Of a stretch of DNA of 64,000 nt, positions 1 through 64,000 are shown piece by piece. A program made the translations under genes and the position numbers. Each line of letters starts with the position of its first letter. Positions within the stretch are counted from its first letter, which is position 1. The stretch is from Fictibacillus enclensis (lineage in GTDB: Bacteria; Bacillota; Bacilli; Bacillales; Fictibacillaceae). The notes under the pieces were generated by a model, which was not told the origin of the DNA, did not search any database, and saw only the letters and a program-made list of their open reading frames with translations. The stretch is taken from NCBI RefSeq assembly GCF_001457035.1, contig NZ_KQ758617.1, positions 124,001-188,000 on the forward strand. Reading direction: 5' to 3'.

Positions 1-105
1 CACCTGCCTCATTTCGGTGACCGGAAACAGCTGGTATCTCAGGCGGGAGAAAAATATGCAGGACGAATTGAAGCCGCATATGCAGGCTGGACATGGGGAA
101 ATTGA
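1..105 (+). CDS. MBL-fold metallo-hydrolase, C-terminal fragment (YhfI-like)
   Basis: Only the last 34 codons lie in the window, reading in from the left edge and ending at TGA 103-105. The residues LPHFGDRKQLVSQA followed by a short strand ending in AGWTW resemble the C-terminus of small metallo-beta-lactamase-fold hydrolases such as B. subtilis YhfI. The metal-binding motifs are outside the window, so the family call rests on this tail and on the neighbour: in B. subtilis yhfI also lies close upstream of lplJ. Tentative. Confidence 0.5.
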   Translation, partial: HLPHFGDRKQLVSQAGEKYAGRIEAAYAGWTWGN

Positions 106-223
106 AAAGCATCCATAAATTGCTACCTTTACGAAAGTCAGACAGCTTGCTATTCTTTTAAAAGAGTTGTATAACGAAAAAGGAGAATTTTTTTCTAACT
201 GAGCAGTGAAGGAGAATAGGTCT

Positions 224-1213
224 ATGCTGTTTATCGATAATCGCAATATTACAGATCCAAGGGTGAATTTGGCTATTGAGGAATATGCATTAAAGCATCT
301 CGATATTAATCAAACCTACCTTTTATTTTATATAAATGAACCCTCCATTATCATAGGGAAAAATCAGAATACAGTAGAAGAAATCAATGCCGATTATGTG
401 AGAGAGCATAACATTCATGTGGTCCGCCGGCTGTCCGGAGGTGGCGCGGTCTATCATGATACCGGCAATCTGAATTTCAGCTTTATTACCAAGGATGACG
501 GAAACTCCTTTCATGATTTTAAAAAATTTACAGATCCTGTCGTAAAAGCTCTGAACAAATTGGGTGTGCATGCGGAACTGACCGGAAGAAACGATATTCA
601 AGTAGACGAAAAGAAAATTTCCGGAAATGCCATGTTTACTACGAAAGGGCGGATGTTCAGCCATGGAACGCTGATGTTTGACTCGGAAATCGAAAATGTA
701 GTTTCTGCCCTTAATGTAAAAATGGATAAAATCCAGTCCAAAGGCATTAAGTCCATCCGCAGCCGTGTAACCAATATCCGTGATCATCTTGATCAGGACA
801 TGACAATGGACGAATTCAAGCAAACGCTTCTCGCCTACTTATTTGAAGAGTTTGAAGAAGTGCCTCGTTATGAACTGACAGAAGTGGACTGGGAGAAAAT
901 CTATAAGATCTCAGAACAGCGTTACGATAACTGGGATTGGAACTTCGGTAAGTCTCCCAAATCAAACGTCGAACTCTCCAACCGGTTTGCCGGGGGATCA
1001 GTAGAAGTGAAGCTGCAGATCGAAAGAGGCATCATGAGGGAATGCAAAATTTATGGAGACTTTTTCGGAGTCGGCGATGTGCACGATATTGAGGAGCGAC
1101 TGATCGACAAACGCTATGACCGGGAAGAAATCGAGAAAGCGATAAAAGACATAAACATGCGCCATTACTTCGGTAACGTTACAAAAGAAGAATTTTTGGA
1201 TTTACTTTATTAA
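224..1213 (+). CDS. lplJ: lipoate-protein ligase
   Basis: Attaches lipoate to the E2 and GcvH lipoyl domains using ATP. The N-terminus MLFIDNRNITDPRVNLAIEE is typical of Bacillus LplJ, and the family motif RRLSGGGAVYHDTGN lies near residues 70-84, followed by a C-terminal accessory domain; 329 residues is normal. I chose ATG 224 because AAGGAGAA stands seven bases upstream; a GTG at 206 in the same frame has no good ribosome site. The gene stands alone and ends at a hairpin terminator. The E2 protein encoded at 20133 would be one possible substrate, which is inference. Confidence 0.93.
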   Translation: MLFIDNRNITDPRVNLAIEEYALKHLDINQTYLLFYINEPSIIIGKNQNTVEEINADYVREHNIHVVRRLSGGGAVYHDTGNLNFSFITKDDGNSFHDFKKFTDPVVKALNKLGVHAELTGRNDIQVDEKKISGNAMFTTKGRMFSHGTLMFDSEIENVVSALNVKMDKIQSKGIKSIRSRVTNIRDHLDQDMTMDEFKQTLLAYLFEEFEEVPRYELTEVDWEKIYKISEQRYDNWDWNFGKSPKSNVELSNRFAGGSVEVKLQIERGIMRECKIYGDFFGVGDVHDIEERLIDKRYDREEIEKAIKDINMRHYFGNVTKEEFLDLLY

Positions 1214-1227
1214 TGTACATTAGGAAA

Positions 1228-1281
1228 CACAGCAGGGATGTGCAAGTTTTAGAGCACAGCAGGGATGTGCAAGTTTTAGAG
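1228..1281 (+). repeat. 27-bp perfect tandem duplication
   Basis: A 27-base unit is present twice head to tail (1228-1254 and 1255-1281) with no mismatch, and the first six bases start a third time at 1282. Each unit holds the short inverted repeat GCAC...GTGC. The duplication sits directly before the lplJ terminator hairpin and shares its CACAGC word, so it probably arose by slippage in the transcript tail. Confidence 0.8.
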
Positions 1282-1306
1282 CACAGCCAGGCTGTGTTCT
1301 TTTTTG
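1279..1306 (+). terminator. rho-independent terminator of lplJ
   Basis: A stem built from CACAGCC and GGCTGTG (1282-1297), extended by GAG/TTC pairing, is followed by a run of six T. It is placed 66 bases after the lplJ stop codon. Confidence 0.75.
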
Positions 1307-1401
1307 ATTGTTTTTTGAGATTGTTGCTTTGGGAACAGTTTTTTAGTCCACCTGAAACGGAAATCAACCACTTTCAAGAGCTATAAAAGTTTATAACATA
1401 T

Positions 1402-1430
1402 TTGACAGAATAATTGTAAAACGGTAAGCT
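1402..1430 (+). promoter_or_regulatory. weak sigma-A-like promoter before paaK
   Basis: A perfect TTGACA (1402-1407) is followed after 17 bases by TAAGCT (1425-1430), a poor -10. The remaining 100 bases to paaK are very AT-rich and hold the operator-like word at 1471-1480 and a cre-like site, so this is a plausible but unproven promoter region. Confidence 0.35.
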
Positions 1431-1495
1431 TTAGAAAAACATATTACATATAAAATGCAATCGAAAATAAAACGTCATATTATTTCACTCGTAAA

Positions 1496-1509
1496 TGTAA
1501 AGGCTTACA
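1496..1509 (+). promoter_or_regulatory. cre-like CcpA site before paaK
   Basis: TGTAAAGGCTTACA matches the Bacillus cre consensus TGWAANCGNTNWCA at every fixed position except the C of the central CG. It lies between the presumed promoter and the paaK ribosome site, where bound CcpA would block elongation. This is inferred from the motif only. Confidence 0.45.
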
Positions 1510-1533
1510 AATCCGTTCAAGAGGTGAATAGCT

Positions 1534-2862
1534 GTGATCTTTAATGTGGAAATGGAATGCATGGATCAGGAGGAAAAGCAGAACCTTCAACTTTCAAGGC
1601 TGAAAGAAACCGTGGAGAAGGTGTATGAAAAGGTACCGTTTTACAGAAAAGCATTTGCGGAAAAAGGAATTTCGCCTGAAGATCTTTGTTCTTTGGAAGA
1701 TATAAAAAAGCTGCCCTTTACTGTGAAAAAAGACCTCAGGGACAACTATCCGTTTGACCTGTTCGCGGTTGAAACGAAGAATCTTGTCCGCGTGCACGCT
1801 TCTTCAGGCACCAGTGGCAAACCGACGGTTGTTGGCTATACAGCCAAAGATATTGAGAACTGGAGTGAAATGGTGGCCAGGAGCATTGCCATTGGAGGGG
1901 GAGAACCCGGGCAGTTTTTGCATAATGCTTACGGGTATGGCCTGTTTACCGGGGGACTTGGCCTTCATTACGGATCCGAGCGGCTCGGCATGGTGACTGT
2001 TCCTGTCTCAGGAGGGAACACGGAGCGTCAGATTCTGCTCATTGAAGATTTCAAGCCGGAGGTTATCTGCGGAACGCCGTCTTACGTTCTGACCATTGCC
2101 GAAAAGATGGAGAAAATGGGCAAAGATCCTCGTTCAACTTCATTAAAATACGGTATTTTCGGAGCGGAGCCATGGTCTGAGGAGATGAGGGCAGCGCTTG
2201 AAGAGAAGCTTGATATTAAGGCGAATGACATTTATGGGCTGAGTGAAGTGATGGGTCCTGGCGTAGCGATGGAATGCCATGAGGCTCAGAATGGTCTGCA
2301 TATTATGGATGATCATTTTTATGTTGAAGTAATTGATCCGGAAACACTGGAGCCTCTTCCTGAAGGAGAGCCGGGGGAGCTGGTGTTTACCAGTTTAACA
2401 AAGGAAGCCTTTCCTGTGATTCGTTACCGGACAGGGGATATTGCCTCACTTCATAAGGAAAAATGCGCGTGCGGCAGGACTTCGGTCCGTATGTCCAGAG
2501 TAAAGGGGCGCATTGATGACATGCTGATCGTACGCGGAGTGAATGTGTTTCCTTCGGAGATCGAGAACTGCCTTCTTAAGGTGAATGAGCTTGTTCCTCA
2601 TTATCAGCTTCATGTTCATGCCGATGGATTCCAGGAAAAGGTGGAGCTGCATGTTGAAATGACAGAGTCGTGCTTTGCATTAATCGGGCAAAATATAAAC
2701 CATGACCAAATGGATAGCTTGAAGCATCAAATCAAACAAGCGGTCAAAAGCAGCTGCCTTGTGAACCTGGACATTCATGTACTTTCGCCTGGATCCATTC
2801 CGCGTTCGGAAGGAAAGGCGGTCAGGGTTGTCAGGCATAAAGCGGCTCAACTGAAAGTGTAG
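1534..2862 (+). CDS. paaK: phenylacetate-CoA ligase
   Basis: Activates phenylacetate with ATP and CoA to phenylacetyl-CoA, the entry step of the paa pathway. It belongs to the ANL adenylating superfamily: the P-loop-like segment SSGTSGKPTVVGYT is near residue 90, YGLSEVMGPG near 235, and YRTGD near 300, with the C-terminal swivel domain beginning around RMSRVKGRIDDMLIVRG. At 442 residues it has the normal family length. The GTG start at 1534 follows AGAGGTGA. It has its own upstream region and precedes paaA by 71 bases, which contain a separate operator-like palindrome. Confidence 0.93.
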   Translation: MIFNVEMECMDQEEKQNLQLSRLKETVEKVYEKVPFYRKAFAEKGISPEDLCSLEDIKKLPFTVKKDLRDNYPFDLFAVETKNLVRVHASSGTSGKPTVVGYTAKDIENWSEMVARSIAIGGGEPGQFLHNAYGYGLFTGGLGLHYGSERLGMVTVPVSGGNTERQILLIEDFKPEVICGTPSYVLTIAEKMEKMGKDPRSTSLKYGIFGAEPWSEEMRAALEEKLDIKANDIYGLSEVMGPGVAMECHEAQNGLHIMDDHFYVEVIDPETLEPLPEGEPGELVFTSLTKEAFPVIRYRTGDIASLHKEKCACGRTSVRMSRVKGRIDDMLIVRGVNVFPSEIENCLLKVNELVPHYQLHVHADGFQEKVELHVEMTESCFALIGQNINHDQMDSLKHQIKQAVKSSCLVNLDIHVLSPGSIPRSEGKAVRVVRHKAAQLKV

Positions 2863-2875
2863 GTGGTTGTTATTT

Positions 2876-2899
2876 ATATGACGTTATTTTATAATAACG
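2876..2899 (+). promoter_or_regulatory. operator-like palindrome before paaA
   Basis: CGTTATTttatAATAACG (2882-2899) is a perfect 7-base inverted repeat. The overlapping word ATATGACGTT (2876-2885) occurs in reverse orientation before paaK at 1471-1480. PaaX, encoded downstream at 10509, is the obvious candidate binder, but this is inference. Confidence 0.45.
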
Positions 2900-2933
2900 G
2901 TAAATATACGTAATATATATAGGAGGGGCTATT

Positions 2934-3899
2934 GTGCAGGCAGGTCTCAGGTTTGAGCAGTTGACCAATGATGAGAAGCATCAGCATTTTATGCAAAGAA
3001 TCAACCGCGGTGAAAAGATAGAAGCAGATGACTGGATGCCGGATGATTACCGAATCAGCTTGATCCGGCTGATTTCCATGCATGGCATTTCGGAAATTAT
3101 GGGAGCGCTTCCGGAAAAGGAGTGGGTTCCAAAAGCGCCGTCCCTTCACCGCAAATTGGCCATCATGGCGAAGGTGCAGGATGAGATGGGTCACGGACAG
3201 CTCCTGTTGCGGGTAGCAGAGGATCTCATGGCACCGCTTGGCAAATCAAGAGAAGACATTATGCAGGATCTTTTTTCCGGAAAGTTAAAGTTTCATAACG
3301 TGTTTCACATGGAAGCGCCAACCTGGGGAGATGCCGGAATGATTGCCTGGCTGGTGGATGGTGCGGCCATTATTTCACAAAGTATGATGCTTGATTCCTC
3401 CTATGGCCCGTACGCCAGGGCGTTAAAGCGAATTTGTGCCGAAGAAGTTTTTCATGCGCAGCACGGCGAGAGCATCATTCTCGCTTTGGCGGAAGGAACA
3501 CCGGAACAACGCGAGCTTCTGCAGGATTCTCTTAACCGCTGGTGGACATCGCTGATCATGTTCTTTGGTCCGAAATCTGCCAAAGAAACCGGCAATTCCA
3601 ATGCAGACAGAAATATCATGTACAAAATCCGAACCAAGACCAATGAAGAACTGAGACAGGAATTCTTTACAAAATATATCCCGAGGATTTGGGCGCTCGG
3701 CCTTACGATTCCGGATGAGACCATCCACTTTGATGGAGAGGCACAGATGTGGATTTACAAGGATGTGGACTGGAGGGAGTTTAAGCAAATTGTTTCTGGA
3801 AACGGCCCTCGTTCACAGGAGCGCCTGGATCTAAGAAGAAGATCCTATGATAACAATGGCTGGGTTCGTGAGGCGCTTGCCGCCCAAAAGGCAATCTGA
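2934..3899 (+). CDS. paaA: phenylacetyl-CoA 1,2-epoxidase subunit PaaA
   Basis: Catalytic diiron subunit of the multicomponent monooxygenase that epoxidises the ring of phenylacetyl-CoA. Metal-ligand pairs are visible: DEMGH (E84, H87) and EEVFH (E171, H174), with further acidic ligands expected at E54 and around D142. The length of 321 residues is normal. GTG 2934 follows AGGAGGGG at an ideal distance. First gene of the tightly packed run paaA-B-C-D. Confidence 0.95.
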   Translation: MQAGLRFEQLTNDEKHQHFMQRINRGEKIEADDWMPDDYRISLIRLISMHGISEIMGALPEKEWVPKAPSLHRKLAIMAKVQDEMGHGQLLLRVAEDLMAPLGKSREDIMQDLFSGKLKFHNVFHMEAPTWGDAGMIAWLVDGAAIISQSMMLDSSYGPYARALKRICAEEVFHAQHGESIILALAEGTPEQRELLQDSLNRWWTSLIMFFGPKSAKETGNSNADRNIMYKIRTKTNEELRQEFFTKYIPRIWALGLTIPDETIHFDGEAQMWIYKDVDWREFKQIVSGNGPRSQERLDLRRRSYDNNGWVREALAAQKAI

Positions 3900-3914
3900 G
3901 GAGAGTGTAATTGG

Positions 3915-4262
3915 ATGAGCGAGCAAGAAAATCAATTTTATAACGTGTATGAAGTGTTTAGCAAAAAGACCGATAAAGCTCCGTTTCAGCATCAGTTCAG
4001 CCTGTTGGCACCGAATGCTGATATGGCCCTTGTAATGGCGAAGGAGAATTTCTTTCGAAGAGAAACGGTCGCAGACATCTGGGTGGTCAAACGGGAAAAT
4101 ATCCGCGGCCTGACACAGGGTGAGCGGGAAATGCTGAAGCGGATGGATAAAAACTACCGGGAGACAAAAGGCTACGGCTATTTAAAGAAAAAGTGGCGCG
4201 ACTACAACCAGGAACAGTTTACGGAGAAGCACATCATGGGCGGAAGGGAAGAGAGCCGGTGA
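3915..4262 (+). CDS. paaB: phenylacetyl-CoA epoxidase subunit PaaB
   Basis: Small structural subunit that bridges PaaA-PaaC dimers in the epoxidase. The sequence FYNVYEVFSKKTDKAPFQHQ and the later VKRENIRGLT are typical of PaaB. It has 115 residues, slightly longer than the roughly 95 of the E. coli protein because of a charged C-terminal tail. It starts 15 bases after paaA and its stop codon overlaps the paaC start, so the subunits are translationally coupled. Confidence 0.9.
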   Translation: MSEQENQFYNVYEVFSKKTDKAPFQHQFSLLAPNADMALVMAKENFFRRETVADIWVVKRENIRGLTQGEREMLKRMDKNYRETKGYGYLKKKWRDYNQEQFTEKHIMGGREESR

Positions 4263-5065
4263 ACACCAAGACAATGAACGAACAGGAGCAATCAGCGCTT
4301 ATAGAACTGATCTACCAGCTTGGGGATGATGATTTCATTCTGGCCTACAGAGGTTCTGAGTGGCTCGGGCTGGCACCGCACATCGAAGAAGATGTGGCCT
4401 TCTCATCCATCAGCCAGGATATGATGGGGCATGCCGCAATGTATTATCACCTTTTGGAGGAATTGGGGGAAGGCGAAGCCGATGGCTTGGCGCACCTCAG
4501 AAAACCGGAAGCCTTCCGAAATGCCATTCTGCTTGAAAAAGTAAATGGCAGTGGCACCTATCTCAAGAAGCCGGATTATGACTGGGCGTTTACGGTCGTA
4601 AGAAACTACTTTTATGCGGTATACAAACAGATTCGTCTGGAATCTCTAAGACTATCATCCTATGAGCCGCTGGCGGATGCGGCAAGAAAGATCATAACCG
4701 AGCAATATTATCATTTAATGCACTGGGAGCTGTGGTTCAAGCAGCTTGTGACAAGTACCGAAGAGGCCAAAAAGCGCATGCTCTCGGCAGTAGGGAAGGC
4801 GTGGAAAGATTTCGGCGGGGTGCTTACGCTCGGCCCATCCTACAGTGAAATGGTAAAAGGCGGATTCATAGAGGATGAAAATCTGCTGAAAAAACGCTGG
4901 CTGAACCGAATTGAAAAGATGTTTGTGGAAACAGGGGTTCCACCACAGGGTGAGCCGCTGATCGAAAGCGGAAATGGAAGAAAGGGAGAGCATACGCAAG
5001 ATCTCGCAGACGCGCTTACCACTCTTTCAGAAGTTTATGCGACCAATCCGGCGTCTGGCTGGTAA
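4259..5065 (+). CDS. paaC: phenylacetyl-CoA epoxidase subunit PaaC
   Basis: Structural partner of PaaA: a ferritin-like four-helix protein that lacks a working metal centre and helps form the epoxidase core. YQLGDDDFILAYRGSEWLG near the N-terminus is diagnostic. I place the start at GTG 4259, overlapping the paaB stop by GTGA and preceded by GGAAGGGAAGAG; an ATG at 4274 is possible but has no ribosome site. The protein is 268 residues. Part of paaABCD. Confidence 0.92.
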   Translation: MNTKTMNEQEQSALIELIYQLGDDDFILAYRGSEWLGLAPHIEEDVAFSSISQDMMGHAAMYYHLLEELGEGEADGLAHLRKPEAFRNAILLEKVNGSGTYLKKPDYDWAFTVVRNYFYAVYKQIRLESLRLSSYEPLADAARKIITEQYYHLMHWELWFKQLVTSTEEAKKRMLSAVGKAWKDFGGVLTLGPSYSEMVKGGFIEDENLLKKRWLNRIEKMFVETGVPPQGEPLIESGNGRKGEHTQDLADALTTLSEVYATNPASGW

Positions 5066-5080
5066 GAAAGGGGAGAGAAC

Positions 5081-5587
5081 ATGGAGGCGGTGTTGCAGTC
5101 TATGAATCTCAAAGAAAAAGTCCTCTTGGCGTTAAAGGAAGTCACGGATCCGGAAATCTCATCCATTAGCATCCTTGATCTGGGTATGGTGGAGGATGTG
5201 GAGGCCACAGACGGCTCAGTTGTAATCAAGGCGCTTCCAACGTTTGTCGGATGCCCGGCGCTTCATATCATTGAACGGGACATAAAAAAAGCAGCGAGTG
5301 AAGTAGATGGTGTTAAAGAGGTAAAGGTAGACTTCGTGTTCTCACCCTCCTGGACAACAGACCGTATCACGGAGGAAGGGAAAATCAGGCTCAAGGAATT
5401 TGGCATTGCTCCGCCTCCGGCCAATCACGTGATGGGAGAACCGTGGAGCATTGATTGTCCGTATTGTGGGTCATCCTATGTCACGATGGAAAACATCTTC
5501 GGCCCTACCGCCTGCCGCAGCATTCTGTATTGCAAGTCTTGCAAAAATCCGTTTGAAGCCATGAAGCCTGTCGCAGACATGAATTAA
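5081..5587 (+). CDS. paaD: PaaD, epoxidase iron-sulfur/metal maturation protein
   Basis: MIP18/DUF59-type protein needed for maturation of the phenylacetyl-CoA epoxidase. Residues 10-90 carry the MIP18 domain with the conserved DPE and LGMV segments. The C-terminus adds a cysteine cluster (C126, C129, C145, C151, C154) likely to bind metal. 168 residues is usual for PaaD. In E. coli the electron-transfer reductase gene paaE comes next; here that slot is taken by a small EthD-like gene. Confidence 0.9.
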   Translation: MEAVLQSMNLKEKVLLALKEVTDPEISSISILDLGMVEDVEATDGSVVIKALPTFVGCPALHIIERDIKKAASEVDGVKEVKVDFVFSPSWTTDRITEEGKIRLKEFGIAPPPANHVMGEPWSIDCPYCGSSYVTMENIFGPTACRSILYCKSCKNPFEAMKPVADMN

Positions 5588-5632
5588 AAGAAAGATAGAA
5601 CATTAAATCCATAACATGAGAGGAAGATTTAA

Positions 5633-5938
5633 ATGGTCAAATTAATCGCCCTTTACAAAACTCCGAAAAACAAGGAAAGCTTTGATGAGCACTATTACGG
5701 TACGCATACGGAAGTAACGAAGAAAATTCCGGGTCTTCGCAAGATGGAGGTAACTAAAATTACAGGCTCGCCAATGGGAGACAGCAAGTACTATTTGCTC
5801 TGCGAGATGTACTATGACGACCATGAATCTCTGCAGGCAGGCATGAAGTCTGCCGAAGGAAAAGCCTCCGGAAAAGATTTAATGTCCTTTGCGGGAGATC
5901 TGGTCACACTGATGATCGGTGAGGAAGTGGATGGCTGA
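5633..5938 (+). CDS. EthD-family protein
   Basis: A 101-residue dimeric ferredoxin-like-fold protein of the EthD family: MVKLIALYKTP, then FDEHYYGTHTEV and the PGLRKMEV segment are characteristic. EthD proteins are small partners of oxidative degradation systems with poorly defined roles. It lies inside the paa operon between paaD and the first crotonase, overlapping the latter by 8 bases, so a role in ring oxidation or in handling a reactive intermediate is likely but unproven. Confidence 0.8.
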   Translation: MVKLIALYKTPKNKESFDEHYYGTHTEVTKKIPGLRKMEVTKITGSPMGDSKYYLLCEMYYDDHESLQAGMKSAEGKASGKDLMSFAGDLVTLMIGEEVDG

Positions 5939-6707
5939 TTTTCAAAGCATAAAAACAAAAGTGGAAGACGGAATTGCGCTCATCGAGTTAAATCGGCCGG
6001 ATGTGCTGAATGCCATCAGCAGAGGCATGGTCACAGAGATCCGCTCTGCCTTTGAAACGTTTGACAAACACGATGCGGTAAAGGCAATCGTTCTCACGGG
6101 AAACGAGAAAGCATTTGCTGCCGGGGCGGATATCGATGAGATGATGGAGGATGACGCAGTCACACTTGAACTGCTCAATCAGTTTAAGGACTGGGATCAG
6201 CTGCACACGATTAAAAAGCCAGTAATCGGGGCGGTCAGCGGCTATTGTTTTGGTGGGGGATTTGAGCTCGCTTTGTGCTGTGACATCCTGTTTGCCTCAG
6301 AAAAGGCTCAGTTTGGCTTCCCGGAAATTAAGCTTGGTGTCATGCCGGGTGCAGGAGGCACCGTCAAACTGACAAAACTGATGGGACCGAAAAATGCTCT
6401 CGAATGGCTGTGGCTTGGTGAACCAATGACAGCGAAGGAAGCGCAAAAACACGGAATCATTAACAGAATAGTTGCTCCAGAACTTGTGGTGGAAGAGGCT
6501 ATGAAATTTGCCCGCACCATTGCAGATAAAGCACCGCTGTCTCTTCGGCTGATTAAGGAATCAGTCCGGTATGCGGCTGATCATTCCGTGCAAGACGGCA
6601 TGCAGCTTGAAAGAAAGAACTTCTATTTGTTGTTTTCTTCGGAAGATCAAAAAGAAGGAATGAAAGCTTTTACTGAAAAACGGTATCCCCATTTCAAGGG
6701 AAAATAA
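5931..6707 (+). CDS. paaF: enoyl-CoA hydratase (PaaF-like)
   Basis: Crotonase-fold hydratase expected to hydrate 2,3-dehydroadipyl-CoA to 3-hydroxyadipyl-CoA. Both catalytic glutamates of true hydratases are present, E112 in GGFELA and E132 in FPEI, and the oxyanion loop GGGFEL is intact. ATG 5931 follows GGTGAGGAAG; a GTG 12 bases upstream is less suitable. 258 residues. Assignment to PaaF rather than another hydratase of the cluster is by operon position. Confidence 0.8.
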   Translation: MADFQSIKTKVEDGIALIELNRPDVLNAISRGMVTEIRSAFETFDKHDAVKAIVLTGNEKAFAAGADIDEMMEDDAVTLELLNQFKDWDQLHTIKKPVIGAVSGYCFGGGFELALCCDILFASEKAQFGFPEIKLGVMPGAGGTVKLTKLMGPKNALEWLWLGEPMTAKEAQKHGIINRIVAPELVVEEAMKFARTIADKAPLSLRLIKESVRYAADHSVQDGMQLERKNFYLLFSSEDQKEGMKAFTEKRYPHFKGK

Positions 6708-6720
6708 GGAGGAGCGGTCC

Positions 6721-7491
6721 ATGTTTGAAACCATTAACTATGAATCCAGAGCCGGGGTGGCCTGGATCACGCTGAACCGGCCGGACAAACTTAATGCCTT
6801 TACGGCAGTGATGCATAAGGAAATGCTGGCTGCTTTAAAGAATGCGGGGAGAGACAAGGACATTCGGGCCATTGTCATTACAGGAGCAGGCAGGGCTTTT
6901 TGTTCCGGCCAGGATCTTGGCTCAAGCGATAATCCAGATTATGGCGAAGTGCTTCGCAAAGGATATAACCCAATGATTCAGGAGCTGGTTTCGATCGAGA
7001 AGCCTGTCATTGCAGCAGTCAATGGTGTGGCGGCAGGAGCGGGGATGAGTCTTGCACTTGCCTGCGATTTCAGAATCGCTTCAGAAAAAGCAAGCTTTAT
7101 TGAAGCTTTCATCCACGTGGGTCTCGTACCGGATTCGGGCAACCTATATTTCCTTCCCCGGCTTGTCGGCCATGCAAAGGCAATGGAGCTTGCAGTGCTG
7201 GGTGAAAAGATTTCTGCAGACCAGGCGAAGGAATTGGGGCTGGTAACAAAAGTGGCAGAAGAAGAAGCCTTTATTCAGGAAGTGGAAGCCTTTGCTGTCA
7301 GACTTGCCAGCATGCCGACTAAAGCCATTGGACTGATCAAGCGGTATATGAATAAAAGCTGGGAAAGTGATCTGAGCGAGGTTCTGGAATATGAAGCTCT
7401 TGCCCAGAAAACGGCAGGCGGCACCGAGGATCATAAAGAAGGCGTTTCGGCATTTATGGAAAAACGAAAGCCCGCGTTTACGGGAAGATAA
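6721..7491 (+). CDS. paaG: 1,2-epoxyphenylacetyl-CoA isomerase (PaaG-like)
   Basis: Crotonase-fold isomerase expected to convert ring 1,2-epoxyphenylacetyl-CoA to oxepin-CoA. Both glutamates of hydratases are absent; instead GLVPDSG carries an aspartate (D138) at the place of the PaaG catalytic aspartate. The N-terminal pattern WITLNRPDKLNAF and SGQDL loop are usual. 256 residues, starting 13 bases after paaF behind AGGAGC. This missing-glutamate, present-aspartate pattern separates it clearly from its two crotonase neighbours. Confidence 0.85.
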   Translation: MFETINYESRAGVAWITLNRPDKLNAFTAVMHKEMLAALKNAGRDKDIRAIVITGAGRAFCSGQDLGSSDNPDYGEVLRKGYNPMIQELVSIEKPVIAAVNGVAAGAGMSLALACDFRIASEKASFIEAFIHVGLVPDSGNLYFLPRLVGHAKAMELAVLGEKISADQAKELGLVTKVAEEEAFIQEVEAFAVRLASMPTKAIGLIKRYMNKSWESDLSEVLEYEALAQKTAGGTEDHKEGVSAFMEKRKPAFTGR

Positions 7492-7502
7492 TAGACAAAA
7501 AT

Positions 7503-7525
7503 AGCGGGCTGAACGGCTCGCTTTT
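7503..7525 (+). terminator. weak intra-operon hairpin
   Basis: AGCGGGCT and GGCTCGCT pair (one G-T pair) and are followed by only four T. It lies between paaG and paaH, so it probably tunes read-through or protects the upstream transcript end rather than stopping transcription fully. Confidence 0.4.
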
Positions 7526-7558
7526 ACGATATCCTGGGAAGTGGAGGAGATGGTGTTG

Positions 7559-8428
7559 ATGGAATCCATCGTTGTTGTGGGATCAGGTGTAATGGGTAGA
7601 GGCATTGCGTATGCTGCGGCGGCAGGAGGTTTTCATGTGCAGCTGGTGGATGTGCAGGAAGAAGCGCTGCAAAATGCCCGTGGTGAAATAGGAGCGATTT
7701 TTTCAAAAGGTGTTCAAAGAGGGAAGCTGACCGAGGAGCAGGCAGAAGGAGCGAGACAGAGGCTTTTTTACTCTAGCTCTCTTTCAGATGCTGTCAGCAG
7801 AGCTGATTTGGTCATTGAAGCAGTACCTGAAAATCTTGACATAAAAAAAGCGGTGTTTACCGAGCTTGATTCTTCTGCGCCGCCGCATTGTTATCTGGCC
7901 ACCAATACATCGACGATGAGCCCGACAGAAATCGGATCGTTTACCTCCCGTCCGGATAAGGTGATTGCCATGCATTTCTTTAATCCGGTACATAAAATGC
8001 CTCTGGTTGAAATTGTCCGTGGTCACGAAACAAGTGACGAGACGGCACATGCTGCCAAAGAAGCAGCTGAGCGGATGGGGAAAGAAACAGTGGTGGTCAA
8101 TGAATTTCCGGGCTTTGTAACAAGCAGGATATCGGCGATGGTCGGAAACGAAGCCTTCTATATGCTTCAGGAAGGTGTAGGTACACCGGAAGAAATCGAT
8201 AAAGCGATCAAGCTCGGCCTGAATTATCCGATGGGACCATTTGAGCTGGGGGATCTGGTCGGGCTGGACACACGCCTGAATAATTTAAATTATCTTCATC
8301 AAACGCTGGGAGAAAAATACCGTCCGTGTCCACTGCTTGTTAAGTATGTGAAAGCAGGACGTCTTGGCCGGAAGACAGGCCGCGGCGTATATGATTATAC
8401 AGCGGAGAAGGGCGGCGTGACGAAATGA
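7559..8428 (+). CDS. paaH: 3-hydroxyacyl-CoA dehydrogenase (PaaH)
   Basis: NAD-dependent oxidation of 3-hydroxyadipyl-CoA to 3-oxoadipyl-CoA. The N-terminus has the Rossmann motif VVGSGVMGRGIA; AVPENL, the catalytic-His region MHFFNPVHKMPLVEIV and the C-terminal NYPMGPFELGDLVGLD mark the HAD/PaaH family. I choose ATG 7559, nine bases after GGAGGAG; in-frame GTG 7541 and ATG 7550 overlap that ribosome site. 289 residues. Its stop overlaps the thiolase start by ATGA. Confidence 0.88.
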   Translation: MESIVVVGSGVMGRGIAYAAAAGGFHVQLVDVQEEALQNARGEIGAIFSKGVQRGKLTEEQAEGARQRLFYSSSLSDAVSRADLVIEAVPENLDIKKAVFTELDSSAPPHCYLATNTSTMSPTEIGSFTSRPDKVIAMHFFNPVHKMPLVEIVRGHETSDETAHAAKEAAERMGKETVVVNEFPGFVTSRISAMVGNEAFYMLQEGVGTPEEIDKAIKLGLNYPMGPFELGDLVGLDTRLNNLNYLHQTLGEKYRPCPLLVKYVKAGRLGRKTGRGVYDYTAEKGGVTK

Positions 8429-9627
8429 GAGAGGTCGTAATTGTAGATGCCGTCAGAACGCCAATCGGCAGGTATAAAGGCAGCCTTAAATCCGTCAGGC
8501 CGGATGATCTGGCAGGCATCGCGATCAAGGCGTTGCTCGAGCGTAATCCGGATGTGCCAGTCTCACAGATTGAGGAAGTTGTCCTTGGAAACGCCAATGG
8601 TGCCGGTGAGGACAACCGGAATGTGGCCCGCATGGCTGCTCTTCTTGCCGGCCTTCCAGTCGAGGTTGGCGGAACGACGATCAACCGTCTGTGCGGTTCT
8701 GGGCTGGATGCGGTCATTTATGGCGCCAGGGCGATCATGGCCAATGAGGGAGACATTTTTATTGTTGGCGGAACGGAGAGCATGACAAGAGCTCCTCTTG
8801 TGATGGCAAAACCCGATGCGGAGTTCCCGCGCGGAGACATGAAAATGTTTGACACGACGATCGGATGGCGGTTCATCAATCCGCTGCTCAATGAACAGTA
8901 TGGCACCGACTCCATGCCGCAGACGGCGGAGAATGTGGCGCAGCGATACGGCATTACCCGTGAGGAGCAGGACCAGTTTGCTGCAGAAAGCCAGCGCAGG
9001 GCCCAAAAAGCGGTAGAAGAAGGCCGGTTTAAGGATGAAATTATCCCGGTAAGGCTTGAAGATAAAAAAGGTAATGAAAGCATTTTTGACAAAGACGAGC
9101 ACCCCAGGCCTGGTACGACCATTGAAAAACTGTCCAAGTTAAAGCCTTTGTTCCCGGGCGGCACCATTACAGCAGGAAACGCGTCAGGAGTAAATGACGG
9201 TGCAGCAGCGCTGCTCATGATGAGTGCGGAAAAAGCGAAGGCGCTTGGCCTTACGCCGCTGGTTCGCTATAAAGCGTCTGCGGTTGCGGGACTCGAACCG
9301 TCAGTGATGGGGCTCGGTCCGATTGAAGCGTGCAGGAAAGCCGTGCAGCGGGCAGGCCTCACCATGGACGATGTGGAGCTGGTGGAATTGAACGAAGCCT
9401 TTGCATCGCAGTCGCTTGAATGCATCAATCAACTTGAGCTTGATCCCGAGAAGGTGAATGTAAATGGTGGTGCCATCGCATTCGGCCATCCGCTTGGTGC
9501 GAGCGGGGCCAGAATCTTGACCACCCTCATACACGAAATGAAAAAACGAAACACCAAATACGGGCTGGCAACAATGTGCATCGGTGTAGGCCAGGGAATT
9601 GCCGCAGTTGTTGAAAACATAGAATAA
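8425..9627 (+). CDS. paaJ: thiolase (3-oxoadipyl-CoA thiolase, PaaJ-like)
   Basis: CoA-dependent cleavage of 3-oxoadipyl-CoA and probably of 3-oxo-5,6-dehydrosuberyl-CoA. The nucleophilic cysteine is in [11 protein letters not shown] (about residue 90), and the C-terminal motifs [16 protein letters not shown] and [10 protein letters not shown] carry the histidine and second cysteine. 400 residues, full length. A general acetyl-CoA acetyltransferase role cannot be excluded by sequence; the operon context makes the PaaJ role likely. Confidence 0.87.
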
Positions 9628-9640
9628 AGGAGAGAACCAC

Positions 9641-10420
9641 ATGCCAGAATCCATTCTTTATCAAGTGAAAAATCATATTGCCTATGTCACGCTGAACCGT
9701 CCGGAAGTACTTAACTGTTTCAATTTTCCCACTCTCCAGCGCCTCGGCGAAGTAGTTGAAGAAATTCATCACAGCCAGGACGTGCGTGTTGTCATTTTTA
9801 CCGGTGCGGGTGAAAAGGCCTTTAGCGCAGGTGCCGACCTGAAAGAGCGTCGCACCCTTTCTGAAGCAGACGTAAAGCGGAACGTGCGGAAAATCCGTGA
9901 TGTTTTTTCTAGCATTGAGGCGCTTCCGCAACCTACCATAGCAGCCATTAACGGCCATGCGTTCGGAGGCGGTTTTGAGCTGGCGTTGGCCTGTGATATC
10001 AGAGTATCGTCGGAAGCAGCTTCCATGGGACTTACCGAGCTGAGCTGGGCGATCATCCCGGGTGCAGGGGGAACACAGCGTTTGCCGCGCCTGATCGGTC
10101 AGGCAAAAGCGCTTGAGCTGATCCTGACGGCAAAAAAACTCACCGCTGCTGCAGCAGAGCAATACGGCATTCTTAACCGGACCGTGTCCAAAGCAGAGTT
10201 GATGGCGGTATGCGAGGAGTACGCAGCGGCTATATTAAAGAATGGTCCCGTTGCTGTACAGCAGGCGAAGTATGCCGTCAAACACGGAATGGAAACCGAC
10301 CTTCAGACAGGGCTGGCCATTGAAGCCAAAGCGTATGAATTGACCATTCCCACAAAAGACAGGGTCGAAGCGCTTGAAGCATTCGGAGAGAAAAGAGCTC
10401 CTGTTTTTAAGGGGGAATAG
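9641..10420 (+). CDS. third enoyl-CoA hydratase of the paa operon
   Basis: A 259-residue crotonase closest in look to AUH/LiuC-type hydratases: [11 protein letters not shown] with E113, and [15 protein letters not shown] with E133, so both catalytic glutamates are kept. A usual paa set needs only PaaF and PaaG here. Because no fused PaaZ is present, this hydratase may serve as the oxepin-CoA ring-opening enzyme that in PaaZ is a hydratase domain. That is inference; a role in leucine-type acyl-CoA metabolism is an alternative. Confidence 0.8.
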
Positions 10421-10508
10421 ACCGGGGGACGCAGATGTCTTGTTCCAGACTCCTGGTTTTGGTAGGATAAGAGTCATTAAAAATGGACAGTAAAGCAAAT
10501 GAGGGGAC

Positions 10509-11399
10509 ATGATGCAAAACAGTTTAAATACACGATCAATGATTTTTACGCTTTATGGGGATTATATCCGGCACTATGGAAATGAAATCTGGATCGGCAG
10601 CCTCATCCGGCTGCTCGAAGAATTCGGCCATAATGAGCAGGCGGTAAGGGCCGCTATTTCCCGGATGAACAAACAGGGCTGGATTGTTTCCCGCAAACAG
10701 GGGAACAAAAGCTACTATTATCTAACCCCGCGCGGCGTCAGGCGTATGGATGAGGCGGCCAAACGGATTTTCAAGCTTCAGCCGGAAAAATGGGACGGGT
10801 CCTGGTATATGTTCACGTACACCATTCCCGAGGAGAAGCGCAGCATCAGGGATGAGCTGAGAAAAGAGCTCGTATGGAGCGGCTTTGGTCTGTTGGCCAA
10901 CAGCTTTTGGATCTCTCCGAATAACCAGAGAGAACAGATTAAACAGATGATGGAGAAGTATCAAATACAGGATTATGTCCATTATTTCACAGCAAAATAC
11001 GAGGGACCGCACAAGAACGCCGAGCTGGTCAATGAGTGCTGGGATCTGGCCGAAACAAATAAAAAGTATGATGAATTTATTAAAACGTATTCCCAGAAAT
11101 ATGTGATTGATAAAAATAAAATTGAAAAAGGCGAGATGAGCGAGGGAGAATGCTTTGTGGAGCGCACGAAGCTTGTCCATGAATACCGGAAATTTCTGTT
11201 TGTGGACCCCGGCCTTCCACAGGAACTGCTGCCCTCCGACTGGCTCGGAGATTATGCGGCCTCACTTTTTGGCGATTACTACAGAACACTCGCAGGTCCT
11301 TCAAGCTCCTTTTTTGAAAAGATTTATCAGGAGGGGAACGAGCTGAAGAAGGATAAATCCTACAATGCGCTGAACCATCCGCTCATTCAGGAGCTTTAA
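10509..11399 (+). CDS. paaX: PaaX-family transcriptional repressor
   Basis: GntR-like winged-helix repressor of phenylacetate catabolism, released by phenylacetyl-CoA in characterised members. The N-terminal helix-turn-helix (residues about 20-75: IWIGSLIRLLEEFG, then AVRAAISRMNKQGW) is followed by the PaaX core (SWYMFTYTIPEEKR, FGLLANSFWISP) and the C-terminal domain; 296 residues compares with about 315 in E. coli. ATG 10509 follows GAGGGG. It is the last gene of the run, 88 bases after the third hydratase. Candidate operators lie at 2876, 1471 and 16338. Confidence 0.92.
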   Translation: MMQNSLNTRSMIFTLYGDYIRHYGNEIWIGSLIRLLEEFGHNEQAVRAAISRMNKQGWIVSRKQGNKSYYYLTPRGVRRMDEAAKRIFKLQPEKWDGSWYMFTYTIPEEKRSIRDELRKELVWSGFGLLANSFWISPNNQREQIKQMMEKYQIQDYVHYFTAKYEGPHKNAELVNECWDLAETNKKYDEFIKTYSQKYVIDKNKIEKGEMSEGECFVERTKLVHEYRKFLFVDPGLPQELLPSDWLGDYAASLFGDYYRTLAGPSSSFFEKIYQEGNELKKDKSYNALNHPLIQEL

Positions 11400-11414
11400 G
11401 CCTTTTATGCAAAC

Positions 11415-11450
11415 AAAAAGCACTTCCACCGCAAGGGAAAGTGCTTTTTT
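11415..11450. terminator. bidirectional terminator, paaX / paaY-like
   Basis: AAAAAGCACTT pairs with AAGTGCTTTTTT across a 13-base loop. Tails of A and T on the two sides let it serve both converging genes. Confidence 0.85.
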
Positions 11451-11457
11451 AAAACGG

Positions 11458-11970
11458 TTATTTTAACTCTTGTTTACATTGCTGTCCTTTTTGCCGGTAT
11501 GTTTCGATGGTTAACGAGATGAGCTCTAAATCCTTATCAGTGAGTTCTCTGACCACCCTGCCTGGGGAGCCCATCACCATCGTCCGGGGAGGGATTTTCT
11601 TGCCGGATGGAACGAGGGTATTTGCGCCAATAAACGCCTGCTCACCAATCTCGGCGCCATCGAGAATTGTCGCTCCCATTCCGATCAAGGCGCCTTTTCG
11701 GATGGTGCATCCATGCAGGATCACATTGTGCCCGACGGAGACCTCATCTTCAAGCACAAGGGGAAATTGTTCATAAAGATGCAACGTGCAATTGTCCTGG
11801 ACGTTGCAGCGGTCACCAATCGTAATGGGCCCGTCGTCTCCGCGAAGAACGCTGTTGAACCAAATACTAGATTCCTTGCCGATGGTCACATCGCCAATAA
11901 TATGTACGCCAGGCGCTATAAAAGCGCTTTCATCGATTTGTGGAGTTTTGCCGTTAAATGGATAGTTCAT
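11458..11970 (-). CDS. gamma-carbonic-anhydrase-type hexapeptide protein (PaaY-like)
   Basis: Left-handed beta-helix trimer protein. Hexapeptide turns run through residues 10-150 and the zinc-site pattern appears as NVQDNCTLHL, SVGHNVILHGC. PaaY proteins of this family are thioesterases that clear dead-end CoA esters of the paa pathway; others in the family are carbonic anhydrases or of unknown use. ATG 11970 is nine bases after AAAGGAAGG; an upstream ATG lies inside that site. 170 residues. It faces paaX and is divergent from the gene at 12032. Confidence 0.75.
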   Translation of the reverse strand: MNYPFNGKTPQIDESAFIAPGVHIIGDVTIGKESSIWFNSVLRGDDGPITIGDRCNVQDNCTLHLYEQFPLVLEDEVSVGHNVILHGCTIRKGALIGMGATILDGAEIGEQAFIGANTLVPSGKKIPPRTMVMGSPGRVVRELTDKDLELISLTIETYRQKGQQCKQELK

Positions 11971-12031
11971 GTGTAACATCCTTCCTTTGGTTTTATCTAA
12001 GTATAACAGATTCATAGAAAGGAGAGAGAAG

Positions 12032-13000
12032 ATGAACAGAGTTTGCAAGCAATTGGGAATCAGCTATCCGGTTATTCAGGGAGGGATGGGAAATGCGAGC
12101 AATGCCCCATTGACAGCAGCGATTTCAAATGCAGGAGCTCTCGGCACGATTGGAGTTGGCACCCGATCTCCTTCAGAGGTGGAACGGCTTATTGCGGAGA
12201 CGGCTTCAAAAACAGAAAAACCATTTGCGGTGAACATCCCTCTCGCCGTGGCATCAAATCTAAAAGAAATTTTTGAACTCATTATTAAGCACCGGGTACC
12301 GGTGGTTTCCCTATCAGCAGGAAATCCGGCACCCTATATTCCCCGGCTCCAGGCGCACGGCATAAAAGCCATGTGTGTGGTGGGATCGGTCTATCATGCC
12401 CAAAAAGCAGAAGATGCCGGTGCGGATGTCATTGTGGGAGAGGGGTATGAAGCAGCCGGATTGAACTCTCCGTTTGAGACGACGACCATGACCCTGATTC
12501 CGCAAGTGGCAGATGCGATAAACGTGCCGCTGGTGGCTGCCGGCGGAATAGGAGACGGAAGAGGCATGGCGGCCGCGATGGTTCTCGGAGCGGAAGGTGT
12601 GCAGCTCGGAACGCGCTTTATATCGGTAAAGGAAGCGCCTTTTCATCTGCGCTATCAAGAAGCTCTCATTAAGGCGGGAGACAGGGATACCATGATCGTC
12701 GGCCGATCGGTCGGCCGAATAAGAAGAGTCATGCGAACGCCTTATTCGGAACAATTGCTGTCACGTGAAGAAAAAGGGATAACACTCGAGGAATTTAATG
12801 AAGTCACAGCTGAAAACCGCCATTTGGCCGGTGCCATGGAAGGCGATTTTGATAATGGGTATATCAACAGTGGCCAGGTGGCCGGACTGATTAAAAACGT
12901 GCCTTCTGCAAGCGAACTGATCCAATCCATCATGGAAGAAGCATCTTTAGCCCTCCAAGGCCAGGCAAAGGAAACCACCCAATGGCAAAACGTGAAATAG
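12032..13000 (+). CDS. nitronate monooxygenase / FabK-like flavoprotein
   Basis: FMN-binding TIM-barrel enzyme of the 2-nitropropane dioxygenase family. The N-terminus ISYPVIQGGMGNAS, the central DVIVGEGYEAAGL and the phosphate-binding VPLVAAGGIGDGRGMAAAM and GAEGVQLGTRF are diagnostic. Members either oxidise nitronates or act as enoyl-ACP reductase FabK; sequence alone does not decide. ATG 12032 follows AAGGAGAGAG. 322 residues. Divergent from the paaY-like gene, so its link to phenylacetate metabolism is only positional. Confidence 0.8.
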   Translation: MNRVCKQLGISYPVIQGGMGNASNAPLTAAISNAGALGTIGVGTRSPSEVERLIAETASKTEKPFAVNIPLAVASNLKEIFELIIKHRVPVVSLSAGNPAPYIPRLQAHGIKAMCVVGSVYHAQKAEDAGADVIVGEGYEAAGLNSPFETTTMTLIPQVADAINVPLVAAGGIGDGRGMAAAMVLGAEGVQLGTRFISVKEAPFHLRYQEALIKAGDRDTMIVGRSVGRIRRVMRTPYSEQLLSREEKGITLEEFNEVTAENRHLAGAMEGDFDNGYINSGQVAGLIKNVPSASELIQSIMEEASLALQGQAKETTQWQNVK

Positions 13001-13134
13001 CCTTTTAAAGGACTAGAATTTATAATATAATTAATTTTGTAAATAGTTCGACAAATTATGGAGACATGGCCGTTCAACAAGGACTACAGCACGATAGGCA
13101 GATGTCTGAGGGAGTAAAAAGGGGGAAAAAGAGA

Positions 13135-14127
13135 ATGAGAAAGTGGAAAAGCTTGCTTGGCGTTTCTCTGGCAGGAGTGTTGCTGCTTGGCGGATGCGGC
13201 ACAAAGGACGGAAAAGAAGTAAATGGTGAAGCAAGGGATAAGGAGATTAAGATTGGGGTTACCCAGATCGTGGAACATCCGTCACTTGATGCTGCTTATA
13301 AGGGGTTTAAAAAGGCGATTTCAGCCAACGGACTGAAAAATGTGAAATATGATGTTCAGCTTGCCCAAGGCGACCCGAACAATTCACAGACTATCGCAAA
13401 AAATCTGGTTGGGGACAATGTGGATTTAATTTTTGCCAACTCCACACCAAGTGCGCAGCACGCTCTTAATGCTACAAAAGATATTCCTATCGTGTTCACA
13501 TCCGTTACCGACCCGGTGGGGGCAAAACTTGTAAAAAGCTTTGACCAGCCGGGAGACAACATTACGGGAACCACGGATACGCATCCTGATGCCATCCCCA
13601 AAACCATTGAATTTATTGATAAAGAAACTGACGCCAAAACCGTTGGACTCATCTATAACAAAGGAGAACAAAATTCCGTCGCTCAGGTGGATCTTGTAAA
13701 AGATGCGTTGAAAAAATCAGATCTCAAGCCGGTTGAAGTCAGTGTATCTACTTCAGCGGATGTGAAACAGGCAGCGGAGTCCCTTGTAGGGCGTGCGGAT
13801 GTTTTTTACATTATCACCGATAACACCGTTGTTTCTGCGCTGGAGTCCGTCATCAGTGTAGCAGAGGATAAAGATATTCCGATGTTTGCCGGTGAACTGG
13901 ATTCAGTAAAGCGCGGGGCCTTTGCCGCTTATGGATTTGATTATTATGACATCGGTTATGAAGCGGGAGAAATGGCGGCTAAAATCCTGAAGGGCGATAA
14001 AAAGCCGAGCGAACTAAAAGTGCAATATCCTCAAAAGCTTAAACTTGTGATCAATAAAAAAGCAGCAGAAGCGATGGGTGTCAAACTGAAGCCGGAATGG
14101 AAATCCATGGCTGAATATACCGAGTAA
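13135..14127 (+). CDS. ABC transporter substrate-binding lipoprotein (TrpX-type)
   Basis: Extracellular binding protein of the family that includes streptococcal TrpX. A lipoprotein signal peptide is clear: basic MRKWK, hydrophobic stretch, then LLGGC with the lipidated Cys21. The body shows KIGVTQIVEHPSLDA, then VDLIFANSTPSAQHALNATK and IPIVFTSVTDPVGA, typical of this fold. ATG 13135 follows AGGGGGAAAAAGAG; upstream in-frame ATG 13066 would bury the signal peptide. First gene of a three-gene importer between the paa and phenylalanine operons, so an aromatic amino acid substrate is attractive but unproven. Confidence 0.88.
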   Translation: MRKWKSLLGVSLAGVLLLGGCGTKDGKEVNGEARDKEIKIGVTQIVEHPSLDAAYKGFKKAISANGLKNVKYDVQLAQGDPNNSQTIAKNLVGDNVDLIFANSTPSAQHALNATKDIPIVFTSVTDPVGAKLVKSFDQPGDNITGTTDTHPDAIPKTIEFIDKETDAKTVGLIYNKGEQNSVAQVDLVKDALKKSDLKPVEVSVSTSADVKQAAESLVGRADVFYIITDNTVVSALESVISVAEDKDIPMFAGELDSVKRGAFAAYGFDYYDIGYEAGEMAAKILKGDKKPSELKVQYPQKLKLVINKKAAEAMGVKLKPEWKSMAEYTE

Positions 14128-14252
14128 TGCATATGTGTTGGGTTTGGCACAGAATGTCTTGGGTCAAATCCGGCACGTTTTTTATGAGATTTTTGTAATC
14201 TTAGTAGCTTTTGAGAGTATATTAAAATGCATTTTACAGGAGGGATAACATA

Positions 14253-15272
14253 ATGTTTGCACTCTTTAGCGCCTTGGAATCCGGGGTCATCTACGCCATC
14301 ATGGCTCTAGGGGTATACCTGTCCTTTCGGATTCTGGACTTTCCTGATCTGACGGTAGATGGCAGCTTTGTTACAGGAGCCGCCATTTCAGCCACGTTGA
14401 TTGTACATGGGCAGAATCCGTTTTTGGCCACGATAGCAGGCATGCTCGCGGGCTTTATAGCGGGCTGTCTCACAGGGATTCTGCATACAAAAGGAAAGAT
14501 CAATCCGCTTTTGTCCGGTATCCTGATGATGATTGCTCTTTATTCCATCAATCTCCGGATCATGGACCAGCGGTCGAATGTTCCGCTACTCGGTGAAGAT
14601 ACTTCGTTTACACTCATCACGGGTTTTTGGCAGAAGCTTGGGATTGACGGTGCCGTCAATAACCTGTTTACAGCCATTGGATTGGGAGGAAGCCTGCCAA
14701 AAACGTGGGGGATATTCTTTATCATGGCTATTGTTACGTTATTGATCAAGTTTGCCACCGACTGGTTCCTGAGAACGGAGGTTGGCCTGGCTATACGCGC
14801 AACGGGTGACAATAAGCGTATGATCCGTAGCTTTTCCGCAAACACCGACAGCCTGACGGTTTTAGGATTGGGGCTTTCCAACGCCTTGGTGGCATTTGCG
14901 GGAGCACTTATTGCTCAATACGGGGGATTTGCCGATGTTGGAATGGGGATCGGGATGATCATTATCGGCCTGGCTTCCGTTATTATTGGTGAAGCGCTGT
15001 TTGGTACAAAATCAATTGGCCGGGCAACGCTGGCCGTCATTCTCGGAGCGGTTGTCTACCGCATTATCATTGCGTTCGCGCTGCAAATTGAATTCTTTGA
15101 AACCGGTGACCTGAAACTGATTACAGCCCTCATTGTAGTTTGTTCACTTGTTCTGCCCAAATTGCTGGACGCACGAAAAGAGCAGGCAAGAAAAGCGAAG
15201 AGAAGACAGCTTCACCGTCAGGCTCTGGAAAGAAAGGGTGAAGAAATTGCTGCAACTAAAATCAGTTCATAA
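14253..15272 (+). CDS. ABC transporter permease (TrpY-type)
   Basis: Membrane subunit with about eight to nine hydrophobic helices: the N-terminus FALFSALESGVIYAIMALG, the segment FPDLTVDGSFVTGAA and the loop GLAIRATGDNKRMIRS are typical of permeases paired with this type of binding protein. 339 residues, ending in a long basic tail that overlaps the ATPase gene. ATG 14253 follows AGGAGG. It forms the import channel with the proteins at 13135 and 15247. Confidence 0.88.
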   Translation: MFALFSALESGVIYAIMALGVYLSFRILDFPDLTVDGSFVTGAAISATLIVHGQNPFLATIAGMLAGFIAGCLTGILHTKGKINPLLSGILMMIALYSINLRIMDQRSNVPLLGEDTSFTLITGFWQKLGIDGAVNNLFTAIGLGGSLPKTWGIFFIMAIVTLLIKFATDWFLRTEVGLAIRATGDNKRMIRSFSANTDSLTVLGLGLSNALVAFAGALIAQYGGFADVGMGIGMIIIGLASVIIGEALFGTKSIGRATLAVILGAVVYRIIIAFALQIEFFETGDLKLITALIVVCSLVLPKLLDARKEQARKAKRRQLHRQALERKGEEIAATKISS

Positions 15273-16041
15273 AATCTTCAACGAGGGTACGCCTGATGAA
15301 AAAATTGGACTGTCCAACATCCAGCTGGAGCTTGAACCTGGTGATTTTGTTACAGTCATCGGAAGCAACGGAGCGGGAAAGTCCACCCTCATGAACGTGG
15401 TTTCTGGGGTTCTTTACCCGGATATGGGCGAACTGCTCATCAAAGGTAAAAACGTCCTCAATCTTCCTGAGCATAAACGGTCAAGGTTTATTGGCCGAGT
15501 CTTTCAGGACCCAATGGCAGGTACAGCCCCGACCATGACCATCGAGGAGAACCTGGCCATGGCGTACGCGAGAAACAAGCGAAGATCGCTAAAGCGGGGC
15601 ATTACAAAGAAATCAAAGGAGTTTTTCCAGGAAGCTGTCAAGTCTTTACATCTGGGACTGGAAAACCGTTTCACTGCCAAAGTGGGGCTGTTATCCGGCG
15701 GTGAGCGCCAGGCGCTTTCCTTGCTGATGGCAACATTCACCGAGCCGGATATCCTGTTGCTGGATGAGCACACAGCAGCACTGGATCCTTCTCGTGCCGC
15801 CCTCATCACGGATTTAACAAAAGAGATTGTTTCAAAGCACCGCTTGACCACGTTAATGGTCACTCATAATATGCAGCAGGCCATCGATCTTGGGAACCGC
15901 CTGATTATGATGGATAAAGGCCAGATCATTTTGGATGTGGATGAGGAAAACAAGAAGCAGCTTACGGTGGAACGGCTGCTGGAAGAGTTTCAAAGAATCC
16001 GCGGAGAAAAAATGGCTAGCGACAGAGCGTTGCTTTCATAA
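15247..16041 (+). CDS. ABC transporter ATP-binding protein (TrpZ-type)
   Basis: Energy-coupling ATPase of the importer. Walker A GSNGAGKST, Q-loop region FQDPMAGTAPTM, signature LSGGERQAL, and Walker B ILLLDEHTAALD are all intact; the DEH-for-DEP change is usual in this subfamily. The start is uncertain: TTG 15247 gives the family-like MLQLKSVHKIF and follows AAGGGTGAAG, while GTG 15238 is possible. Either way it overlaps the permease gene by about 30 bases, indicating coupling. About 264 residues. Confidence 0.88.
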   Translation: MLQLKSVHKIFNEGTPDEKIGLSNIQLELEPGDFVTVIGSNGAGKSTLMNVVSGVLYPDMGELLIKGKNVLNLPEHKRSRFIGRVFQDPMAGTAPTMTIEENLAMAYARNKRRSLKRGITKKSKEFFQEAVKSLHLGLENRFTAKVGLLSGGERQALSLLMATFTEPDILLLDEHTAALDPSRAALITDLTKEIVSKHRLTTLMVTHNMQQAIDLGNRLIMMDKGQIILDVDEENKKQLTVERLLEEFQRIRGEKMASDRALLS

Positions 16042-16165
16042 ACCCCTGTAACACTTTACCAGCGGAAAGAACTCTGGGACTCCTTGGTTTTTCTCCCCAA
16101 AACAGGTAGACTTTGAGCTTAAATATACGGTAGGAATCGAAATTAAGTGGGAGGAAATTTTTTTT

Positions 16166-16213
16166 TTGAAGCAGCATGAGCAATGGACGTCAAAATTGGC
16201 CGGGCTGTTTTAA
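16166..16213 (+). pseudogene. relic of an NSS-family sodium symporter gene (first 11-12 codons)
   Basis: TTG 16166 is preceded by the good ribosome site GGGAGG (16150-16155) and reads MKQHEQWTSKL, the usual N-terminus of bacterial sodium-dependent NSS transporters, where it continues with GFILAAAGSAIGLG. Here the frame changes to AGLF and stops at TAA 16211. A terminator follows within 60 bases. The picture is an internal deletion that left the translation start and the terminator. Family recognition rests on about eleven residues. Confidence 0.5.
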
Positions 16214-16236
16214 TACACTCCGATCACTTCTACAGG

Positions 16237-16270
16237 AAAAGCCGGACTGGCACATGGTCCGGTTTTTTTG
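16237..16270 (+). terminator. terminator after the transporter relic
   Basis: GCCGGAC pairs with GTCCGGT across a nine-base loop and is followed by seven T. It also closes the ABC importer transcript upstream. Confidence 0.85.
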
Positions 16271-16337
16271 TGCATTCAGGAGTGATTGAATTGAAATCAA
16301 AGGGTACTCATTGACTGATCATTTAACAAAATGATAT

Positions 16338-16360
16338 TATAACGTTAAGAAAACGTTATA
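16338..16360 (+). promoter_or_regulatory. perfect 9-bp inverted repeat before the phenylalanine operon
   Basis: TATAACGTT (16338-16346) and AACGTTATA (16352-16360) flank five bases. It is the longest perfect dyad of the region and lies about 100 bases before the thioesterase start, a normal operator position. Its CGTTAT/ATAACG halves also make up the palindrome before paaA, in the opposite arrangement. Confidence 0.55.
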
Positions 16361-16462
16361 TAATTATCGAGTTGAATAGTGCGAAGTAGTAGAGGGCATG
16401 GACCGGGAAAAGGAAAATGTCCTTATTCTTTGCGTTTAACAATTTCATAATGAGGTGAAAAG

Positions 16463-16861
16463 ATGAAACCAGGGATGAAGATTGGGGACACGGCAACGAT
16501 AACAGCACGTGTTACACCCGAAATGTTTGCACAGTTTGAGGGAAAGCTGGTTCATCCGGCCTATTCTACCGTTTCAATGGTTTACCATATGGAATGGGCG
16601 GCAAGACAAATCATTCTTCCATTTCTAGAAGAGAACGAGGAAGGAATAGGCGGTGGCATTAAAGCAACTCATCTGGCGCCTACCCCTGAAGGGATGCCCC
16701 TTTCCATTACCGCAACGCTGACGGAATTGAAAGGAAAGGCCGTGATTTGCGAGGTAGAGGTACGTAATGAAAAAGCGGTCGTGGGCCGGGGAGAAGTCAC
16801 CCAATATATTTTGCCAAAAGCACAGATCTCAAAAAAGCTGGAAGAGATGAAAGTTTTATAG
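16463..16861 (+). CDS. hotdog-fold thioesterase (FlK-like)
   Basis: A 132-residue single hotdog domain: the central helix is FEGKLVHPAYSTVSMVYHMEWAA, with the following GGGIKATHLAPTPEGM and AVICEVEVRNEKAVVGRGE typical of the FlK/thioesterase group. Such proteins hydrolyse small acyl-CoA esters. As first gene of the phenylalanine dehydrogenase operon it could recycle CoA from stalled aryl-CoA or acyl-CoA, similar to PaaI. ATG 16463 follows GAGGTGAAAAG. The exact substrate cannot be read from the sequence. Confidence 0.75.
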   Translation: MKPGMKIGDTATITARVTPEMFAQFEGKLVHPAYSTVSMVYHMEWAARQIILPFLEENEEGIGGGIKATHLAPTPEGMPLSITATLTELKGKAVICEVEVRNEKAVVGRGEVTQYILPKAQISKKLEEMKVL

Positions 16862-16868
16862 AACAAAA

Positions 16869-16882
16869 TGTAAGCGCTTACT
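16869..16882 (+). promoter_or_regulatory. cre-like CcpA site before the phenylalanine dehydrogenase gene
   Basis: TGTAAGCGCTTACT matches the cre consensus at all fixed positions except the last base and contains the perfect palindrome GTAAGCGCTTAC. It sits between the thioesterase stop and the dehydrogenase ribosome site. Confidence 0.6.
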
Positions 16883-16925
16883 TTAAAGCGACAAAGAGTC
16901 AAAGGATCATCAGGGGGGAGAAAAC

Positions 16926-18107
16926 ATGTTTGAAAAAATATCGCTGCATGAACAAGTGGTATTCTGCAATGATCCGGCCAGCGGGTTAAAAGCAATCATC
17001 GCCATACATAATACCACGCTTGGACCGGCGCTGGGGGGATGCAGAATGCGGCCGTATAAATCCACAGACGAAGCACTTGAGGATGTACTCCGGCTGTCCC
17101 GTGGCATGACCTATAAATGCGCAGGAGCCGACGTCGATTTCGGCGGGGGAAAGTCGGTGATCATCGGAGATCCTACAACCGATAAATCTCCCGCTCTGTT
17201 CCGGGCGTTTGGCCAGTTCGTAGATTCATTGAACGGAAGGTTTTATACCGGCACAGATATGGGGACTACGCCGTCGGATTTTGTGCATGCATTAAAGGAA
17301 ACCGCCTGTATTGTCGGAGTGCCGGATGAATACGGGGGAAGCGGTGATTCCTCTGTTCCGACAGCCCAGGGTGTTATTTACGGTTTAAGAGCCACCTTGC
17401 AGACTCTCCTTGGAACCGAGGATCTCTCCGAAATGTCCTACAGTATCCAGGGACTGGGGAAGGTTGGGTATAAAGTGGCTGAGCAGTTGATCGCGGCAGG
17501 TGCCCGGGTTTATGTAACCGATATTAATCCTCAGGCGCAACAAAGCATTGTGGAGCGGGCTGAACTTCTTCCGGGAAGCGTTGAAGTGGTTGAGGGGAAT
17601 GAGATCTACGGAGTGGATGCCGATATTTTTGTTCCCTGTGCGCTCGGAGGTGTCGTGAATGACGAGACCATTGACAGGCTGAAGGTTAAAGCGGTAGTGG
17701 GAAGTGCCAACAACCAGCTGCTTGAAGATAAACACGGAATCTACCTTCAGCAAAAAGGGATTCTGTACGGCCCTGATTATATCGTGAACGCAGGAGGGCT
17801 GATCCAGGTAGCCGATGAACTGTACGGACCGAATAAAGCGCGCGTGCTGAATCAGACAAAGGCCATCTATGATTCACTTCTTGAAATCTATAAACAAACA
17901 AAGCAGGGAGCTGAATCTTTCAACCATGGAAGCAGCAAACCGTTTTTGCGAAGACCGGATCGAGCAGCGAAAGAAGCGAAACAGTTTCTTTTCCCATCAA
18001 CAGCGGCCAAAGTGGAGCGTCAGGCATTAGAAGATCCTAAAACCAAGGAGGAGTTAACATGGAGACCCAATTTCCCAAAAAACAAATTCTCAATGAAGAT
18101 GGAGTAG
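16926..18107 (+). CDS. pdh: phenylalanine dehydrogenase, C-terminus shifted by an apparent frameshift
   Basis: NAD-dependent oxidative deamination of L-phenylalanine to phenylpyruvate. Residues 1-330 follow phenylalanine dehydrogenase rather than leucine dehydrogenase: [31 protein letters not shown] (K64 and catalytic K76), [19 protein letters not shown], and [15 protein letters not shown]. After about codon 328 (near 17911-17920) the frame loses family similarity and runs into the next gene by 49 bases. In the +1 frame the expected tail [14 protein letters not shown] continues to TAG 18028-18030, leaving a normal gap before E1 alpha. So either one extra base is a sequencing error or the gene carries a real C-terminal frameshift. 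The natural product would be about 368 residues. Confidence 0.85.
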
Positions 18108-19120
18108 TGGTTGATGATGCCTATAAAAGCTTGCTGGACGAGAGCCTGGTAAAAACACTGTATACGAAAATGCTGAGAGCACGGCTGTTCGACCGAAAGG
18201 GTGTTAATCTTCAACGGCAAGGACGCATCGGCACCTATGTCCCTTTTGAGGGCCAGGAAGCGGCCCAGATCGGCAGTTCAATGGCAATGGAGGAAGGAGA
18301 CTGGATGTTTCCGACCTATCGTGATCATGGGGCTACCTTAACGTTTGGCCATTCGCTAAAGAATGTGCTTTTGTACTGGAAAGGACGCCAGGAAGGCTGT
18401 ATCCCTCCAGAGGGTATAAAGATTTTTCCTCCTGCTGTGCCCATCGCTTCCCAGCTTCTCCACGCTACAGGAGCGGCATGGGCTGAAAAAATGAAAGGAA
18501 CGGATCGTGCCTCAATCGTTTATTTTGGGGACGGCGCCACATCTGAGGGGGATTTTCATGAAGGGTTGAATTTCGCCAGTGTGTTTAACATTCCAGTAGT
18601 CTTTTTTAACCAAAATAACGGATTTGCCATATCGGTTCCGGTCGAAAAACAAATGAAATCCAAAACGATCGCCCAAAAGGCAGTCGGATATGATATCGAA
18701 GGCATCAGGCTGGATGGAAATGATGTGTTTGCGGTTTATTTCCATACGAAAGCTGCGGTGGAGAAGGCCCGCGCCGGCGGTGGTCCGACGCTGATTGAAG
18801 CTGTGACCTGGAGATATGGAGCACATACAACAGCAGACGATCCGTCCAAATACAGAGACCAGAATGAGAGTAGTATCCGCCGTGAAACTACGGATCCTCT
18901 TGCTCGTCTTGAGAAGTTTATGCAGCAGGAAGGCATCTGGGAGTCTTCATGGCAAAAGGAGCTGGAACAAGACATCACTCTGGAAATTGAAGCTGCGGTA
19001 AATGAAATGGAGAACGAACAGCCGCCGCATCTAAATGATATGTTTGACCACGTTTTTGCCGAAAATCCATGGCCTATTGAGGATCAAAAAGAAGCATATG
19101 CACATGTGAGGGGGGAATAG
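18059..19120 (+). CDS. 2-oxoacid dehydrogenase E1 component, alpha subunit
   Basis: Thiamine-diphosphate-dependent decarboxylase subunit of a pyruvate/branched-chain-type complex. The ThDP motif runs from [13 protein letters not shown] to FFNQNN (residues 157-187); [15 protein letters not shown] and the phosphorylation-loop-like [15 protein letters not shown] are usual. 353 residues. ATG 18059 follows AAGGAGGAG. Coming directly after phenylalanine dehydrogenase, the natural substrate may be phenylpyruvate, giving phenylacetyl-CoA; branched-chain or pyruvate use remains possible. Confidence 0.88.
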
Positions 19121-19121
19121 C

Positions 19122-20120
19122 ATGGCGACAGCAGCAGTTGGCACAAAGAAACTGACGCTTGTTCAGGCAGTTACCGATGGACTGAGAACTATGATGAGAG
19201 AAAGTGAAAACGTAATTGTTCTCGGTGAGGATGTCGGGCGAAATGGAGGAGTATTCCGGGCAACCGACGGATTGATGGAAGAGTTTGGGGATCAGCGCAT
19301 TATCGATACGCCACTCGCTGAGTCTGGTATTATCGGAACCTCGATCGGCCTTGCCATGAACGGATTCCGACCGGTTGCCGAAATGCAGTTTCTTGGATTC
19401 ATCTATCCGGCATTTAACCAAATTATGACGCATGCCTCGAGGATACGATCCAGAACGCTCGGAGCATTTACCGTTCCCATGGTCATCCGTGCGCCATTTG
19501 GTGCCGGCGTACGAGCTCCGGAAATCCATTCGGATTCCGTTGAAGCCCTGTTCACGCACATGCCGGGCATCAAGGTTGTGGTGCCGTCCAATCCATACGA
19601 CGCGAAGGGGCTTCTCATTGCGAGCATCGAGGACCCTGACCCGGTTCTTTTTCTGGAGCCGATGAGATGCTACAGAAGCTCAAAGATGGACGTTCCGGAC
19701 AGCAAATATACCGTTGAAATTGGAAAAGGCCGTGTGATGAAGGAAGGGGAACAGGTAACCATTTTAACTTATGGGGCCATGGTTGACGCTTCTTTAAAAG
19801 CGGCGAATGAAGCTGAAAGCAAAGGGATCAGCGTGGAGGTTATCGATCTGCGTACATTGTATCCGCTGGATAAAGAATTGATTTCCAAGAGTGTTCAGAA
19901 GACGGGGAGAACGGTCATTGTCCATGAAGCTCCCTCCACCGGCGGTCTGGGGGACACTCTCATTTCGCTCATCAATGACACGTCTTTCTTATATATGAAG
20001 GCGCCTATTGAGAGGGTTACCGGGTTCGACACACCTGTGCCGATGTTTGCACTGGAAGATCATTACCTTCCCAATGCACCAAGAATTACATCTGCAATTC
20101 ATAAAGTGATCAACTTTTAG
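19122..20120 (+). CDS. 2-oxoacid dehydrogenase E1 component, beta subunit
   Basis: Second half of the E1 heterotetramer. LGEDVGRNGGVFRAT (about residue 35), IDTPLAESGIIG with the ThDP-activating glutamate, and the transketolase-C part VEVIDLRTLYPLD are diagnostic. 332 residues, full length. It begins one base after the E1 alpha stop region behind GGGGGAA and ends just before the E2 ribosome site, so the complex is made from one message. Confidence 0.9.
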   Translation: MATAAVGTKKLTLVQAVTDGLRTMMRESENVIVLGEDVGRNGGVFRATDGLMEEFGDQRIIDTPLAESGIIGTSIGLAMNGFRPVAEMQFLGFIYPAFNQIMTHASRIRSRTLGAFTVPMVIRAPFGAGVRAPEIHSDSVEALFTHMPGIKVVVPSNPYDAKGLLIASIEDPDPVLFLEPMRCYRSSKMDVPDSKYTVEIGKGRVMKEGEQVTILTYGAMVDASLKAANEAESKGISVEVIDLRTLYPLDKELISKSVQKTGRTVIVHEAPSTGGLGDTLISLINDTSFLYMKAPIERVTGFDTPVPMFALEDHYLPNAPRITSAIHKVINF

Positions 20121-20132
20121 GAGGGCTTGTTT

Positions 20133-21374
20133 ATGGTGGAAGTAAAGCTGCACGATATAGGTGAAGGTATGCATGAGGGTGAAATTCTGCACTTTTTTGT
20201 CAAAACGGGAGACGTGGTTTCCATTGACCAGCCTCTGGTTGAAGTCCAGACCGACAAGGTAACCGCAGAGCTCCCTTCCCCTGTGGCCGGAAAAGTAACC
20301 GACATTCTTGTAAAGGAAGGAGAAACCGTTACCGTTGGAACCGTCCTGCTCTGTCTTGAAAGTGAAGGAGCATCCGCTGTTCCCCAAACGCCGAAATCAC
20401 AGGAACCTTTAATGGAAGCAGGAGCGGACAGCAGTTCTTCCAGTGGGCAAGCATCTCTGGCCATGCTCAACAAACGGGTGCTTGCCGCTCCCTATACCCG
20501 AAAAGTGGCAAGGGACTACGGTGTGGACATTGAGCAGATTACCGGAACAGGACCAGCAGGGCGGATCACGGAGGAAGATGTTCTTCGTTTCGTCAATGGA
20601 ACCAAGACTTCCATAAGAAAAGAACAGCCGGATGCCCCAACGATAAACAAAGAATTACCTGCAGGGGAAACGGAAGAGATCCCGTTCAGGGGACGCAGGA
20701 AGCAAATCGCCAAAAAGATGACGCAATCCCTGTTTACGATCCCGCATGTGACACACTTTGAAGAAGTGGATATGACAAATGTACTGGAGCTGAAAAAGCA
20801 GCTTAAAATGCTGGATCCTGACAAAAGCAAAGGCTTTGCTATTTCTGTTGCCTCTTTTTTCATAAAAGCGATCCAGCTGGCTCTTGCCGATTTCCCGGTC
20901 TTTAACAGCAAATTGGATGAAGAAAAGGAAGTTATCAGGCTCGAAAAGCAGGTGAACATCGGAATTGCGACGGATGCAGAAGATGGACTGATTGTCCCTG
21001 TTATTAAAAATGTCGAACGCCGTTCCATAAAGGACATTAACCGTGACATGAAAAAGAAAATCACAAAAGCAAAAGAAGGAACGCTAACGAGGGAAGACCT
21101 TACAGGCGGGACGTTTACCATTTCCAACGTAGGACCGCTTGGCAGCATGGGGGCAACACCGATCATTAACGCTCCTGAGGTCGCTTTGATGGCGTTTCAT
21201 AAAACAAAGAAAATGCCGGTCGTTATTCATGATGATATCCAAATCCGTTCGGTCATGAATGTGTCCATGTCCTTTGACCATCGTGTGGCCGACGGAGCAA
21301 CGGCAGTACAATTTACAAACCGGTTCAAGGAACTGATTGAAAATCCTTCGGTTATGGTATTGGAGCTGATATAA
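20133..21374 (+). CDS. 2-oxoacid dehydrogenase E2 (dihydrolipoyl acyltransferase)
   Basis: Core of the complex; moves the acyl group from E1 to CoA on a swinging lipoyl arm. One lipoyl domain (residues 1-76) carries the lipoylated lysine K42 in EVQTDKVTAEL. A linker leads to the peripheral-subunit-binding domain (about 113-155: APYTRKVARDYGVD ... GRITEEDV), then the catalytic domain with MSFDHRVADGATA holding the active His and Asp. 413 residues. ATG 20133 is seven bases after AGGAGGG; a TTG at 20127 is too close. Confidence 0.9.
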   Translation: MVEVKLHDIGEGMHEGEILHFFVKTGDVVSIDQPLVEVQTDKVTAELPSPVAGKVTDILVKEGETVTVGTVLLCLESEGASAVPQTPKSQEPLMEAGADSSSSSGQASLAMLNKRVLAAPYTRKVARDYGVDIEQITGTGPAGRITEEDVLRFVNGTKTSIRKEQPDAPTINKELPAGETEEIPFRGRRKQIAKKMTQSLFTIPHVTHFEEVDMTNVLELKKQLKMLDPDKSKGFAISVASFFIKAIQLALADFPVFNSKLDEEKEVIRLEKQVNIGIATDAEDGLIVPVIKNVERRSIKDINRDMKKKITKAKEGTLTREDLTGGTFTISNVGPLGSMGATPIINAPEVALMAFHKTKKMPVVIHDDIQIRSVMNVSMSFDHRVADGATAVQFTNRFKELIENPSVMVLELI

Positions 21375-21375
21375 G

Positions 21376-22809
21376 ATGGTGGTAGGTGAATTTGTCCAAA
21401 ACAGGCAGCTGATCATCGTGGGCGGAGGGCCCGGTGGCTACATCGCCGCCATCCGAGCAGCCCAGTTGGGGCTGGAAGTGACCCTTATTGAAAAAGAAGA
21501 CTTGGGCGGTGTCTGCCTCAATACAGGATGCATCCCTTCCAAAGCTCTGACTCATGCCGCCGCGCAATATGCCTCCATGCCCCATCTAAAAGAAATGGGA
21601 ATTCAGACAGAGGCAACGCGTTTTGAATGGTCGTCGTTTATCGAATATCAAAAGAAAATCGTTACCGGTTTGCAAAAAGGAGTTGAAGCTCTTTTTAAGG
21701 CGAACAAAATCGAAGTGATCAAAGGAACCGCAACGTTTATGTCCGAGAATCGAATTGGGGTGGATTCCGGCCATCACTATGAGATGTATCAGTATGAAAA
21801 TGCTCTTGTGGCAACAGGGGCCAGGCCGGTAATGCCTTCCGGGATCAGCCGGGCTGAAGAGAAAATCATATACGCGGAGGAACTGAGAAACCTGAACGGG
21901 GTACCAGGACATCTCGTGGTATGCGGTTCGGATTATATCGCTATAGAGACGGCCATGGCTTTCCGTAATTTGGGGGCAGATGTATCCCTGATCTGCAGTG
22001 ATGATACGTTTGGTCTTGATGAATCTATTGCCAGGGAGCTTCAGAGGGTATACAAAAAAGCGAAAATTAAACTTTTTAAAAATGCTGAGCTGCTTGAGGC
22101 AGAGGCAGGCGGGGAAGCGGTCACCATCACGCTTCAAAGCGTGAAGGAAAAGATAACCTTGGATGCCGATGTAATGGTTTTTACCGATAATTATCAGCCG
22201 AACACAAATGAACTGGGTCTTGAATTTATCAAGGTTCATTTGGATGACGAGGGATATATCGTGGTCAATGAATATGGAGAAACCAGTGTCCCTGGAGTTT
22301 ATGCTGCAGGAGATTGCACCATCGGTATGAGGCTTGCCAGCAAGGCGATTAAACAGGGTAAAGTGGCTGCCGAGCATATTGGCGGGTTGAGCTCTGCATA
22401 CAGCCTGGCCCTTGTTCCTCAAGTGATTCACAGCACACCTCCCATAGCAACCGTTGGATGGACGGAAAAGGAAGCGAAAGAGCAGGGATTTGAGGTTAAG
22501 ACCGGCCAGTTCGCCATGGGTGGCAATGGGTTTGCCAGCCTTAGCGGGCAAAGGGAGGGGCTGGCTAAAATGGTTATAGACGCCAAAACAGACCTGTTGC
22601 TTGGAGTTCACATGATGGGAGCTGGAGCTGCTGAAATGATCAGCACGGGAACGCTGGCATTGGAAATGGCAGCCCGAGATGAAGATCTTTCGTATCCTGT
22701 TTATGCCCATCCATCATTGAGCGAAACCTGGCTTGAAGCAGTTGAACAAGCAACCGGAAAAGCCATCCATTTGCCTCCGGCACACAGAAAAGAAACGGCA
22801 ACATCTTAA
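21376..22809 (+). CDS. lpdA: dihydrolipoyl dehydrogenase (E3)
   Basis: FAD- and NAD-dependent reoxidation of the E2 dihydrolipoyl arm. The FAD motif GGGPGGYIAAIRAAQ (17-31), redox-active disulfide C47/C52 in CLNTGCIPSK, the second FAD site GVYAAGDCT and the C-terminal HPSLSETWLEA with the catalytic His-Glu pair are all present. 477 residues. It starts one base after the E2 stop; the ribosome site is weak, suggesting coupling to E2 translation. Last gene of the operon. Confidence 0.92.
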   Translation: MVVGEFVQNRQLIIVGGGPGGYIAAIRAAQLGLEVTLIEKEDLGGVCLNTGCIPSKALTHAAAQYASMPHLKEMGIQTEATRFEWSSFIEYQKKIVTGLQKGVEALFKANKIEVIKGTATFMSENRIGVDSGHHYEMYQYENALVATGARPVMPSGISRAEEKIIYAEELRNLNGVPGHLVVCGSDYIAIETAMAFRNLGADVSLICSDDTFGLDESIARELQRVYKKAKIKLFKNAELLEAEAGGEAVTITLQSVKEKITLDADVMVFTDNYQPNTNELGLEFIKVHLDDEGYIVVNEYGETSVPGVYAAGDCTIGMRLASKAIKQGKVAAEHIGGLSSAYSLALVPQVIHSTPPIATVGWTEKEAKEQGFEVKTGQFAMGGNGFASLSGQREGLAKMVIDAKTDLLLGVHMMGAGAAEMISTGTLALEMAARDEDLSYPVYAHPSLSETWLEAVEQATGKAIHLPPAHRKETATS

Positions 22810-22815
22810 AATTTT

Positions 22816-22869
22816 GAACGGCACCCCGAATGTTTAGCTTTGCTAAATTCCAGGGTGCCGTTTCTTTTT
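22816..22869 (+). terminator. terminator of the 2-oxoacid dehydrogenase operon
   Basis: AACGGCACCC (22817-22826) pairs with GGGTGCCGTT (22853-22862), followed by a T-rich tail. The 26-base loop contains its own small hairpin TTTAGC/GCTAAA. Confidence 0.85.
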
Positions 22870-22907
22870 AGAATGTTTCCGTTGAATGGAGCTTAGGGTC
22901 TGTACCA

Positions 22908-23468
22908 TTATGCCCTGGGATACGGATAATAGATCATCATGATCAATCTGGCAGGGCTGTCACCATGGTTTTGATAACAGTGCGTAAAGTTGGCGGCGAA
23001 ATGCAGATTTTCCCCCGTTGATAATGTGTAGGTATTTTCGTGAACAGTCAGAGCAAAGCTGCCTTCTTCGACTAACAGGTATTCTTCCACACCATCGGGG
23101 TGAGCTTCAGAACAATAATTGCAGCCGGGAAGAAGCTCCAATGAGTAGATTTCAAACGATTTCCCCGGTTCAACCGGGAACAGAGGACGGACGAGAAAGG
23201 TGCCACTGGCATCGGCAATCGGATTGATTTCGTTCGTGATGACCTTTTTTATGGAAGGCTGATCTTCTTCAACAAAGGAGCTGAATGATACTCCAAACCC
23301 ATTCGCAATTTTCCACAACGTGCTTACTGTCGGGTTGGATTCTCCCCGCTCGATCTGGCTTAGCATCGGTTTGGATACGCCGGTTGCATGGGCGGCCTGG
23401 TCCAGGCTCCAGCTTCGCTGGCCTCGCAGGGCTTTTAATCTCTTACCTATAATTTCGGTTAAATTCAT
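22908..23468 (-). CDS. XRE-family regulator with C-terminal cupin domain
   Basis: Helix-turn-helix at residues 8-62 (ALRGQRSWSLDQAAHATG, then VSKPMLSQIERGESNPTVST) joined to a small cupin ligand-binding barrel at about 105-186 (LPGCNYCSEAHPDGVEEYLLVEEG). Such fusions usually sense small metabolites. ATG 23468 follows AAGGAGC and gives 186 residues; upstream in-frame starts lack a site. It diverges from azlCD across a 100-base region with symmetric sites, so it most likely controls azlCD and itself. Confidence 0.85.
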   Translation of the reverse strand: MNLTEIIGKRLKALRGQRSWSLDQAAHATGVSKPMLSQIERGESNPTVSTLWKIANGFGVSFSSFVEEDQPSIKKVITNEINPIADASGTFLVRPLFPVEPGKSFEIYSLELLPGCNYCSEAHPDGVEEYLLVEEGSFALTVHENTYTLSTGENLHFAANFTHCYQNHGDSPARLIMMIYYPYPRA

Positions 23469-23491
23469 AGGAAAAAATGCTCCTTGTGAAA

Positions 23492-23530
23492 TTGTTTTAT
23501 ATAACATACAATATGTATAATATAACATAT
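23492..23530 (+). promoter_or_regulatory. azlC promoter overlapped by direct and inverted repeats
   Basis: TTGTTT (23492-23497) and a perfect TATAAT (23516-23521) form a promoter towards azlC with 18-base spacing. ATAACATA occurs at 23501-23508 and again at 23522-23529, exactly 21 bases (two helical turns) apart, and ACATAcaaTATGT (23504-23516) is an inverted repeat inside the spacer. This is a likely operator for the XRE-cupin protein. Confidence 0.55.
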
Positions 23531-23568
23531 AATTCTGAATAAAGTGAACAAAAGGAGTGTTCTTCATC

Positions 23569-24288
23569 ATGATCCCGATTCCTGCTATTTCTGCTGCAAA
23601 TCATGATTTCAAGAGAGGAATCCAGGCGGGACTGTCCATTGCCATCGGTTATTTGCCTATTGCTTTTACATATGGTCTGCTGGCAAAGTCGAGTGGATTG
23701 TCACTGCTTGAAACAGTTGGAATGAGCATCATTGTTTTTGCAGGAGCATCCCAATACATTGCTCTTTCCATGATTGCAGCGGGTACAGGTGCTTTTGAAA
23801 TCATCATCACTGCCTTTATCATGAACATCCGCCACCTGCTGATGAGTGCTTCGTTAAACGAAAAAATGGAAGAGGATACGAAGTGGAGAAAAGCCGTGTA
23901 CGGATTCCTCATTACAGATGAGACCTTTTCTGTCGCAGCAACACGGACTGAAAGGAAACTTGCTTCTTCTTTTATGCTGGGACTTGGTTTAACGGCCTAC
24001 GGAAGCTGGGTGATCAATTCGGGCATTGGATACCTGATCGGAGCAGGACTGCCGGAAACCATTCAGGCCGGAATGGCTGTTGCATTATATGCCATGTTTA
24101 TCGGCCTTCTTGTTCCATCTGCCAAAAAATCCAGCAAGGTCATACTCCTGGCAGGTACAGCTGCTCTGTTGAATTCGCTGTTTTCATTGTATGAGCCACT
24201 GTCAGGAGGATGGGGCATTATTCTATCCACCATTATTTCAGCTGCCGGCATTGAATTTTTGATGAAGGAGGAAGCCCATGGAAACTAA
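23569..24288 (+). CDS. azlC: AzlC-family amino acid exporter subunit
   Basis: Large membrane subunit of the AzlCD branched-chain amino acid exporter family. The N-terminal GIQAGLSIAIGYLPIAFTYG, then FAGASQYIALSMI and the cytosolic LITDETFSVA motif are diagnostic; five to seven hydrophobic helices. ATG 23569 follows AAAGGAG at 11 bases; GTG 23557 overlaps the site. 239 residues. It overlaps azlD by 11 bases. Export of a keto- or amino acid stressor linked to the adjacent aromatic pathway is possible. Confidence 0.9.
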   Translation: MIPIPAISAANHDFKRGIQAGLSIAIGYLPIAFTYGLLAKSSGLSLLETVGMSIIVFAGASQYIALSMIAAGTGAFEIIITAFIMNIRHLLMSASLNEKMEEDTKWRKAVYGFLITDETFSVAATRTERKLASSFMLGLGLTAYGSWVINSGIGYLIGAGLPETIQAGMAVALYAMFIGLLVPSAKKSSKVILLAGTAALLNSLFSLYEPLSGGWGIILSTIISAAGIEFLMKEEAHGN

Positions 24289-24589
24289 TTTGCTCTGGAT
24301 GATTGCCGGTATGGGGGTGGTCACCTATCTTCCGCGTGTGCTGCCGCTTATTGCCCTGGATACGGCCATTATCCCCCAGAAATGGCAAAGCATCCTGAAG
24401 AATGTTCCATTTGCCATTCTTGGGGCCTTGATTTTTCCCGGAATTCTGCACATCAATGAAGGCAGCATGTGGTATGGCATTGTGGGAGCTGGTATAGCTT
24501 TGCTTTCTTCATGGCTGAACTGGAACATCATTCTCGTGGTCCTAAGTTCGGTGTTGGCCGTAAGCCTTTTCTCTTTTTTGGGATTATAA
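24278..24589 (+). CDS. azlD: AzlD-family exporter subunit
   Basis: Small hydrophobic partner of AzlC (103 residues, three to four helices). The opening WMIAGMGVVTYLPRVLPL and FAILGALIFPGIL are typical. ATG 24278 lies inside the end of azlC behind AAGGAGGAAG, so the two subunits are coupled. No terminator follows directly; a new promoter region begins about 40 bases on. Confidence 0.88.
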   Translation: METNLLWMIAGMGVVTYLPRVLPLIALDTAIIPQKWQSILKNVPFAILGALIFPGILHINEGSMWYGIVGAGIALLSSWLNWNIILVVLSSVLAVSLFSFLGL

Positions 24590-24664
24590 CATAAAGATGA
24601 TTAAGGTTTTCTTTCTTCAATCATTATGATAGTATGAATACTCAAACGATTGGAGGGGAATCAA

Positions 24665-24799
24665 ATGTATCTTCATATGATTCGTTTTGCTTTAACCGGT
24701 TTGTTTTCAATGACGGCGGCTTCCCTCATGTTGTTTCAGTCTCTGGAAGTTTTTCATGCCTTCCTGGACATTTTTTCAGGTTTTTTTCATAGAGATTAA
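24665..24799 (+). CDS. 44-residue hydrophobic peptide, unknown
   Basis: ATG 24665 stands six bases after GGAGGGG and opens a 44-codon frame starting MYLHMIRFALTGLF, largely hydrophobic with one probable membrane helix and a short HRD tail. It has its own -10-like TATGAT about 35 bases upstream and a clear terminator five bases downstream, so it looks like a complete small transcription unit between azlD and the HAD gene. I recognise no family. Confidence 0.6.
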   Translation: MYLHMIRFALTGLFSMTAASLMLFQSLEVFHAFLDIFSGFFHRD

Positions 24800-24804
24800 A
24801 GGGT

Positions 24805-24830
24805 AAAGAGCTATACTTAGCTCTTTTTTT
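24805..24830 (+). terminator. terminator of the small membrane peptide gene
   Basis: AAAGAGCT and AGCTCTTT pair across six bases and run into eight T. Confidence 0.85.
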
Positions 24831-24884
24831 TATGAAAAAGGGCACACTGAAAAAGGAAAGACGGAGATAAAGGATGATTGTTAA

Positions 24885-25760
24885 ATGAAACTTATCGCAA
24901 TAGACATGGATGGAACACTTGTCAGCAAACAACTGAAGGTTACCAAAGCAAACAAGGAAGCCATTCAAAGGGCTCGTGAAAAAGGGCATATGGTGGTTAT
25001 TGCGACGGGAAGATCCTTTGATGAAGCACGCTATACACTTGGTGAAGCAGAGCTGCATCTTCCGTTGATTTGTGTGAACGGAGCAGAAATCCGTAATGAG
25101 AAATGGGAGAAAGTCACCAGTATCCCAATTCCGTTCAAGCAATATTTTAATGTGGAAAAGGCGCTGCGCGCAAACAACATTTATTATGAAGTCTATACCA
25201 GTGAGGGGACCTATACCGATAACCGTGAGAAGGCCTTCAAGGTAATGAAGGATATTGTACTCACCTCCAATCCGGATGCGACAGAAGATGATGTGCATAA
25301 AGCCGCATTGCGCCGTTTTAAGCTTGGGACGGTCAAGTATATCCATGATTACGACCTCTTGATGGAAAGAGAAGGCCTTGAAATTTATAAAGTGCTGGCA
25401 TTTTCCAGCGAACCGGAAAAAGTGGCCAATTCGGTTGAACGATTGAAACAGATTGATCATCTGGCGGTCAGTTCTTCCGCAAACAACAACCTTGAAATTA
25501 CTAATGCAGATGCACAAAAGGGATTTGCACTCGAAAAATTTGCGAAGCTGAATAAAATCAGTCTTGAGGACACGATGGCAATAGGTGATAATTACAATGA
25601 TGTTTCCATGCTTGAAAAGGCGGGCATCAGCGTTGCCATGGGCAATGCCTATGATGAAATCAAAACTATCGCCAAATTCGTGACCAAGACAAATGACGAA
25701 AGCGGCGTCGCCTATGCCATTGAAAATTATCTCGAAGAACGGAAAACAAGCCTGGCTTAA
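24885..25760 (+). CDS. Cof-type HAD-IIB phosphatase
   Basis: Cytosolic phosphatase of small phosphorylated metabolites. Motif I is IDMDGTLVS with nucleophile D7 and acid D9; motif II is IATGRS; motif III/IV lies in GDNYNDVSMLEKAGISVAMGNA near the end, and the large C2-type cap spans about 80-200. 291 residues, full length. ATG 24885 follows AAAGGATG. The substrate of individual Cof proteins cannot be read from sequence; sugar phosphates, FMN or pyridoxal phosphate are common. Confidence 0.88.
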   Translation: MKLIAIDMDGTLVSKQLKVTKANKEAIQRAREKGHMVVIATGRSFDEARYTLGEAELHLPLICVNGAEIRNEKWEKVTSIPIPFKQYFNVEKALRANNIYYEVYTSEGTYTDNREKAFKVMKDIVLTSNPDATEDDVHKAALRRFKLGTVKYIHDYDLLMEREGLEIYKVLAFSSEPEKVANSVERLKQIDHLAVSSSANNNLEITNADAQKGFALEKFAKLNKISLEDTMAIGDNYNDVSMLEKAGISVAMGNAYDEIKTIAKFVTKTNDESGVAYAIENYLEERKTSLA

Positions 25761-25777
25761 CACGCCGGGTTTTTTTG
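25748..25777 (+). terminator. terminator of the HAD-IIB gene
   Basis: AAGCCTGGC pairs with GCCGGGTTT (two G-T pairs) and leads into seven T. The left arm lies within the last codons of the gene. Confidence 0.65.
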
Positions 25778-25793
25778 TGTTGTAATCCGAACG

Positions 25794-25819
25794 TTACACA
25801 CCTTTACAGTTTATTTACT
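25794..25819 (+). promoter_or_regulatory. PhoP-box-like direct repeats before glpQ
   Basis: TTACA (25794), TTACA (25804) and TTACT (25815) occur at 10- and 11-base spacing on one strand, the arrangement of Bacillus PhoP boxes (TTAACA-like repeats every 11 bases). glpQ belongs to the Pho regulon in B. subtilis, so phosphate control is a reasonable inference. Confidence 0.5.
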
Positions 25820-25890
25820 TCGTCTTCAATCAGGCTTAATACTCCCTTGATACGCTTTTCTCAGTTGGAAAAGCGGAAGGGGAGAGAAAA

Positions 25891-26775
25891 TTGAATAAAA
25901 AAATGAAAACTTTGCTGGGTGCAGCTGTTCTTGGGGCAAGCTTATTTGCGGGGGCAACGACGGAGGCGGCAAAAAATCCGCATGATGATGTGCTCGATAT
26001 CGCCCACCGGGGAGCGTCAGGCTATGCGCCGGAGCATACGCTCACTTCTTATAAAATGGGTGACCGCATGCATGGAGATTACATAGAAATCGATCTTCAA
26101 ATGACAAAAGACGGCAAGCTGATTGCGATGCATGATGAGACGGTTGACCGTACGACAGATGGGACAGGAAAGGTCAAAGATTTTACGCTGGAGCAGATTA
26201 AAAAGCTGGATGCGGGCTCTTGGTTTAACGAAAAATACCCGCAATATGCCAATCCACGCTATGAAGGATTAAAGGTTCCGACGCTTGAAGAAATCTTTAA
26301 GACGTTTGGGAAAAATAAAAAATATTACATCGAAACCAAATCACCGGATGTATACCCTGGGATGGAAGAGGCTCTCCTTCGTTTAGTCAACAAGTATGAT
26401 ATCAACAAGGATACACTGCTTGTCCAATCGTTCAGCAAAGAAAGCCTGTTGAAAGTGCATGAGCTTGATCCATCAGTGAGATTGATCCAGTTGTTATCCT
26501 ACAAGAAGCATGCTGTTCTGACGGATCAGGAAGCAGCAGACATGAAGAAATATGCAGTGGGGATCGGGCCGAACTTCAATTACCTGGACCAAGCCTATGT
26601 GCAAACCGCGCGTCAAGCCCACCTGGATGTGCATCCTTATACAGTAAATGAGGCAACGGATATGCAAAGGCTGATTGATTGGGGAGTTACCGGAATGTTT
26701 ACGAACTTCCCGGATAAGCTTCACCGGCTTATAAAAGAAAACCGTGATCCTCATCATAAAGCAGAAGCTAAATAA
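25891..26775 (+). CDS. glpQ: secreted glycerophosphodiester phosphodiesterase
   Basis: Hydrolyses glycerophosphodiesters, including deacylated phospholipids and teichoic-acid-type polymers, to glycerol 3-phosphate. A signal peptide (MNKKMKTLL, hydrophobic core, cleavage near ATTEA) precedes the GDPD barrel: DIAHRGASGYAPEHT with the catalytic His, EIDLQMTKDGKL with the metal ligands, and MHDETVDRTTDG. 294 residues, as in B. subtilis GlpQ. TTG 25891 follows GGAAGGGGAGAG. The Pho-type repeats upstream suggest induction in phosphate shortage. Confidence 0.92.
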   Translation: MNKKMKTLLGAAVLGASLFAGATTEAAKNPHDDVLDIAHRGASGYAPEHTLTSYKMGDRMHGDYIEIDLQMTKDGKLIAMHDETVDRTTDGTGKVKDFTLEQIKKLDAGSWFNEKYPQYANPRYEGLKVPTLEEIFKTFGKNKKYYIETKSPDVYPGMEEALLRLVNKYDINKDTLLVQSFSKESLLKVHELDPSVRLIQLLSYKKHAVLTDQEAADMKKYAVGIGPNFNYLDQAYVQTARQAHLDVHPYTVNEATDMQRLIDWGVTGMFTNFPDKLHRLIKENRDPHHKAEAK

Positions 26776-26781
26776 AACGCG

Positions 26782-26808
26782 AAGCCGCTCAGACAATGAG
26801 CGGCTTTG
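26782..26808. terminator. terminator of glpQ (shared with the opposite strand)
   Basis: AAGCCGCTC (26782-26790) and GAGCGGCTT (26798-26806) form a strong 9-base stem with short A and T flanks; it can serve glpQ and the converging DUF421 relic. Confidence 0.75.
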
Positions 26809-27205
26809 TATTGTCCTTGGGAGCAATATACAGTGTTCCATCTTCTTGAAGCTGTGCGAGAAACACCGATTTGCTGGAGGAAATGCCGGCTTTATGAAGC
26901 TTGCTCTGTACCCATTTATCACTTAGTCCGTATTCCTTCAAATTCCCTCTCATCAGTTTCCCATCCACGAAATTCAATGCCCAGGATCAAGAGCACCCAA
27001 ATGACCACAGCAACAATTCCGTTGGAAATGGAAACATCCTTATAATGAATGATCATCTCTCCGACGATGTTTCCAAAGGCGATGCTTGTTGCGTAATTGA
27101 AGTATGTAAGTTCACCCAACTGCTTTTGCCGAGGACTTTTGTGAACAATAATAAGAAAGCCAGTCCCAATAGGGTCCTGTATGCCGTTTCTACCATTCCG
27201 TCCAT
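26789..27205 (-). pseudogene. DUF421 (YetF-like) membrane protein gene, broken
   Basis: Three reading frames in order give pieces of one YetF-type protein. ATG 27205, behind GAGGTG, reads MDGMVETAYRTLLGLAF and ends in LGK. The frame then breaks at a run of four A (27124-27127 on the + strand) where five are needed to read KQLGELTYFNYA. A second break near 26965 joins VVIWVLLILGI to NFVDGKLMRGNLKEYGL, and about 20 residues expected between these parts are missing. The C-terminal soluble piece KSVFLAQLQEDGTLYIA is normal. One frameshift plus an internal deletion make a working product unlikely. Confidence 0.75.
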
Positions 27206-27336
27206 GCGCTCACCTCTTTTTCACTAGTCTTATTTTGGCCGGAAAACAGCGATCACAAACACTGGAAAAGGATCAGTCCTGTTTTACTTCACCGCTTATT
27301 GCGAATACAATAGATGGGGAAAGGAGTGGAGAAGAG

Positions 27337-28164
27337 TTGAGAGATCTGATAGAAAATAGTGAGCTTTTAATCTTTGATCTGGACGGAACCTTATACGAGG
27401 ACACGGACCATTTTGACTATTACTGTCGTTTGCTCCAGCAACGGGCAGACCGTGGGATTCAGGAGGAATTTTACGGGGCGTACGAGAAAATGAAGAAGGG
27501 GCTTCATCCGGTGGCCGTTGGAAAAGTGTATGACCTGAAATTGGACATGGCACTTACGGTTGATCCTCTAACCCTGCAGGTAACCGCTGCTCATCACTGG
27601 GATGGCTCCCCCATGGAAGAAGAAACCTTGAAAAGGGAATATCCTGGTGAGTTACTCTATGATTTCGAACGGTTTATCGCCATTGGTGACGGATGGTGGC
27701 TGCCTTATGTCACTGCCATGCATTACGGCCTTACGCAGCAGGATACATGGGACGCCTATAACGCGACAAAACTCTATATGGTCAGTGATGAATTTTCATT
27801 ATCTAAAACACCTGGTTTAAAAGAAAGCCTGGAACGCCTGAAAAAGGACAAGTACCTTGTCTTAATGACAAACAGTGAAGAAGATGATGTGCTAAGACTT
27901 CTCAAGGAGCTGGGTCTGGACGGACTTTTCCATGTCATTTATCCATCCACCCAAAAGCCGGTCAAAACAAAAGAAGTATTGTCTGAGATCCTGGCGAAAT
28001 GGAAGATTGTTCCGGAGAAAGCGGTTTCCATCGGTGATAACTTTATCAATGAGATTGCTCCTGCCCTGCTAATGGGCTTAAACGCAGTATACATACAGCC
28101 CAACGGCTACCAATTACAGCATGATAATTTAACGGTGGTTCCCACGCTGGCGGATGCTTTTTAA
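27337..28164 (+). CDS. HAD-superfamily hydrolase
   Basis: Motif I is LLIFDLDGTLYEDT (residues about 9-22), a helical cap follows, motif II is YLVLMTNSEED, and the acidic motif IV appears as KAVSIGDNFINEIAPA. The cap is larger than in simple phosphoglycolate phosphatases. I choose TTG 27337 after AAAGGAGTGGAG, giving 275 residues; longer in-frame extensions run into the DUF421 relic promoter region and show no conserved sequence. Substrate unknown. Expressed alone. Confidence 0.78.
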   Translation: MRDLIENSELLIFDLDGTLYEDTDHFDYYCRLLQQRADRGIQEEFYGAYEKMKKGLHPVAVGKVYDLKLDMALTVDPLTLQVTAAHHWDGSPMEEETLKREYPGELLYDFERFIAIGDGWWLPYVTAMHYGLTQQDTWDAYNATKLYMVSDEFSLSKTPGLKESLERLKKDKYLVLMTNSEEDDVLRLLKELGLDGLFHVIYPSTQKPVKTKEVLSEILAKWKIVPEKAVSIGDNFINEIAPALLMGLNAVYIQPNGYQLQHDNLTVVPTLADAF

Positions 28165-28199
28165 AGAATGGACCACCTTAGCTCTTTTTTGTTCTATTT

Positions 28200-28236
28200 C
28201 GGACAAAGTTACCTAAACTAGGTAATAGGATGTCCG
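28200..28236 (+). promoter_or_regulatory. nested dyad before the M48 peptidase gene
   Basis: CGGACA (28200-28205) and TGTCCG (28231-28236) enclose TTACCTaaactAGGTAA (28209-28225). The two inverted repeats are concentric except for a 2-base offset. It ends four bases before the AAGGAGGAG ribosome site, so it may be an operator or an mRNA hairpin controlling translation. Confidence 0.45.
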
Positions 28237-28251
28237 TAAGGAGGAGAGCGT

Positions 28252-29550
28252 GTGAAAAAGGCACTTTTGTTTGCCACAGGCTTTATTTTATATGGTGTGC
28301 TGATGTGGTATTACTTGTTGCATGGAGCTCATACTGAGCTGCCGATTCAGTACCGGGGATCGGCCGCTGATCCGACCATGTTTATGAACGGCCGTCAGTT
28401 GAAACTGAGCTATGATTTCTCCCGGCTTAAAGACTGGATTTACTTCGTATCCGTTCCATTGGAATGGTTGATTTACCTGCTTGTATTGGGATTTGGCCTT
28501 TCGAAAAAGATGCGCAGCGCCGTGAAGGGCATCACCCGGTTTTCACTCGTTCATACCGGGCTTTATGTTCTATTGCTTTCTTTTGTAAGCTGGCTTTTGA
28601 CGTTCCCGCTGCGATATTACAGCTATACTGTTTCCAGGGATTATCACATTTCAGTTCAGCTGTTCAAAGGCTGGATGAAGGACAGTCTCATCGATTTTTG
28701 GGTGGGATGGTTATTTACCTTTCTCACCGTTGTTGTCATCTATTTCTTTATCAGGAAATCCAAAAAGAAATGGTGGCTGTATGCTTGGCTGATTTCCATT
28801 CCATTTACCATTTTCATGTACTTTATCCAGCCAGTTGTGATTGATCCGTTGTACAACAAATTCTATCCATTGAAGGACCAGGCGTTAAAAGAAAAGATCT
28901 TGACGCTTGCCGACCGGGCGGAGATACCCGCTTCAAATGTTTATGAAGTGAATATGTCAGAAAAGACAAACTCCCTGAACGCTTATGTGAATGGAATCGG
29001 CTCGAATTTGCGGATTGTGCTGTGGGATACCACACTTGATCGTTTGAATGATAAACAGGTTTTATTCGTCATGGCACATGAAATGGGACATTATGTGATG
29101 AACCACTTGTACCAGAATTTGATCGGAGCGATTATTCTTACGCTTTTCGGGTTATTTCTGGGAAGCAAGGTCTATACGTGGGCCCTGGCAAAATGGGGGA
29201 AACGATGGGGAATTAAAGGACCAGGGGATATTGCCGGACTCCCTGTTCTGCTTTTGATATTCAGTCTTCTCTCTTTTCTGGCCGGACCAGTGGAAAATGC
29301 CGTTTCCCGTAAAGCCGAAAAAGATGCAGACCGGTACGCCATTGAAATGACTAAAGATCCAGAAGCGGCTGTAGGAGCTTTTCAGAAGCTGACGATTTCC
29401 GGACTCAGCGAGGTGAATCCGCCAAAGCTGGTGAAATTCTTTTTATACGGGCATCCCACCATGCTCGAGAGAATCACCTTCCTTGATTCCTACAAGGACA
29501 AATATCAGCCAAAAGAACTTCAAAATGCAAAGCAGCAAAAGCAGCAGTAA
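28252..29550 (+). CDS. M48-family membrane metallopeptidase (YhfN-like)
   Basis: CAAX-protease-1/HtpX-type integral membrane zinc peptidase. Several hydrophobic helices precede the zinc motif HEMGH (276-280); the third ligand is in EKDADRYAIEM near residue 357. NLRIVLWDTTLDRL before the zinc helix is typical. 432 residues matches B. subtilis YhfN. GTG 28252 follows AAGGAGGAG. Its probable work is turnover of membrane or secreted proteins; no substrate is indicated. Confidence 0.88.
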   Translation: MKKALLFATGFILYGVLMWYYLLHGAHTELPIQYRGSAADPTMFMNGRQLKLSYDFSRLKDWIYFVSVPLEWLIYLLVLGFGLSKKMRSAVKGITRFSLVHTGLYVLLLSFVSWLLTFPLRYYSYTVSRDYHISVQLFKGWMKDSLIDFWVGWLFTFLTVVVIYFFIRKSKKKWWLYAWLISIPFTIFMYFIQPVVIDPLYNKFYPLKDQALKEKILTLADRAEIPASNVYEVNMSEKTNSLNAYVNGIGSNLRIVLWDTTLDRLNDKQVLFVMAHEMGHYVMNHLYQNLIGAIILTLFGLFLGSKVYTWALAKWGKRWGIKGPGDIAGLPVLLLIFSLLSFLAGPVENAVSRKAEKDADRYAIEMTKDPEAAVGAFQKLTISGLSEVNPPKLVKFFLYGHPTMLERITFLDSYKDKYQPKELQNAKQQKQQ

Positions 29551-29580
29551 AAAAGGCGGGGCACATTGCCCCGCCTTTCA
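29551..29580. terminator. bidirectional terminator, M48 peptidase / motB
   Basis: GGCGGGGCacattGCCCCGCC is a perfect 8-base stem with a 5-base loop, flanked by A on the left and T on the right; it serves both converging genes. Confidence 0.9.
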
Positions 29581-30357
29581 TTTGTCTTTTTCAAGGCTGT
29601 AGTTTGGAAGGACGAGAACCTCAACCCGCCGGTTTTTCGCTCTGCCTTCAGCTGTTTTGTTGCTCGCTCTCGGACGATATTCGCCATATCCGCTGGCACT
29701 GAGCGTTTTAGGGGAGAGATTGGGGTTGGTGCGCAAAATCTGCATAAAATTAATGGCACGCATCGCGCTCAGTTCCCAATTGGACGTATACTGCGCATTC
29801 TTGATTGGAACGTTATCGGTATGCCCTGCGATAATAATGTTTCGCGGCGGATTCGTCACAAGCAGTTTGGATAAATCTTTCCCAATGCCTACTGATTCCG
29901 GTTTGACTTCCGCGCTTCCCGAATCAAACAGCGCATTATCTAAAATGGTAATTAACAGCCCGTTTTCCGTCAGTTTGGTCTGCAGGCTTTTTGACAGGTC
30001 CTTGTCTTCGATAAAATTGTCAATGTGTTTTTTTACCTCTTGAAGGGATTCCAGTTCCTTCTTCGCTTTTTCCATGCGTTCTTTTTCCTGAAGGGACAGT
30101 TGAACCAGCTTCTCTTTGTCCGGCAGTGGATCTGTTTCCGGAGATGAAATGGGCGCTTGTTCCTCCATCATGCCGGTTCCTCCTGTAAATTCGTCATTGA
30201 ATGCACTTGCCATCTGCTTGAATTTGGAGGCATCGACCTCACTCATGGCGAACAGAACGATGAACAGTGCCAGAAGAAGGGTCAGCATGTCTGAATAGGG
30301 AACCAGCCAGGATTCATCCACATGATCATCGTGCTTCTTCCTCTTCCTTCTAGCCAT
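29578..30357 (-). CDS. motB: flagellar stator protein MotB
   Basis: Peptidoglycan-anchored stator subunit. After a basic N-terminus the single helix WLVPYSDMLTLLLALFIVLFA carries the ion-binding aspartate D23. The C-terminal OmpA-like domain shows AGHTDNVPIKNAQYTSNWELS and binds the wall. 259 residues. Its start overlaps the motA end by 8 bases. The Asp-Met-Leu context is of the proton-driven MotB type rather than the sodium MotS type, which is a family-based judgement. Confidence 0.93.
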   Translation of the reverse strand: MARRKRKKHDDHVDESWLVPYSDMLTLLLALFIVLFAMSEVDASKFKQMASAFNDEFTGGTGMMEEQAPISSPETDPLPDKEKLVQLSLQEKERMEKAKKELESLQEVKKHIDNFIEDKDLSKSLQTKLTENGLLITILDNALFDSGSAEVKPESVGIGKDLSKLLVTNPPRNIIIAGHTDNVPIKNAQYTSNWELSAMRAINFMQILRTNPNLSPKTLSASGYGEYRPRASNKTAEGRAKNRRVEVLVLPNYSLEKDK

Positions 30358-31135
30358 TATTTACACCTTCCTTAACCTTCTCTCGTTCACTGGATGGCAC
30401 ATACGTTAATAATTTTTCTTCCAGGATTTTTGGAGAGGTTCCATCTTGTATGGAAAGGATGCCTTCAATCATGATTTCCTTGAGGAAGATCTCGTGCTGT
30501 GATTTTCGCTTCAGTTTATTTGCAAAAGGATGCCATAAAACATATCCCGTAAAAATACCAAACAGGGTGGCAATGAACGCGGCGGATATAGCATGGCCAA
30601 GCGCTTCAATATCGTCCATGTGGCTCAGGGCGGCGACAAGACCCACCACAGCTCCCAGCACTCCCAGTGTCGGCGCGTACGTTCCTGCCTGTGTAAAAAT
30701 GGCTGCGTTGCTTAAATGCCGGTCCTCCATGGTCTCGAGATCTTTCAATAAAACATCTTTTATAAATTCAGGAGATTGTCCATCCACGATCATTTTAACT
30801 CCTTGCTTTAAGAAAGAATCATCAATTTCTTCCGACATCGGCTCTAGAGCAAGCAGACCTTCTTTTCTTGCAATCGTCGCCCACTGGATAAAGAGACGGA
30901 TCAAGTCTTCAATGGGAACGACCTTTTGGTCTGTAAACAATAGTTTAAAAAGGCCGGGAAGCTTTTTTACTTCATGTACCGGAAAGGCAATCAATATGGC
31001 TGCTGCCGTCCCTGCAAAAATAATCAGTAATGCCGCAGGATTGAACAGGGAAGAAAGTGCAACCCCTTTTAGAACCATCCCGGCTCCTATGGCAATAATG
31101 CCCGTGATGATGCCGATAACTGATGTTTTGTCCAT
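30350..31135 (-). CDS. motA: flagellar stator protein MotA
   Basis: Four-helix stator subunit that forms the ion channel with MotB. The opening SVIGIITGIIAIGAGMVLKG, the cytosolic charged loop between helices two and three, and GTYAPTLGVLGAVVGLVAAL with the conserved prolines are typical. 261 residues. First gene of motAB, transcribed from a consensus sigma-D promoter 43 bases upstream. Confidence 0.93.
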   Translation of the reverse strand: MDKTSVIGIITGIIAIGAGMVLKGVALSSLFNPAALLIIFAGTAAAILIAFPVHEVKKLPGLFKLLFTDQKVVPIEDLIRLFIQWATIARKEGLLALEPMSEEIDDSFLKQGVKMIVDGQSPEFIKDVLLKDLETMEDRHLSNAAIFTQAGTYAPTLGVLGAVVGLVAALSHMDDIEALGHAISAAFIATLFGIFTGYVLWHPFANKLKRKSQHEIFLKEIMIEGILSIQDGTSPKILEEKLLTYVPSSEREKVKEGVNNG

Positions 31136-31177
31136 TTTTGTTTCATCCTCGTTTTTTGCTATTTTCGTATATTATGT

Positions 31178-31204
31178 ATATCGGCTGATTCAAACGGATA
31201 TTTA
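31178..31204 (-). promoter_or_regulatory. sigma-D promoter of motAB
   Basis: On the minus strand TAAA (31204-31201) is followed after exactly 15 bases by GCCGATAT (31185-31178), a perfect match to the Bacillus sigma-D consensus for motility genes. Confidence 0.9.
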
Positions 31205-31300
31205 TAGGTCAATAGTGGGAGACAGGTGAAAGAATTTACGAAAAAAGTCATCCAAATGTCAATTTCGTACGTTAGCTTTATAACTACTTTCCGATGGGAT

Positions 31301-31329
31301 AAGACAAAGAGAAACTCAATCGGTATAAT
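31301..31329 (+). promoter_or_regulatory. sigma-A promoter of the ECF fragment gene
   Basis: AAGACA (31301-31306), 17 bases, then perfect TATAAT (31324-31329), about 30 bases before the ATG at 31359. Confidence 0.6.
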
Positions 31330-31358
31330 AGCAGTAAAACCAACCTAAGGAGAATAGT

Positions 31359-31562
31359 ATGTCAAAGCTTACTGATTTTGAACTTTATACCAAAGTTCAA
31401 AATGGGGATAAATCAGCCCTGGAGCAGATTTGCGATCGATATGAAAAACTGCTGTTTTCCTTTGCCTTCCGAATGACCCAGAGTAAGGATGCCGCCGAAG
31501 ATGTGGTACAGGAAGTGTTTGTTAAACTTTGGAGAAAAAAAGGGGTCTGGGCTTTTTCATGA
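31359..31562 (+). CDS. truncated ECF sigma factor, region 2 only
   Basis: The 67 residues hold a good sigma-70 region 2: ALEQICDRYEKLLFSFAFRMT and DAAEDVVQEVFVKLWRKKG, the part that binds core RNA polymerase and the -10 element. Where complete ECF factors go on to a linker and region 4, this frame ends after GVWAFS at a TGA that overlaps the next ATG (ATGA). It has a good promoter and the ribosome site AAGGAG. It may be a deletion remnant now serving as a leader for the thioredoxin-like gene, or a short region-2 protein. Confidence 0.75.
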   Translation: MSKLTDFELYTKVQNGDKSALEQICDRYEKLLFSFAFRMTQSKDAAEDVVQEVFVKLWRKKGVWAFS

Positions 31563-32134
31563 AAACAAAACCATTATTGATGATTTTAGTACTGACTGCA
31601 CTGATCGGGATTGGTGTCTGGACGTCACAGAAGGAATCCCACAGCGTCCATGAAAATCCAAAGCCGACAGAAAGCTTTCAACCGGTGAACGGAAACGGAC
31701 AGACAGGCCTGAAGCCCGGCAATACCCTTCCAGATGCTGCTTTGACTTCGTTGGAAGGGAAAACCGTTTCGTTAAAAGAGTTTCGGGGGAAAAAAGTCAT
31801 TTTGAACTTTTGGGCTACATGGTGTCCTCCTTGCCGTAAAGAAATGCCGGATATGCAGAAAATGTACAGCCGCCATAAAGATGATCAACTGGAGATTGTG
31901 GCAATCAATCTAAGGTATACGGAAAAAAGTACGGAGGCAGTCTCCGATTATGTAGAGCATCGAAAAGCCTCCTTTCCGGTTCTGCTTGATCGGGAGGGGA
32001 AAGTCAGTAAAAAATTTCAGGCTGTTTCGCTTCCTACCAGTTATTTGATTGATTCCAACGGAGTGGTCCAAAAAAAAATTATTGGCGCGTTATCACCTAG
32101 TCTTATGTCAGAGTTTATTAAACGCTCCAAATAA
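31559..32134 (+). CDS. membrane-anchored thioredoxin-like protein (TlpA/ResA family)
   Basis: Extracytoplasmic thiol-disulfide reductase. A signal anchor (residues 5-21, LLMILVLTALIGIGVW) is followed by a thioredoxin fold with the active site WATWCPPCRKEMP and the cis-proline region VSLPTSYLID. 191 residues. ATG 31559 overlaps the sigma fragment stop. Likely roles are cytochrome c maturation or spore/cell-envelope thiol reduction, as for ResA or StoA; sequence does not separate them. Confidence 0.87.
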   Translation: MKTKPLLMILVLTALIGIGVWTSQKESHSVHENPKPTESFQPVNGNGQTGLKPGNTLPDAALTSLEGKTVSLKEFRGKKVILNFWATWCPPCRKEMPDMQKMYSRHKDDQLEIVAINLRYTEKSTEAVSDYVEHRKASFPVLLDREGKVSKKFQAVSLPTSYLIDSNGVVQKKIIGALSPSLMSEFIKRSK

Positions 32135-32156
32135 CCCCCTTTTCACGGGGGTTTTA
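32133..32156 (+). terminator. terminator of the thioredoxin-like gene
   Basis: AACCCCC and GGGGGTT pair across seven bases, then TTT. The left arm begins at the stop codon. Confidence 0.8.
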
Positions 32157-32204
32157 GTCTTTTTATCCTAAAATTTTACATTGAAAAATTAGGCAATTCG
32201 AATA

Positions 32205-32233
32205 CTAGGAGTTTTTGACTTTTTAGCGAAATA
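32205..32233 (+). promoter_or_regulatory. sigma-H-like promoter before the PAS kinase
   Basis: AGGAGTT (32207-32213), 11 bases, then AGCGAAAT (32225-32232) approaches the sigma-H pattern RNAGGAWWW-N11/12-RNNGAATWW. Several positions deviate, so this is only suggestive, but early-sporulation kinases are often sigma-H dependent. Confidence 0.3.
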
Positions 32234-32289
32234 GTAAAAGGGGAATAGAGGCTATATCAATCCAACTATGGAGGAAAAGGGGTATAACC

Positions 32290-33720
32290 ATGGTTGAACG
32301 ATCATTGGTAAAAATGATGAAACTGCAGAGGACGCAAGAAAAACCTCTAAGGGAGGATATGCAGATTACTACCTTGGAAATGGATTCAGTCCACTATTTT
32401 CGACTAAAACGAACAACGGCCGGAAACTATACAATCACCTTCTCGGAAGGCGTGATAGCCGATGAATTGGGTTTTCACTTTATGGGATCGGGGGAAATGG
32501 CCACCGGTCAGCCGGCAGAACAATTGAAGCCCTATTTTGAAAAAGCATTTGGCGGGGTGCCGTGTTTTTACAGGACCGGTAATGCAAAAAGAACCCTGTA
32601 TACCTCGCTTACCCCTGTCTTTTCCAATGGGAAAGTAATCGAAGTAGCAGGTGCTACTGCAGATTATTCCGGAAACAATTATCCCGTTGCAGAGCAAAGG
32701 GAATCGTCGCAAAAATATAAAGAAATATTTAATCATAGTATCCATCCTACCCTGCTGTTGGATGATAACCGTGTCATTCTTGATGCCAATCCTGCCGCCC
32801 GCCGGCTGCTCGGAATCAGTCCTTATGATGTAGAACGGAGCAGGATAGATGCGTTTATCGTCGGGGAGCCTGGATTTGATGTAACCCTCAATTGGGATTT
32901 GTTCTTGCTTGACCCTGCGTACAGGTGGGAGTTTAACCGGGGTACTGCACATAATAAAAGGCTGATTGAGTTTACGGGAAAAAAAGATATTCTTCCCGGG
33001 ATCCATTTGGGGATTTTACAGGATGTTACGGAGCGAAGGCAAACCCAGGAACGGCTGCGCAAAGCAGAAACATTAAATGTAGTCGGGGAAATGGCTGCAG
33101 GTGTTGCCCATGAGATCCGTAATCCTTTAACAAGCCTGAAGGGTTTTGTACAGCTCATGCAAAACGAGGGACAGGCTCATGAGGTGTATTATTCCATTAT
33201 TCTGAACGAGGTGGATAGAATTGACCATATTATTAAAGAATTTCTGCTCCTCGCCAAAACGGACCGCCAGGAGGTACAGAAAATCAGCCTGGTCAATACG
33301 CTGAAGGAAACGGTCTCTCTCCTGGAAACACAGGCGATCTTAAAAAACATCACGCTCGATCTTGTGTGCGAAGAAGATCTTCCGGATAGTCATTGTGATC
33401 CGTTTCAGATGAAACAAGTATTTATCAACCTGATTAAAAATGCGATTGAAGCAAGTAATGCTGGCGGAAAGATTTCAATTACAGCCAAACGCAAAGATAG
33501 CAAGTACATTCACTTCACATTCACCGATAACGGAACAGGTATGCCCAACAAAGTGTTAAACCGAATTGGAAAACCTTTTTATACGACGAAAGAAGATGGG
33601 ACCGGCCTCGGACTGATGGTCAGTTATAAAATTATTGAAAACCATAAAGGTACCGTGAATGTATCAAGTGAAGTGGGAAAAGGGACGACCTTTGAAATAT
33701 CCTTACCTTTATCCCCCTAA
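32290..33720 (+). CDS. PAS-domain sensor histidine kinase (sporulation-kinase type)
   Basis: Soluble sensor kinase with two sensing regions: residues about 25-128 are a PAS-like fold, and 143-250 are a clear PAS domain (IFNHSIHPTLLLDDNRVILDAN, ending in GILQDVTERR). The phosphoacceptor H274 lies in GVAHEIRNPLTSLKGFVQLM, the signature of KinA/KinC/KinE-type kinases feeding the Spo0F phosphorelay. N (VFINLIKNAIEAS), G1 (FTDNGTGM) and G2 (GTGLGL) boxes are intact. 476 residues, no membrane helix. No response regulator is adjacent, as usual for orphan sporulation kinases. Confidence 0.88.
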   Translation: MVERSLVKMMKLQRTQEKPLREDMQITTLEMDSVHYFRLKRTTAGNYTITFSEGVIADELGFHFMGSGEMATGQPAEQLKPYFEKAFGGVPCFYRTGNAKRTLYTSLTPVFSNGKVIEVAGATADYSGNNYPVAEQRESSQKYKEIFNHSIHPTLLLDDNRVILDANPAARRLLGISPYDVERSRIDAFIVGEPGFDVTLNWDLFLLDPAYRWEFNRGTAHNKRLIEFTGKKDILPGIHLGILQDVTERRQTQERLRKAETLNVVGEMAAGVAHEIRNPLTSLKGFVQLMQNEGQAHEVYYSIILNEVDRIDHIIKEFLLLAKTDRQEVQKISLVNTLKETVSLLETQAILKNITLDLVCEEDLPDSHCDPFQMKQVFINLIKNAIEASNAGGKISITAKRKDSKYIHFTFTDNGTGMPNKVLNRIGKPFYTTKEDGTGLGLMVSYKIIENHKGTVNVSSEVGKGTTFEISLPLSP

Positions 33721-33807
33721 ATGAGCCACATTGAAAGTTGACTTTAACCATACTGCTTTAGCAGGTGTTTCGTTGGCTTTTTTGTTCTGATTGTTCTATC
33801 TGTAAGC

Positions 33808-33842
33808 AAAAAAAGAGGCAGCCCTTAAGGCCTGCCCCTTTC
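33808..33842 (-). terminator. terminator of the CAP-domain gene
   Basis: On the minus strand AAGGGGCAGGCCTT pairs with AAGGGCTGCCTCTT with two mismatches and is followed by seven T. It lies just after the stop at 33853. Confidence 0.75.
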
Positions 33843-33852
33843 AAAATCATTA

Positions 33853-34524
33853 TTATCCAGTAAATTCTTGTACGAACATTTTACCGTATTTTCCACCGTC
33901 CACAATTCCGATGCCGACTTTAGTGTAGTCGGATTTAAGGATGTTTTCACGGTGACCTTGAGAGTTCATAAGTGCAGTATGAGCTCCATCTACTGAAGAG
34001 TTTCCAGCAATGTTTTCACCTGCTGTTTGGTATTGGATACCAAATTGTTTCATCATATCAAATGGAGATCCGTATTTAGGTGAATTGTGATCGAAATAGT
34101 TATTATCGATCATGTCCTGTGCTTTTACACGGGCCATTTTAGTTAGTTCCATGTCCACTTGAAGTGGTTTTACTCCTGCTTTTTCACGCTCTTGGTTTAC
34201 TTTTTCAACCATTTGTTTTTCATCAGCTGTAAGCTGTCCTGCTGCAGCGTCAGATTTTGGCGCTTCACTTGTTTTTTGCTGCTCTTGTTTTGGAGCTGCC
34301 TGTGTTTTTTCTTGAGCTGGAGCTTGTTTTTGCTCAACGTTTTGAGCTTGTACATCGAATCCTTGTTCCTTTAGAGATTCGATTAATTTATTGATATCAG
34401 CATTGGATTGAACCTGCTGTACCTGTACGTTTTGTGATTGCGGGCAATCAGCCGCATGTGAAATCCCTGCGTTCGCACCAAAAAGAGATGCACCTAGAAT
34501 TGAAGCTACTACTACCTTTTTCAT
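33853..34524 (-). CDS. secreted CAP-domain protein (YkwD-like)
   Basis: A signal peptide MKKVVVASILGASLFGANAG ending near SHAA leads to a Gln/Ala/Lys-rich linker (residues about 30-95) and a C-terminal CAP (SCP/PR-1) domain: EKQMVEKVNQEREKAGVKPL, YFDHNSPKYGSPFDMM, AGENIAGN, and GHRENILKSDYTKVGIG. 223 residues. Bacterial CAP proteins occur in the wall, spore coat and culture fluid; their activity is unsettled. The 5' end is overlapped by the broken phosphatase frame, so it must be expressed from a promoter within that frame. Confidence 0.9.
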   Translation of the reverse strand: MKKVVVASILGASLFGANAGISHAADCPQSQNVQVQQVQSNADINKLIESLKEQGFDVQAQNVEQKQAPAQEKTQAAPKQEQQKTSEAPKSDAAAGQLTADEKQMVEKVNQEREKAGVKPLQVDMELTKMARVKAQDMIDNNYFDHNSPKYGSPFDMMKQFGIQYQTAGENIAGNSSVDGAHTALMNSQGHRENILKSDYTKVGIGIVDGGKYGKMFVQEFTG

Positions 34525-35155
34525 GGATGAATTCCTCCCGTTTTTGTATAGTGATGTTAGCTACAACACAGGTTTCGGGTATAGGTGACCATGATTGGGG
34601 GTTTGGAAACAACTCCCAGTTTAACAGCCGGATTTTTTGGGCAAGACCCTCATCCAGTAAGACCTCATACACATCGGGATTGGAGAACTGCTTCCAATCG
34701 GGAAAACCGATGCGCTCATCAAACCTTCTTAACAAGAGCGCCAATAAATTCCCATGGGTCACAAGAACGGTACATTGATCCGGAGAGGCTTGGATGTCTC
34801 GTATTAACTCACTAACACGGTCGGTTGCGCGCTGGCTGGATTCGCCACCTTCAAGTACTGCTTCAAAGTTGGTAAACGAATATTCAAGGTGATCGAGCCA
34901 GTCTGGCAGATCCATTTGAGACAGTATTCGTTCTCCCAGGCGCTCATCTGTTTCGATGGGCAGGTTTTTGAAGTGTGCAAGGGGCTCGATGGTATCCACA
35001 GCACGGACAAAGGGGCTTGAAATGATCCGGTCAAAGGGTTTCATCATTAAAAAGGCTTTTAACTTTTGTGATTGGGCTATTCCTTCTTATGTAAGGACAG
35101 CGTTTCTTTCCTGACCTGATGCCTTACAATGCCGGACAGCGATAACTCGTTTCAT
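34448..35155 (-). pseudogene. histidine phosphatase (phosphoglycerate mutase-like) gene with internal stop
   Basis: ATG 35155, behind AAAGAGGA, reads MKRVIAVRHCKASGQERN, containing the catalytic RHC motif, but codon 23 is TAA (35089-35087) where the family has Glu or Lys before EG. The same frame then continues without a break: EGIAQSQKLKAFL, PFDRIISSPFVRAVDTIEPLA and VLVTHGNLLALLLRRF with the second catalytic His. Initiation at the internal ATG 35047 would lack the nucleophile His. The 3' end runs on about 45 residues past the usual end and 77 bases into the CAP gene, so the natural stop is lost as well. Confidence 0.82.
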
Positions 35156-35290
35156 GGCTGTTCCTCTTTCTACTATGTATTGTTCATAACTGTGTATGTT
35201 TCGAGGCCGCTAAACCAAAATCCTTTAACGAATACTGTAACAGGAGAATTTTTCCGTTATCGTTCGATCCAGATGAAAGGAGCAAAGAGT

Positions 35291-35920
35291 GTGTATCCCG
35301 AACTTAAGCAATTCAATCAAATGAGCAAGGATTATGAGCAACGTATAAAAGAGGCCCATGATCGTTGGAAAGTGATTAACAGACAAAAGGAGACAGCTTC
35401 AAGAGAATATGAGCAATTGCTTGGGCAATACGGCCGAAGAAATTCAAGAGTAGATATCGAAACTCTCCATGAAAGCAAGGATGAGTATCTTCGTCTCCTG
35501 GCAAAAGAAAGAGAAGCAATGGAACTTCTCGATGAATTGAAAGAAAGCAAAAATGACAGGATGAGGGAATTTGTTGATACGCTGCTGCAGGCAAGAGACC
35601 GGGAAGTTGATGCGGCAACAAGGACCATGAAAAAGAAAATTGACGAAATGCAGCGATTAAAAGCTGAATATTTAATGATTGTGCAGCAAATTCATCAGAT
35701 TCACCAATACGTGAATGGCATTGAAGAATCCACACTCCAGGCTTTTCAAACCATCGGAACCCGGTATAACCAGAAATCGGATTTCTCCATTTACCCCGCT
35801 CTGTCGAGAATGGAGATTACACACCGGGAAATTCAGCAGGTATTTACAAAAGGAGATTTGCCGGCTGAACTGTCCAAATTTACAGACCTATACTCATCGT
35901 TTCATCTTCCCAAAAAATAA
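35291..35920 (+). CDS. coiled-coil protein, unknown
   Basis: A soluble 209-residue protein that is almost wholly charged helix: heptad-like runs extend over residues 10-145 (EYLRLLAKEREAMELLDELK and following), with a short less charged C-terminus. GTG 35291 follows AAAGGAG by eight bases; the frame is open further upstream (ATG 35273) but without a ribosome site. No signal peptide or membrane segment. I recognise no family. Its neighbours are decayed genes, so it has no clear operon partner. Confidence 0.65.
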   Translation: MYPELKQFNQMSKDYEQRIKEAHDRWKVINRQKETASREYEQLLGQYGRRNSRVDIETLHESKDEYLRLLAKEREAMELLDELKESKNDRMREFVDTLLQARDREVDAATRTMKKKIDEMQRLKAEYLMIVQQIHQIHQYVNGIEESTLQAFQTIGTRYNQKSDFSIYPALSRMEITHREIQQVFTKGDLPAELSKFTDLYSSFHLPKK

Positions 35921-35950
35921 AAAAAGGCCATAATCGTTTTGATTATGGCA
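35921..35950 (-). terminator. terminator pointing leftward
   Basis: GCCATAATCgttttGATTATGGC is a perfect 9-base stem. The U-tract is on the minus strand, so it would end a minus-strand transcript coming from the right, although no intact minus-strand gene exists there. Confidence 0.6.
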
Positions 35951-35989
35951 AAATGCCGAACGCATGATGAAGAATTGGGGTGGGGAAGT

Positions 35990-36240
35990 GCTGTTTTGCC
36001 GGTGAGACATCTGGCCGGCAGAGAGAGTGATATTCTCTACATGATTACATTATGCTCGTATGCCGGCTGAAGTCTGGACAAGTGCCATGATGAAAAAGCC
36101 CATTTTTCTGCTTCGTATTTCGCCTTCCAACCAGCTGCCTCTCTTCAGCAACCTTTTTTTCTACTCACTTCGCCATATATTTTCCAGTAATCATCACCTT
36201 TTGTCTTTATAATGGGCCATTCAGCCTAGGACATCCAAAT
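35990..36240 (-). pseudogene. possible fossil coding region
   Basis: One minus-strand frame reads AEWPIIKTKGDDYWKIYGEV, a TGA about eight codons later, then WKAKYEAEKWAFSS and onward to TAG near 36047, with protein-like composition. It is followed by the minus-strand terminator at 35921-35950. There is no start codon with a ribosome site and no family I recognise. The rest of the 398-base gap between the flanking genes holds only the marR promoter. Confidence 0.25.
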
Positions 36241-36255
36241 TTTCAAAAAAATAAA

Positions 36256-36284
36256 TTTCCAATGTTTAGATTTTTTAGTATAAT
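36256..36284 (+). promoter_or_regulatory. promoter of the marR-family gene
   Basis: TTTCCA (36256-36261), 17 bases, then perfect TATAAT (36279-36284), 35 bases before the start codon. Confidence 0.55.
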
Positions 36285-36318
36285 GTTATTAGATCATAAA
36301 GTTGGGGGACTCTATTCA

Positions 36319-36774
36319 ATGAAAATAGAAGGACTAAAGGCATATGTAGAAAAGCTGGAAGTGGCTCATTATATCCTGTCAAAAAGTTTGCATCCGGAAA
36401 CAACAGGTGATGGAGATTTGACACGGACCCAATACATCCTTATGAGAATGCTTTCGGAAAGGGACCGTTGGACGGTTACGGAGTTGGCGGAGGTGCTTGA
36501 AGTAAAGCCAAGTGCTGTGACTGTAGCCGTAGACCGACTGTATAAAAAAAATTATGTGCAGCGCTATCGCAGTGAAGCAGACCGCAGGATTGTATATCTT
36601 GAATTATCTGAAACCGGCAGTGGGATATTAAAAGAAGCGGAAGAGCGCCGGCTTGAAAGCATGGAAAATCTGCTGAGCAGAATTTCCAGGGACGACCTAG
36701 AAGCACTGATTACGATTTATGATAAATTCGGAAATGACACTAAGCAGCATAAAGCCTTGACCTTGGCCCCTTAA
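36319..36774 (+). CDS. MarR-family transcriptional regulator
   Basis: Winged-helix dimer protein. LTRTQYILMRMLSERDRWTV is the first helices; WTVTELAEVLEVKPSAVTVAVDRLYKKNYV is the DNA-binding helix-turn-helix, and RYRSEADRRIVYLELSETG the wing. 151 residues. ATG 36319 follows GGGGGA; the upstream frame is not supported. No target gene is obvious; the next gene, a 60-residue membrane protein, has its own region after a terminator. Confidence 0.88.
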   Translation: MKIEGLKAYVEKLEVAHYILSKSLHPETTGDGDLTRTQYILMRMLSERDRWTVTELAEVLEVKPSAVTVAVDRLYKKNYVQRYRSEADRRIVYLELSETGSGILKEAEERRLESMENLLSRISRDDLEALITIYDKFGNDTKQHKALTLAP

Positions 36775-36775
36775 A

Positions 36776-36806
36776 GCGACGGGAATTTTTCCCGTTGTTT
36801 TTTTGT
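36776..36806 (+). terminator. terminator of the marR-family gene
   Basis: CGACGGG pairs with CCCGTTG across a T-rich loop, followed by a T run. Confidence 0.8.
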
Positions 36807-36887
36807 GTCAAAACCTCCTTTGTGTATCATACTCCCCGTAAAGTTGAAAATACTAAGGTTATTCCAGCTTAAGGAGGTAGTGCTGTT

Positions 36888-37070
36888 ATGCTGAGAAGAG
36901 AAGGGATGGTCCCGACTGTACTTGGAATCATTGTGAGTTTGGCCTCTTTTTCGTTTGGCGCATCCACCCGAAAATATTCCGGTCTTTCAAAGGTTCTGCT
37001 TGGCTTTGGATTGGCGCACATTGTGCTTGGGGTCATTGATTTATTTGAACATGATCGGGACGAATGGTAA
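36888..37070 (+). CDS. 60-residue membrane protein, unknown
   Basis: ATG 36888 has one of the best ribosome sites in the window (AAGGAGGT, 36871-36878). Two hydrophobic segments (VPTVLGIIVSLASFSFGAS and VLLGFGLAHIVLGVIDLF) flank a short basic loop; the tail is EHDRDEW. It looks like a real small membrane protein of Bacillaceae, but I cannot name a function. It precedes the cardiolipin synthase gene by 90 bases. Confidence 0.7.
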   Translation: MLRREGMVPTVLGIIVSLASFSFGASTRKYSGLSKVLLGFGLAHIVLGVIDLFEHDRDEW

Positions 37071-37160
37071 GAGGGGGAGTTCTTTCTCCTTCTTTCTGTT
37101 TAAAGAAAGGTTTTATAGGGAATTTTTCATATAAATCCATTAGCAGTAGGAGAATGTACC

Positions 37161-38663
37161 ATGAAACGGATTATTGAATTTATTTTTGTGCTTATAATGG
37201 TCGCTGCACTATATGTTATTATTTTTTCTGACCTGGGCTTTTTTTGGAAATGGGGCTTCGCTGCCCTGTATGCTTCCATCATCCTGATTACATTATATTC
37301 CCTGGTTTTGGAAAACAGGACAGCGCAGCATACTCTGGTTTGGATCTATGCCCTGATTTTCTTGCCGCTTTTAGGCTATATCTTTTATCTTTATTCCGGT
37401 CAGCTTTACTTAAAAGGACACCTGTTTCGCACAAAGCGCAAACATGACCGGGAAGAGCTTCAGCTGTTGGCGAAAAGGGAGCAAAAACCCGACTTCTCTG
37501 ATTTTAATGATCATCAGGCATGCTTTGCCCGGTTCTCCCACAACGTCACAATGACCTTTCAAAATACAGCTACCCAAACAAACATTTTAAAAAATGGAGA
37601 CCAAACATTTCCTGAAATTAAGAAACGGCTTTCAGAAGCGAAACGCTATATACATATTGAGTATTACATTTTCAGATCGGACCGCCTGGGAAAGGAAATC
37701 ATAGATATTCTGATTGAAAAAGCAAAAGAAGGCGTGGAGGTCCGTTTTCTGTATGATGCTGTTGGAAGCTTATCCCTGTCTGCTGCCGAAGTAGACCGGA
37801 TGAAGCAGGCAGGCATTCATGTGTATTCCTTCCTTCCTATTAAGTACGGATTTTTCAACCAAAAATTCAATTTTCGAAATCACCGTAAAATCATTGTGAT
37901 TGATGGTGCTGTCGGCTTTGTTGGTGGCCTGAATGTCGGGATTGAGTATTTGGGTGAAGATGAACGGATGGGCTTTTGGAGAGATACCCACATGGTAATG
38001 GAAGGGGAAGCGGTGCAAACCCTGCATGCCATATTTTTGCTCGACTGGGATTACGTAAGTGACGAATACCTTTTGGAAACCGAAGAATATTTAACCCCGA
38101 CACCAGTGAAGGGGGATGGTGCCGTTCAGGTGGTCCCAAGCGGTCCGGATACCCAGGAAGGCATCATGAGTGATCTATACTATTCCATGATTTCCTGTGC
38201 CACCAAATCGATATGGATTGCCACACCCTATTTTGTACCGACAGAGTCCATTCGCACTGCGCTCAGGATTGCATCGAGAAAAGGGGTTCAGGTAAGGATT
38301 ATGGTACCGGAAATCAATGACGGGTTTCTTACCCAATATGCCACCAGGTCTTACTTTCCGGAATTGCTGCGCAGCGGGATCGAAATATATTCCTATAAAA
38401 AAGGATTTTTGCACCAAAAAGTAATCATTGTCGATGGAGACCTTGCCTCCATCGGAACGGCGAACATGGACATGAGGAGTTTTCATCTGAATTTTGAAGT
38501 CAACGTGTTTCTCACTGGGACCTCTTCCATCGAGGAGCTTGTGGAACATTATGAAGAAGATATAAAGGACAGTGAAAAAATCAGACCCGTAGGTTTTTAT
38601 AAAAGGAGCGTATGGGAAAGGACGAAGGAATCAACTGCCAGGTTGTTTTCCGGAGTTCTGTAA
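37161..38663 (+). CDS. cls: cardiolipin synthase
   Basis: Joins two phosphatidylglycerol molecules to cardiolipin at the membrane. Two N-terminal helices (residues 5-60) precede two phospholipase-D motifs: NHRKIIVIDGAVGFVGG and LHQKVIIVDGDLASIGTANMD, each with the HKD residues. 500 residues is the usual length. ATG 37161 follows TAGGAGAA. Bacillus species often have two or three paralogues, so which one this is cannot be said. Confidence 0.92.
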   Translation: MKRIIEFIFVLIMVAALYVIIFSDLGFFWKWGFAALYASIILITLYSLVLENRTAQHTLVWIYALIFLPLLGYIFYLYSGQLYLKGHLFRTKRKHDREELQLLAKREQKPDFSDFNDHQACFARFSHNVTMTFQNTATQTNILKNGDQTFPEIKKRLSEAKRYIHIEYYIFRSDRLGKEIIDILIEKAKEGVEVRFLYDAVGSLSLSAAEVDRMKQAGIHVYSFLPIKYGFFNQKFNFRNHRKIIVIDGAVGFVGGLNVGIEYLGEDERMGFWRDTHMVMEGEAVQTLHAIFLLDWDYVSDEYLLETEEYLTPTPVKGDGAVQVVPSGPDTQEGIMSDLYYSMISCATKSIWIATPYFVPTESIRTALRIASRKGVQVRIMVPEINDGFLTQYATRSYFPELLRSGIEIYSYKKGFLHQKVIIVDGDLASIGTANMDMRSFHLNFEVNVFLTGTSSIEELVEHYEEDIKDSEKIRPVGFYKRSVWERTKESTARLFSGVL

Positions 38664-38698
38664 AAGTCGCACCCCAGGTTCTCCAAATCTGTACTATC

Positions 38699-38739
38699 CT
38701 TGTCCCCAAGTGAATAACCTTTATCATGCTGTGTGATAA
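38699..38739 (+). promoter_or_regulatory. uppP promoter and dyad
   Basis: TTGTCC (38699-38704), 17 bases, TATCAT (38722-38727). The dyad TTATCAtgctgtgTGATAA (38721-38739) overlaps the -10 and the transcription start, a typical place for a repressor or an mRNA 5' hairpin. Confidence 0.5.
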
Positions 38740-38750
38740 GAGGTGATCTA

Positions 38751-39533
38751 ATGGATTGGATTGAAGCAGTGGTGTTGGGGATCATACAGGGATTAACCGA
38801 ATTTTTGCCGATTAGCTCCACAGGCCATTTGCTGCTGGGCAGGCATTTCTTTCGGTTGGATGAAGCAGGCTTGTTTCTGGACAGCATGCTTCACATTGGA
38901 ACACTGATCGCGGTTATGACGATTTATTGGAAAGAAATAAAGGAACTGATTCGTCAGCCTTTTAGCCGGCTGTCACTTCTTCTCGTTGCGGGAACCGTTC
39001 CCACTGTCATTATCGGCCTTTCATTTAAGGATTACTTTGAGGAAATCTCAAGAACCGGAATTACGGTTGGGTGGGAATTTCTCGCCACCGGCTGTATTCT
39101 TTGGCTTGCCGATTCCATGAAATCCAGGGGTTATAAGGAATTGGAAGACATCACACTAATGGATGCGGTTCTGATCGGAAGCTTTCAAGGTGCGGCCATA
39201 TTGCCCGCCGTTTCAAGGTCAGGCCTGACCATCGCAGCTGCGCTTTTCAGGAAGATTGACAGGGGGACAGCTGCCTATTTTTCGTTTCTGCTGTCCATTC
39301 CGGCCATTGCCGGCGGGTGTCTTCTGCAGATAAAAGATGTGCTCGGGGGCCAGGCAGAAAAGCTCTCCTTTTTTTCCTTGTTTCTCGGTACGGTGATGTC
39401 GGCGGTTTTTGGGTATTTGGCGGTTAAGTGGATGATCGCCCTTGTAAAAAAGGGATCGTTAAAAGGCTTTGCCATCTATGTCTGGCTGCTTGGATTCACC
39501 ATCATTGGCATGCAGGCGGCGGGTCTTTTTTAA
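38751..39533 (+). CDS. uppP: undecaprenyl-diphosphatase UppP (BacA)
   Basis: Recycles the undecaprenyl carrier of wall synthesis; overexpression gives bacitracin resistance. Both active-site segments are present: GIIQGLTEFLPISSTGHLL near residue 11 and FQGAAILPAVSRSGLTIA near 150, on a polytopic membrane protein of 260 residues. ATG 38751 follows AAGAGGTGATC. In B. subtilis the homologue also sits in the same area as ktrAB, which follows here. Confidence 0.92.
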   Translation: MDWIEAVVLGIIQGLTEFLPISSTGHLLLGRHFFRLDEAGLFLDSMLHIGTLIAVMTIYWKEIKELIRQPFSRLSLLLVAGTVPTVIIGLSFKDYFEEISRTGITVGWEFLATGCILWLADSMKSRGYKELEDITLMDAVLIGSFQGAAILPAVSRSGLTIAAALFRKIDRGTAAYFSFLLSIPAIAGGCLLQIKDVLGGQAEKLSFFSLFLGTVMSAVFGYLAVKWMIALVKKGSLKGFAIYVWLLGFTIIGMQAAGLF

Positions 39534-39560
39534 CCTTTTATGAAGGAAGGAAAGAAAGGA

Positions 39561-39589
39561 TTGACATTTGATTCCTGCAGGATTACATT
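39561..39589 (+). promoter_or_regulatory. ktrAB promoter
   Basis: Perfect TTGACA (39561-39566), 17 bases, TACATT (39584-39589). Transcription would start some 20 bases before the riboswitch. Confidence 0.6.
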
Positions 39590-39617
39590 ATAACTATTCA
39601 AAATTACATAACCTTTA

Positions 39618-39742
39618 GATCGCTTAATTTTAAGATTTTGTATAAGCTTAAAAGCGGGGGAACCAATCATTTGGGGTGAATCTTTTTATTAAAGAGGGGA
39701 TACTTCCGATTCCTAATCCGTCAGCTAACCTCGTAAGCGTTA
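39618..39742 (+). ncRNA. c-di-AMP riboswitch (ydaO/yuaA type)
   Basis: The leader carries the conserved blocks of this class in order: CGCTTA (39621), GCGGGGGAACCAA (39654-39666), GGGGTGAATCTTT, AGAGGGGATACTTCCGATTC, and CGTCAGCTAACCTCGTAAGCG ending at 39739. The first and last blocks pair to close the structure. Binding of c-di-AMP stabilises a downstream terminator and turns ktrAB off, matching the known link between c-di-AMP and potassium uptake. Confidence 0.92.
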
Positions 39743-39773
39743 AACAAGGAAGAAAGGGACAGTTTGAATAGTG

Positions 39774-39804
39774 ACTGACCATTTTTTTGATGGTCTTTTT
39801 TATT
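39774..39804 (+). terminator. expression-platform terminator of the riboswitch
   Basis: GACCAT (39777-39782) and ATGGTC (39790-39795) pair across seven T and lead into six T. It lies 42 bases before the ktrA start codon. Confidence 0.8.
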
Positions 39805-39845
39805 TGCCAACTAAAGGGATATTTGACGTACAAGGAGAGAAAAAA

Positions 39846-40502
39846 ATGGACAAGCAGTTTGCGGTCATTGGATTGGGCCGTTTTGGCGGAAGCATATGCA
39901 GGGAATTTGCAAAAATGGGCTATGAAGTCATGGCGGTGGACAAGGATATCGAACGGGTCAATGAGTTCGCCAATATTGCCACCCAGGCTGTTCAGGCAAA
40001 CTCGACGGATGAAAAGGCATTGAAAGCGCTCGGTATCTGTAATTTTAACCATGTCATCGTATCAATCGGTGAAGACATCCAATCCAGTATTATGACGACC
40101 CTTCTCTTAAAAGAAGAGGGTGTTAAAAAGGTATGGGTCAAGGCAACAAATGATTATCACCATAAAGTCCTTGATAAGCTTGGAGCAGACCGGATTATTC
40201 ATCCGGAAAGGGATATGGCCCTTCGTGTGGCCCAGTTGATCACCTCCGAAAAAATTATCGATTTTATTGAACTTTCTCATGAACACAGCATTATCGAAGT
40301 AGGGGTAACAGACAAGCTGGCTGGTAAAACGTTAACCGAGCTTGATATCCGTGCCAAATATGGGTGCAATATCGTGGCTATTAAAAAAGGCAATGATATT
40401 CTTGTTTCTCCGATAGCAAATGTGGTGCTGAGACAAGGGGACATGCTTGTGGTGATTGGCCAAAACAGAGATCTCAATACATTTGAAAATGAAGGGGTGT
40501 AA
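39846..40502 (+). CDS. ktrA: Ktr potassium uptake regulatory subunit (KtrA/KtrC type)
   Basis: Cytosolic gating ring of the Ktr potassium transporter. An RCK-N domain begins FAVIGLGRFGGSICREFAKMG with the nucleotide-binding Rossmann motif; an RCK-C domain (residues about 135-218) can bind c-di-AMP. 218 residues. ATG 39846 follows AAGGAGAG; the frame is open back to 39771 but that part is riboswitch terminator. Coupled to ktrB six bases downstream. Confidence 0.92.
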   Translation: MDKQFAVIGLGRFGGSICREFAKMGYEVMAVDKDIERVNEFANIATQAVQANSTDEKALKALGICNFNHVIVSIGEDIQSSIMTTLLLKEEGVKKVWVKATNDYHHKVLDKLGADRIIHPERDMALRVAQLITSEKIIDFIELSHEHSIIEVGVTDKLAGKTLTELDIRAKYGCNIVAIKKGNDILVSPIANVVLRQGDMLVVIGQNRDLNTFENEGV

Positions 40503-40508
40503 CGTTCA

Positions 40509-41858
40509 GTGGCTCTGAAGGTTGAAAAACGGAGAGCTTTTCTGTATGAACCAATCCAGCTCAATCCTCCCCAAATCCTTGCCCTTCTTTTCCTGGTGCT
40601 TGTGCTGGCCGGAGCCTTGCTGCTTAAGCTGCCCATTGCATCTGAAAAAGGGGTCAGCTGGATTGATGCGTTCTTTACGGCGGTATCTGCAGCTACAGTA
40701 ACAGGCCTGGTGACGGTTGATCCCGGCTCTACTTTTACCCTGTTTGGCGAGATTGTCATTCTCTTCCTGATCCAGGTGGGAGGGCTCGGAATCATGTCAT
40801 TTGCCGTTCTCGTTGTCCTTATGCTTGGTAAACGGATTGGCATTAAACAGCGTCTCATCATGCAGGAAGCCTTAAATCAGCCATCCATTGGCGGAGTGAT
40901 CCGTCTGGTCAGAAATCTTCTCATCTTTTCCCTGTCGATTGAGGCCATTGCGGTGATTCTCCTTTCTTTTCGATGGGTACCGGATCTTGGCTGGGGAAAA
41001 GGAATCTACTATAGTATTTTTCACACCATAGCCGCCTATAATAATGCAGGTTTTGGGCTGTGGCCTGATAACTTGGTGAGGTATGTGGGCGATCCGACGG
41101 TCAATCTTGTTATTACCTTATTGATCATTACCGGTGGGATTGGTTTTACCGTACTGGTTGACCTTTGGTACAGCAAAAAGTGGAAAGATTTATCGCTCCA
41201 CTCTCGTATCATGATTTGGAGCACGCTGTTTGTCAACGTGGTTTCCATTCTCGTGTTTTACGCGTTTGAATATAATAATCCGCACACCTTGGGTCATTTG
41301 TCATTGGGGGAGAAGATATGGGCTGCCTATTTTCAGGGAATCTCACCCCGAACGGCAGGGTTCAATACAATTGATATCGCTGGCATGAGGCAGGATTCCC
41401 TGCTCTTTATGATTATGCTGATGTTTATTGGAGCAGGAAGCGCTTCTACAGGTGGAGGAATCAAGCTGACGACGTTTATAGTGATTATTTTTGCAGTACT
41501 TACGTTTTTGCGGGGAAAAAATGAAGTTACCGTTCTGAAGCGGACCATAAGAACAGGAATTATCCTTCGTGCCCTTGCCATTGCCACCATTAGCATGCTG
41601 CTTGTGTTTACGGGGGTCATGCTGTTGGCCATGACGGAGAAAGCTCCATTTTTAACGATTCTGTTTGAAGTGGTATCGGCATTTGGTACAGTGGGGCTTA
41701 CCATGGGGTTTACCTTTAAATTGACTTTGATTGGAAAGATTATTATTATTTGCGTGATGTTCCTGGGGAAAATCGGGCCGCTTACACTCGCGTTTTCAAT
41801 TGCAAGACCCGATAAGTCGAATATCCGCTATCCGGATGGAGATCTGTTTACAGGATAA
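40509..41858 (+). CDS. ktrB: Ktr potassium channel subunit (KtrB, TrkH family)
   Basis: Pore-forming subunit with the fourfold M1-P-M2 repeat. Selectivity-type loops are visible: SAATVTGLVTVDPGST, NNAGFGLWPDN, SPRTAGFNTIDI and SAFGTVGLTMGFT. 449 residues, about eight helices plus pore loops. GTG 40509 follows AAGGGGTG. Forms the uptake system with the ring protein encoded just upstream and is under the same riboswitch. Confidence 0.92.
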   Translation: MALKVEKRRAFLYEPIQLNPPQILALLFLVLVLAGALLLKLPIASEKGVSWIDAFFTAVSAATVTGLVTVDPGSTFTLFGEIVILFLIQVGGLGIMSFAVLVVLMLGKRIGIKQRLIMQEALNQPSIGGVIRLVRNLLIFSLSIEAIAVILLSFRWVPDLGWGKGIYYSIFHTIAAYNNAGFGLWPDNLVRYVGDPTVNLVITLLIITGGIGFTVLVDLWYSKKWKDLSLHSRIMIWSTLFVNVVSILVFYAFEYNNPHTLGHLSLGEKIWAAYFQGISPRTAGFNTIDIAGMRQDSLLFMIMLMFIGAGSASTGGGIKLTTFIVIIFAVLTFLRGKNEVTVLKRTIRTGIILRALAIATISMLLVFTGVMLLAMTEKAPFLTILFEVVSAFGTVGLTMGFTFKLTLIGKIIIICVMFLGKIGPLTLAFSIARPDKSNIRYPDGDLFTG

Positions 41859-41895
41859 AAGAACGTGTGCGGTAAGTACGCACACGTTCTTTTTT
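41857..41895. terminator. bidirectional terminator, ktrB / amino acid permease
   Basis: AAAAGAACGTGTGCG pairs with CGCACACGTTCTTTTT in a near-perfect 15-base stem with a 7-base loop. Strong in both directions. Confidence 0.9.
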
Positions 41896-41897
41896 AC

Positions 41898-43283
41898 TTA
41901 TTTATTATTTAGGTTGCTTGTTCGGCGGGCGTAAAGGAAATAGATGATTAACCCTATAGAAATCCAAATCACAAATGAAATCCATGTGATGGCCGGAAGA
42001 CTGATCATCAAGTACAGACAGAAGATGACGGTCAGGACTGGCAGGACTGGAACAAATGGGGCCTTAAACGAACGTTTAAGATCAGGATGGGTTTTCCTTA
42101 ATATCAAAACAGCAACAGCAATGAGTGCAAAAGCAGACAATGTCCCCATGTTCACGAGGTGGGCAAGGGTAGTCAAATCGATAAATCCTGCAATCCCTGC
42201 TGCTACAAATCCAGTCAGCCATGTGTTTTTAAACGGTGTTTTAAACCTTTCATGGACTTTCGAAAGAACGGGAGGCAGCAAACCGTCACGGCTCATTGCA
42301 TAGGAAATGCGGACCTGAGCAAAAAGCATGACGAGAAGCACGGTGGTAATTCCTGTTATGGCACCTACTGATACAAGACCGGCAATGGAATCCTGTCCCA
42401 CATAATGCAGAGCAAAAGAAACCGGGTCTGCCACATTTAGTTTGGCAAATGGCACCATTCCCGTTAAGATGAGGGACACAATAATATAAAGTACTGTACA
42501 GATTGCAAGCGACCAGATGATTCCCAGCGGCAGATCGCGTTGCGGACGCTTGACCTCTTCTGCCGCGGTCGCAACCGCATCAAAACCAATATAAGCAAAG
42601 AATACGGTAGCGGCACCGGCAACGATACCCTGAAAGCCAAACGGCATAAATGGTGACCAGTTGTCCGGTTTGACATAGCCGATTCCAGCCACGATGAAGA
42701 GCACAATTACAGCCAGCTTGATGAAAACCATAATGTTGTTTACACGGGCACTTTCGCGAATGCCCCTGCTCAACAAGGTTGTAATGATCAAAATAATAAT
42801 AACAGCGGGAAGATTGATTATACCGCCTTTTCCTGTTCCGGGAGCGGAAGCCAGTGCTGCAGGCAAGTGAAGACCAAATCCTGCGATCAGTGACTGAAAG
42901 TAGGCGGACCAACCGGTGGCAACGGCTGAAGTCGCCAGCAAGTATTCAAGCATAAGGTCCCAGCCGATCAAAAAGGCAAATACTTCACCAAGGGTTGCGT
43001 ACGTGTAGGTGTAAACACTGCCTGCAATGGGGACCGTTGAAGCAAATTCCGCATAACAGAAAGCAGCAAACGCACAGGCGAGTCCAGAAATAATGAACGA
43101 AAGAATCAGGGCAGGGCCTGCATGTTCGGCAGCAACCACTCCTGTTAATACAAAGATCCCGGTTCCGATGATAGCGCCAATACCCAACAAGGTAAGATCA
43201 AATGCTCCGAGTGAACGGCTTAGCCCTTTTTGCTGGCTTTGTGCCAGCATCTCGGAAATGGATTTTTTTCGAAGTATATTCAT
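41898..43283 (-). CDS. APC-family amino acid permease (YfnA-like)
   Basis: Cationic-amino-acid-transporter-type permease with about 12-13 helices: GAFDLTLLGIGAIIGTGIFVL at the N-terminus, CYAEFASTVPIAGSVYTYTY, and FFAYIGFDAVATAAEEVKRP are typical. 461 residues. ATG 43283 is six bases after GGAGG. It has its own sigma-A promoter and no operon partner. As the hut operon 2 kb away lacks the usual hutM permease, histidine is one possible substrate, but nothing in the sequence shows it. Confidence 0.87.
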   Translation of the reverse strand: MNILRKKSISEMLAQSQQKGLSRSLGAFDLTLLGIGAIIGTGIFVLTGVVAAEHAGPALILSFIISGLACAFAAFCYAEFASTVPIAGSVYTYTYATLGEVFAFLIGWDLMLEYLLATSAVATGWSAYFQSLIAGFGLHLPAALASAPGTGKGGIINLPAVIIILIITTLLSRGIRESARVNNIMVFIKLAVIVLFIVAGIGYVKPDNWSPFMPFGFQGIVAGAATVFFAYIGFDAVATAAEEVKRPQRDLPLGIIWSLAICTVLYIIVSLILTGMVPFAKLNVADPVSFALHYVGQDSIAGLVSVGAITGITTVLLVMLFAQVRISYAMSRDGLLPPVLSKVHERFKTPFKNTWLTGFVAAGIAGFIDLTTLAHLVNMGTLSAFALIAVAVLILRKTHPDLKRSFKAPFVPVLPVLTVIFCLYLMISLPAITWISFVIWISIGLIIYFLYARRTSNLNNK

Positions 43284-43345
43284 AGATGCCTCCATTTTTA
43301 AAATAAATAGAAAATATAGAAAATTTATATTTTCAAACTATTTGT

Positions 43346-43374
43346 AGTATATTGTCGAAGAGCTTGCTTGTCAA
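43346..43374 (-). promoter_or_regulatory. sigma-A promoter of the amino acid permease
   Basis: On the minus strand TTGACA (43374-43369), 17 bases, TATACT (43351-43346). Confidence 0.8.
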
Positions 43375-43407
43375 CAATTATTAAGTGAGAAAAGTTACCA
43401 TCTTATG

Positions 43408-43875
43408 TTAACTGCCGAGAAGCTGGGAGAGGAGGTCACTGTATCTCTTCTTTTCGTCCTTTGTGCTCACAGATCCGTATTTCATCAAGGTTTCTCGTAT
43501 CATTTCCCCTTGTTTTTTCTCGCTCCAGCAGACATAAGCCTGATATCCGGAAGCCTGAAGGTACGAATTGAGCATATTGTGGTCAGGGCCGAAAAAGAAA
43601 GCCAGATGATCAATAAACATCCGGATCCTGTTCAGATCGACCGGTGCAATATGCGTATCCAGGTGATATTTGTAAGGATTAAACTCATCACGCTGAAAAG
43701 ATATGCCATAGCATTCATCCTCAAGCAATAGTCCGGGTGCCGTTGGAAGAATAAGAAAAGGTATATCCTGCTCATCATACCCGATAAAAAAATCAGTGCT
43801 GGTTTCATTTTTTACAGGCTGCCGTTTCATGGTGGCTCGTACGATTTCTTTTTGTACGGTTATCAACACTATCAC
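43408..43875 (-). CDS. hypothetical protein, unknown
   Basis: A soluble protein of up to 155 residues with ordinary composition; it contains FFIGYDEQDIPFLILPTAPG and WSEKKQGEMIRETLMKYGS. No signal peptide, membrane helix or motif that I recognise. The start is uncertain: GTG 43875, GTG 43869 or TTG 43866 all lie near AAAGAGAG; ATG further in would lose 15 residues. It stands between the permease promoter and hutP, divergent from hutP. Confidence 0.6.
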   Translation of the reverse strand: MIVLITVQKEIVRATMKRQPVKNETSTDFFIGYDEQDIPFLILPTAPGLLLEDECYGISFQRDEFNPYKYHLDTHIAPVDLNRIRMFIDHLAFFFGPDHNMLNSYLQASGYQAYVCWSEKKQGEMIRETLMKYGSVSTKDEKKRYSDLLSQLLGS

Positions 43876-43974
43876 TCTCTTTCATGAATTGTTACCTACA
43901 GCTTGTCCGCTAGATTGCTAGTTTATACATTGGGTTGTGCTGATTCGCTAAAGTGATAAGTTGTTGAAAGGGAA

Positions 43975-44003
43975 TTGACGAACAATTCAGAAACGAATAC
44001 ACT
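43975..44003 (+). promoter_or_regulatory. hut operon promoter
   Basis: TTGACG (43975-43980), 17 bases, TACACT (43998-44003), 47 bases before hutP. Confidence 0.65.
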
Positions 44004-44050
44004 GAGGATAGTACTCAGCCATTAGTGGAAAGATCGAAAGAAGTGGTAGG

Positions 44051-44485
44051 ATGTCACTTGCAGAACAAAAGCGAATCGGTAAGATTGCCATGCTTTATGT
44101 GTTGGATGAAGCCCGGCAGGAAAGCGTGGAAGAACTGGGTTGGATTCATTGCAGCGGCAAGGTAGGCTCAATGGAATCCAATAAAATTGTTGCAGCGATT
44201 GAAACAGCAGCCAAGAAGAATGAAGTGATCAACGGCAGCGTCTACCGGGAGACTCATGCACTCTACCATGCGATTATGGAAGCGCTTCATGGTGTAACAC
44301 GAGGCCAGGTCCAGTTGGGAACTGTTCTTCGCACCGTCGGTCTGCGTTTTTCCGTGGTCAGAGGCCAACCATATGAGCAGCCCGAAGAAGGAGAATGGAT
44401 TGCTGTAGCTTTATATGGAACCATTGGCGCCCCCGTTAAGGGACTTGAGCATGAAGCCATTGGACTCGGTATTAACCACATATAA
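44051..44485 (+). CDS. hutP: hut operon antiterminator HutP
   Basis: RNA-binding hexameric antiterminator that, with L-histidine and magnesium, binds NAG triplets in the hut leader and prevents termination. The sequence [39 protein letters not shown] and [26 protein letters not shown] is clearly HutP. 144 residues, close to the B. subtilis length. First gene of the operon, with its target site directly downstream. Confidence 0.94.
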
Positions 44486-44505
44486 CAAAAGATAACAAAA
44501 GCCCA

Positions 44506-44576
44506 TAGTGATTAGTGATCAGGGGGCTGTATTTTAAGACAACAGGTGTGCCTGTTTCTTTAAATGCAGCCTCTTT
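44506..44576 (+). promoter_or_regulatory. HutP-controlled attenuator between hutP and hutH
   Basis: Three NAG triplets with exact 4-base spacers stand at 44506 (TAG), 44513 (TAG) and 44520 (CAG), the HutP binding pattern. They overlap the left arm of a long terminator: AGGGGGCTGTATTT (44521-44534) pairs with AAATGCAGCCTCT (44562-44574) around an inner AACAGG/CCTGTT hairpin, followed by five T. Bound HutP would open this hairpin when histidine is present. Confidence 0.85.
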
Positions 44577-44617
44577 TTGTTTGCACTTCATTAAAGGGAA
44601 AAAGGAGCAGAATCGTC

Positions 44618-46150
44618 ATGGTCATTTTGACAGGAAATACACTGACACTTGAGGAAACAAAACGAATCATGAAAGACGGTGAACAGGTTGCTGCCTGTAA
44701 AAAAAGTATGGAGAGGGTAGGTAAGAGCCGGAGTGCTGTTGAGCGGATTGTGGATCAGGGAGAAGTAATTTATGGCATCACCACCGGTTTTGGAAAGCTG
44801 AGCGATGTCTATATTGCGCCTGAAGATACAGAAAAGCTGCAAATGAATTTAATCAGAAGTCATGCTTGCGGGGTAGGTGAACCGTTTCCGGAAGAGGTCA
44901 GCCGCCTTATGCTCGTCTTGCGTGCTAATGCCTTGCTTAAGGGTTACTCCGGCGTCAGACGAGTTGTGGTTGAAACGTTGCTGAAGCTCGTAAACCATCG
45001 GATTCATCCGGTTATCCCCCAGCAGGGCTCTCTCGGAGCAAGCGGCGATTTAGCTCCGCTCTCCCATCTGGCTCTTGTATTGATCGGGGAAGGGGAGGTG
45101 TGGTATCACGGGAAGCGAATCGCTGCGATGGAAGCCTTGCTTCAGGAGGAAATCCTGCCGCTTACTCTTACGGCAAAAGAGGGGTTGGCATTGATCAACG
45201 GGACGCAGGCCATGACTGCCCAGGGGGTGGCAGCCTATCTGGAGGCGGAACAACTGGCCAGCCAGGCGGAATCCATTGCGGCAATGACGATGGAGGGGTT
45301 AACGGCCATTACAGATGCGTTTGATAAAGAAATCCATCTCGCCCGGGGCTACAAGGAACAATGTGAGGTTGCAGAGCGGATCCTCTCCTACTTAGAAGGA
45401 AGCGGGCTGACGACCAGACAGGGAGAAGCAAGGGTACAGGATGCGTATTCCATCCGTTGTATTCCTCAAGTGCATGGAGCTTCCTGGCAGGCGCTGGGCT
45501 ATGTAAAGGAAAAACTTGAAATCGAAATCAATGCAGCGACAGACAATCCCCTCATTTTTGATGAAGGACGGAAAGTTATTTCCGGCGGCAATTTTCATGG
45601 CCAGCCAGTAGCGCTGGCGATGGATTTTCTCAGTATAGCTATGGCTGAATTTGCCAACATTTCGGAACGGCGCATTGAGCGGATGGTGAATCCGCAGCTG
45701 AGTGATCTCCCCGCCTTTTTAAGTCCGAACCCTGGACTTGAGTCGGGAGCAATGATTATGCAATATTGTGCGGCTTCTCTTGTGTCAGAGAACAAAACGC
45801 TGGCTCATCCTGCCAGTGTCGATTCCATTCCCTCGTCCGCCAATCAGGAAGACCATGTCAGCATGGGAACCATCGGCGCCAGGCATGCTTACCAGATCAT
45901 CACAAATGTGAGAAGGGTGCTTGCAATCGAACTCATTTGTGCTCTTCAGGCGGTAAGGTTCAGAGGAATTGACCGGATGGCACCTAGAACAAGAAAAATT
46001 TATGAACAGGCCAGTTCAATCTGCCCGCCGATCACATCGGACCGTATGTTTTCAAATGATATTGAAAGAATGAACGAATGGCTCAAACACAATCGCTGGG
46101 ATAGCCTCATTAATGTGTCCGGTGAAAATCCAAAAGAAATGCAACGATAA
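44618..46150 (+). CDS. hutH: histidine ammonia-lyase
   Basis: Converts L-histidine to trans-urocanate and ammonia. The self-forming MIO cofactor triad A141-S142-G143 lies in [26 protein letters not shown] near residue 52 and the later [16 protein letters not shown] are typical. 510 residues. I choose ATG 44618 after AAAAAGGAGC; earlier in-frame starts are inside the attenuator. HutH rather than a tyrosine or phenylalanine lyase is supported by the operon. Confidence 0.95.
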
Positions 46151-46166
46151 AAGGGGGAAACGTAAC

Positions 46167-50035
<3,869 letters not shown>

Positions 50036-50044
50036 TATAAGAAG

Positions 50045-50080
50045 AAAACCATCCAGAAGAATGACGCTGGATGGTTTTTT
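50045..50080. terminator. bidirectional terminator, hut operon / acyltransferase
   Basis: AAAACCATCCAG pairs with CTGGATGGTTTT across 10 bases with T run to the right and A run to the left. Confidence 0.9.
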
Positions 50081-51101
50081 ATGATTTTCCCTCTTTTTTC
50101 AGCATCCGGTTCAGCTTGGACCAGCGGAGCTCGATAAGCGGCTGAGCAAGTGCAATGACAGGCTTGCTGGCCAGGAACATGGTAATGATCACTGCGAGGA
50201 CAAGGAGCATGACATAATAATTGTTGTCCTCAATCTTTGAAAAAAGATCGGTTGTAAACAGATATTTTAATACAAACCCGTGCAGCAGATAGATATATAA
50301 CGTCCGTTCTCCGAATTCGGTAAAGAAAAATCTCCGTTTCGGTATAATCGCCAAAAAGCTGAACGTTGATAAAAACATGACCGCATACAAGCCGAGTCTG
50401 ATCACACCGCCATACCATTCATTATGCCCCAATATATCTGCATAGGAAGATGAGGACAGGAGCCAGTCTTTGGCTTGATCCGGAATAAAGAAATGATAGG
50501 CCAAAAACATGAGTACGAGAAAAACTCCCGAAGCGATGCGTATGGATGGCTTTAGAATTTGTTTGAAATCCCTTTTGGTCAAATAGTGTCCCAATAGAAA
50601 CACCGGGAAAAAGACAAAGGTTCGCAGAAGGCTCAGGTACGTCCCAATTTCTGTAATGTACCCAACCGCAATTCCGATGCCGGTCGCCAGCAGCAAGGGA
50701 TATTTCATTTTCACAAAAACCTTTAAAAGGACGTTCCAAAACACAAGGCTTAATAGAAACCAAAGCGCCCAATGCGGATCGAAAAAGTTAAGCTTCATTT
50801 CACTTTTATTGTAGAGATCATAGTAAAAAAAAGAATAGATTAATTGGAAGACGATGTATGGAATAAGAATCTTCCTGAAGATTTTGGAAAGATATCCGTC
50901 TTTGCGTACTCCTTTGGTGAAAAATCCGGAGATTAAAATAAATGCCGGCATATGGAAGGTATAGATGAAATTATAGATAGTGTAAAGCCAGTCACTTTGG
51001 CTTTTAATCGGAGAAATAAAGTGTCCAAACACCACTAAAAAAATTAAAATAAATCGTGCATTGTCAAAATAATAGTCTCGTTCTTTTACTTGGGTCGCCA
51101 T
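50079..51101 (-). CDS. membrane acyltransferase, acyltransferase-3 family
   Basis: About ten hydrophobic helices and the family start RDYYFDNARFILIFLVVFGH with the catalytic-type His on helix 1; the FHMPAFILISGFF segment on helix 2 and YIYLLHGFV near the end are characteristic. Members O-acylate sugars of cell-surface polymers or antibiotics. ATG 51101 follows TGGAGGA; a longer frame to 51197 is not supported. 340 residues. Single gene; acceptor unknown. Confidence 0.82.
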   Translation of the reverse strand: MATQVKERDYYFDNARFILIFLVVFGHFISPIKSQSDWLYTIYNFIYTFHMPAFILISGFFTKGVRKDGYLSKIFRKILIPYIVFQLIYSFFYYDLYNKSEMKLNFFDPHWALWFLLSLVFWNVLLKVFVKMKYPLLLATGIGIAVGYITEIGTYLSLLRTFVFFPVFLLGHYLTKRDFKQILKPSIRIASGVFLVLMFLAYHFFIPDQAKDWLLSSSSYADILGHNEWYGGVIRLGLYAVMFLSTFSFLAIIPKRRFFFTEFGERTLYIYLLHGFVLKYLFTTDLFSKIEDNNYYVMLLVLAVIITMFLASKPVIALAQPLIELRWSKLNRMLKKEGKS

Positions 51102-51225
51102 AATTCCTCCAACTTTTACAAGACGTGCAAATATAGTTATTCGTTTCTTTTTTATGAGCAGGGTCCGTTTTTTTGTATCTCTTTCTATAATTCCCATAAA
51201 TGACTGGTAATCTAACCTATAAATA

Positions 51226-51256
51226 AAAAAAGTACAAACGGGGGGTTTGTACTTTT
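51226..51256 (-). terminator. terminator of the AI-2E family gene
   Basis: AAAAGTACAAAC pairs with GTTTGTACTTTT around a G-rich loop; on the minus strand it follows the stop at 51285 and leads into T. Confidence 0.8.
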
Positions 51257-51284
51257 ACCATATCATCCTTTTCTTAAAAAGGGC

Positions 51285-52316
51285 TTAAAAATCAATTTTA
51301 ATCTTAATAAATCCTGCGCTGCGCAGTGCTTCATAGATGATCACAAGAGCCGGCCCGACAATTAATCCGATGAAGCCAAGGAGCTGGAAGCCAAGGTAGA
51401 GGCTGATCAATGCGGCAAGCGCTGAAATTCCAAGGCTGGAACCAAGGATCTTGGGCTCGATAATACGGCGGATTACGGTAAGAACAACAAACATGATGAT
51501 TAAGCCAATCGCAAGGAAGTCATCACCTACAATAAAATTGTAGATCGCCCAGGGGACAATAAACGATCCGGTACCCAGTATGGGAAGGATATCGACAAGA
51601 ATGATGAATAAAGCAATCAGAACGGCATATTTGACATCCAGAATCAAAAGGCCGATTAATGCAAGCACATAGGTGATAAAGCTTAAGATCAACTGGGCAC
51701 GGATAAATCCTACGGTTGCTCGGGACAGCTGGGTAAAGACGAGCTCGACCTTTTCCCGCGCAGAGGTTGTAAACAAATTGAGAAAGTTGGCAAAAAGCCT
51801 CGGCAAGTCCAGTGAAATTAAAAATAAAGCTACCAGATAAATAATAAGGTAAAGCAGCAGCTGGGGTATGGCAGCCGCAACTGCAATGATGCCGTTAGTC
51901 AGTTTGGTTGCAAAGCTTCCGGCATAATCCTTAAATCCGTCCAAAGCATTCTGAACAGTTGAAAGGGCTTCAGGAGGAAGGGAGGCATAGAGCCTTTCTA
52001 CTTTATATAAATCATTTTCAATCAGACTGAATACTTTTACTGCATACTTCGGAACCATCGTAAGGAAATCAATCGTCTGAACAACAAGAGTGGTTGTCAG
52101 CCAGTAGGTGAAAATGCCGAATCCGGCAAGAAATAAAATAAACACAATCGTTACGGACAGCAGCCTTTTAATTTTAAAGTGGTTTATGAAAAGTTTAATC
52201 GCCGGTTCAAGCACCAAAGCGGTCACAAGCGCTAAAATCAATGGAATGCTGTATGGAATAAGAAAAATGGCTGCTGCCAGCAGCACAATAATAATAATTA
52301 CATTCTTTAGACGCAT
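51285..52316 (-). CDS. AI-2E family transporter-like membrane protein
   Basis: A 343-residue protein with about eight helices: two N-terminal helices, the long extracytoplasmic segment VPKYAVKVFSLIENDLYKVE, then LILSFITYVLALIGLLIL, PILGTGSFIVPWAIY and the C-terminal EPKILGSSLGISALAALISLY signature of the family. Members include sporulation protein YtvI and sodium/proton or signal exporters; function here is unknown. ATG 52316 follows GAGG at about 11 bases. Confidence 0.82.
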   Translation of the reverse strand: MRLKNVIIIIVLLAAAIFLIPYSIPLILALVTALVLEPAIKLFINHFKIKRLLSVTIVFILFLAGFGIFTYWLTTTLVVQTIDFLTMVPKYAVKVFSLIENDLYKVERLYASLPPEALSTVQNALDGFKDYAGSFATKLTNGIIAVAAAIPQLLLYLIIYLVALFLISLDLPRLFANFLNLFTTSAREKVELVFTQLSRATVGFIRAQLILSFITYVLALIGLLILDVKYAVLIALFIILVDILPILGTGSFIVPWAIYNFIVGDDFLAIGLIIMFVVLTVIRRIIEPKILGSSLGISALAALISLYLGFQLLGFIGLIVGPALVIIYEALRSAGFIKIKIDF

Positions 52317-52408
52317 TTCTGTACATCATCCTCTATGTATAATAACTTTCTCTCTAATTAAATGATTATATGGAACGGGTAAAAAGTCAATCTGTAATAT
52401 TGGTAATC

Positions 52409-53233
52409 TCATGAATTTTGCAAGTTTTTCCTTTGATGCATGGTAACCAGGATGGCATTGAGCTGTCCTCCAAGAATAAGAATCATGGCGGACAGGTAGA
52501 ACCAGATCATAAGCGTCAGCAAAGCACCAAGGTTTCCATAAATCTGACGGTAATCAAACAAGGTCACATAGTAGGAAAATCCAAGGGAGATCAGCTGCCA
52601 CCCAATGGTTGAAAAGAAAGCACCGGGAAGAACATGTTTTAATTTCAAACGGACATTCGGGGCGATAAGGTATAGGGAAATAAACATAACCATGAGGATC
52701 ACAAAGCCCAATGTCCATCGGGTCGTTGCCCAGATATGGAAAGCTGGATGATTGTATCCAAGGTGATTGGCTAAAAAATGGCCAATCGAGCTTCCAAAAA
52801 CGGGTAGCAGTAAAGATGAAACGATCGCAATAACCAGGCCAATGGTCAAAAGGATACCCAGCAGCAGTTCCCTGATAAACGGACGGTTCTCTTCCACATG
52901 ATATGCTTGATTGAACACGCGGATAATGGCGAGAATGCCGATCGAGGACAGCCAGAGGGTAACCAATAGACTGATTGAAAAAATATCCCCGCGGCTTTGA
53001 TCAAGTACCGATATCAAATTGTATTCCAGCAGGTTAAAGGCCTGAACAGGAGCAAACGGCCGGATAAGCTCCAGTACGGAGGACGACGAAATCGGCAGAA
53101 AGCCCAGTATAGAGAAAACCAAAAACGAAAACGGAAATAAAGAAACCAAAAAATAATAAGCAAGCTGTGCCGACAAATCGAACACTTTATCTTCAAAAAA
53201 ACGCAATTTCAATTCCTTCAGAAATACAATCAT
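52409..53233 (-). CDS. YihY/BrkB-family membrane protein
   Basis: Six hydrophobic helices with the family hallmark AQLAYYFLVSLFPFSFLVFS near residue 23, and WLSSIGILAIIRVFNQAY, YGNLGALLTLMIWFYLSAMI near the end. 274 residues. ATG 53233 follows AGAAGGAG; the open frame to 53311 is not supported. These proteins were once misnamed RNase BN; their function is unknown. Lies upstream of the AI-2E gene on the same strand, with 92 bases between. Confidence 0.85.
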   Translation of the reverse strand: MIVFLKELKLRFFEDKVFDLSAQLAYYFLVSLFPFSFLVFSILGFLPISSSSVLELIRPFAPVQAFNLLEYNLISVLDQSRGDIFSISLLVTLWLSSIGILAIIRVFNQAYHVEENRPFIRELLLGILLTIGLVIAIVSSLLLPVFGSSIGHFLANHLGYNHPAFHIWATTRWTLGFVILMVMFISLYLIAPNVRLKLKHVLPGAFFSTIGWQLISLGFSYYVTLFDYRQIYGNLGALLTLMIWFYLSAMILILGGQLNAILVTMHQRKNLQNS

Positions 53234-53407
53234 AACAAACTCCTTCTGCCTCACTAGCCCCAGTATTCCCCTTGTTTCAGCAATAGAGACGTGGACGTCA
53301 AATTTTTTCACCGCCCGAAAATGATTGAAACCTTATGCGTAACGAACCGTATACTTTAACATGCCAAAATTCTTAAAAAGCAGAATTGAGAGGTGAAGGA
53401 CAAGGTT

Positions 53408-53458
53408 GTGATAGGGAAATGGACGATGCATGTCTCCCGGCTTTTTAAGAAAGGATAG
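53408..53458 (+). CDS. possible 16-residue leader peptide before terC
   Basis: GTG 53408 stands seven bases after GAGGTGAAGGA and opens a 16-codon frame beginning MIGKWTMHVSRLF and ending KKG before TAG. The peptide is basic and amphipathic. The rest of the 302-base gap holds AT-rich sequence and the TerC ribosome site. I see no yybP-ykoY manganese-riboswitch core, which is the usual leader of such genes. Speculative. Confidence 0.3.
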   Translation: MIGKWTMHVSRLFKKG

Positions 53459-53535
53459 TAAAGAATTTGAAATTATTTTATGTGTTTTTCACATCATAAG
53501 GTGTTTGAGCTGGAAATCAAGGAGGATATTTACTG

Positions 53536-54237
53536 ATGGATTTTTTATCAACCGAATTTCTGTCTGCGCTCTTATCCATTGTCATTATTGACCTGGTACT
53601 CGCAGGCGACAATGCGATTGTCATAGGACTTGCAGCGAGAAATTTGAAAAAAGAACAGCAAAAGAAGGTTATCATCTGGGGAACGGTCGGAGCTGTCGTG
53701 ATTCGTGCTGTGGCAACAATGGCCGTTGTATGGCTGCTTAAAGTACCTGGCTTGCTATTGGCAGGTGGCCTGATCTTAATCTACATTGCCTATAAGCTAA
53801 TGGTGGAGGAAAAAGACCACGACATTAAAGCACAGGACAGTATTTTGGCAGCCATCCGGACCATTATTATAGCGGATGCGGTTATGGGGCTTGATAATGT
53901 ACTCGCTGTGGCAGGAGCAGCTCATGGAGACTTTTTGCTCGTTGTTCTTGGTTTATTGATTTCTGTTCCGATCGTCGTTTGGGGCAGTACATTGTTCTTA
54001 AAACTGATCGACAAATTTCCATTCATTATTACCATAGGGGCGGCTATTCTCGCCTGGACAGCCGCGAAGATGATCGTTGGTGAGCCGTTCCTGAAAGAAT
54101 ATTTCAGCAATCCGGTCATAAAGTACGGTTTTGAAATTATTATCATTGCAGCTGTGGTCCTCATCGGCTGGCTGAAGAAACGTTCGGCCAGCAGGAAAAA
54201 GGCAGAACCGGCGAATCAATCCGAGAGCGGTGTCTAA
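53536..54237 (+). CDS. TerC-family membrane protein (YjbE-like)
   Basis: Seven hydrophobic helices with two copies of the acidic TerC motif: IDLVLAGDNAIVIGLAA on helix 1 and IADAVMGLDNVLAVAGAA in the middle, whose aspartates and asparagines are thought to bind metal. 233 residues. Bacillus relatives take part in manganese export coupled to secreted enzymes. ATG 53536 follows AAGGAGGA. Confidence 0.9.
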   Translation: MDFLSTEFLSALLSIVIIDLVLAGDNAIVIGLAARNLKKEQQKKVIIWGTVGAVVIRAVATMAVVWLLKVPGLLLAGGLILIYIAYKLMVEEKDHDIKAQDSILAAIRTIIIADAVMGLDNVLAVAGAAHGDFLLVVLGLLISVPIVVWGSTLFLKLIDKFPFIITIGAAILAWTAAKMIVGEPFLKEYFSNPVIKYGFEIIIIAAVVLIGWLKKRSASRKKAEPANQSESGV

Positions 54238-54244
54238 ACGAAAC

Positions 54245-54287
54245 GAAAAAAGCTGAAGCAGGCGTTGTTCTGCATCAGCTTTTTTTG
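54245..54287. terminator. bidirectional terminator, terC / ABC-2 permease
   Basis: AAGCTGAAGCAG pairs with CTGCATCAGCTT (one bulged mismatch) with A run left and seven T right. Confidence 0.88.
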
Positions 54288-54297
54288 CTGAATTCAT

Positions 54298-55278
54298 TTA
54301 AAACACATCTTTTTTGGTAAACACGGCAAAGGAAACAACGAGGCCTCCGATTGCCCATACCAATAGGACGATCAGTGAAAAGCCGAGGGACATTCCTTCT
54401 ATTGGTGTGGCCATTCCGCTAATGTAGTCGGTGAGGCTGAGATTAACCATAAACAAATATTTCGCACTTTCCCATGATGATACCATGTTGGAAAGAATCG
54501 CTCCGGCGATAAGTGCAGCCAGCATGATTCCCATGACAGCCGCTGTGCTCCTGAGCAGAACCGAAAGCATGAAGGTTAAGGTTCCGACGACAAGGCACAC
54601 AAACCAAACTAAACCAAATTCCATAAGGATATACTGCCATTGGGGTATGAGGTGAACGTTATTCGTAACTAATTCCTCTCCGCTTGTGCTAAAGCCGGTG
54701 AGCAGCGGCATGCCCCATCCCCCATAACCGAACACCACGCCTGATATGGCATAGGATAACACCGCGGATGCCGTTACAATAAAGGAGACGGATAAGATCA
54801 GAGCTAAATATTTGCTTAATAATATTCGCCATCGCTTGACTGGCCGGGTAAGCAGCAGCTTGATGGTTCCGCCACTTGCTTCCGATGAAACGAGATCGGC
54901 AGCTACAACCATGACCAGAAGCGGAAGCAGCAAATCAATGGAGTTTTCAACAAACACCCTCATGAATGTTGGAGCACCGGGAGCTTGCGGATTAATATTG
55001 TGATCCAGATAGTATTGCTGCTGAGCCAAACGGATCTTCAGGTATTTTCTCCAGTCATCCTGCATCCTGCTCGAGCTTAGCCGATTTTGTGTATCCACAA
55101 TTTCCTGTTGAAGCTGTGTTCTCCAATCCACGTTCCCCAGTTTTTCCCGTGTTGTTTTTACTTCCTGATACTGTGCGTACGTGAAGAGAGGCACAAGAGC
55201 CGCGATAATGAGGATGATAACGAACAAACGCTTTTTTCTGAAAAGCTTAAGCAACTCGTTATGGACAAGTTTATTCAA
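54298..55278 (-). CDS. ABC-2 type transporter permease
   Basis: Six-helix exporter permease of the YhcI/NatB type. A short N-terminal amphipathic LVHNELLKLFRKKRLFV, helix 1, a long extracytoplasmic loop (residues about 35-105, rich in Gln and Arg) and five further helices; DLVSSEASGGTIKLLLTRPV before helix 3 is characteristic. 326 residues. TTG 55278 follows GGAGG and lies inside the end of the ATPase gene. Confidence 0.85.
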   Translation of the reverse strand: MNKLVHNELLKLFRKKRLFVIILIIAALVPLFTYAQYQEVKTTREKLGNVDWRTQLQQEIVDTQNRLSSSRMQDDWRKYLKIRLAQQQYYLDHNINPQAPGAPTFMRVFVENSIDLLLPLLVMVVAADLVSSEASGGTIKLLLTRPVKRWRILLSKYLALILSVSFIVTASAVLSYAISGVVFGYGGWGMPLLTGFSTSGEELVTNNVHLIPQWQYILMEFGLVWFVCLVVGTLTFMLSVLLRSTAAVMGIMLAALIAGAILSNMVSSWESAKYLFMVNLSLTDYISGMATPIEGMSLGFSLIVLLVWAIGGLVVSFAVFTKKDVF

Positions 55279-56182
55279 TATGCTCGCCTCCTGTCAGTTC
55301 CAGGAAAAGATCTTCGAGGGCAGGCAGCTTAGTTCGCATCTCTTTCACTTCCACTCCTGCAGTGACGAGCATCCGATTCCATTTCCCGATTTGATTTTCA
55401 TCATATAAGGTAATAAGATTTTCTTGCAACCGTGTGACATTCGTGACTTCCCTGAGCAGGGATTCTGCTTTTTCCAGCGGTTCAGCCTTCCAGACCACCC
55501 GTTCTTGTTCTGCCAGCAATGCATGAACCGAATCCACACGGATGATGCTTCCTTTTGAAATAATTGCAACACGGTCGCACATCAGCTGAATTTCACTAAG
55601 CAGATGGGAAGAAACCATGACACATAATTTTTCTTTTTCCGCGAGGAAGCGAATGAATTCTCTCATCTCGCGAATCCCGGCAGGGTCCAATCCGTTGGTT
55701 GGTTCATCAAGGATCAACAGTTTGGGGTTTCCCAGCAAGGCCTGGGCAATCCCCAGCCTTTGCCTCATGCCAAGGGAATAGGTGCCGACTCTGTCATGAA
55801 TCCGGTTTCCCATATCCACAAGTTCAACTACTTCATGAAGCCGTTTCTGCGGAATGGAGGGATCCATCCGGGCAAAATGTTCAAGGTTTTCCCAGCCGGT
55901 CAAATAAGGATAAAGTTCCGGATTTTCTACGATGCAGCCCAAGTCTTTCATGGCATCGCCAAAATGGGTCTGAACGTTTTTGCCTCCGATCAGGACAGTG
56001 CCTGAAGAGGGCTTAATCAATCCGACGATCATACGGATGGTTGTCGTTTTCCCGGCTCCGTTGGGACCTAAAAATCCAAAAACTTCTCCAGGGTACAAGT
56101 CAAAGGAGATGCCTTTAATGATATCTTTTTTACCGATTGTCTTTCGCAAGTTTTTTACGGATAGAGCGGGTGATTGGCTCAT
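55271..56182 (-). CDS. ABC transporter ATP-binding protein
   Basis: Walker A GFLGPNGAGKTTTIRM (residues about 36-51), Q-loop IVENPELYPYLTG, signature SLGMRQRLGIAQAL, Walker B KLLILDEPTNGLD, switch His in MVSSHLLSEI; a C-terminal extension of about 90 residues is usual for ABC-2 drug or bacteriocin-type exporters. 303 residues. Its ATG overlaps the stop of the SGNH esterase gene by ATGA, and the permease starts within its last codons: a three-gene operon. Confidence 0.9.
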   Translation of the reverse strand: MSQSPALSVKNLRKTIGKKDIIKGISFDLYPGEVFGFLGPNGAGKTTTIRMIVGLIKPSSGTVLIGGKNVQTHFGDAMKDLGCIVENPELYPYLTGWENLEHFARMDPSIPQKRLHEVVELVDMGNRIHDRVGTYSLGMRQRLGIAQALLGNPKLLILDEPTNGLDPAGIREMREFIRFLAEKEKLCVMVSSHLLSEIQLMCDRVAIISKGSIIRVDSVHALLAEQERVVWKAEPLEKAESLLREVTNVTRLQENLITLYDENQIGKWNRMLVTAGVEVKEMRTKLPALEDLFLELTGGEHIE

Positions 56183-56991
56183 TTTTGGTCCTCCTCGCTA
56201 AAACGGATGAGGGAAGCTGTGCGCTCTCCGATTAATTGATATCCTTGTTTGTTGGGGTGAAAATGATCACTGTACAAATAATCATTCACATTCAGTTCGA
56301 AAAGGTCAAAAGTAGGTACATAAATGATATTTGGCTGAGCAGCTGCGGCGTTGGCTGAATCATAATTCCACTTTCTGACGATGCTGGAGGTCGTTTTCGA
56401 ATCCTGCATGTCACTGAAGGGATTATAAAGCCCAACATGATAGATAATACCGTTTTTGTTCAGCGAGCGGATTTCTTTATAAATAACTTTTAAGTTTGAA
56501 AGATAAACATCTTCTGTTTTATTGATATTTTTCGATTCCAGCTCTTCGAGCGCTTGTCCTCCGCGGAATAAATCATTGCCGCCAATGGTCAGCAGAATCA
56601 CATCTGCATTTTTTATTTGTCGCTGAATTTGTGGCTGCTGGATTTGCTTAAGAAGCTGGACAGAGGTTTGTCCCTTTATGGCGGAATTGGTCAACTCGAT
56701 TTCCTTTTTTGTTGTCTTTGCCAATTCTTCCTTGAGGTAACCAATGTATCCCTTGCCATCAGGATCTCCTGTTCCTCTTGTCAATGAGTCACCAATGGCC
56801 GCAATTTGCAGGGTTTTCCCTGATGAATTTTGCTTCTGTTGTTGAGCGGTATCCGGCTTCAGCGATTCTGCCTGCCGGTTTTTGTTATCCGCGAAAAATT
56901 GATCCTGAAGGACCCAGGCAAGACCCGCCAGCCAGACCAATGCGGATAAAATGGAAAGAGCTGTGACGAGAGATAGACCTTTTTTTCTCAC
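56179..56991 (-). CDS. membrane-anchored SGNH/GDSL esterase
   Basis: One N-terminal signal anchor (residues 8-27) and an extracytoplasmic SGNH hydrolase domain: block I AIGDSLTRGTGD with the catalytic Ser, block II Gly in SAIKGQTS, block III GGNDLF, block V DHFHPNKQGY with Asp and His. 270 residues. GTG 56991 follows AAAGGATGG. Likely a lipase or deacetylase acting at the cell surface. Its coupling to an ABC exporter suggests the exported product and the esterase act together, which is inference. Confidence 0.87.
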   Translation of the reverse strand: MRKKGLSLVTALSILSALVWLAGLAWVLQDQFFADNKNRQAESLKPDTAQQQKQNSSGKTLQIAAIGDSLTRGTGDPDGKGYIGYLKEELAKTTKKEIELTNSAIKGQTSVQLLKQIQQPQIQRQIKNADVILLTIGGNDLFRGGQALEELESKNINKTEDVYLSNLKVIYKEIRSLNKNGIIYHVGLYNPFSDMQDSKTTSSIVRKWNYDSANAAAAQPNIIYVPTFDLFELNVNDYLYSDHFHPNKQGYQLIGERTASLIRFSEEDQK

Positions 56992-57194
56992 AAGACCATC
57001 CTTTCATATCCTGATTAGTAAAAGCATAGCAGACAATGGAAAAATCTCTTACTATTTTGCATAGGAATTCCTTCATTTATTTCAAATGTTTTCAAATCTG
57101 ACACATTAGGAATTTTGGTTTTTTATTGATATTTGCTGGTAAAGAAAGAGACAATATAGAAAAACGGTGGAAAGGCAACAAGGTGATCATAAAT

Positions 57195-57611
57195 ATGAAG
57201 AAAAAAATGAGAAGCATGGTGGCCGGTTTGATTATAATCGGCGGTTGTGCAATCTATATGTATATCAGCCTGATGCCGCCTCTTAAAATACAAACTAAAA
57301 GAACCTCAGCGGTTCAAACGTGGATGGACGCAGAAAATACGGGCCGCTTTCCTTTGAAAATAGAAGCTTTTTATATTAATAATAATGAAGTTCCACCCGA
57401 GGTCACTATGAAGATGAATACTTCTTGGGTTCCTGTTCGCGGGCAAAAGATTTTTGCAGGACAAAAAAAGAAAATACGTATTCTGCATGACTTTCCGGCT
57501 AAGCAAATCGTGATTGTTTATCAATATGCCGGCATTCCTTTCACCCGGACGTTCTTTGTAAAAGATGTCGCGCAATATAAAAAGAAGCTGTTTTTTAAAG
57601 AATTTATTTAA
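57195..57611 (+). CDS. single-helix secreted protein, unknown
   Basis: A basic start MKKKMRSM and one helix (MVAGLIIIGGCAIYMYISLM) lead to a roughly 110-residue outer domain with beta-like alternation (TMKMNTSWVPVRGQK, QIVIVYQYAG). ATG 57195 follows AAGGTGAT by seven bases; the open frame back to 57126 has no start site. 138 residues. I recognise no family. Confidence 0.65.
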   Translation: MKKKMRSMVAGLIIIGGCAIYMYISLMPPLKIQTKRTSAVQTWMDAENTGRFPLKIEAFYINNNEVPPEVTMKMNTSWVPVRGQKIFAGQKKKIRILHDFPAKQIVIVYQYAGIPFTRTFFVKDVAQYKKKLFFKEFI

Positions 57612-57773
57612 TTTTTGTTGAGATACGATGAAAAAAGAAGGAATTTTGTAAAAAAACTCATGTGTTGAAGGTGAAGCAAGCAAAAAGCGTTAATATCAGA
57701 CAAAAATGATTATTCTGAATATTTTAATTATGCTTAGAATACAGTATTATAAACGTAACAAACGAAGGGAGTA

Positions 57774-57841
57774 GATTCCAATGAAGAATGAAAGCGAAGC
57801 ATGCTAAAGAAGCTTTAAGGAGCTTATGCATGTGGGTCTTC
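57774..57841 (+). ncRNA. structured RNA module, copy A (short form)
   Basis: GATTCC (57774) pairs with GGGTC at the 3' end, CATGC (57800-57804) pairs with GCATG (57828-57832), and an inner hairpin AAGCT/AGCTT (57810-57825) closes a six-base loop. The 5' half (TTCCAATGA and AGCGAAGCATG) matches copies B and C. It lacks the longer inner arm with the CCGTGAAAA loop found in those. A purine run AGGGAG stands before it. Also reads as an 8-codon frame, MKNESEAC. Confidence 0.55.
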
Positions 57842-57881
57842 AGAGTAGTCTATTTAATAACACCTAATCTGTTAAAGGCGT

Positions 57882-57983
57882 GATTCCAATGAAAATTGTT
57901 AGCGAAGCATGTCAGAATCGTATCCAACATAAAACCAGCCCGTGAAAACTGGTTTTGCGATATGTGGACATGTGGGAAACCAG
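57882..57983 (+). ncRNA. structured RNA module, copy B
   Basis: The outer stem is GATTCC with GGGAAACC. The second stem is CATGT (57908-57912) with ACATG (57968-57972): the last pair is U-A here but C-G in copies A and C, a compensatory change. A third stem, CGTATC with GATATG, leads to the perfect 8-base arm AAAACCAG/CTGGTTTT (57931-57956) with loop CCCGTGAAAA. The module also opens with ATG AAA ATT GTT AGC GAA GCA. Confidence 0.65.
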
Positions 57984-58012
57984 TGACGGGTACGCATTAA
58001 TTCAGAGGACGT

Positions 58013-58112
58013 GGTTCCAATGACAACGGTAAGCGAAACATGCTAGAATCATGGCGCAAAGGAAAATAGTCCGTGAAAACTATTTTCGCATCATGTGGGC
58101 ATGTGGGAATCC
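58013..58112 (+). ncRNA. structured RNA module, copy C
   Basis: The outer stem is GGTTCC with GGGAATCC. The second stem is CATGC (58039-58043) with GCATG (58099-58103). A third stem CATG/CATG (58050, 58092) leads to the 8-base arm GAAAATAG/CTATTTTC with loop TCCGTGAAAA, nearly the same loop as copy B on a stem of quite different sequence. Preceded by AGAGGACG; includes the short frame MTTVSETC. Confidence 0.65.
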
Positions 58113-58136
58113 AAAGAAGGAAAATAAACTGAAAGA

Positions 58137-58159
58137 TGCAAGTCTGCAAGTAATGCAAG
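58137..58159 (+). repeat. three short TGCAAG direct repeats
   Basis: TGCAAG occurs at 58137, 58145 and 58154, spaced 8 and 9 bases, and is followed by GCATGTG, a word also ending the RNA modules. It may be a worn remnant of a fourth module or a protein site. Confidence 0.3.
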
Positions 58160-58212
58160 GCATGTGTTTTAAGTAAAGAAAGGAAAATCAATAAGTGAAT
58201 AGCAAGTACATT

Positions 58213-58262
58213 AAATGAGGCGCACGTTTATGTTCATTCACATAAACAGCGCCTTATTTTTG
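58213..58262 (+). terminator. terminator after the RNA module array
   Basis: AAATGAGGCGC pairs with GCGCCTTATTT (one G-T pair) around an inner GTTTATG/CATAAAC stem, followed by T. It is strong and shows that the array is transcribed and ended before the FNT channel gene. Confidence 0.85.
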
Positions 58263-58380
58263 TTTCTTCCTATTCGTCATCATAACACGGAGATTTTCGG
58301 GGAACGCTATGAACATTATTTCACTTGTGTTTGAGGCATGAAGCGGCAGGGAATCTTAGCAGGGAAATGGAGGGGTGTGG

Positions 58381-59298
58381 ATGAGTAAAGGTACTGAAAA
58401 CGAAGCTTCAGAAACAACGAAGCCAAAGAAACCGGAGCGGCAATATTATTTTCCTGCTCAAATTGTAGAAAGTTTTATTACAAAGGGAAAGGAATCCCTG
58501 CAAACGACGTATATGGCCCAGTTCATTCTTTCGGTTCTGGCGGGAGCGTTCATCGCATTTGGAGCACTCGGTTCAGTACTGCTTACAATAGAAGTAGACA
58601 GCCAGGGGGTAATGAATCTGCTTGCAGGGGTCGGCTTTACCATCGGCTATGCCATGGTTTTTTTATCCGGCTCAATCCTTTTTACCGAAGTAAACATTCT
58701 CCTTCCCAGTTATATCATGCAAAGCAATTACTGGATCAGCAAAAAACTGCTCTATTTTTGGCTGATCTGTTACATAGGAAACTTCCTTGGTGCTTTATTT
58801 GTCGGCTTCCTGCTCAATTTTTCAGGATCGCTGCATGGGGAATTTTACGATCATCTGCTAACCTTTATGGAAAAGAAAATGGAATTTACGCATCGTGGCA
58901 CATGGGGCTGGTTTCAGGTCCTTTTCTCAGGCATCCTCGCCAATTGGCTCATTGGAGCGGCCGCGGTTCTTGCTACTGCGGCAAGGGATGTTGTAGGGAA
59001 AATACTTGGTATTATGCTGCCTGTCATTATCTTTGAGGCCGGCAACTTTCAACACGCCGTAGCAAATATGGGTTATTTCAGTATATCTGTTCTTGAAGGC
59101 TTTGATATCAGCTGGTACAAATTTATCCTTTTAAATTTATTTCCGGCTACCATTGGGAATTTAGTCGGCGGCGCCATTCTCGTATCTCTGCTCTTGTCTT
59201 ACGCTTATAAAGAACAAATTGATGAAGGGGTATTGAAGGAAGAGGAAGAGGCAATCGATGAAATCGAACATAAGGATAAAAAAGGTCAGCACTCATAA
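58381..59298 (+). CDS. formate/nitrite transporter (FNT) family protein
   Basis: Six-helix pentameric channel fold for small monovalent anions. The N-terminus is a 35-residue charged tail, helices follow from about residue 45, and family segments are seen at FGALGSVLL, GFTIGYAMVFLSGSILFTE and GNFQHAVANMGYFS; the C-terminus is an acidic tail. ATG 58381 follows GGAGGGG. 305 residues. Formate, nitrite or hydrosulfide are possible cargos. Confidence 0.85.
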   Translation: MSKGTENEASETTKPKKPERQYYFPAQIVESFITKGKESLQTTYMAQFILSVLAGAFIAFGALGSVLLTIEVDSQGVMNLLAGVGFTIGYAMVFLSGSILFTEVNILLPSYIMQSNYWISKKLLYFWLICYIGNFLGALFVGFLLNFSGSLHGEFYDHLLTFMEKKMEFTHRGTWGWFQVLFSGILANWLIGAAAVLATAARDVVGKILGIMLPVIIFEAGNFQHAVANMGYFSISVLEGFDISWYKFILLNLFPATIGNLVGGAILVSLLLSYAYKEQIDEGVLKEEEEAIDEIEHKDKKGQHS

Positions 59299-59388
59299 TG
59301 TGATTATGTATGTTCAGCAGGTGAATGCGTGTTATTTTCGGATAAATAGGGTAAATAGTAATCACTAACAAGTATGAGGAGGCCCATC

Positions 59389-59898
59389 ATGAGCTTAACA
59401 AAACAGCAAATCAACAAACTCGAACAATCATTGCTGAGGATGAAGAAACAGCTTGAGGAACAGCAGGAGTTAAGGGAGAGCCAGGAAAGCCTGCAGGAGT
59501 CTACAGGGGAAATCAGCTCAGTTGACAGCCACTTTGGTGATATGGGGAGTGAGTTATATGACCGCGAAATGGCAATGGCGCTTGATGAAAATCAAGAGGA
59601 AATTCTTGAAGACATTAACGAAGCGCTCCAGCGTATCGAAGAGGGTACCTATGGGAAATGCGTTGACACGGGAGAAGAAATACCTTACGAAAGATTAAAA
59701 GCTCTTCCTTATGCCAAACGGACTGTTGAAGCGCAGGCGGTAGCGGACAAGGAAGGAAAAATCAGTGACCAGTACGAAATTGAAGAACCCTCGTTTGTCC
59801 GTAATGGAGAAAAGAATCTTGAAGACAGCCGGATGAGAACGGTAGACGAAATTATGGACACACATGGAAATGCATCAAACAAAGGAGAGGACGCCTGA
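59389..59898 (+). CDS. TraR/DksA-family protein lacking most zinc ligands (YteA-like)
   Basis: A long charged coiled-coil N-terminus (residues 3-90) precedes the DksA-type finger region EEGTYGKCVDTGEEIPYERLK. Only one of the four zinc cysteines is left (the pattern is C-x-x-T and the second pair is replaced by AKRTVEAQ), so it can hardly bind zinc in the normal way. Bacillus YteA-type general stress proteins are similar. 169 residues. ATG 59389 follows GAGGAGG. Confidence 0.82.
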   Translation: MSLTKQQINKLEQSLLRMKKQLEEQQELRESQESLQESTGEISSVDSHFGDMGSELYDREMAMALDENQEEILEDINEALQRIEEGTYGKCVDTGEEIPYERLKALPYAKRTVEAQAVADKEGKISDQYEIEEPSFVRNGEKNLEDSRMRTVDEIMDTHGNASNKGEDA

Positions 59899-59922
59899 GC
59901 CGCTCCTTATTTTTTACCCAAT

Positions 59923-59966
59923 AAAAAAGCAGCAGTCCCTCTAGCGGGGTTCTGCTGCTTTTTTGT
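59923..59966. terminator. bidirectional terminator, DksA-like / PAP2
   Basis: AAAAAAGCAGCAG pairs with CTGCTGCTTTTTT across a 16-base loop; the PAP2 coding end lies inside it. Confidence 0.88.
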
Positions 59967-60609
59967 TTTTGGCGTACTTCTTGCTGCTGGCATATTCCAG
60001 TATGGGTTTAAAATAAAAGATTAAATTAAACAAAATGTTTCCGAGCAGGATGCCGGCAAAAGCATCGAGAATAACGTGCTGTTTAACAAAAAGGGTGGAA
60101 AAAATGATCAGATATCCGATCAATGCCACTGAAGCAACAAAAACGGGTGTCTTTGTTTTACAATGGCGGGAGGCAATTACCATGAGGTAGCTGCTCAGCA
60201 CATGAATGCTTGGAAAACAATTGTACGGTTCATCTGCCGAATAAATATAACGGATCATGGATGTGAAAATGCTGTTTCCATCCAGAGGAGGCCTTGGAAC
60301 AGTGGTCTGAAAAAAGAAGTAAATAACATAACAAATGACCATTCCGGTGGTAAGGCTCAACAAAGTCTTATAGTAGAGAGACCGGTCATAAACAAAAAAG
60401 TAAAACAGCAAGCCAAAGATGAAAATATACCAAAAGACATAGGGAATAATAAATGCTTCAATAAAAGGGATCTGCTGGTCAAACGATGTGATAAGGCTCC
60501 TGGCTCCACGGTTTCCATTATTAAGCAACTCATAAAAAGAGTGCAAAAGCGGAATAGAGAGCATTAAGCACAAAGGAAAGAAATGCATTTTTAATTTACT
60601 CAAAGTCAC
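59941..60609 (-). CDS. PAP2-family membrane phosphatase
   Basis: About six helices with the PAP2 catalytic blocks CFPSIHVLSS (residue about 135) and FVKQHVILDAFAG (about 175), the arrangement of Aur1/inositol-phosphoceramide-type PAP2 enzymes. Likely dephosphorylates a lipid phosphate such as phosphatidic acid or an isoprenyl diphosphate. 222 residues, ending in a basic tail. The frame start at 60609 lies near the weak ribosome site AAAGGAG. Confidence 0.82.
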   Translation of the reverse strand: MTLSKLKMHFFPLCLMLSIPLLHSFYELLNNGNRGARSLITSFDQQIPFIEAFIIPYVFWYIFIFGLLFYFFVYDRSLYYKTLLSLTTGMVICYVIYFFFQTTVPRPPLDGNSIFTSMIRYIYSADEPYNCFPSIHVLSSYLMVIASRHCKTKTPVFVASVALIGYLIIFSTLFVKQHVILDAFAGILLGNILFNLIFYFKPILEYASSKKYAKNKKAAEPR

Positions 60610-60870
60610 TACTCCTTTAGCCGTGATAAAAAGTACTTACAATGTATTACCCTATTTTACCCGAATGAACACTATAAACCGAACACAGGTGATTACCACA
60701 TTATACCATATTTTCAGTAATGCCGGCGTTTCCAAAAGAGAAATGGACATTCCAAAAACAGGATACGACCCACATGAGATCATGCGGGTTCTTGTTCATA
60801 ATAGCGTAAAAATATGCCTATAGCACCCCTTTAAAGGAAGGTATTTTAGAAATGAATGCTAAAAGTCACT

Positions 60871-60970
60871 AAATGTTCCAATATATGATGGGACATTTTA
60901 TAAACACTACTTTTTAAGGGGCGAAAAGACCTACTATAAAAGATGAGTAGAGCAAATGGCGGAAATCCCC
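60871..60970 (+). other. two RNA-like hairpin elements in the 560-base gap
   Basis: AAATGTTCC (60871-60879) pairs with GGGACATTT (60890-60898). Further on GGGG (60918-60921) pairs with CCCC (60967-60970), enclosing CTACT/AGTAG (60931-60935, 60946-60950) and unpaired purine-rich strands. This could be a leader element or a small RNA. The rest of 60610-61050 shows no gene I can support; a 66-codon frame at 60623 has no ribosome site. Confidence 0.35.
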
Positions 60971-61051
60971 CTCCATATTTTAACTAGTATTGGCAAAATT
61001 TGAGGAATTCTTTAGGTTTAATGTCACGAAAAATCGGGAATTATCTCTTTT

Positions 61052-61068
61052 TGTAATATTAATGTAAT
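61052..61068 (+). promoter_or_regulatory. WalR (YycF) box before the NlpC/P60 gene
   Basis: TGTAAT (61052-61057), five bases, TGTAAT (61063-61068) fits the WalR consensus TGTWAH-N5-TGTWAH exactly. TAGAAT (61101-61106) is a likely -10 downstream, placing the box where an activator of cell-wall hydrolase genes normally binds. Confidence 0.8.
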
Positions 61069-61170
61069 CTTCCTAAAACACGGATGTCATATTTTGTTGG
61101 TAGAATCTAAGTAAGTTAGCAAGAAGAAAATACCAACATTGGTAATACAGATTCTAGGGGGATACATGCT

Positions 61171-61839
61171 TTGAAAAAATTGGTAGCGGCAGCGGCACTA
61201 GTAGGAATGATGGCTTTCAATCCGATCGTAGGTAAAGCAGCGCTTGGCGATCACACATTAAAACAAGGTATGACCAGTAAAGACGTACAACAATTACAGA
61301 CCGTCCTAAAGAAAAAAGGATACTTTACATATAAAAAGACAACGACTTACTATGGTACATATACGAAATCAGCAGTTAAAAAGTTTCAAAAAGCAAAACG
61401 GTTAAAAGCGGATGGCATTGCCGGCTCAAACACATTTAAAGCACTGGGCGTAAAAAAAGCAGTAAAGAAAAGTTCTTCAAGCAGCTCAGCAAGTGTAATA
61501 ACTGTGGCAAAGAAATATAAGGGAGTTCCATACCGATGGGGCGGAACGACACCAAAAGGTTTTGACTGCAGCGGCTATATCAATTATGTGTTTGAAAAAG
61601 CCAAGAGAGTAGACTTGCCACGCACGGTTTCAGGTATTTATTTGAAAGGGACACGTGTAAGCAAGCCAAAAGCCGGCGATGTGGTGTTTTTCCATACGTA
61701 CAAGAGCGGAGCATCCCATGCAGGAATTTATATTGGCAATAACGAGTTCATTCACAGCTCATCTTCGAAGGGTGTAAGTATTGCTTCTATGAAAAATCCA
61801 TACTGGGCTCCTAAATATCTTGGAGCAAAGAAAATATAA
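61171..61839 (+). CDS. secreted NlpC/P60 peptidoglycan endopeptidase with PG-binding domain
   Basis: A signal peptide (MKKLVAAAALVGMM, cut near GKAA) is followed by a peptidoglycan-binding domain 1 (residues about 28-92: LKQGMTSKDVQQLQTVLKKK, FQKAKRLKADGIAG), a Ser-rich linker, and an NlpC/P60 domain with catalytic Cys in GGTTPKGFDCSGY and His in GASHAGIYIG. 222 residues. TTG 61171 follows AGGGGGAT. It cuts stem peptides during growth or spore outgrowth. The upstream WalR box suggests growth-linked control. Confidence 0.92.
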   Translation: MKKLVAAAALVGMMAFNPIVGKAALGDHTLKQGMTSKDVQQLQTVLKKKGYFTYKKTTTYYGTYTKSAVKKFQKAKRLKADGIAGSNTFKALGVKKAVKKSSSSSSASVITVAKKYKGVPYRWGGTTPKGFDCSGYINYVFEKAKRVDLPRTVSGIYLKGTRVSKPKAGDVVFFHTYKSGASHAGIYIGNNEFIHSSSSKGVSIASMKNPYWAPKYLGAKKI

Positions 61840-61843
61840 CAGG

Positions 61844-61877
61844 AAAACAGGCATATTAAATATGTCTGTTTTTTTAT
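61844..61877 (+). terminator. terminator of the NlpC/P60 gene
   Basis: AAACAG, one base, CATA pair with TATG, one base, CTGTTT, then a T run. Confidence 0.8.
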
Positions 61878-61982
61878 TTATTCTTTGTCATACTGTTTCA
61901 CTTTTCTGAATACTATAGTATAATTTAAGATATATTGTAGGGCCTTAATGCAGTTTACCTTCCTGTGAAAGGAGTGTTAGGC

Positions 61983-62204
61983 ATGTATTTAGGTGAAACT
62001 GTCAAAATTGATCGATTTGACGGAGAATATTTTGAGGTGAGCCAGCACTGGCTGATGGATATTGTGTGGAACAAATATCACATGCCGCTAAGGGACTTTT
62101 TGGCTTCCTATGACAGAAGAGACAGCGACTATATACTTTCACTTGCGAATCACAACACGCTGGAGTTTGAATTGAAATATGATGAAAACCACTTGTTTCT
62201 GTAA
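61983..62204 (+). CDS. 73-residue hypothetical protein
   Basis: ATG 61983 is eight bases after AAAGGAG. The small acidic, aromatic-rich protein starts MYLGETVKIDRFDGEYFE and contains WNKYHMPLRDFLASYDRR. No membrane segment, no family I can name. Its stop codon is within the arm of a terminator, so it is a single-gene unit. Confidence 0.65.
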   Translation: MYLGETVKIDRFDGEYFEVSQHWLMDIVWNKYHMPLRDFLASYDRRDSDYILSLANHNTLEFELKYDENHLFL

Positions 62205-62218
62205 GTGGTTTTTTTTGT
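62185..62218 (+). terminator. terminator of the 73-residue gene
   Basis: AAAACCACTT pairs with AAGTGGTTTT across eight bases and runs into more T. Confidence 0.85.
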
Positions 62219-62287
62219 TTTTGCCCAGTGTCATCCTCTTTACCCGTTTCATATCATATGAAAGATGTGAGGCAAGGAGGAAGAAAA

Positions 62288-62509
62288 ATGGCGAAAAAAC
62301 CAGCGAAGAAAACGGCAAAAAAGACATCCAAGTATGATCAGGCGGTCAACAAGTATGCACATACAGTAAAAATGGTCACAAGCTCGACCTGTATTTCATG
62401 CAAGACGCAGTGTGCGAGAGGGCTGTCATATATCGAAAAAATGAGCCATCCGGGAGCAGTGGGCCATGGAGTCCCTTGCCATCTGACAAAAGGAAAAGGA
62501 ACCAAATAA
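62288..62509 (+). CDS. 73-residue basic cysteine-rich protein, unknown
   Basis: ATG 62288 follows AAGGAGGAAG. Residues 2-17 are a Lys/Ala repeat (AKKPAKKTAKKTSK), like a nucleic-acid-binding tail. The rest holds four cysteines (STCISCKTQC and, later, VPCHL) and two histidines, consistent with a small metal site. No signal peptide. Unknown family; a DNA- or RNA-associated role is only a guess from charge. Confidence 0.65.
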   Translation: MAKKPAKKTAKKTSKYDQAVNKYAHTVKMVTSSTCISCKTQCARGLSYIEKMSHPGAVGHGVPCHLTKGKGTK

Positions 62510-62524
62510 GATGGAATGGCATGG

Positions 62525-62584
62525 GTCCCGCTTCATACCATTATGAGCCAGTTTCCTCATGGGTGAAGCGGTGACTCTTTTTTA
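62525..62584 (+). terminator. terminator of the cysteine-rich protein gene
   Basis: GTCCCGCTTCA (62525-62535) pairs with TGAAGCGGTGAC (62563-62574), followed by T. The space from here to 62724 holds only AT-rich sequence with ACAACCGGTAACA (62619-62631), a poor LacI-type half-palindrome. Confidence 0.75.
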
Positions 62585-62724
62585 TAAATGGATGATAATG
62601 GCAAAAAAAGGTGTTTACACAACCGGTAACAAGGGAAAAGTTCAGAATAGTGTGAAGTTCTTTGGCTCTGGCCCATAAAGTAATAGAAAACATACACTTA
62701 TACCCGAAAAGTCAGGTGATAAAG

Positions 62725-64000
62725 ATGAGCAGAGAGTGCAGAGAAAAACTGAGTTTAAATGGAATTTGGAAATGTGTGCAGGATGAAGATGACCAGCTGG
62801 AAGGAAATATTCGAAATAAGCCGGTTTACCATGCTGAAGAGTTAACATGGACAGACATTCTTGTTCCTGCTCATTGGCAGAAAGCGGGTTATGAAGATTT
62901 TCAGGGGGTGATGTGGTATAAGGCGACATTCCGGGCACCACCCAAAAAGTCCGATAAAATGTTTTATATTTGTTTTGACGCGGTAGATTATTATTCGGAA
63001 GTTTGGTTGAACGGTGTGTACTTGGGAACGCATGAAGGAGACTTTGATGCATTTGAATTCAATGTTTCCGATTTTCTCCATAATGGCGAGGAAAACATTC
63101 TGGTCGTTAAAGTGACCTCAGAATTGGATACGAGACCGGAGAGGAAAAAGATTGCCAAGGGCGGGCTTTATCATTGGGACTGTCTTCCAGTGAACCAGGA
63201 AGGGCTTACCGATTGCCCCGAGGTCCCTTCTTCTGTGAACGCTCACTATCCGAATCCACTCATCAACCCGGGCGGTATTTGGAAGGATGTTTATCTGGAG
63301 GAACGAGGCAAGGTACATATTGAGCATATCCAGATTACACCCTACTTGAAGGATGACTATAAGAAAGCCACCATCTACCTGGACGTTGAATTAAACAACA
63401 ACAACAGCAAGGAAGCAAGGATTGATGTGGAGGTCTCCTTTTTGCCTCATAATTTCAGGGGGAAAATATACAGATGGAAACGGCAAAGTTATTTCCAGAG
63501 GCCGGGAACAAGCAGTTACTCCATGACCGACCAGCTGTCCCAGCCAAAATTGTGGTGGACATGGGAGCTTGGTTTTCCCCATCTTTATAAAGCTGTGATT
63601 GAGGTTTGGGCAAACGGGGTATTGGTTGATAAAAAGATTCAAATATTTGGGATTAAAGAAATAAAAATGGACGAAAATTGGATCTTTTATCTCAATGGAA
63701 CGAGAGTTTTTATCAGAGGCAACAATTACTTGTCCGACCAGTTCCTTTCCCTGATGACCAAGGAATCCTACCAGCTCGATGTCCAGATGATGCTGGACGC
63801 CAATATGAACACCACCCGTTTGTTTGCGCATGCTGAACAGGAAGAGTTTTACCAGCTGTGCAATGAAAAGGGGATTATGGTGTTTCAGGACCTGCCCTTT
63901 CAGTGGGGCTATGAATCGACAGGTCTTTTTATAAAAAGAGCAGAGGATGTCGCCAGGCGTTTTATACGAATGCTGTATAACCATCCGTCCATCATTCTTT
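62725..64000 (+). CDS. glycoside hydrolase family 2 enzyme, N-terminal part (cut by the window edge)
   Basis: ATG 62725, behind AGGTGAT, opens a frame that runs off the right edge (425 codons seen). It starts MSRECREKLSLNGIW, with a jelly-roll sugar-binding domain (residues about 10-190: GVMWYKATFRAP, EVWLNGVYLGTHEGDF), an Ig-like domain (to about 305) and the start of the TIM barrel (VFIRGNNYL, MLDANMNTTRLFAH, RMLYNHPSI). This is the layout of beta-galactosidase, beta-mannosidase and beta-glucuronidase enzymes. The catalytic glutamates lie beyond the window, so the substrate is open. Confidence 0.88.
   Translation, partial: MSRECREKLSLNGIWKCVQDEDDQLEGNIRNKPVYHAEELTWTDILVPAHWQKAGYEDFQGVMWYKATFRAPPKKSDKMFYICFDAVDYYSEVWLNGVYLGTHEGDFDAFEFNVSDFLHNGEENILVVKVTSELDTRPERKKIAKGGLYHWDCLPVNQEGLTDCPEVPSSVNAHYPNPLINPGGIWKDVYLEERGKVHIEHIQITPYLKDDYKKATIYLDVELNNNNSKEARIDVEVSFLPHNFRGKIYRWKRQSYFQRPGTSSYSMTDQLSQPKLWWTWELGFPHLYKAVIEVWANGVLVDKKIQIFGIKEIKMDENWIFYLNGTRVFIRGNNYLSDQFLSLMTKESYQLDVQMMLDANMNTTRLFAHAEQEEFYQLCNEKGIMVFQDLPFQWGYESTGLFIKRAEDVARRFIRMLYNHPSIIL

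Follow-up and report, generated by a model that had tools for sequence, protein, structure and literature searches.

Arrays of tandem structured RNA modules with a translation-start-site plan in Fictibacillus enclensis and other Bacillales

We describe a family of arrays of tandem structured RNA modules, each laid out like a translation start site, from a 64,000-nucleotide stretch of the Fictibacillus enclensis genome (the window: contig NZ_KQ758617.1 of assembly GCF_001457035.1, positions 124,001 to 188,000) and from related genomes. As read from the DNA, the plan of the unit is constant: a SigA-type promoter with an overlapping near-palindrome, then tandem modules, then a micro-ORF with an SD, then a terminator. 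To our knowledge, no known system matches this plan of promoter, SD-start-hairpin modules, length-conserved micro-ORF, and terminator, and it is the family and its plan that we regard as new. The modules, their helices P2-P4, the promoter motif, the micro-ORF, the terminator, the free-standing context, and the breadth of the family are sequence-based; in the window, the array looks like one free-standing transcription unit of ~0.5 kb (Table 1) that would be transcribed from promoter to terminator.

Table 1. Features of the array, in positions of the window
Feature	Position	Strand	Details
Near-palindrome ATTATTCTGAATATT	57709..57723	+	probable operator, CodY-like; overlaps -35 box
SigA-type promoter	57722..57750	+	-35 TTTTAA 57722-57727; 17-nt spacer; -10 TATTAT 57745-57750
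Module A, short type	57764..57840	+	R1 E 1.5e-7; R2 E 2.2e-9; SD-like GAAGGGAG 57764-57771; UUCC 57776-57779; AUG 57781-57783; P2 57799-57804/57828-57833; GGG 57834-57836
Module B, long type	57874..57980	+	R1 E 1.8e-30; SD-like AAAGG 57874-57878; UUCC 57884-57887; AUG 57889-57891; P2 57907-57913/57967-57973; P3 57919-57924/57959-57964; P4 57931-57938/57949-57956; loop CCCGUGAAAA 57939-57948; GGGA 57974-57977
Module C, long type	58004..58114	+	R1 E 6.2e-29; SD-like AGAGGA 58004-58009; UUCC 58015-58018; AUG 58020-58022; P2 58038-58044/58098-58104; GGGA 58105-58108
SD of terminal micro-ORF, AGAAAGGA	58177..58184	+	equivalent place in relatives
Terminal micro-ORF	58195..58218	+	GTG AAT AGC AAG TAC ATT AAA TGA; 7 codons + stop
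Intrinsic terminator	58213..58266	+	stem AAATGAGGCGC.../...GCGCCTTATTT then T-rich run; -25.1 kcal/mol, z -7.2

Three tandem modules had been proposed by a sequence-only reading of the window and lie where it placed them: the pattern TTCCAATGA...AGCGAARCAT occurs at 57776, 57884, and 58015 (0 matches in 100 shuffles), and a scan of the organism's whole genome with TTCCAATGA-N-AGCGAARCAT returns these three and no others. The stretch described as gene-free holds no recognised gene from the end of an ORF at 57611 to the next gene at 58375 or 58381, the base changes named between the copies are all present in the sequence, and the terminator is as strong as claimed. Copy A, described there as having a shortened inner arm, is shorter, yet it matches both of our covariance models, R1 and R2. 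The proposed "small-RNA cluster" fits in part, as the array looks like a single transcription unit in which one promoter and one terminator enclose several modules and a micro-ORF. That reading included neither the terminal micro-ORF nor the start-site plan of the modules.

Because the single-sequence folds of the modules are unremarkable or mild (z -0.6 for module A, -1.4 for B, and -2.2 for C), the case for structure rests on comparison. R1 was built from 30 long modules and R2 from 25 short modules, which are without P3 and P4; module length is about 67-140 nt overall. For the long alignment, the script dropped 16 of 47 modules (six copy-A modules, repeats, and ends reading GUGUGGGAA) and one further near-repeat was removed by hand; the short alignment uses 25 of the 30 modules listed. 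Among the 30 long modules, 98.1% of cells pair across four helices, and the covariation score is 0.438, compared with 0.244 on shuffling (0/500 as high) and at most 0.128 on sliding; further pair types are no more numerous than after shuffling (466/500 as high). All seven P2 pairs show double-sided changes in the 25 short modules, for which the collecting script demanded P2 pairing and GGG. Where pairing was not demanded, at 91 distinct anchors found by their 5' pattern (some at loci titled outside Bacillales and never passed to R2), six of six P2 pairs stand directly before GGG in 76, with 12 different P2 arms among them, against 1.4 expected, and at most 5 in 200, with shuffled downstream DNA. 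P2 pairing before GGG is found at 0 of the 22 anchors from the 23 loci that lack a model match. In these comparisons helices P2-P4 covary, and the compensatory changes bear out the selected RNA structure that had been argued from the three copies.

The putative helix P1, which would pair UCC with GGG, shows no variation, and hence no covariation, in either the long or the short alignment, an invariance that is partly due to the collecting patterns, which demanded both elements. Predicted folding favours the pairing of UCC with upstream purines over P1 (mean probability 0.53 vs. 0.19), so that a two-state switch is possible; the SD-like region is predicted unpaired at 0.54. Covariation between SD and UCC is absent (matched vs. 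mismatched partners, 63/200 as low). In a test of P1 extension, in which some flanks were set at the wrong GGG, energy was as low in 2/200 shuffles and run length as high in 174/300. One module found by the model, in locus L255, has no GGG at all. The unpaired bulge (AGCGAAG) and the apical loop of long modules (CCNGUGAAAA) are among the most conserved parts of the module; the loops of short modules vary, and some contain GGA (for example in L130).

The order of elements within a module is an SD-like stretch, UUCC, an AUG or GUG in a conserved bulge of ~19 nt, and P2, and the alignments used for R1 and R2 show the same plan. Across 127 distinct modules, which include at least two chance matches (L113, and L136 at reverse-strand position 1178) and are not independent because they are related by descent, the start position reads AUG in 113, GUG in 11, and AAG in 3, these last all belonging to one array. 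The distance from AUG to P2 is 19-21 nt in 125 of the 127 and the last RGG ends 8-12 nt 5' of the AUG in 120; these figures, and the duplex energy given below, describe the plan rather than prove it, because chance matches are included and because collection admitted only [AG][TA]G as the start and a bounded distance to P2, besides demanding UCC and GGG. At 19-21 nt after a start codon, P2 would begin near the edge of a 30S subunit bound there. The predicted duplex of the 127 modules with the 3' end of 16S rRNA averages -9.2 kcal/mol compared with -5.9 for shuffled segments. Of the 127, 51 carry a stop as third codon, 71 read through 8-19 codons, and 126 have frames of 2 to 19 codons. We dropped these within-module micro-ORFs as proof of coding, the consensus having early stops in other frames too (AUGA; UUAG).

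The motif TTCTGAATATTTACA, with at most two mismatches, lies upstream of 63 of 85 distinct arrays, one of the 85 being a chance locus (L113), and the corresponding shuffle fraction is 0.001; a TA...T hexamer follows a 17-nt spacer in 60 of those 63 best-matching arrays. The -35 box reads TTTACA in many relatives, and the promoter of the window is absent from the output of a simple consensus scan. In 57 aligned promoters, preselected for at most three mismatches to TTCTGAATATTTACA, at least 5 of the 7 positions of the dyad agree in 50, and the near-palindrome AATATTCWGAATATT fits the promoter core with 0-1 mismatch in 28. It fits these promoters better than does the CodY consensus in the form used in the literature (AATTTTCWGAAAATT), which has 1-3 mismatches in 44 and 4-6 in 13. 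The near-palindrome is a probable operator, CodY-like in kind, and we infer nutritional (CodY-like) control of the promoter.

At the other end of the unit, the arrays of relatives carry counterparts of the terminator, which in the window is absent from the output of a simple terminator scan. We collected tails with a terminator score of at least 17 together with 60 nt upstream and collapsed identical ones to 72, the window's own tail falling outside this set as the script chose another hairpin there. A rule-based search detects a micro-ORF in 59 of these 72 distinct tails, which are related by descent and therefore not independent trials, against 5.7 expected from shuffles, and at 10 of 265 unrelated terminator-like hairpins of the same loci, located by a slightly different script. 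Two of the 59 positives (L172, L247) are other short frames and not the conserved one. By eye, nine of the 13 misses hold an ORF that fails the SD window alone, two have a mis-called terminator (L005, L070), and two (L141, L145) show nothing clear. One of the ten control positives, in L067, itself reads like a terminal micro-ORF: a second terminator-like hairpin on the minus strand, at 6609 in reverse-strand coordinates, with ATG TTA GAT TTA TCA ATA GTG TAG, is perhaps a further unit of the array kind.

The distance from SD to start is rather long in the micro-ORFs, about 9-14 nt by eye. Most are 7 codons long and end in a stop at the base of the terminator; this length is kept, and the peptide is hardly conserved. 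The rule recovers a micro-ORF identical to that of the window in L003, which belongs to the same genus; the peptides otherwise differ (MNSKYIK, MNKVSLS, MLEESIV, and others, start codons being read as M), and minimum changes at codon positions 1, 2, and 3 are 3, 6, 8; 2, 3, 2; and 7, 7, 10 in three groups, a weak bias to third positions. Such a pattern, with length kept and peptide not, would be expected if the act of translation mattered and not the peptide made.

We searched for the array in other genomes, counting the source genome in every total and taking Bacillales in the broad sense; other taxonomies place Paenibacillus in an order of its own. With the array DNA, 26 of 60 related genomes match, G004 at 97% identity over the array. 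R1 matches 26 of 34 genomes of the family, including 7/7 of the own genus, and 0/8 genomes of one sister genus; in the order it matches 32 of 299 genomes, from 12 of 116 genera. R2 extends this to 54 of 397 genomes of the order, from 20 of 135 genera, two of which enter by weak matches alone (G256 and G315; E 7e-4 and 6e-4), and to 21 of 398 genomes of the class, from 11 of 146 genera. Further weak model matches occur in G607, G622, and G699, and one of the matches in the class (G365:C12, L244; R2 E 1.9e-4) was rejected as it looks like an ordinary gene start. More tandem, covarying modules have come from other genomes by a covariance search of the kind that the sequence-only reading had proposed as its check.

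In named genomes, a pattern scan picked out 98 stretches, and 73 of these were passed to R2. The 50 that match are titled Fictibacillus, Rossellomorea, Metabacillus, Bacillus, Alkalihalobacillus, Halalkalibacter, Caldalkalibacillus, Paenibacillus, Paenibacillaceae, and Saccharibacillus; the 23 with no match comprise 22 titled outside Bacillales and one "uncultured bacterium." Of the 25 stretches outside the R2 search, 19 are titled Fictibacillus, Metabacillus, Peribacillus, or Paenibacillus; the remaining six are unplaced or lie outside Bacillales. On viral contigs, R2 was run on 80 of at least 120 loose-pattern stretches and its best match reaches 19 bits (E 0.013); a phage element was rejected, the three best viral matches sitting inside ORFs of 363, 362, and 384 codons.

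The number of modules per array ranges from one to nine by model, the largest being L071; for L241 the model gives eight, and inspection by eye about eleven. The nine short modules of L071 stand in a row (5225-5979), and recent tandem duplication is suggested there because several are nearly identical. Spacing can differ as well, the two modules of L007/L080 starting 426 nt apart, with a long spacer between, compared with the usual distance of about 108-131. One genome, G763, has several paralogous units at separate places (L238, L239, L240), each with a promoter-like motif and with a tail ORF of the type M-N/S-E-E-I-M/V. On the minus strand of L241 (~3779-3895) we observed a 38-codon leader frame with a module-like SD-TGCAGCCA-start block; the frame has an end similar to one in L253 (WYMGM-x-YHYYP). 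As a gene served by the array this frame was rejected, since it overlaps an apparent degenerate module and is not whole in L253.

In the window, the array is preceded by an ORF at 57126-57611 (+ strand), 161 codons long or less if an inner start is used, which matches no Pfam family at E<=1e-5, and it is followed by a formate/nitrite transporter gene, also on the + strand (58375-59298). Of 32 flanking ORFs listed at 16 loci, we scanned the proteins of 27, at 15 loci outside the window, and three more within the window against Pfam at E<=1e-5, 30 in all. No family is common across genera among the 27, which include transporters, Mur ligase, PrkA, UvrD, GatB, AraC and GntR regulators, and others; a methyltransferase upstream of the array is common to L073 and L074, from genomes that the search assigns to one genus (g64). 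No toxin family and no recurring RNA-binding partner is found among the 30. Because the flanking genes differ between genera, we consider the array free-standing and not a leader.

Rfam 15 has nothing over the array at its gathering cut-offs, in agreement with the sequence-only reading, which had recognised no riboswitch or sRNA family. Elsewhere in the window it returns only an ordinary c-di-AMP (ydaO/yuaA) riboswitch (39611-39754, + strand; 97.5 bits, E 7.5e-22). At E<=10, the only match over the array is mir-513, on the terminator, with 21.9 bits vs. a cut-off of 72.1. Ten relative loci yield cspA outside the array only (a thermoregulator RNA in L066, 4127-4475, minus strand, at 88.8 bits and some 800 bases away from the array), and four matches on the L071 array are all below their own cut-offs. 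ARAGORN finds 0 tRNA or tmRNA genes in 57000-58500. In a literature search covering few subscription papers and no preprints, we recognised no publication as describing the array RNA. Apparent short resemblances of modules to 23S had prompted the idea of an rRNA mimic; it was rejected after six modules were compared with E. coli 16S and 23S rRNA in both orientations (24 tests), the lowest p values being 0.04 and 0.07, for a single module.

Several known systems are like the array in part. OLE, raiA, and ROOL are large free-standing structured RNAs of Gram-positive bacteria, and the array resembles them in having its own promoter, a patchy spread, and a function not evident from its neighbours; it differs in its modular tandem build and in having no Rfam match. 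Type III toxin-antitoxin systems carry tandem RNA repeats beside a toxin gene, followed by a terminator; the array also has tandem RNA repeats and then a terminator, but its modules are much longer and the 30 flanking proteins scanned include no toxin family. CsrB/RsmZ sponges are defined by repeated GGA in hairpin loops. Like CsrB, CsrC, and RsmZ, the array is free-standing and multivalent, with repeated sites; unlike them, it has start codons in its modules, a terminal micro-ORF, no GGA in the long-module loop, and purine segments placed outside the hairpin that do not always read GGA. Minigenes are AUG-NNN-stop frames (see also PMC8708949). This form is approached by the 51 modules of 127 with a third-codon stop behind an SD-like stretch, but the start sites of the array are embedded in a conserved fold and most modules are not two-codon ORFs. 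The STAB-SD of cry3A (Agaisse and Lereclus 1996, cited in PMC7509114) is one short mRNA-stabilising element. A stabiliser of this type is an SD close to the 5' end to which 30S binds in the absence of a start codon. The array likewise has SDs that may hold 30S subunits without productive translation, and a strong SD, which may bind 30S, is seen by eye near the 5' end of several arrays (e.g., L071 5180-5189); in contrast to STAB-SD, it has many SDs, beside folded modules, and no mRNA behind. We consider CsrB-type sponges, STAB-SD, and minigenes partial analogies and do not assign the array to any of them.

We favour, with somewhat less than even confidence, a reading in which the array RNA acts in trans, presenting structured start sites and titrating ribosomes or a start-site-binding protein. 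A multivalent trans-acting RNA is suggested because the unit is constant and independent of its neighbours, the number of modules is variable, and the start-site plan is present. A SigA-type promoter, controlled via the overlapping palindrome, would give an RNA of tandem modules, each of them a hairpin displaying a translation-start site (SD-like stretch, UUCC, AUG/GUG, and P2). The modules would dock 30S or 70S ribosomes, or else a protein specific for structured start sites; once the promoter is released, they would titrate the ribosomes or that protein, and the terminal micro-ORF would keep a ribosome at the 3' end of the RNA. Ribosomes are our first choice of binder, with a protein as the alternative: ribosome docking would explain the SDs, the spacing, and the terminal ORF, and a specific binder would explain the AGCGAAG bulge and the CCNGUGAAAA loop, which are more specific than mere 30S docking requires and so count against start-site display. 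The AAG starts of one array, the SD-like region predicted unpaired at only 0.54, and the lack of covariation in P1 also weigh against it. A more particular version, in which ribosomes are parked or counted in trans by the RNA, each module is a switch whose UUCC covers the SD in one state and forms P1 in the other, and the 7-codon ORF holds the 3' ribosome, seems doubtful to us, and we have lowered its standing because the invariance of UCC and GGG is partly built in by the collecting pattern.

A sponge of the CsrB/RsmZ type, in which the modules bind one regulator (CsrA or another) and the ribosome-like features are incidental or mimic mRNA targets, is the likeliest alternative to start-site display, though itself unlikely. 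The tandem copies in varying number, the free-standing unit, the conserved unpaired bulge and loop, and the conserved promoter motif would all suit a sponge, and CsrA-type regulators bind over SD sequences. Against it, the purine segment does not always contain GGA (as in AAAGGCGTG and AAAAGGTGG) and the long-module loop has none, the terminal micro-ORF goes unexplained, and the 30 flanking proteins show no recurring RNA-binding partner.

Tandem aptamers or translational switches, in which a ligand would move UUCC between an off state, paired to the SD-like purines, and an on state, paired to the 3' GGGA as P1, strike us as rather unlikely. The competing pairings predicted by folding and the highly conserved bulge point toward such a switch, as does the invariance of UCC and GGG in both alignments, itself partly a product of collection; neither pairing covaries, however, one module lacks GGG, and only the module ORFs of 2 to 19 codons and the terminal micro-ORF are left to regulate. 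Slightly less probable again is a base-pairing small RNA whose unpaired blocks, AGCGAAG and CCNGUGAAAA, pair with mRNAs. These blocks are among the most conserved parts of a free-standing unit with a terminator, but they are constant across genera, whereas targets would be expected to differ, and the six modules show no significant complementarity to E. coli 16S or 23S rRNA.

We think it improbable that the array is a micro-peptide gene or mRNA-like element in which translation of the micro-ORFs is itself the function, through peptidyl-tRNA trapping like that of phage minigenes or through peptides: third-codon stops and the frequency of the terminal ORF favour it, but the peptides are hardly conserved and 71 of the 127 modules read 8-19 codons. 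A cis-acting leader of the transporter gene, the regulatory role that the sequence-only reading had also entertained, gains from that gene being next on the same strand but is scarcely credible given the terminator that closes the array before it and the unrelated genes at that place in other genera.

The array RNA occurs in 20 of the 135 sampled Bacillales genera (two by weak matches) and in Paenibacillus, and is missing from Rfam. Should the modules bind a protein, the array would be the first CsrB-like sponge known to us in this group; should ribosomes be what they bind, Gram-positive bacteria would have in it a multivalent regulator of translation initiation. A ribosome-parking array, if true, would mean that translation capacity is tuned under nutrient (CodY-like) control without a protein factor.
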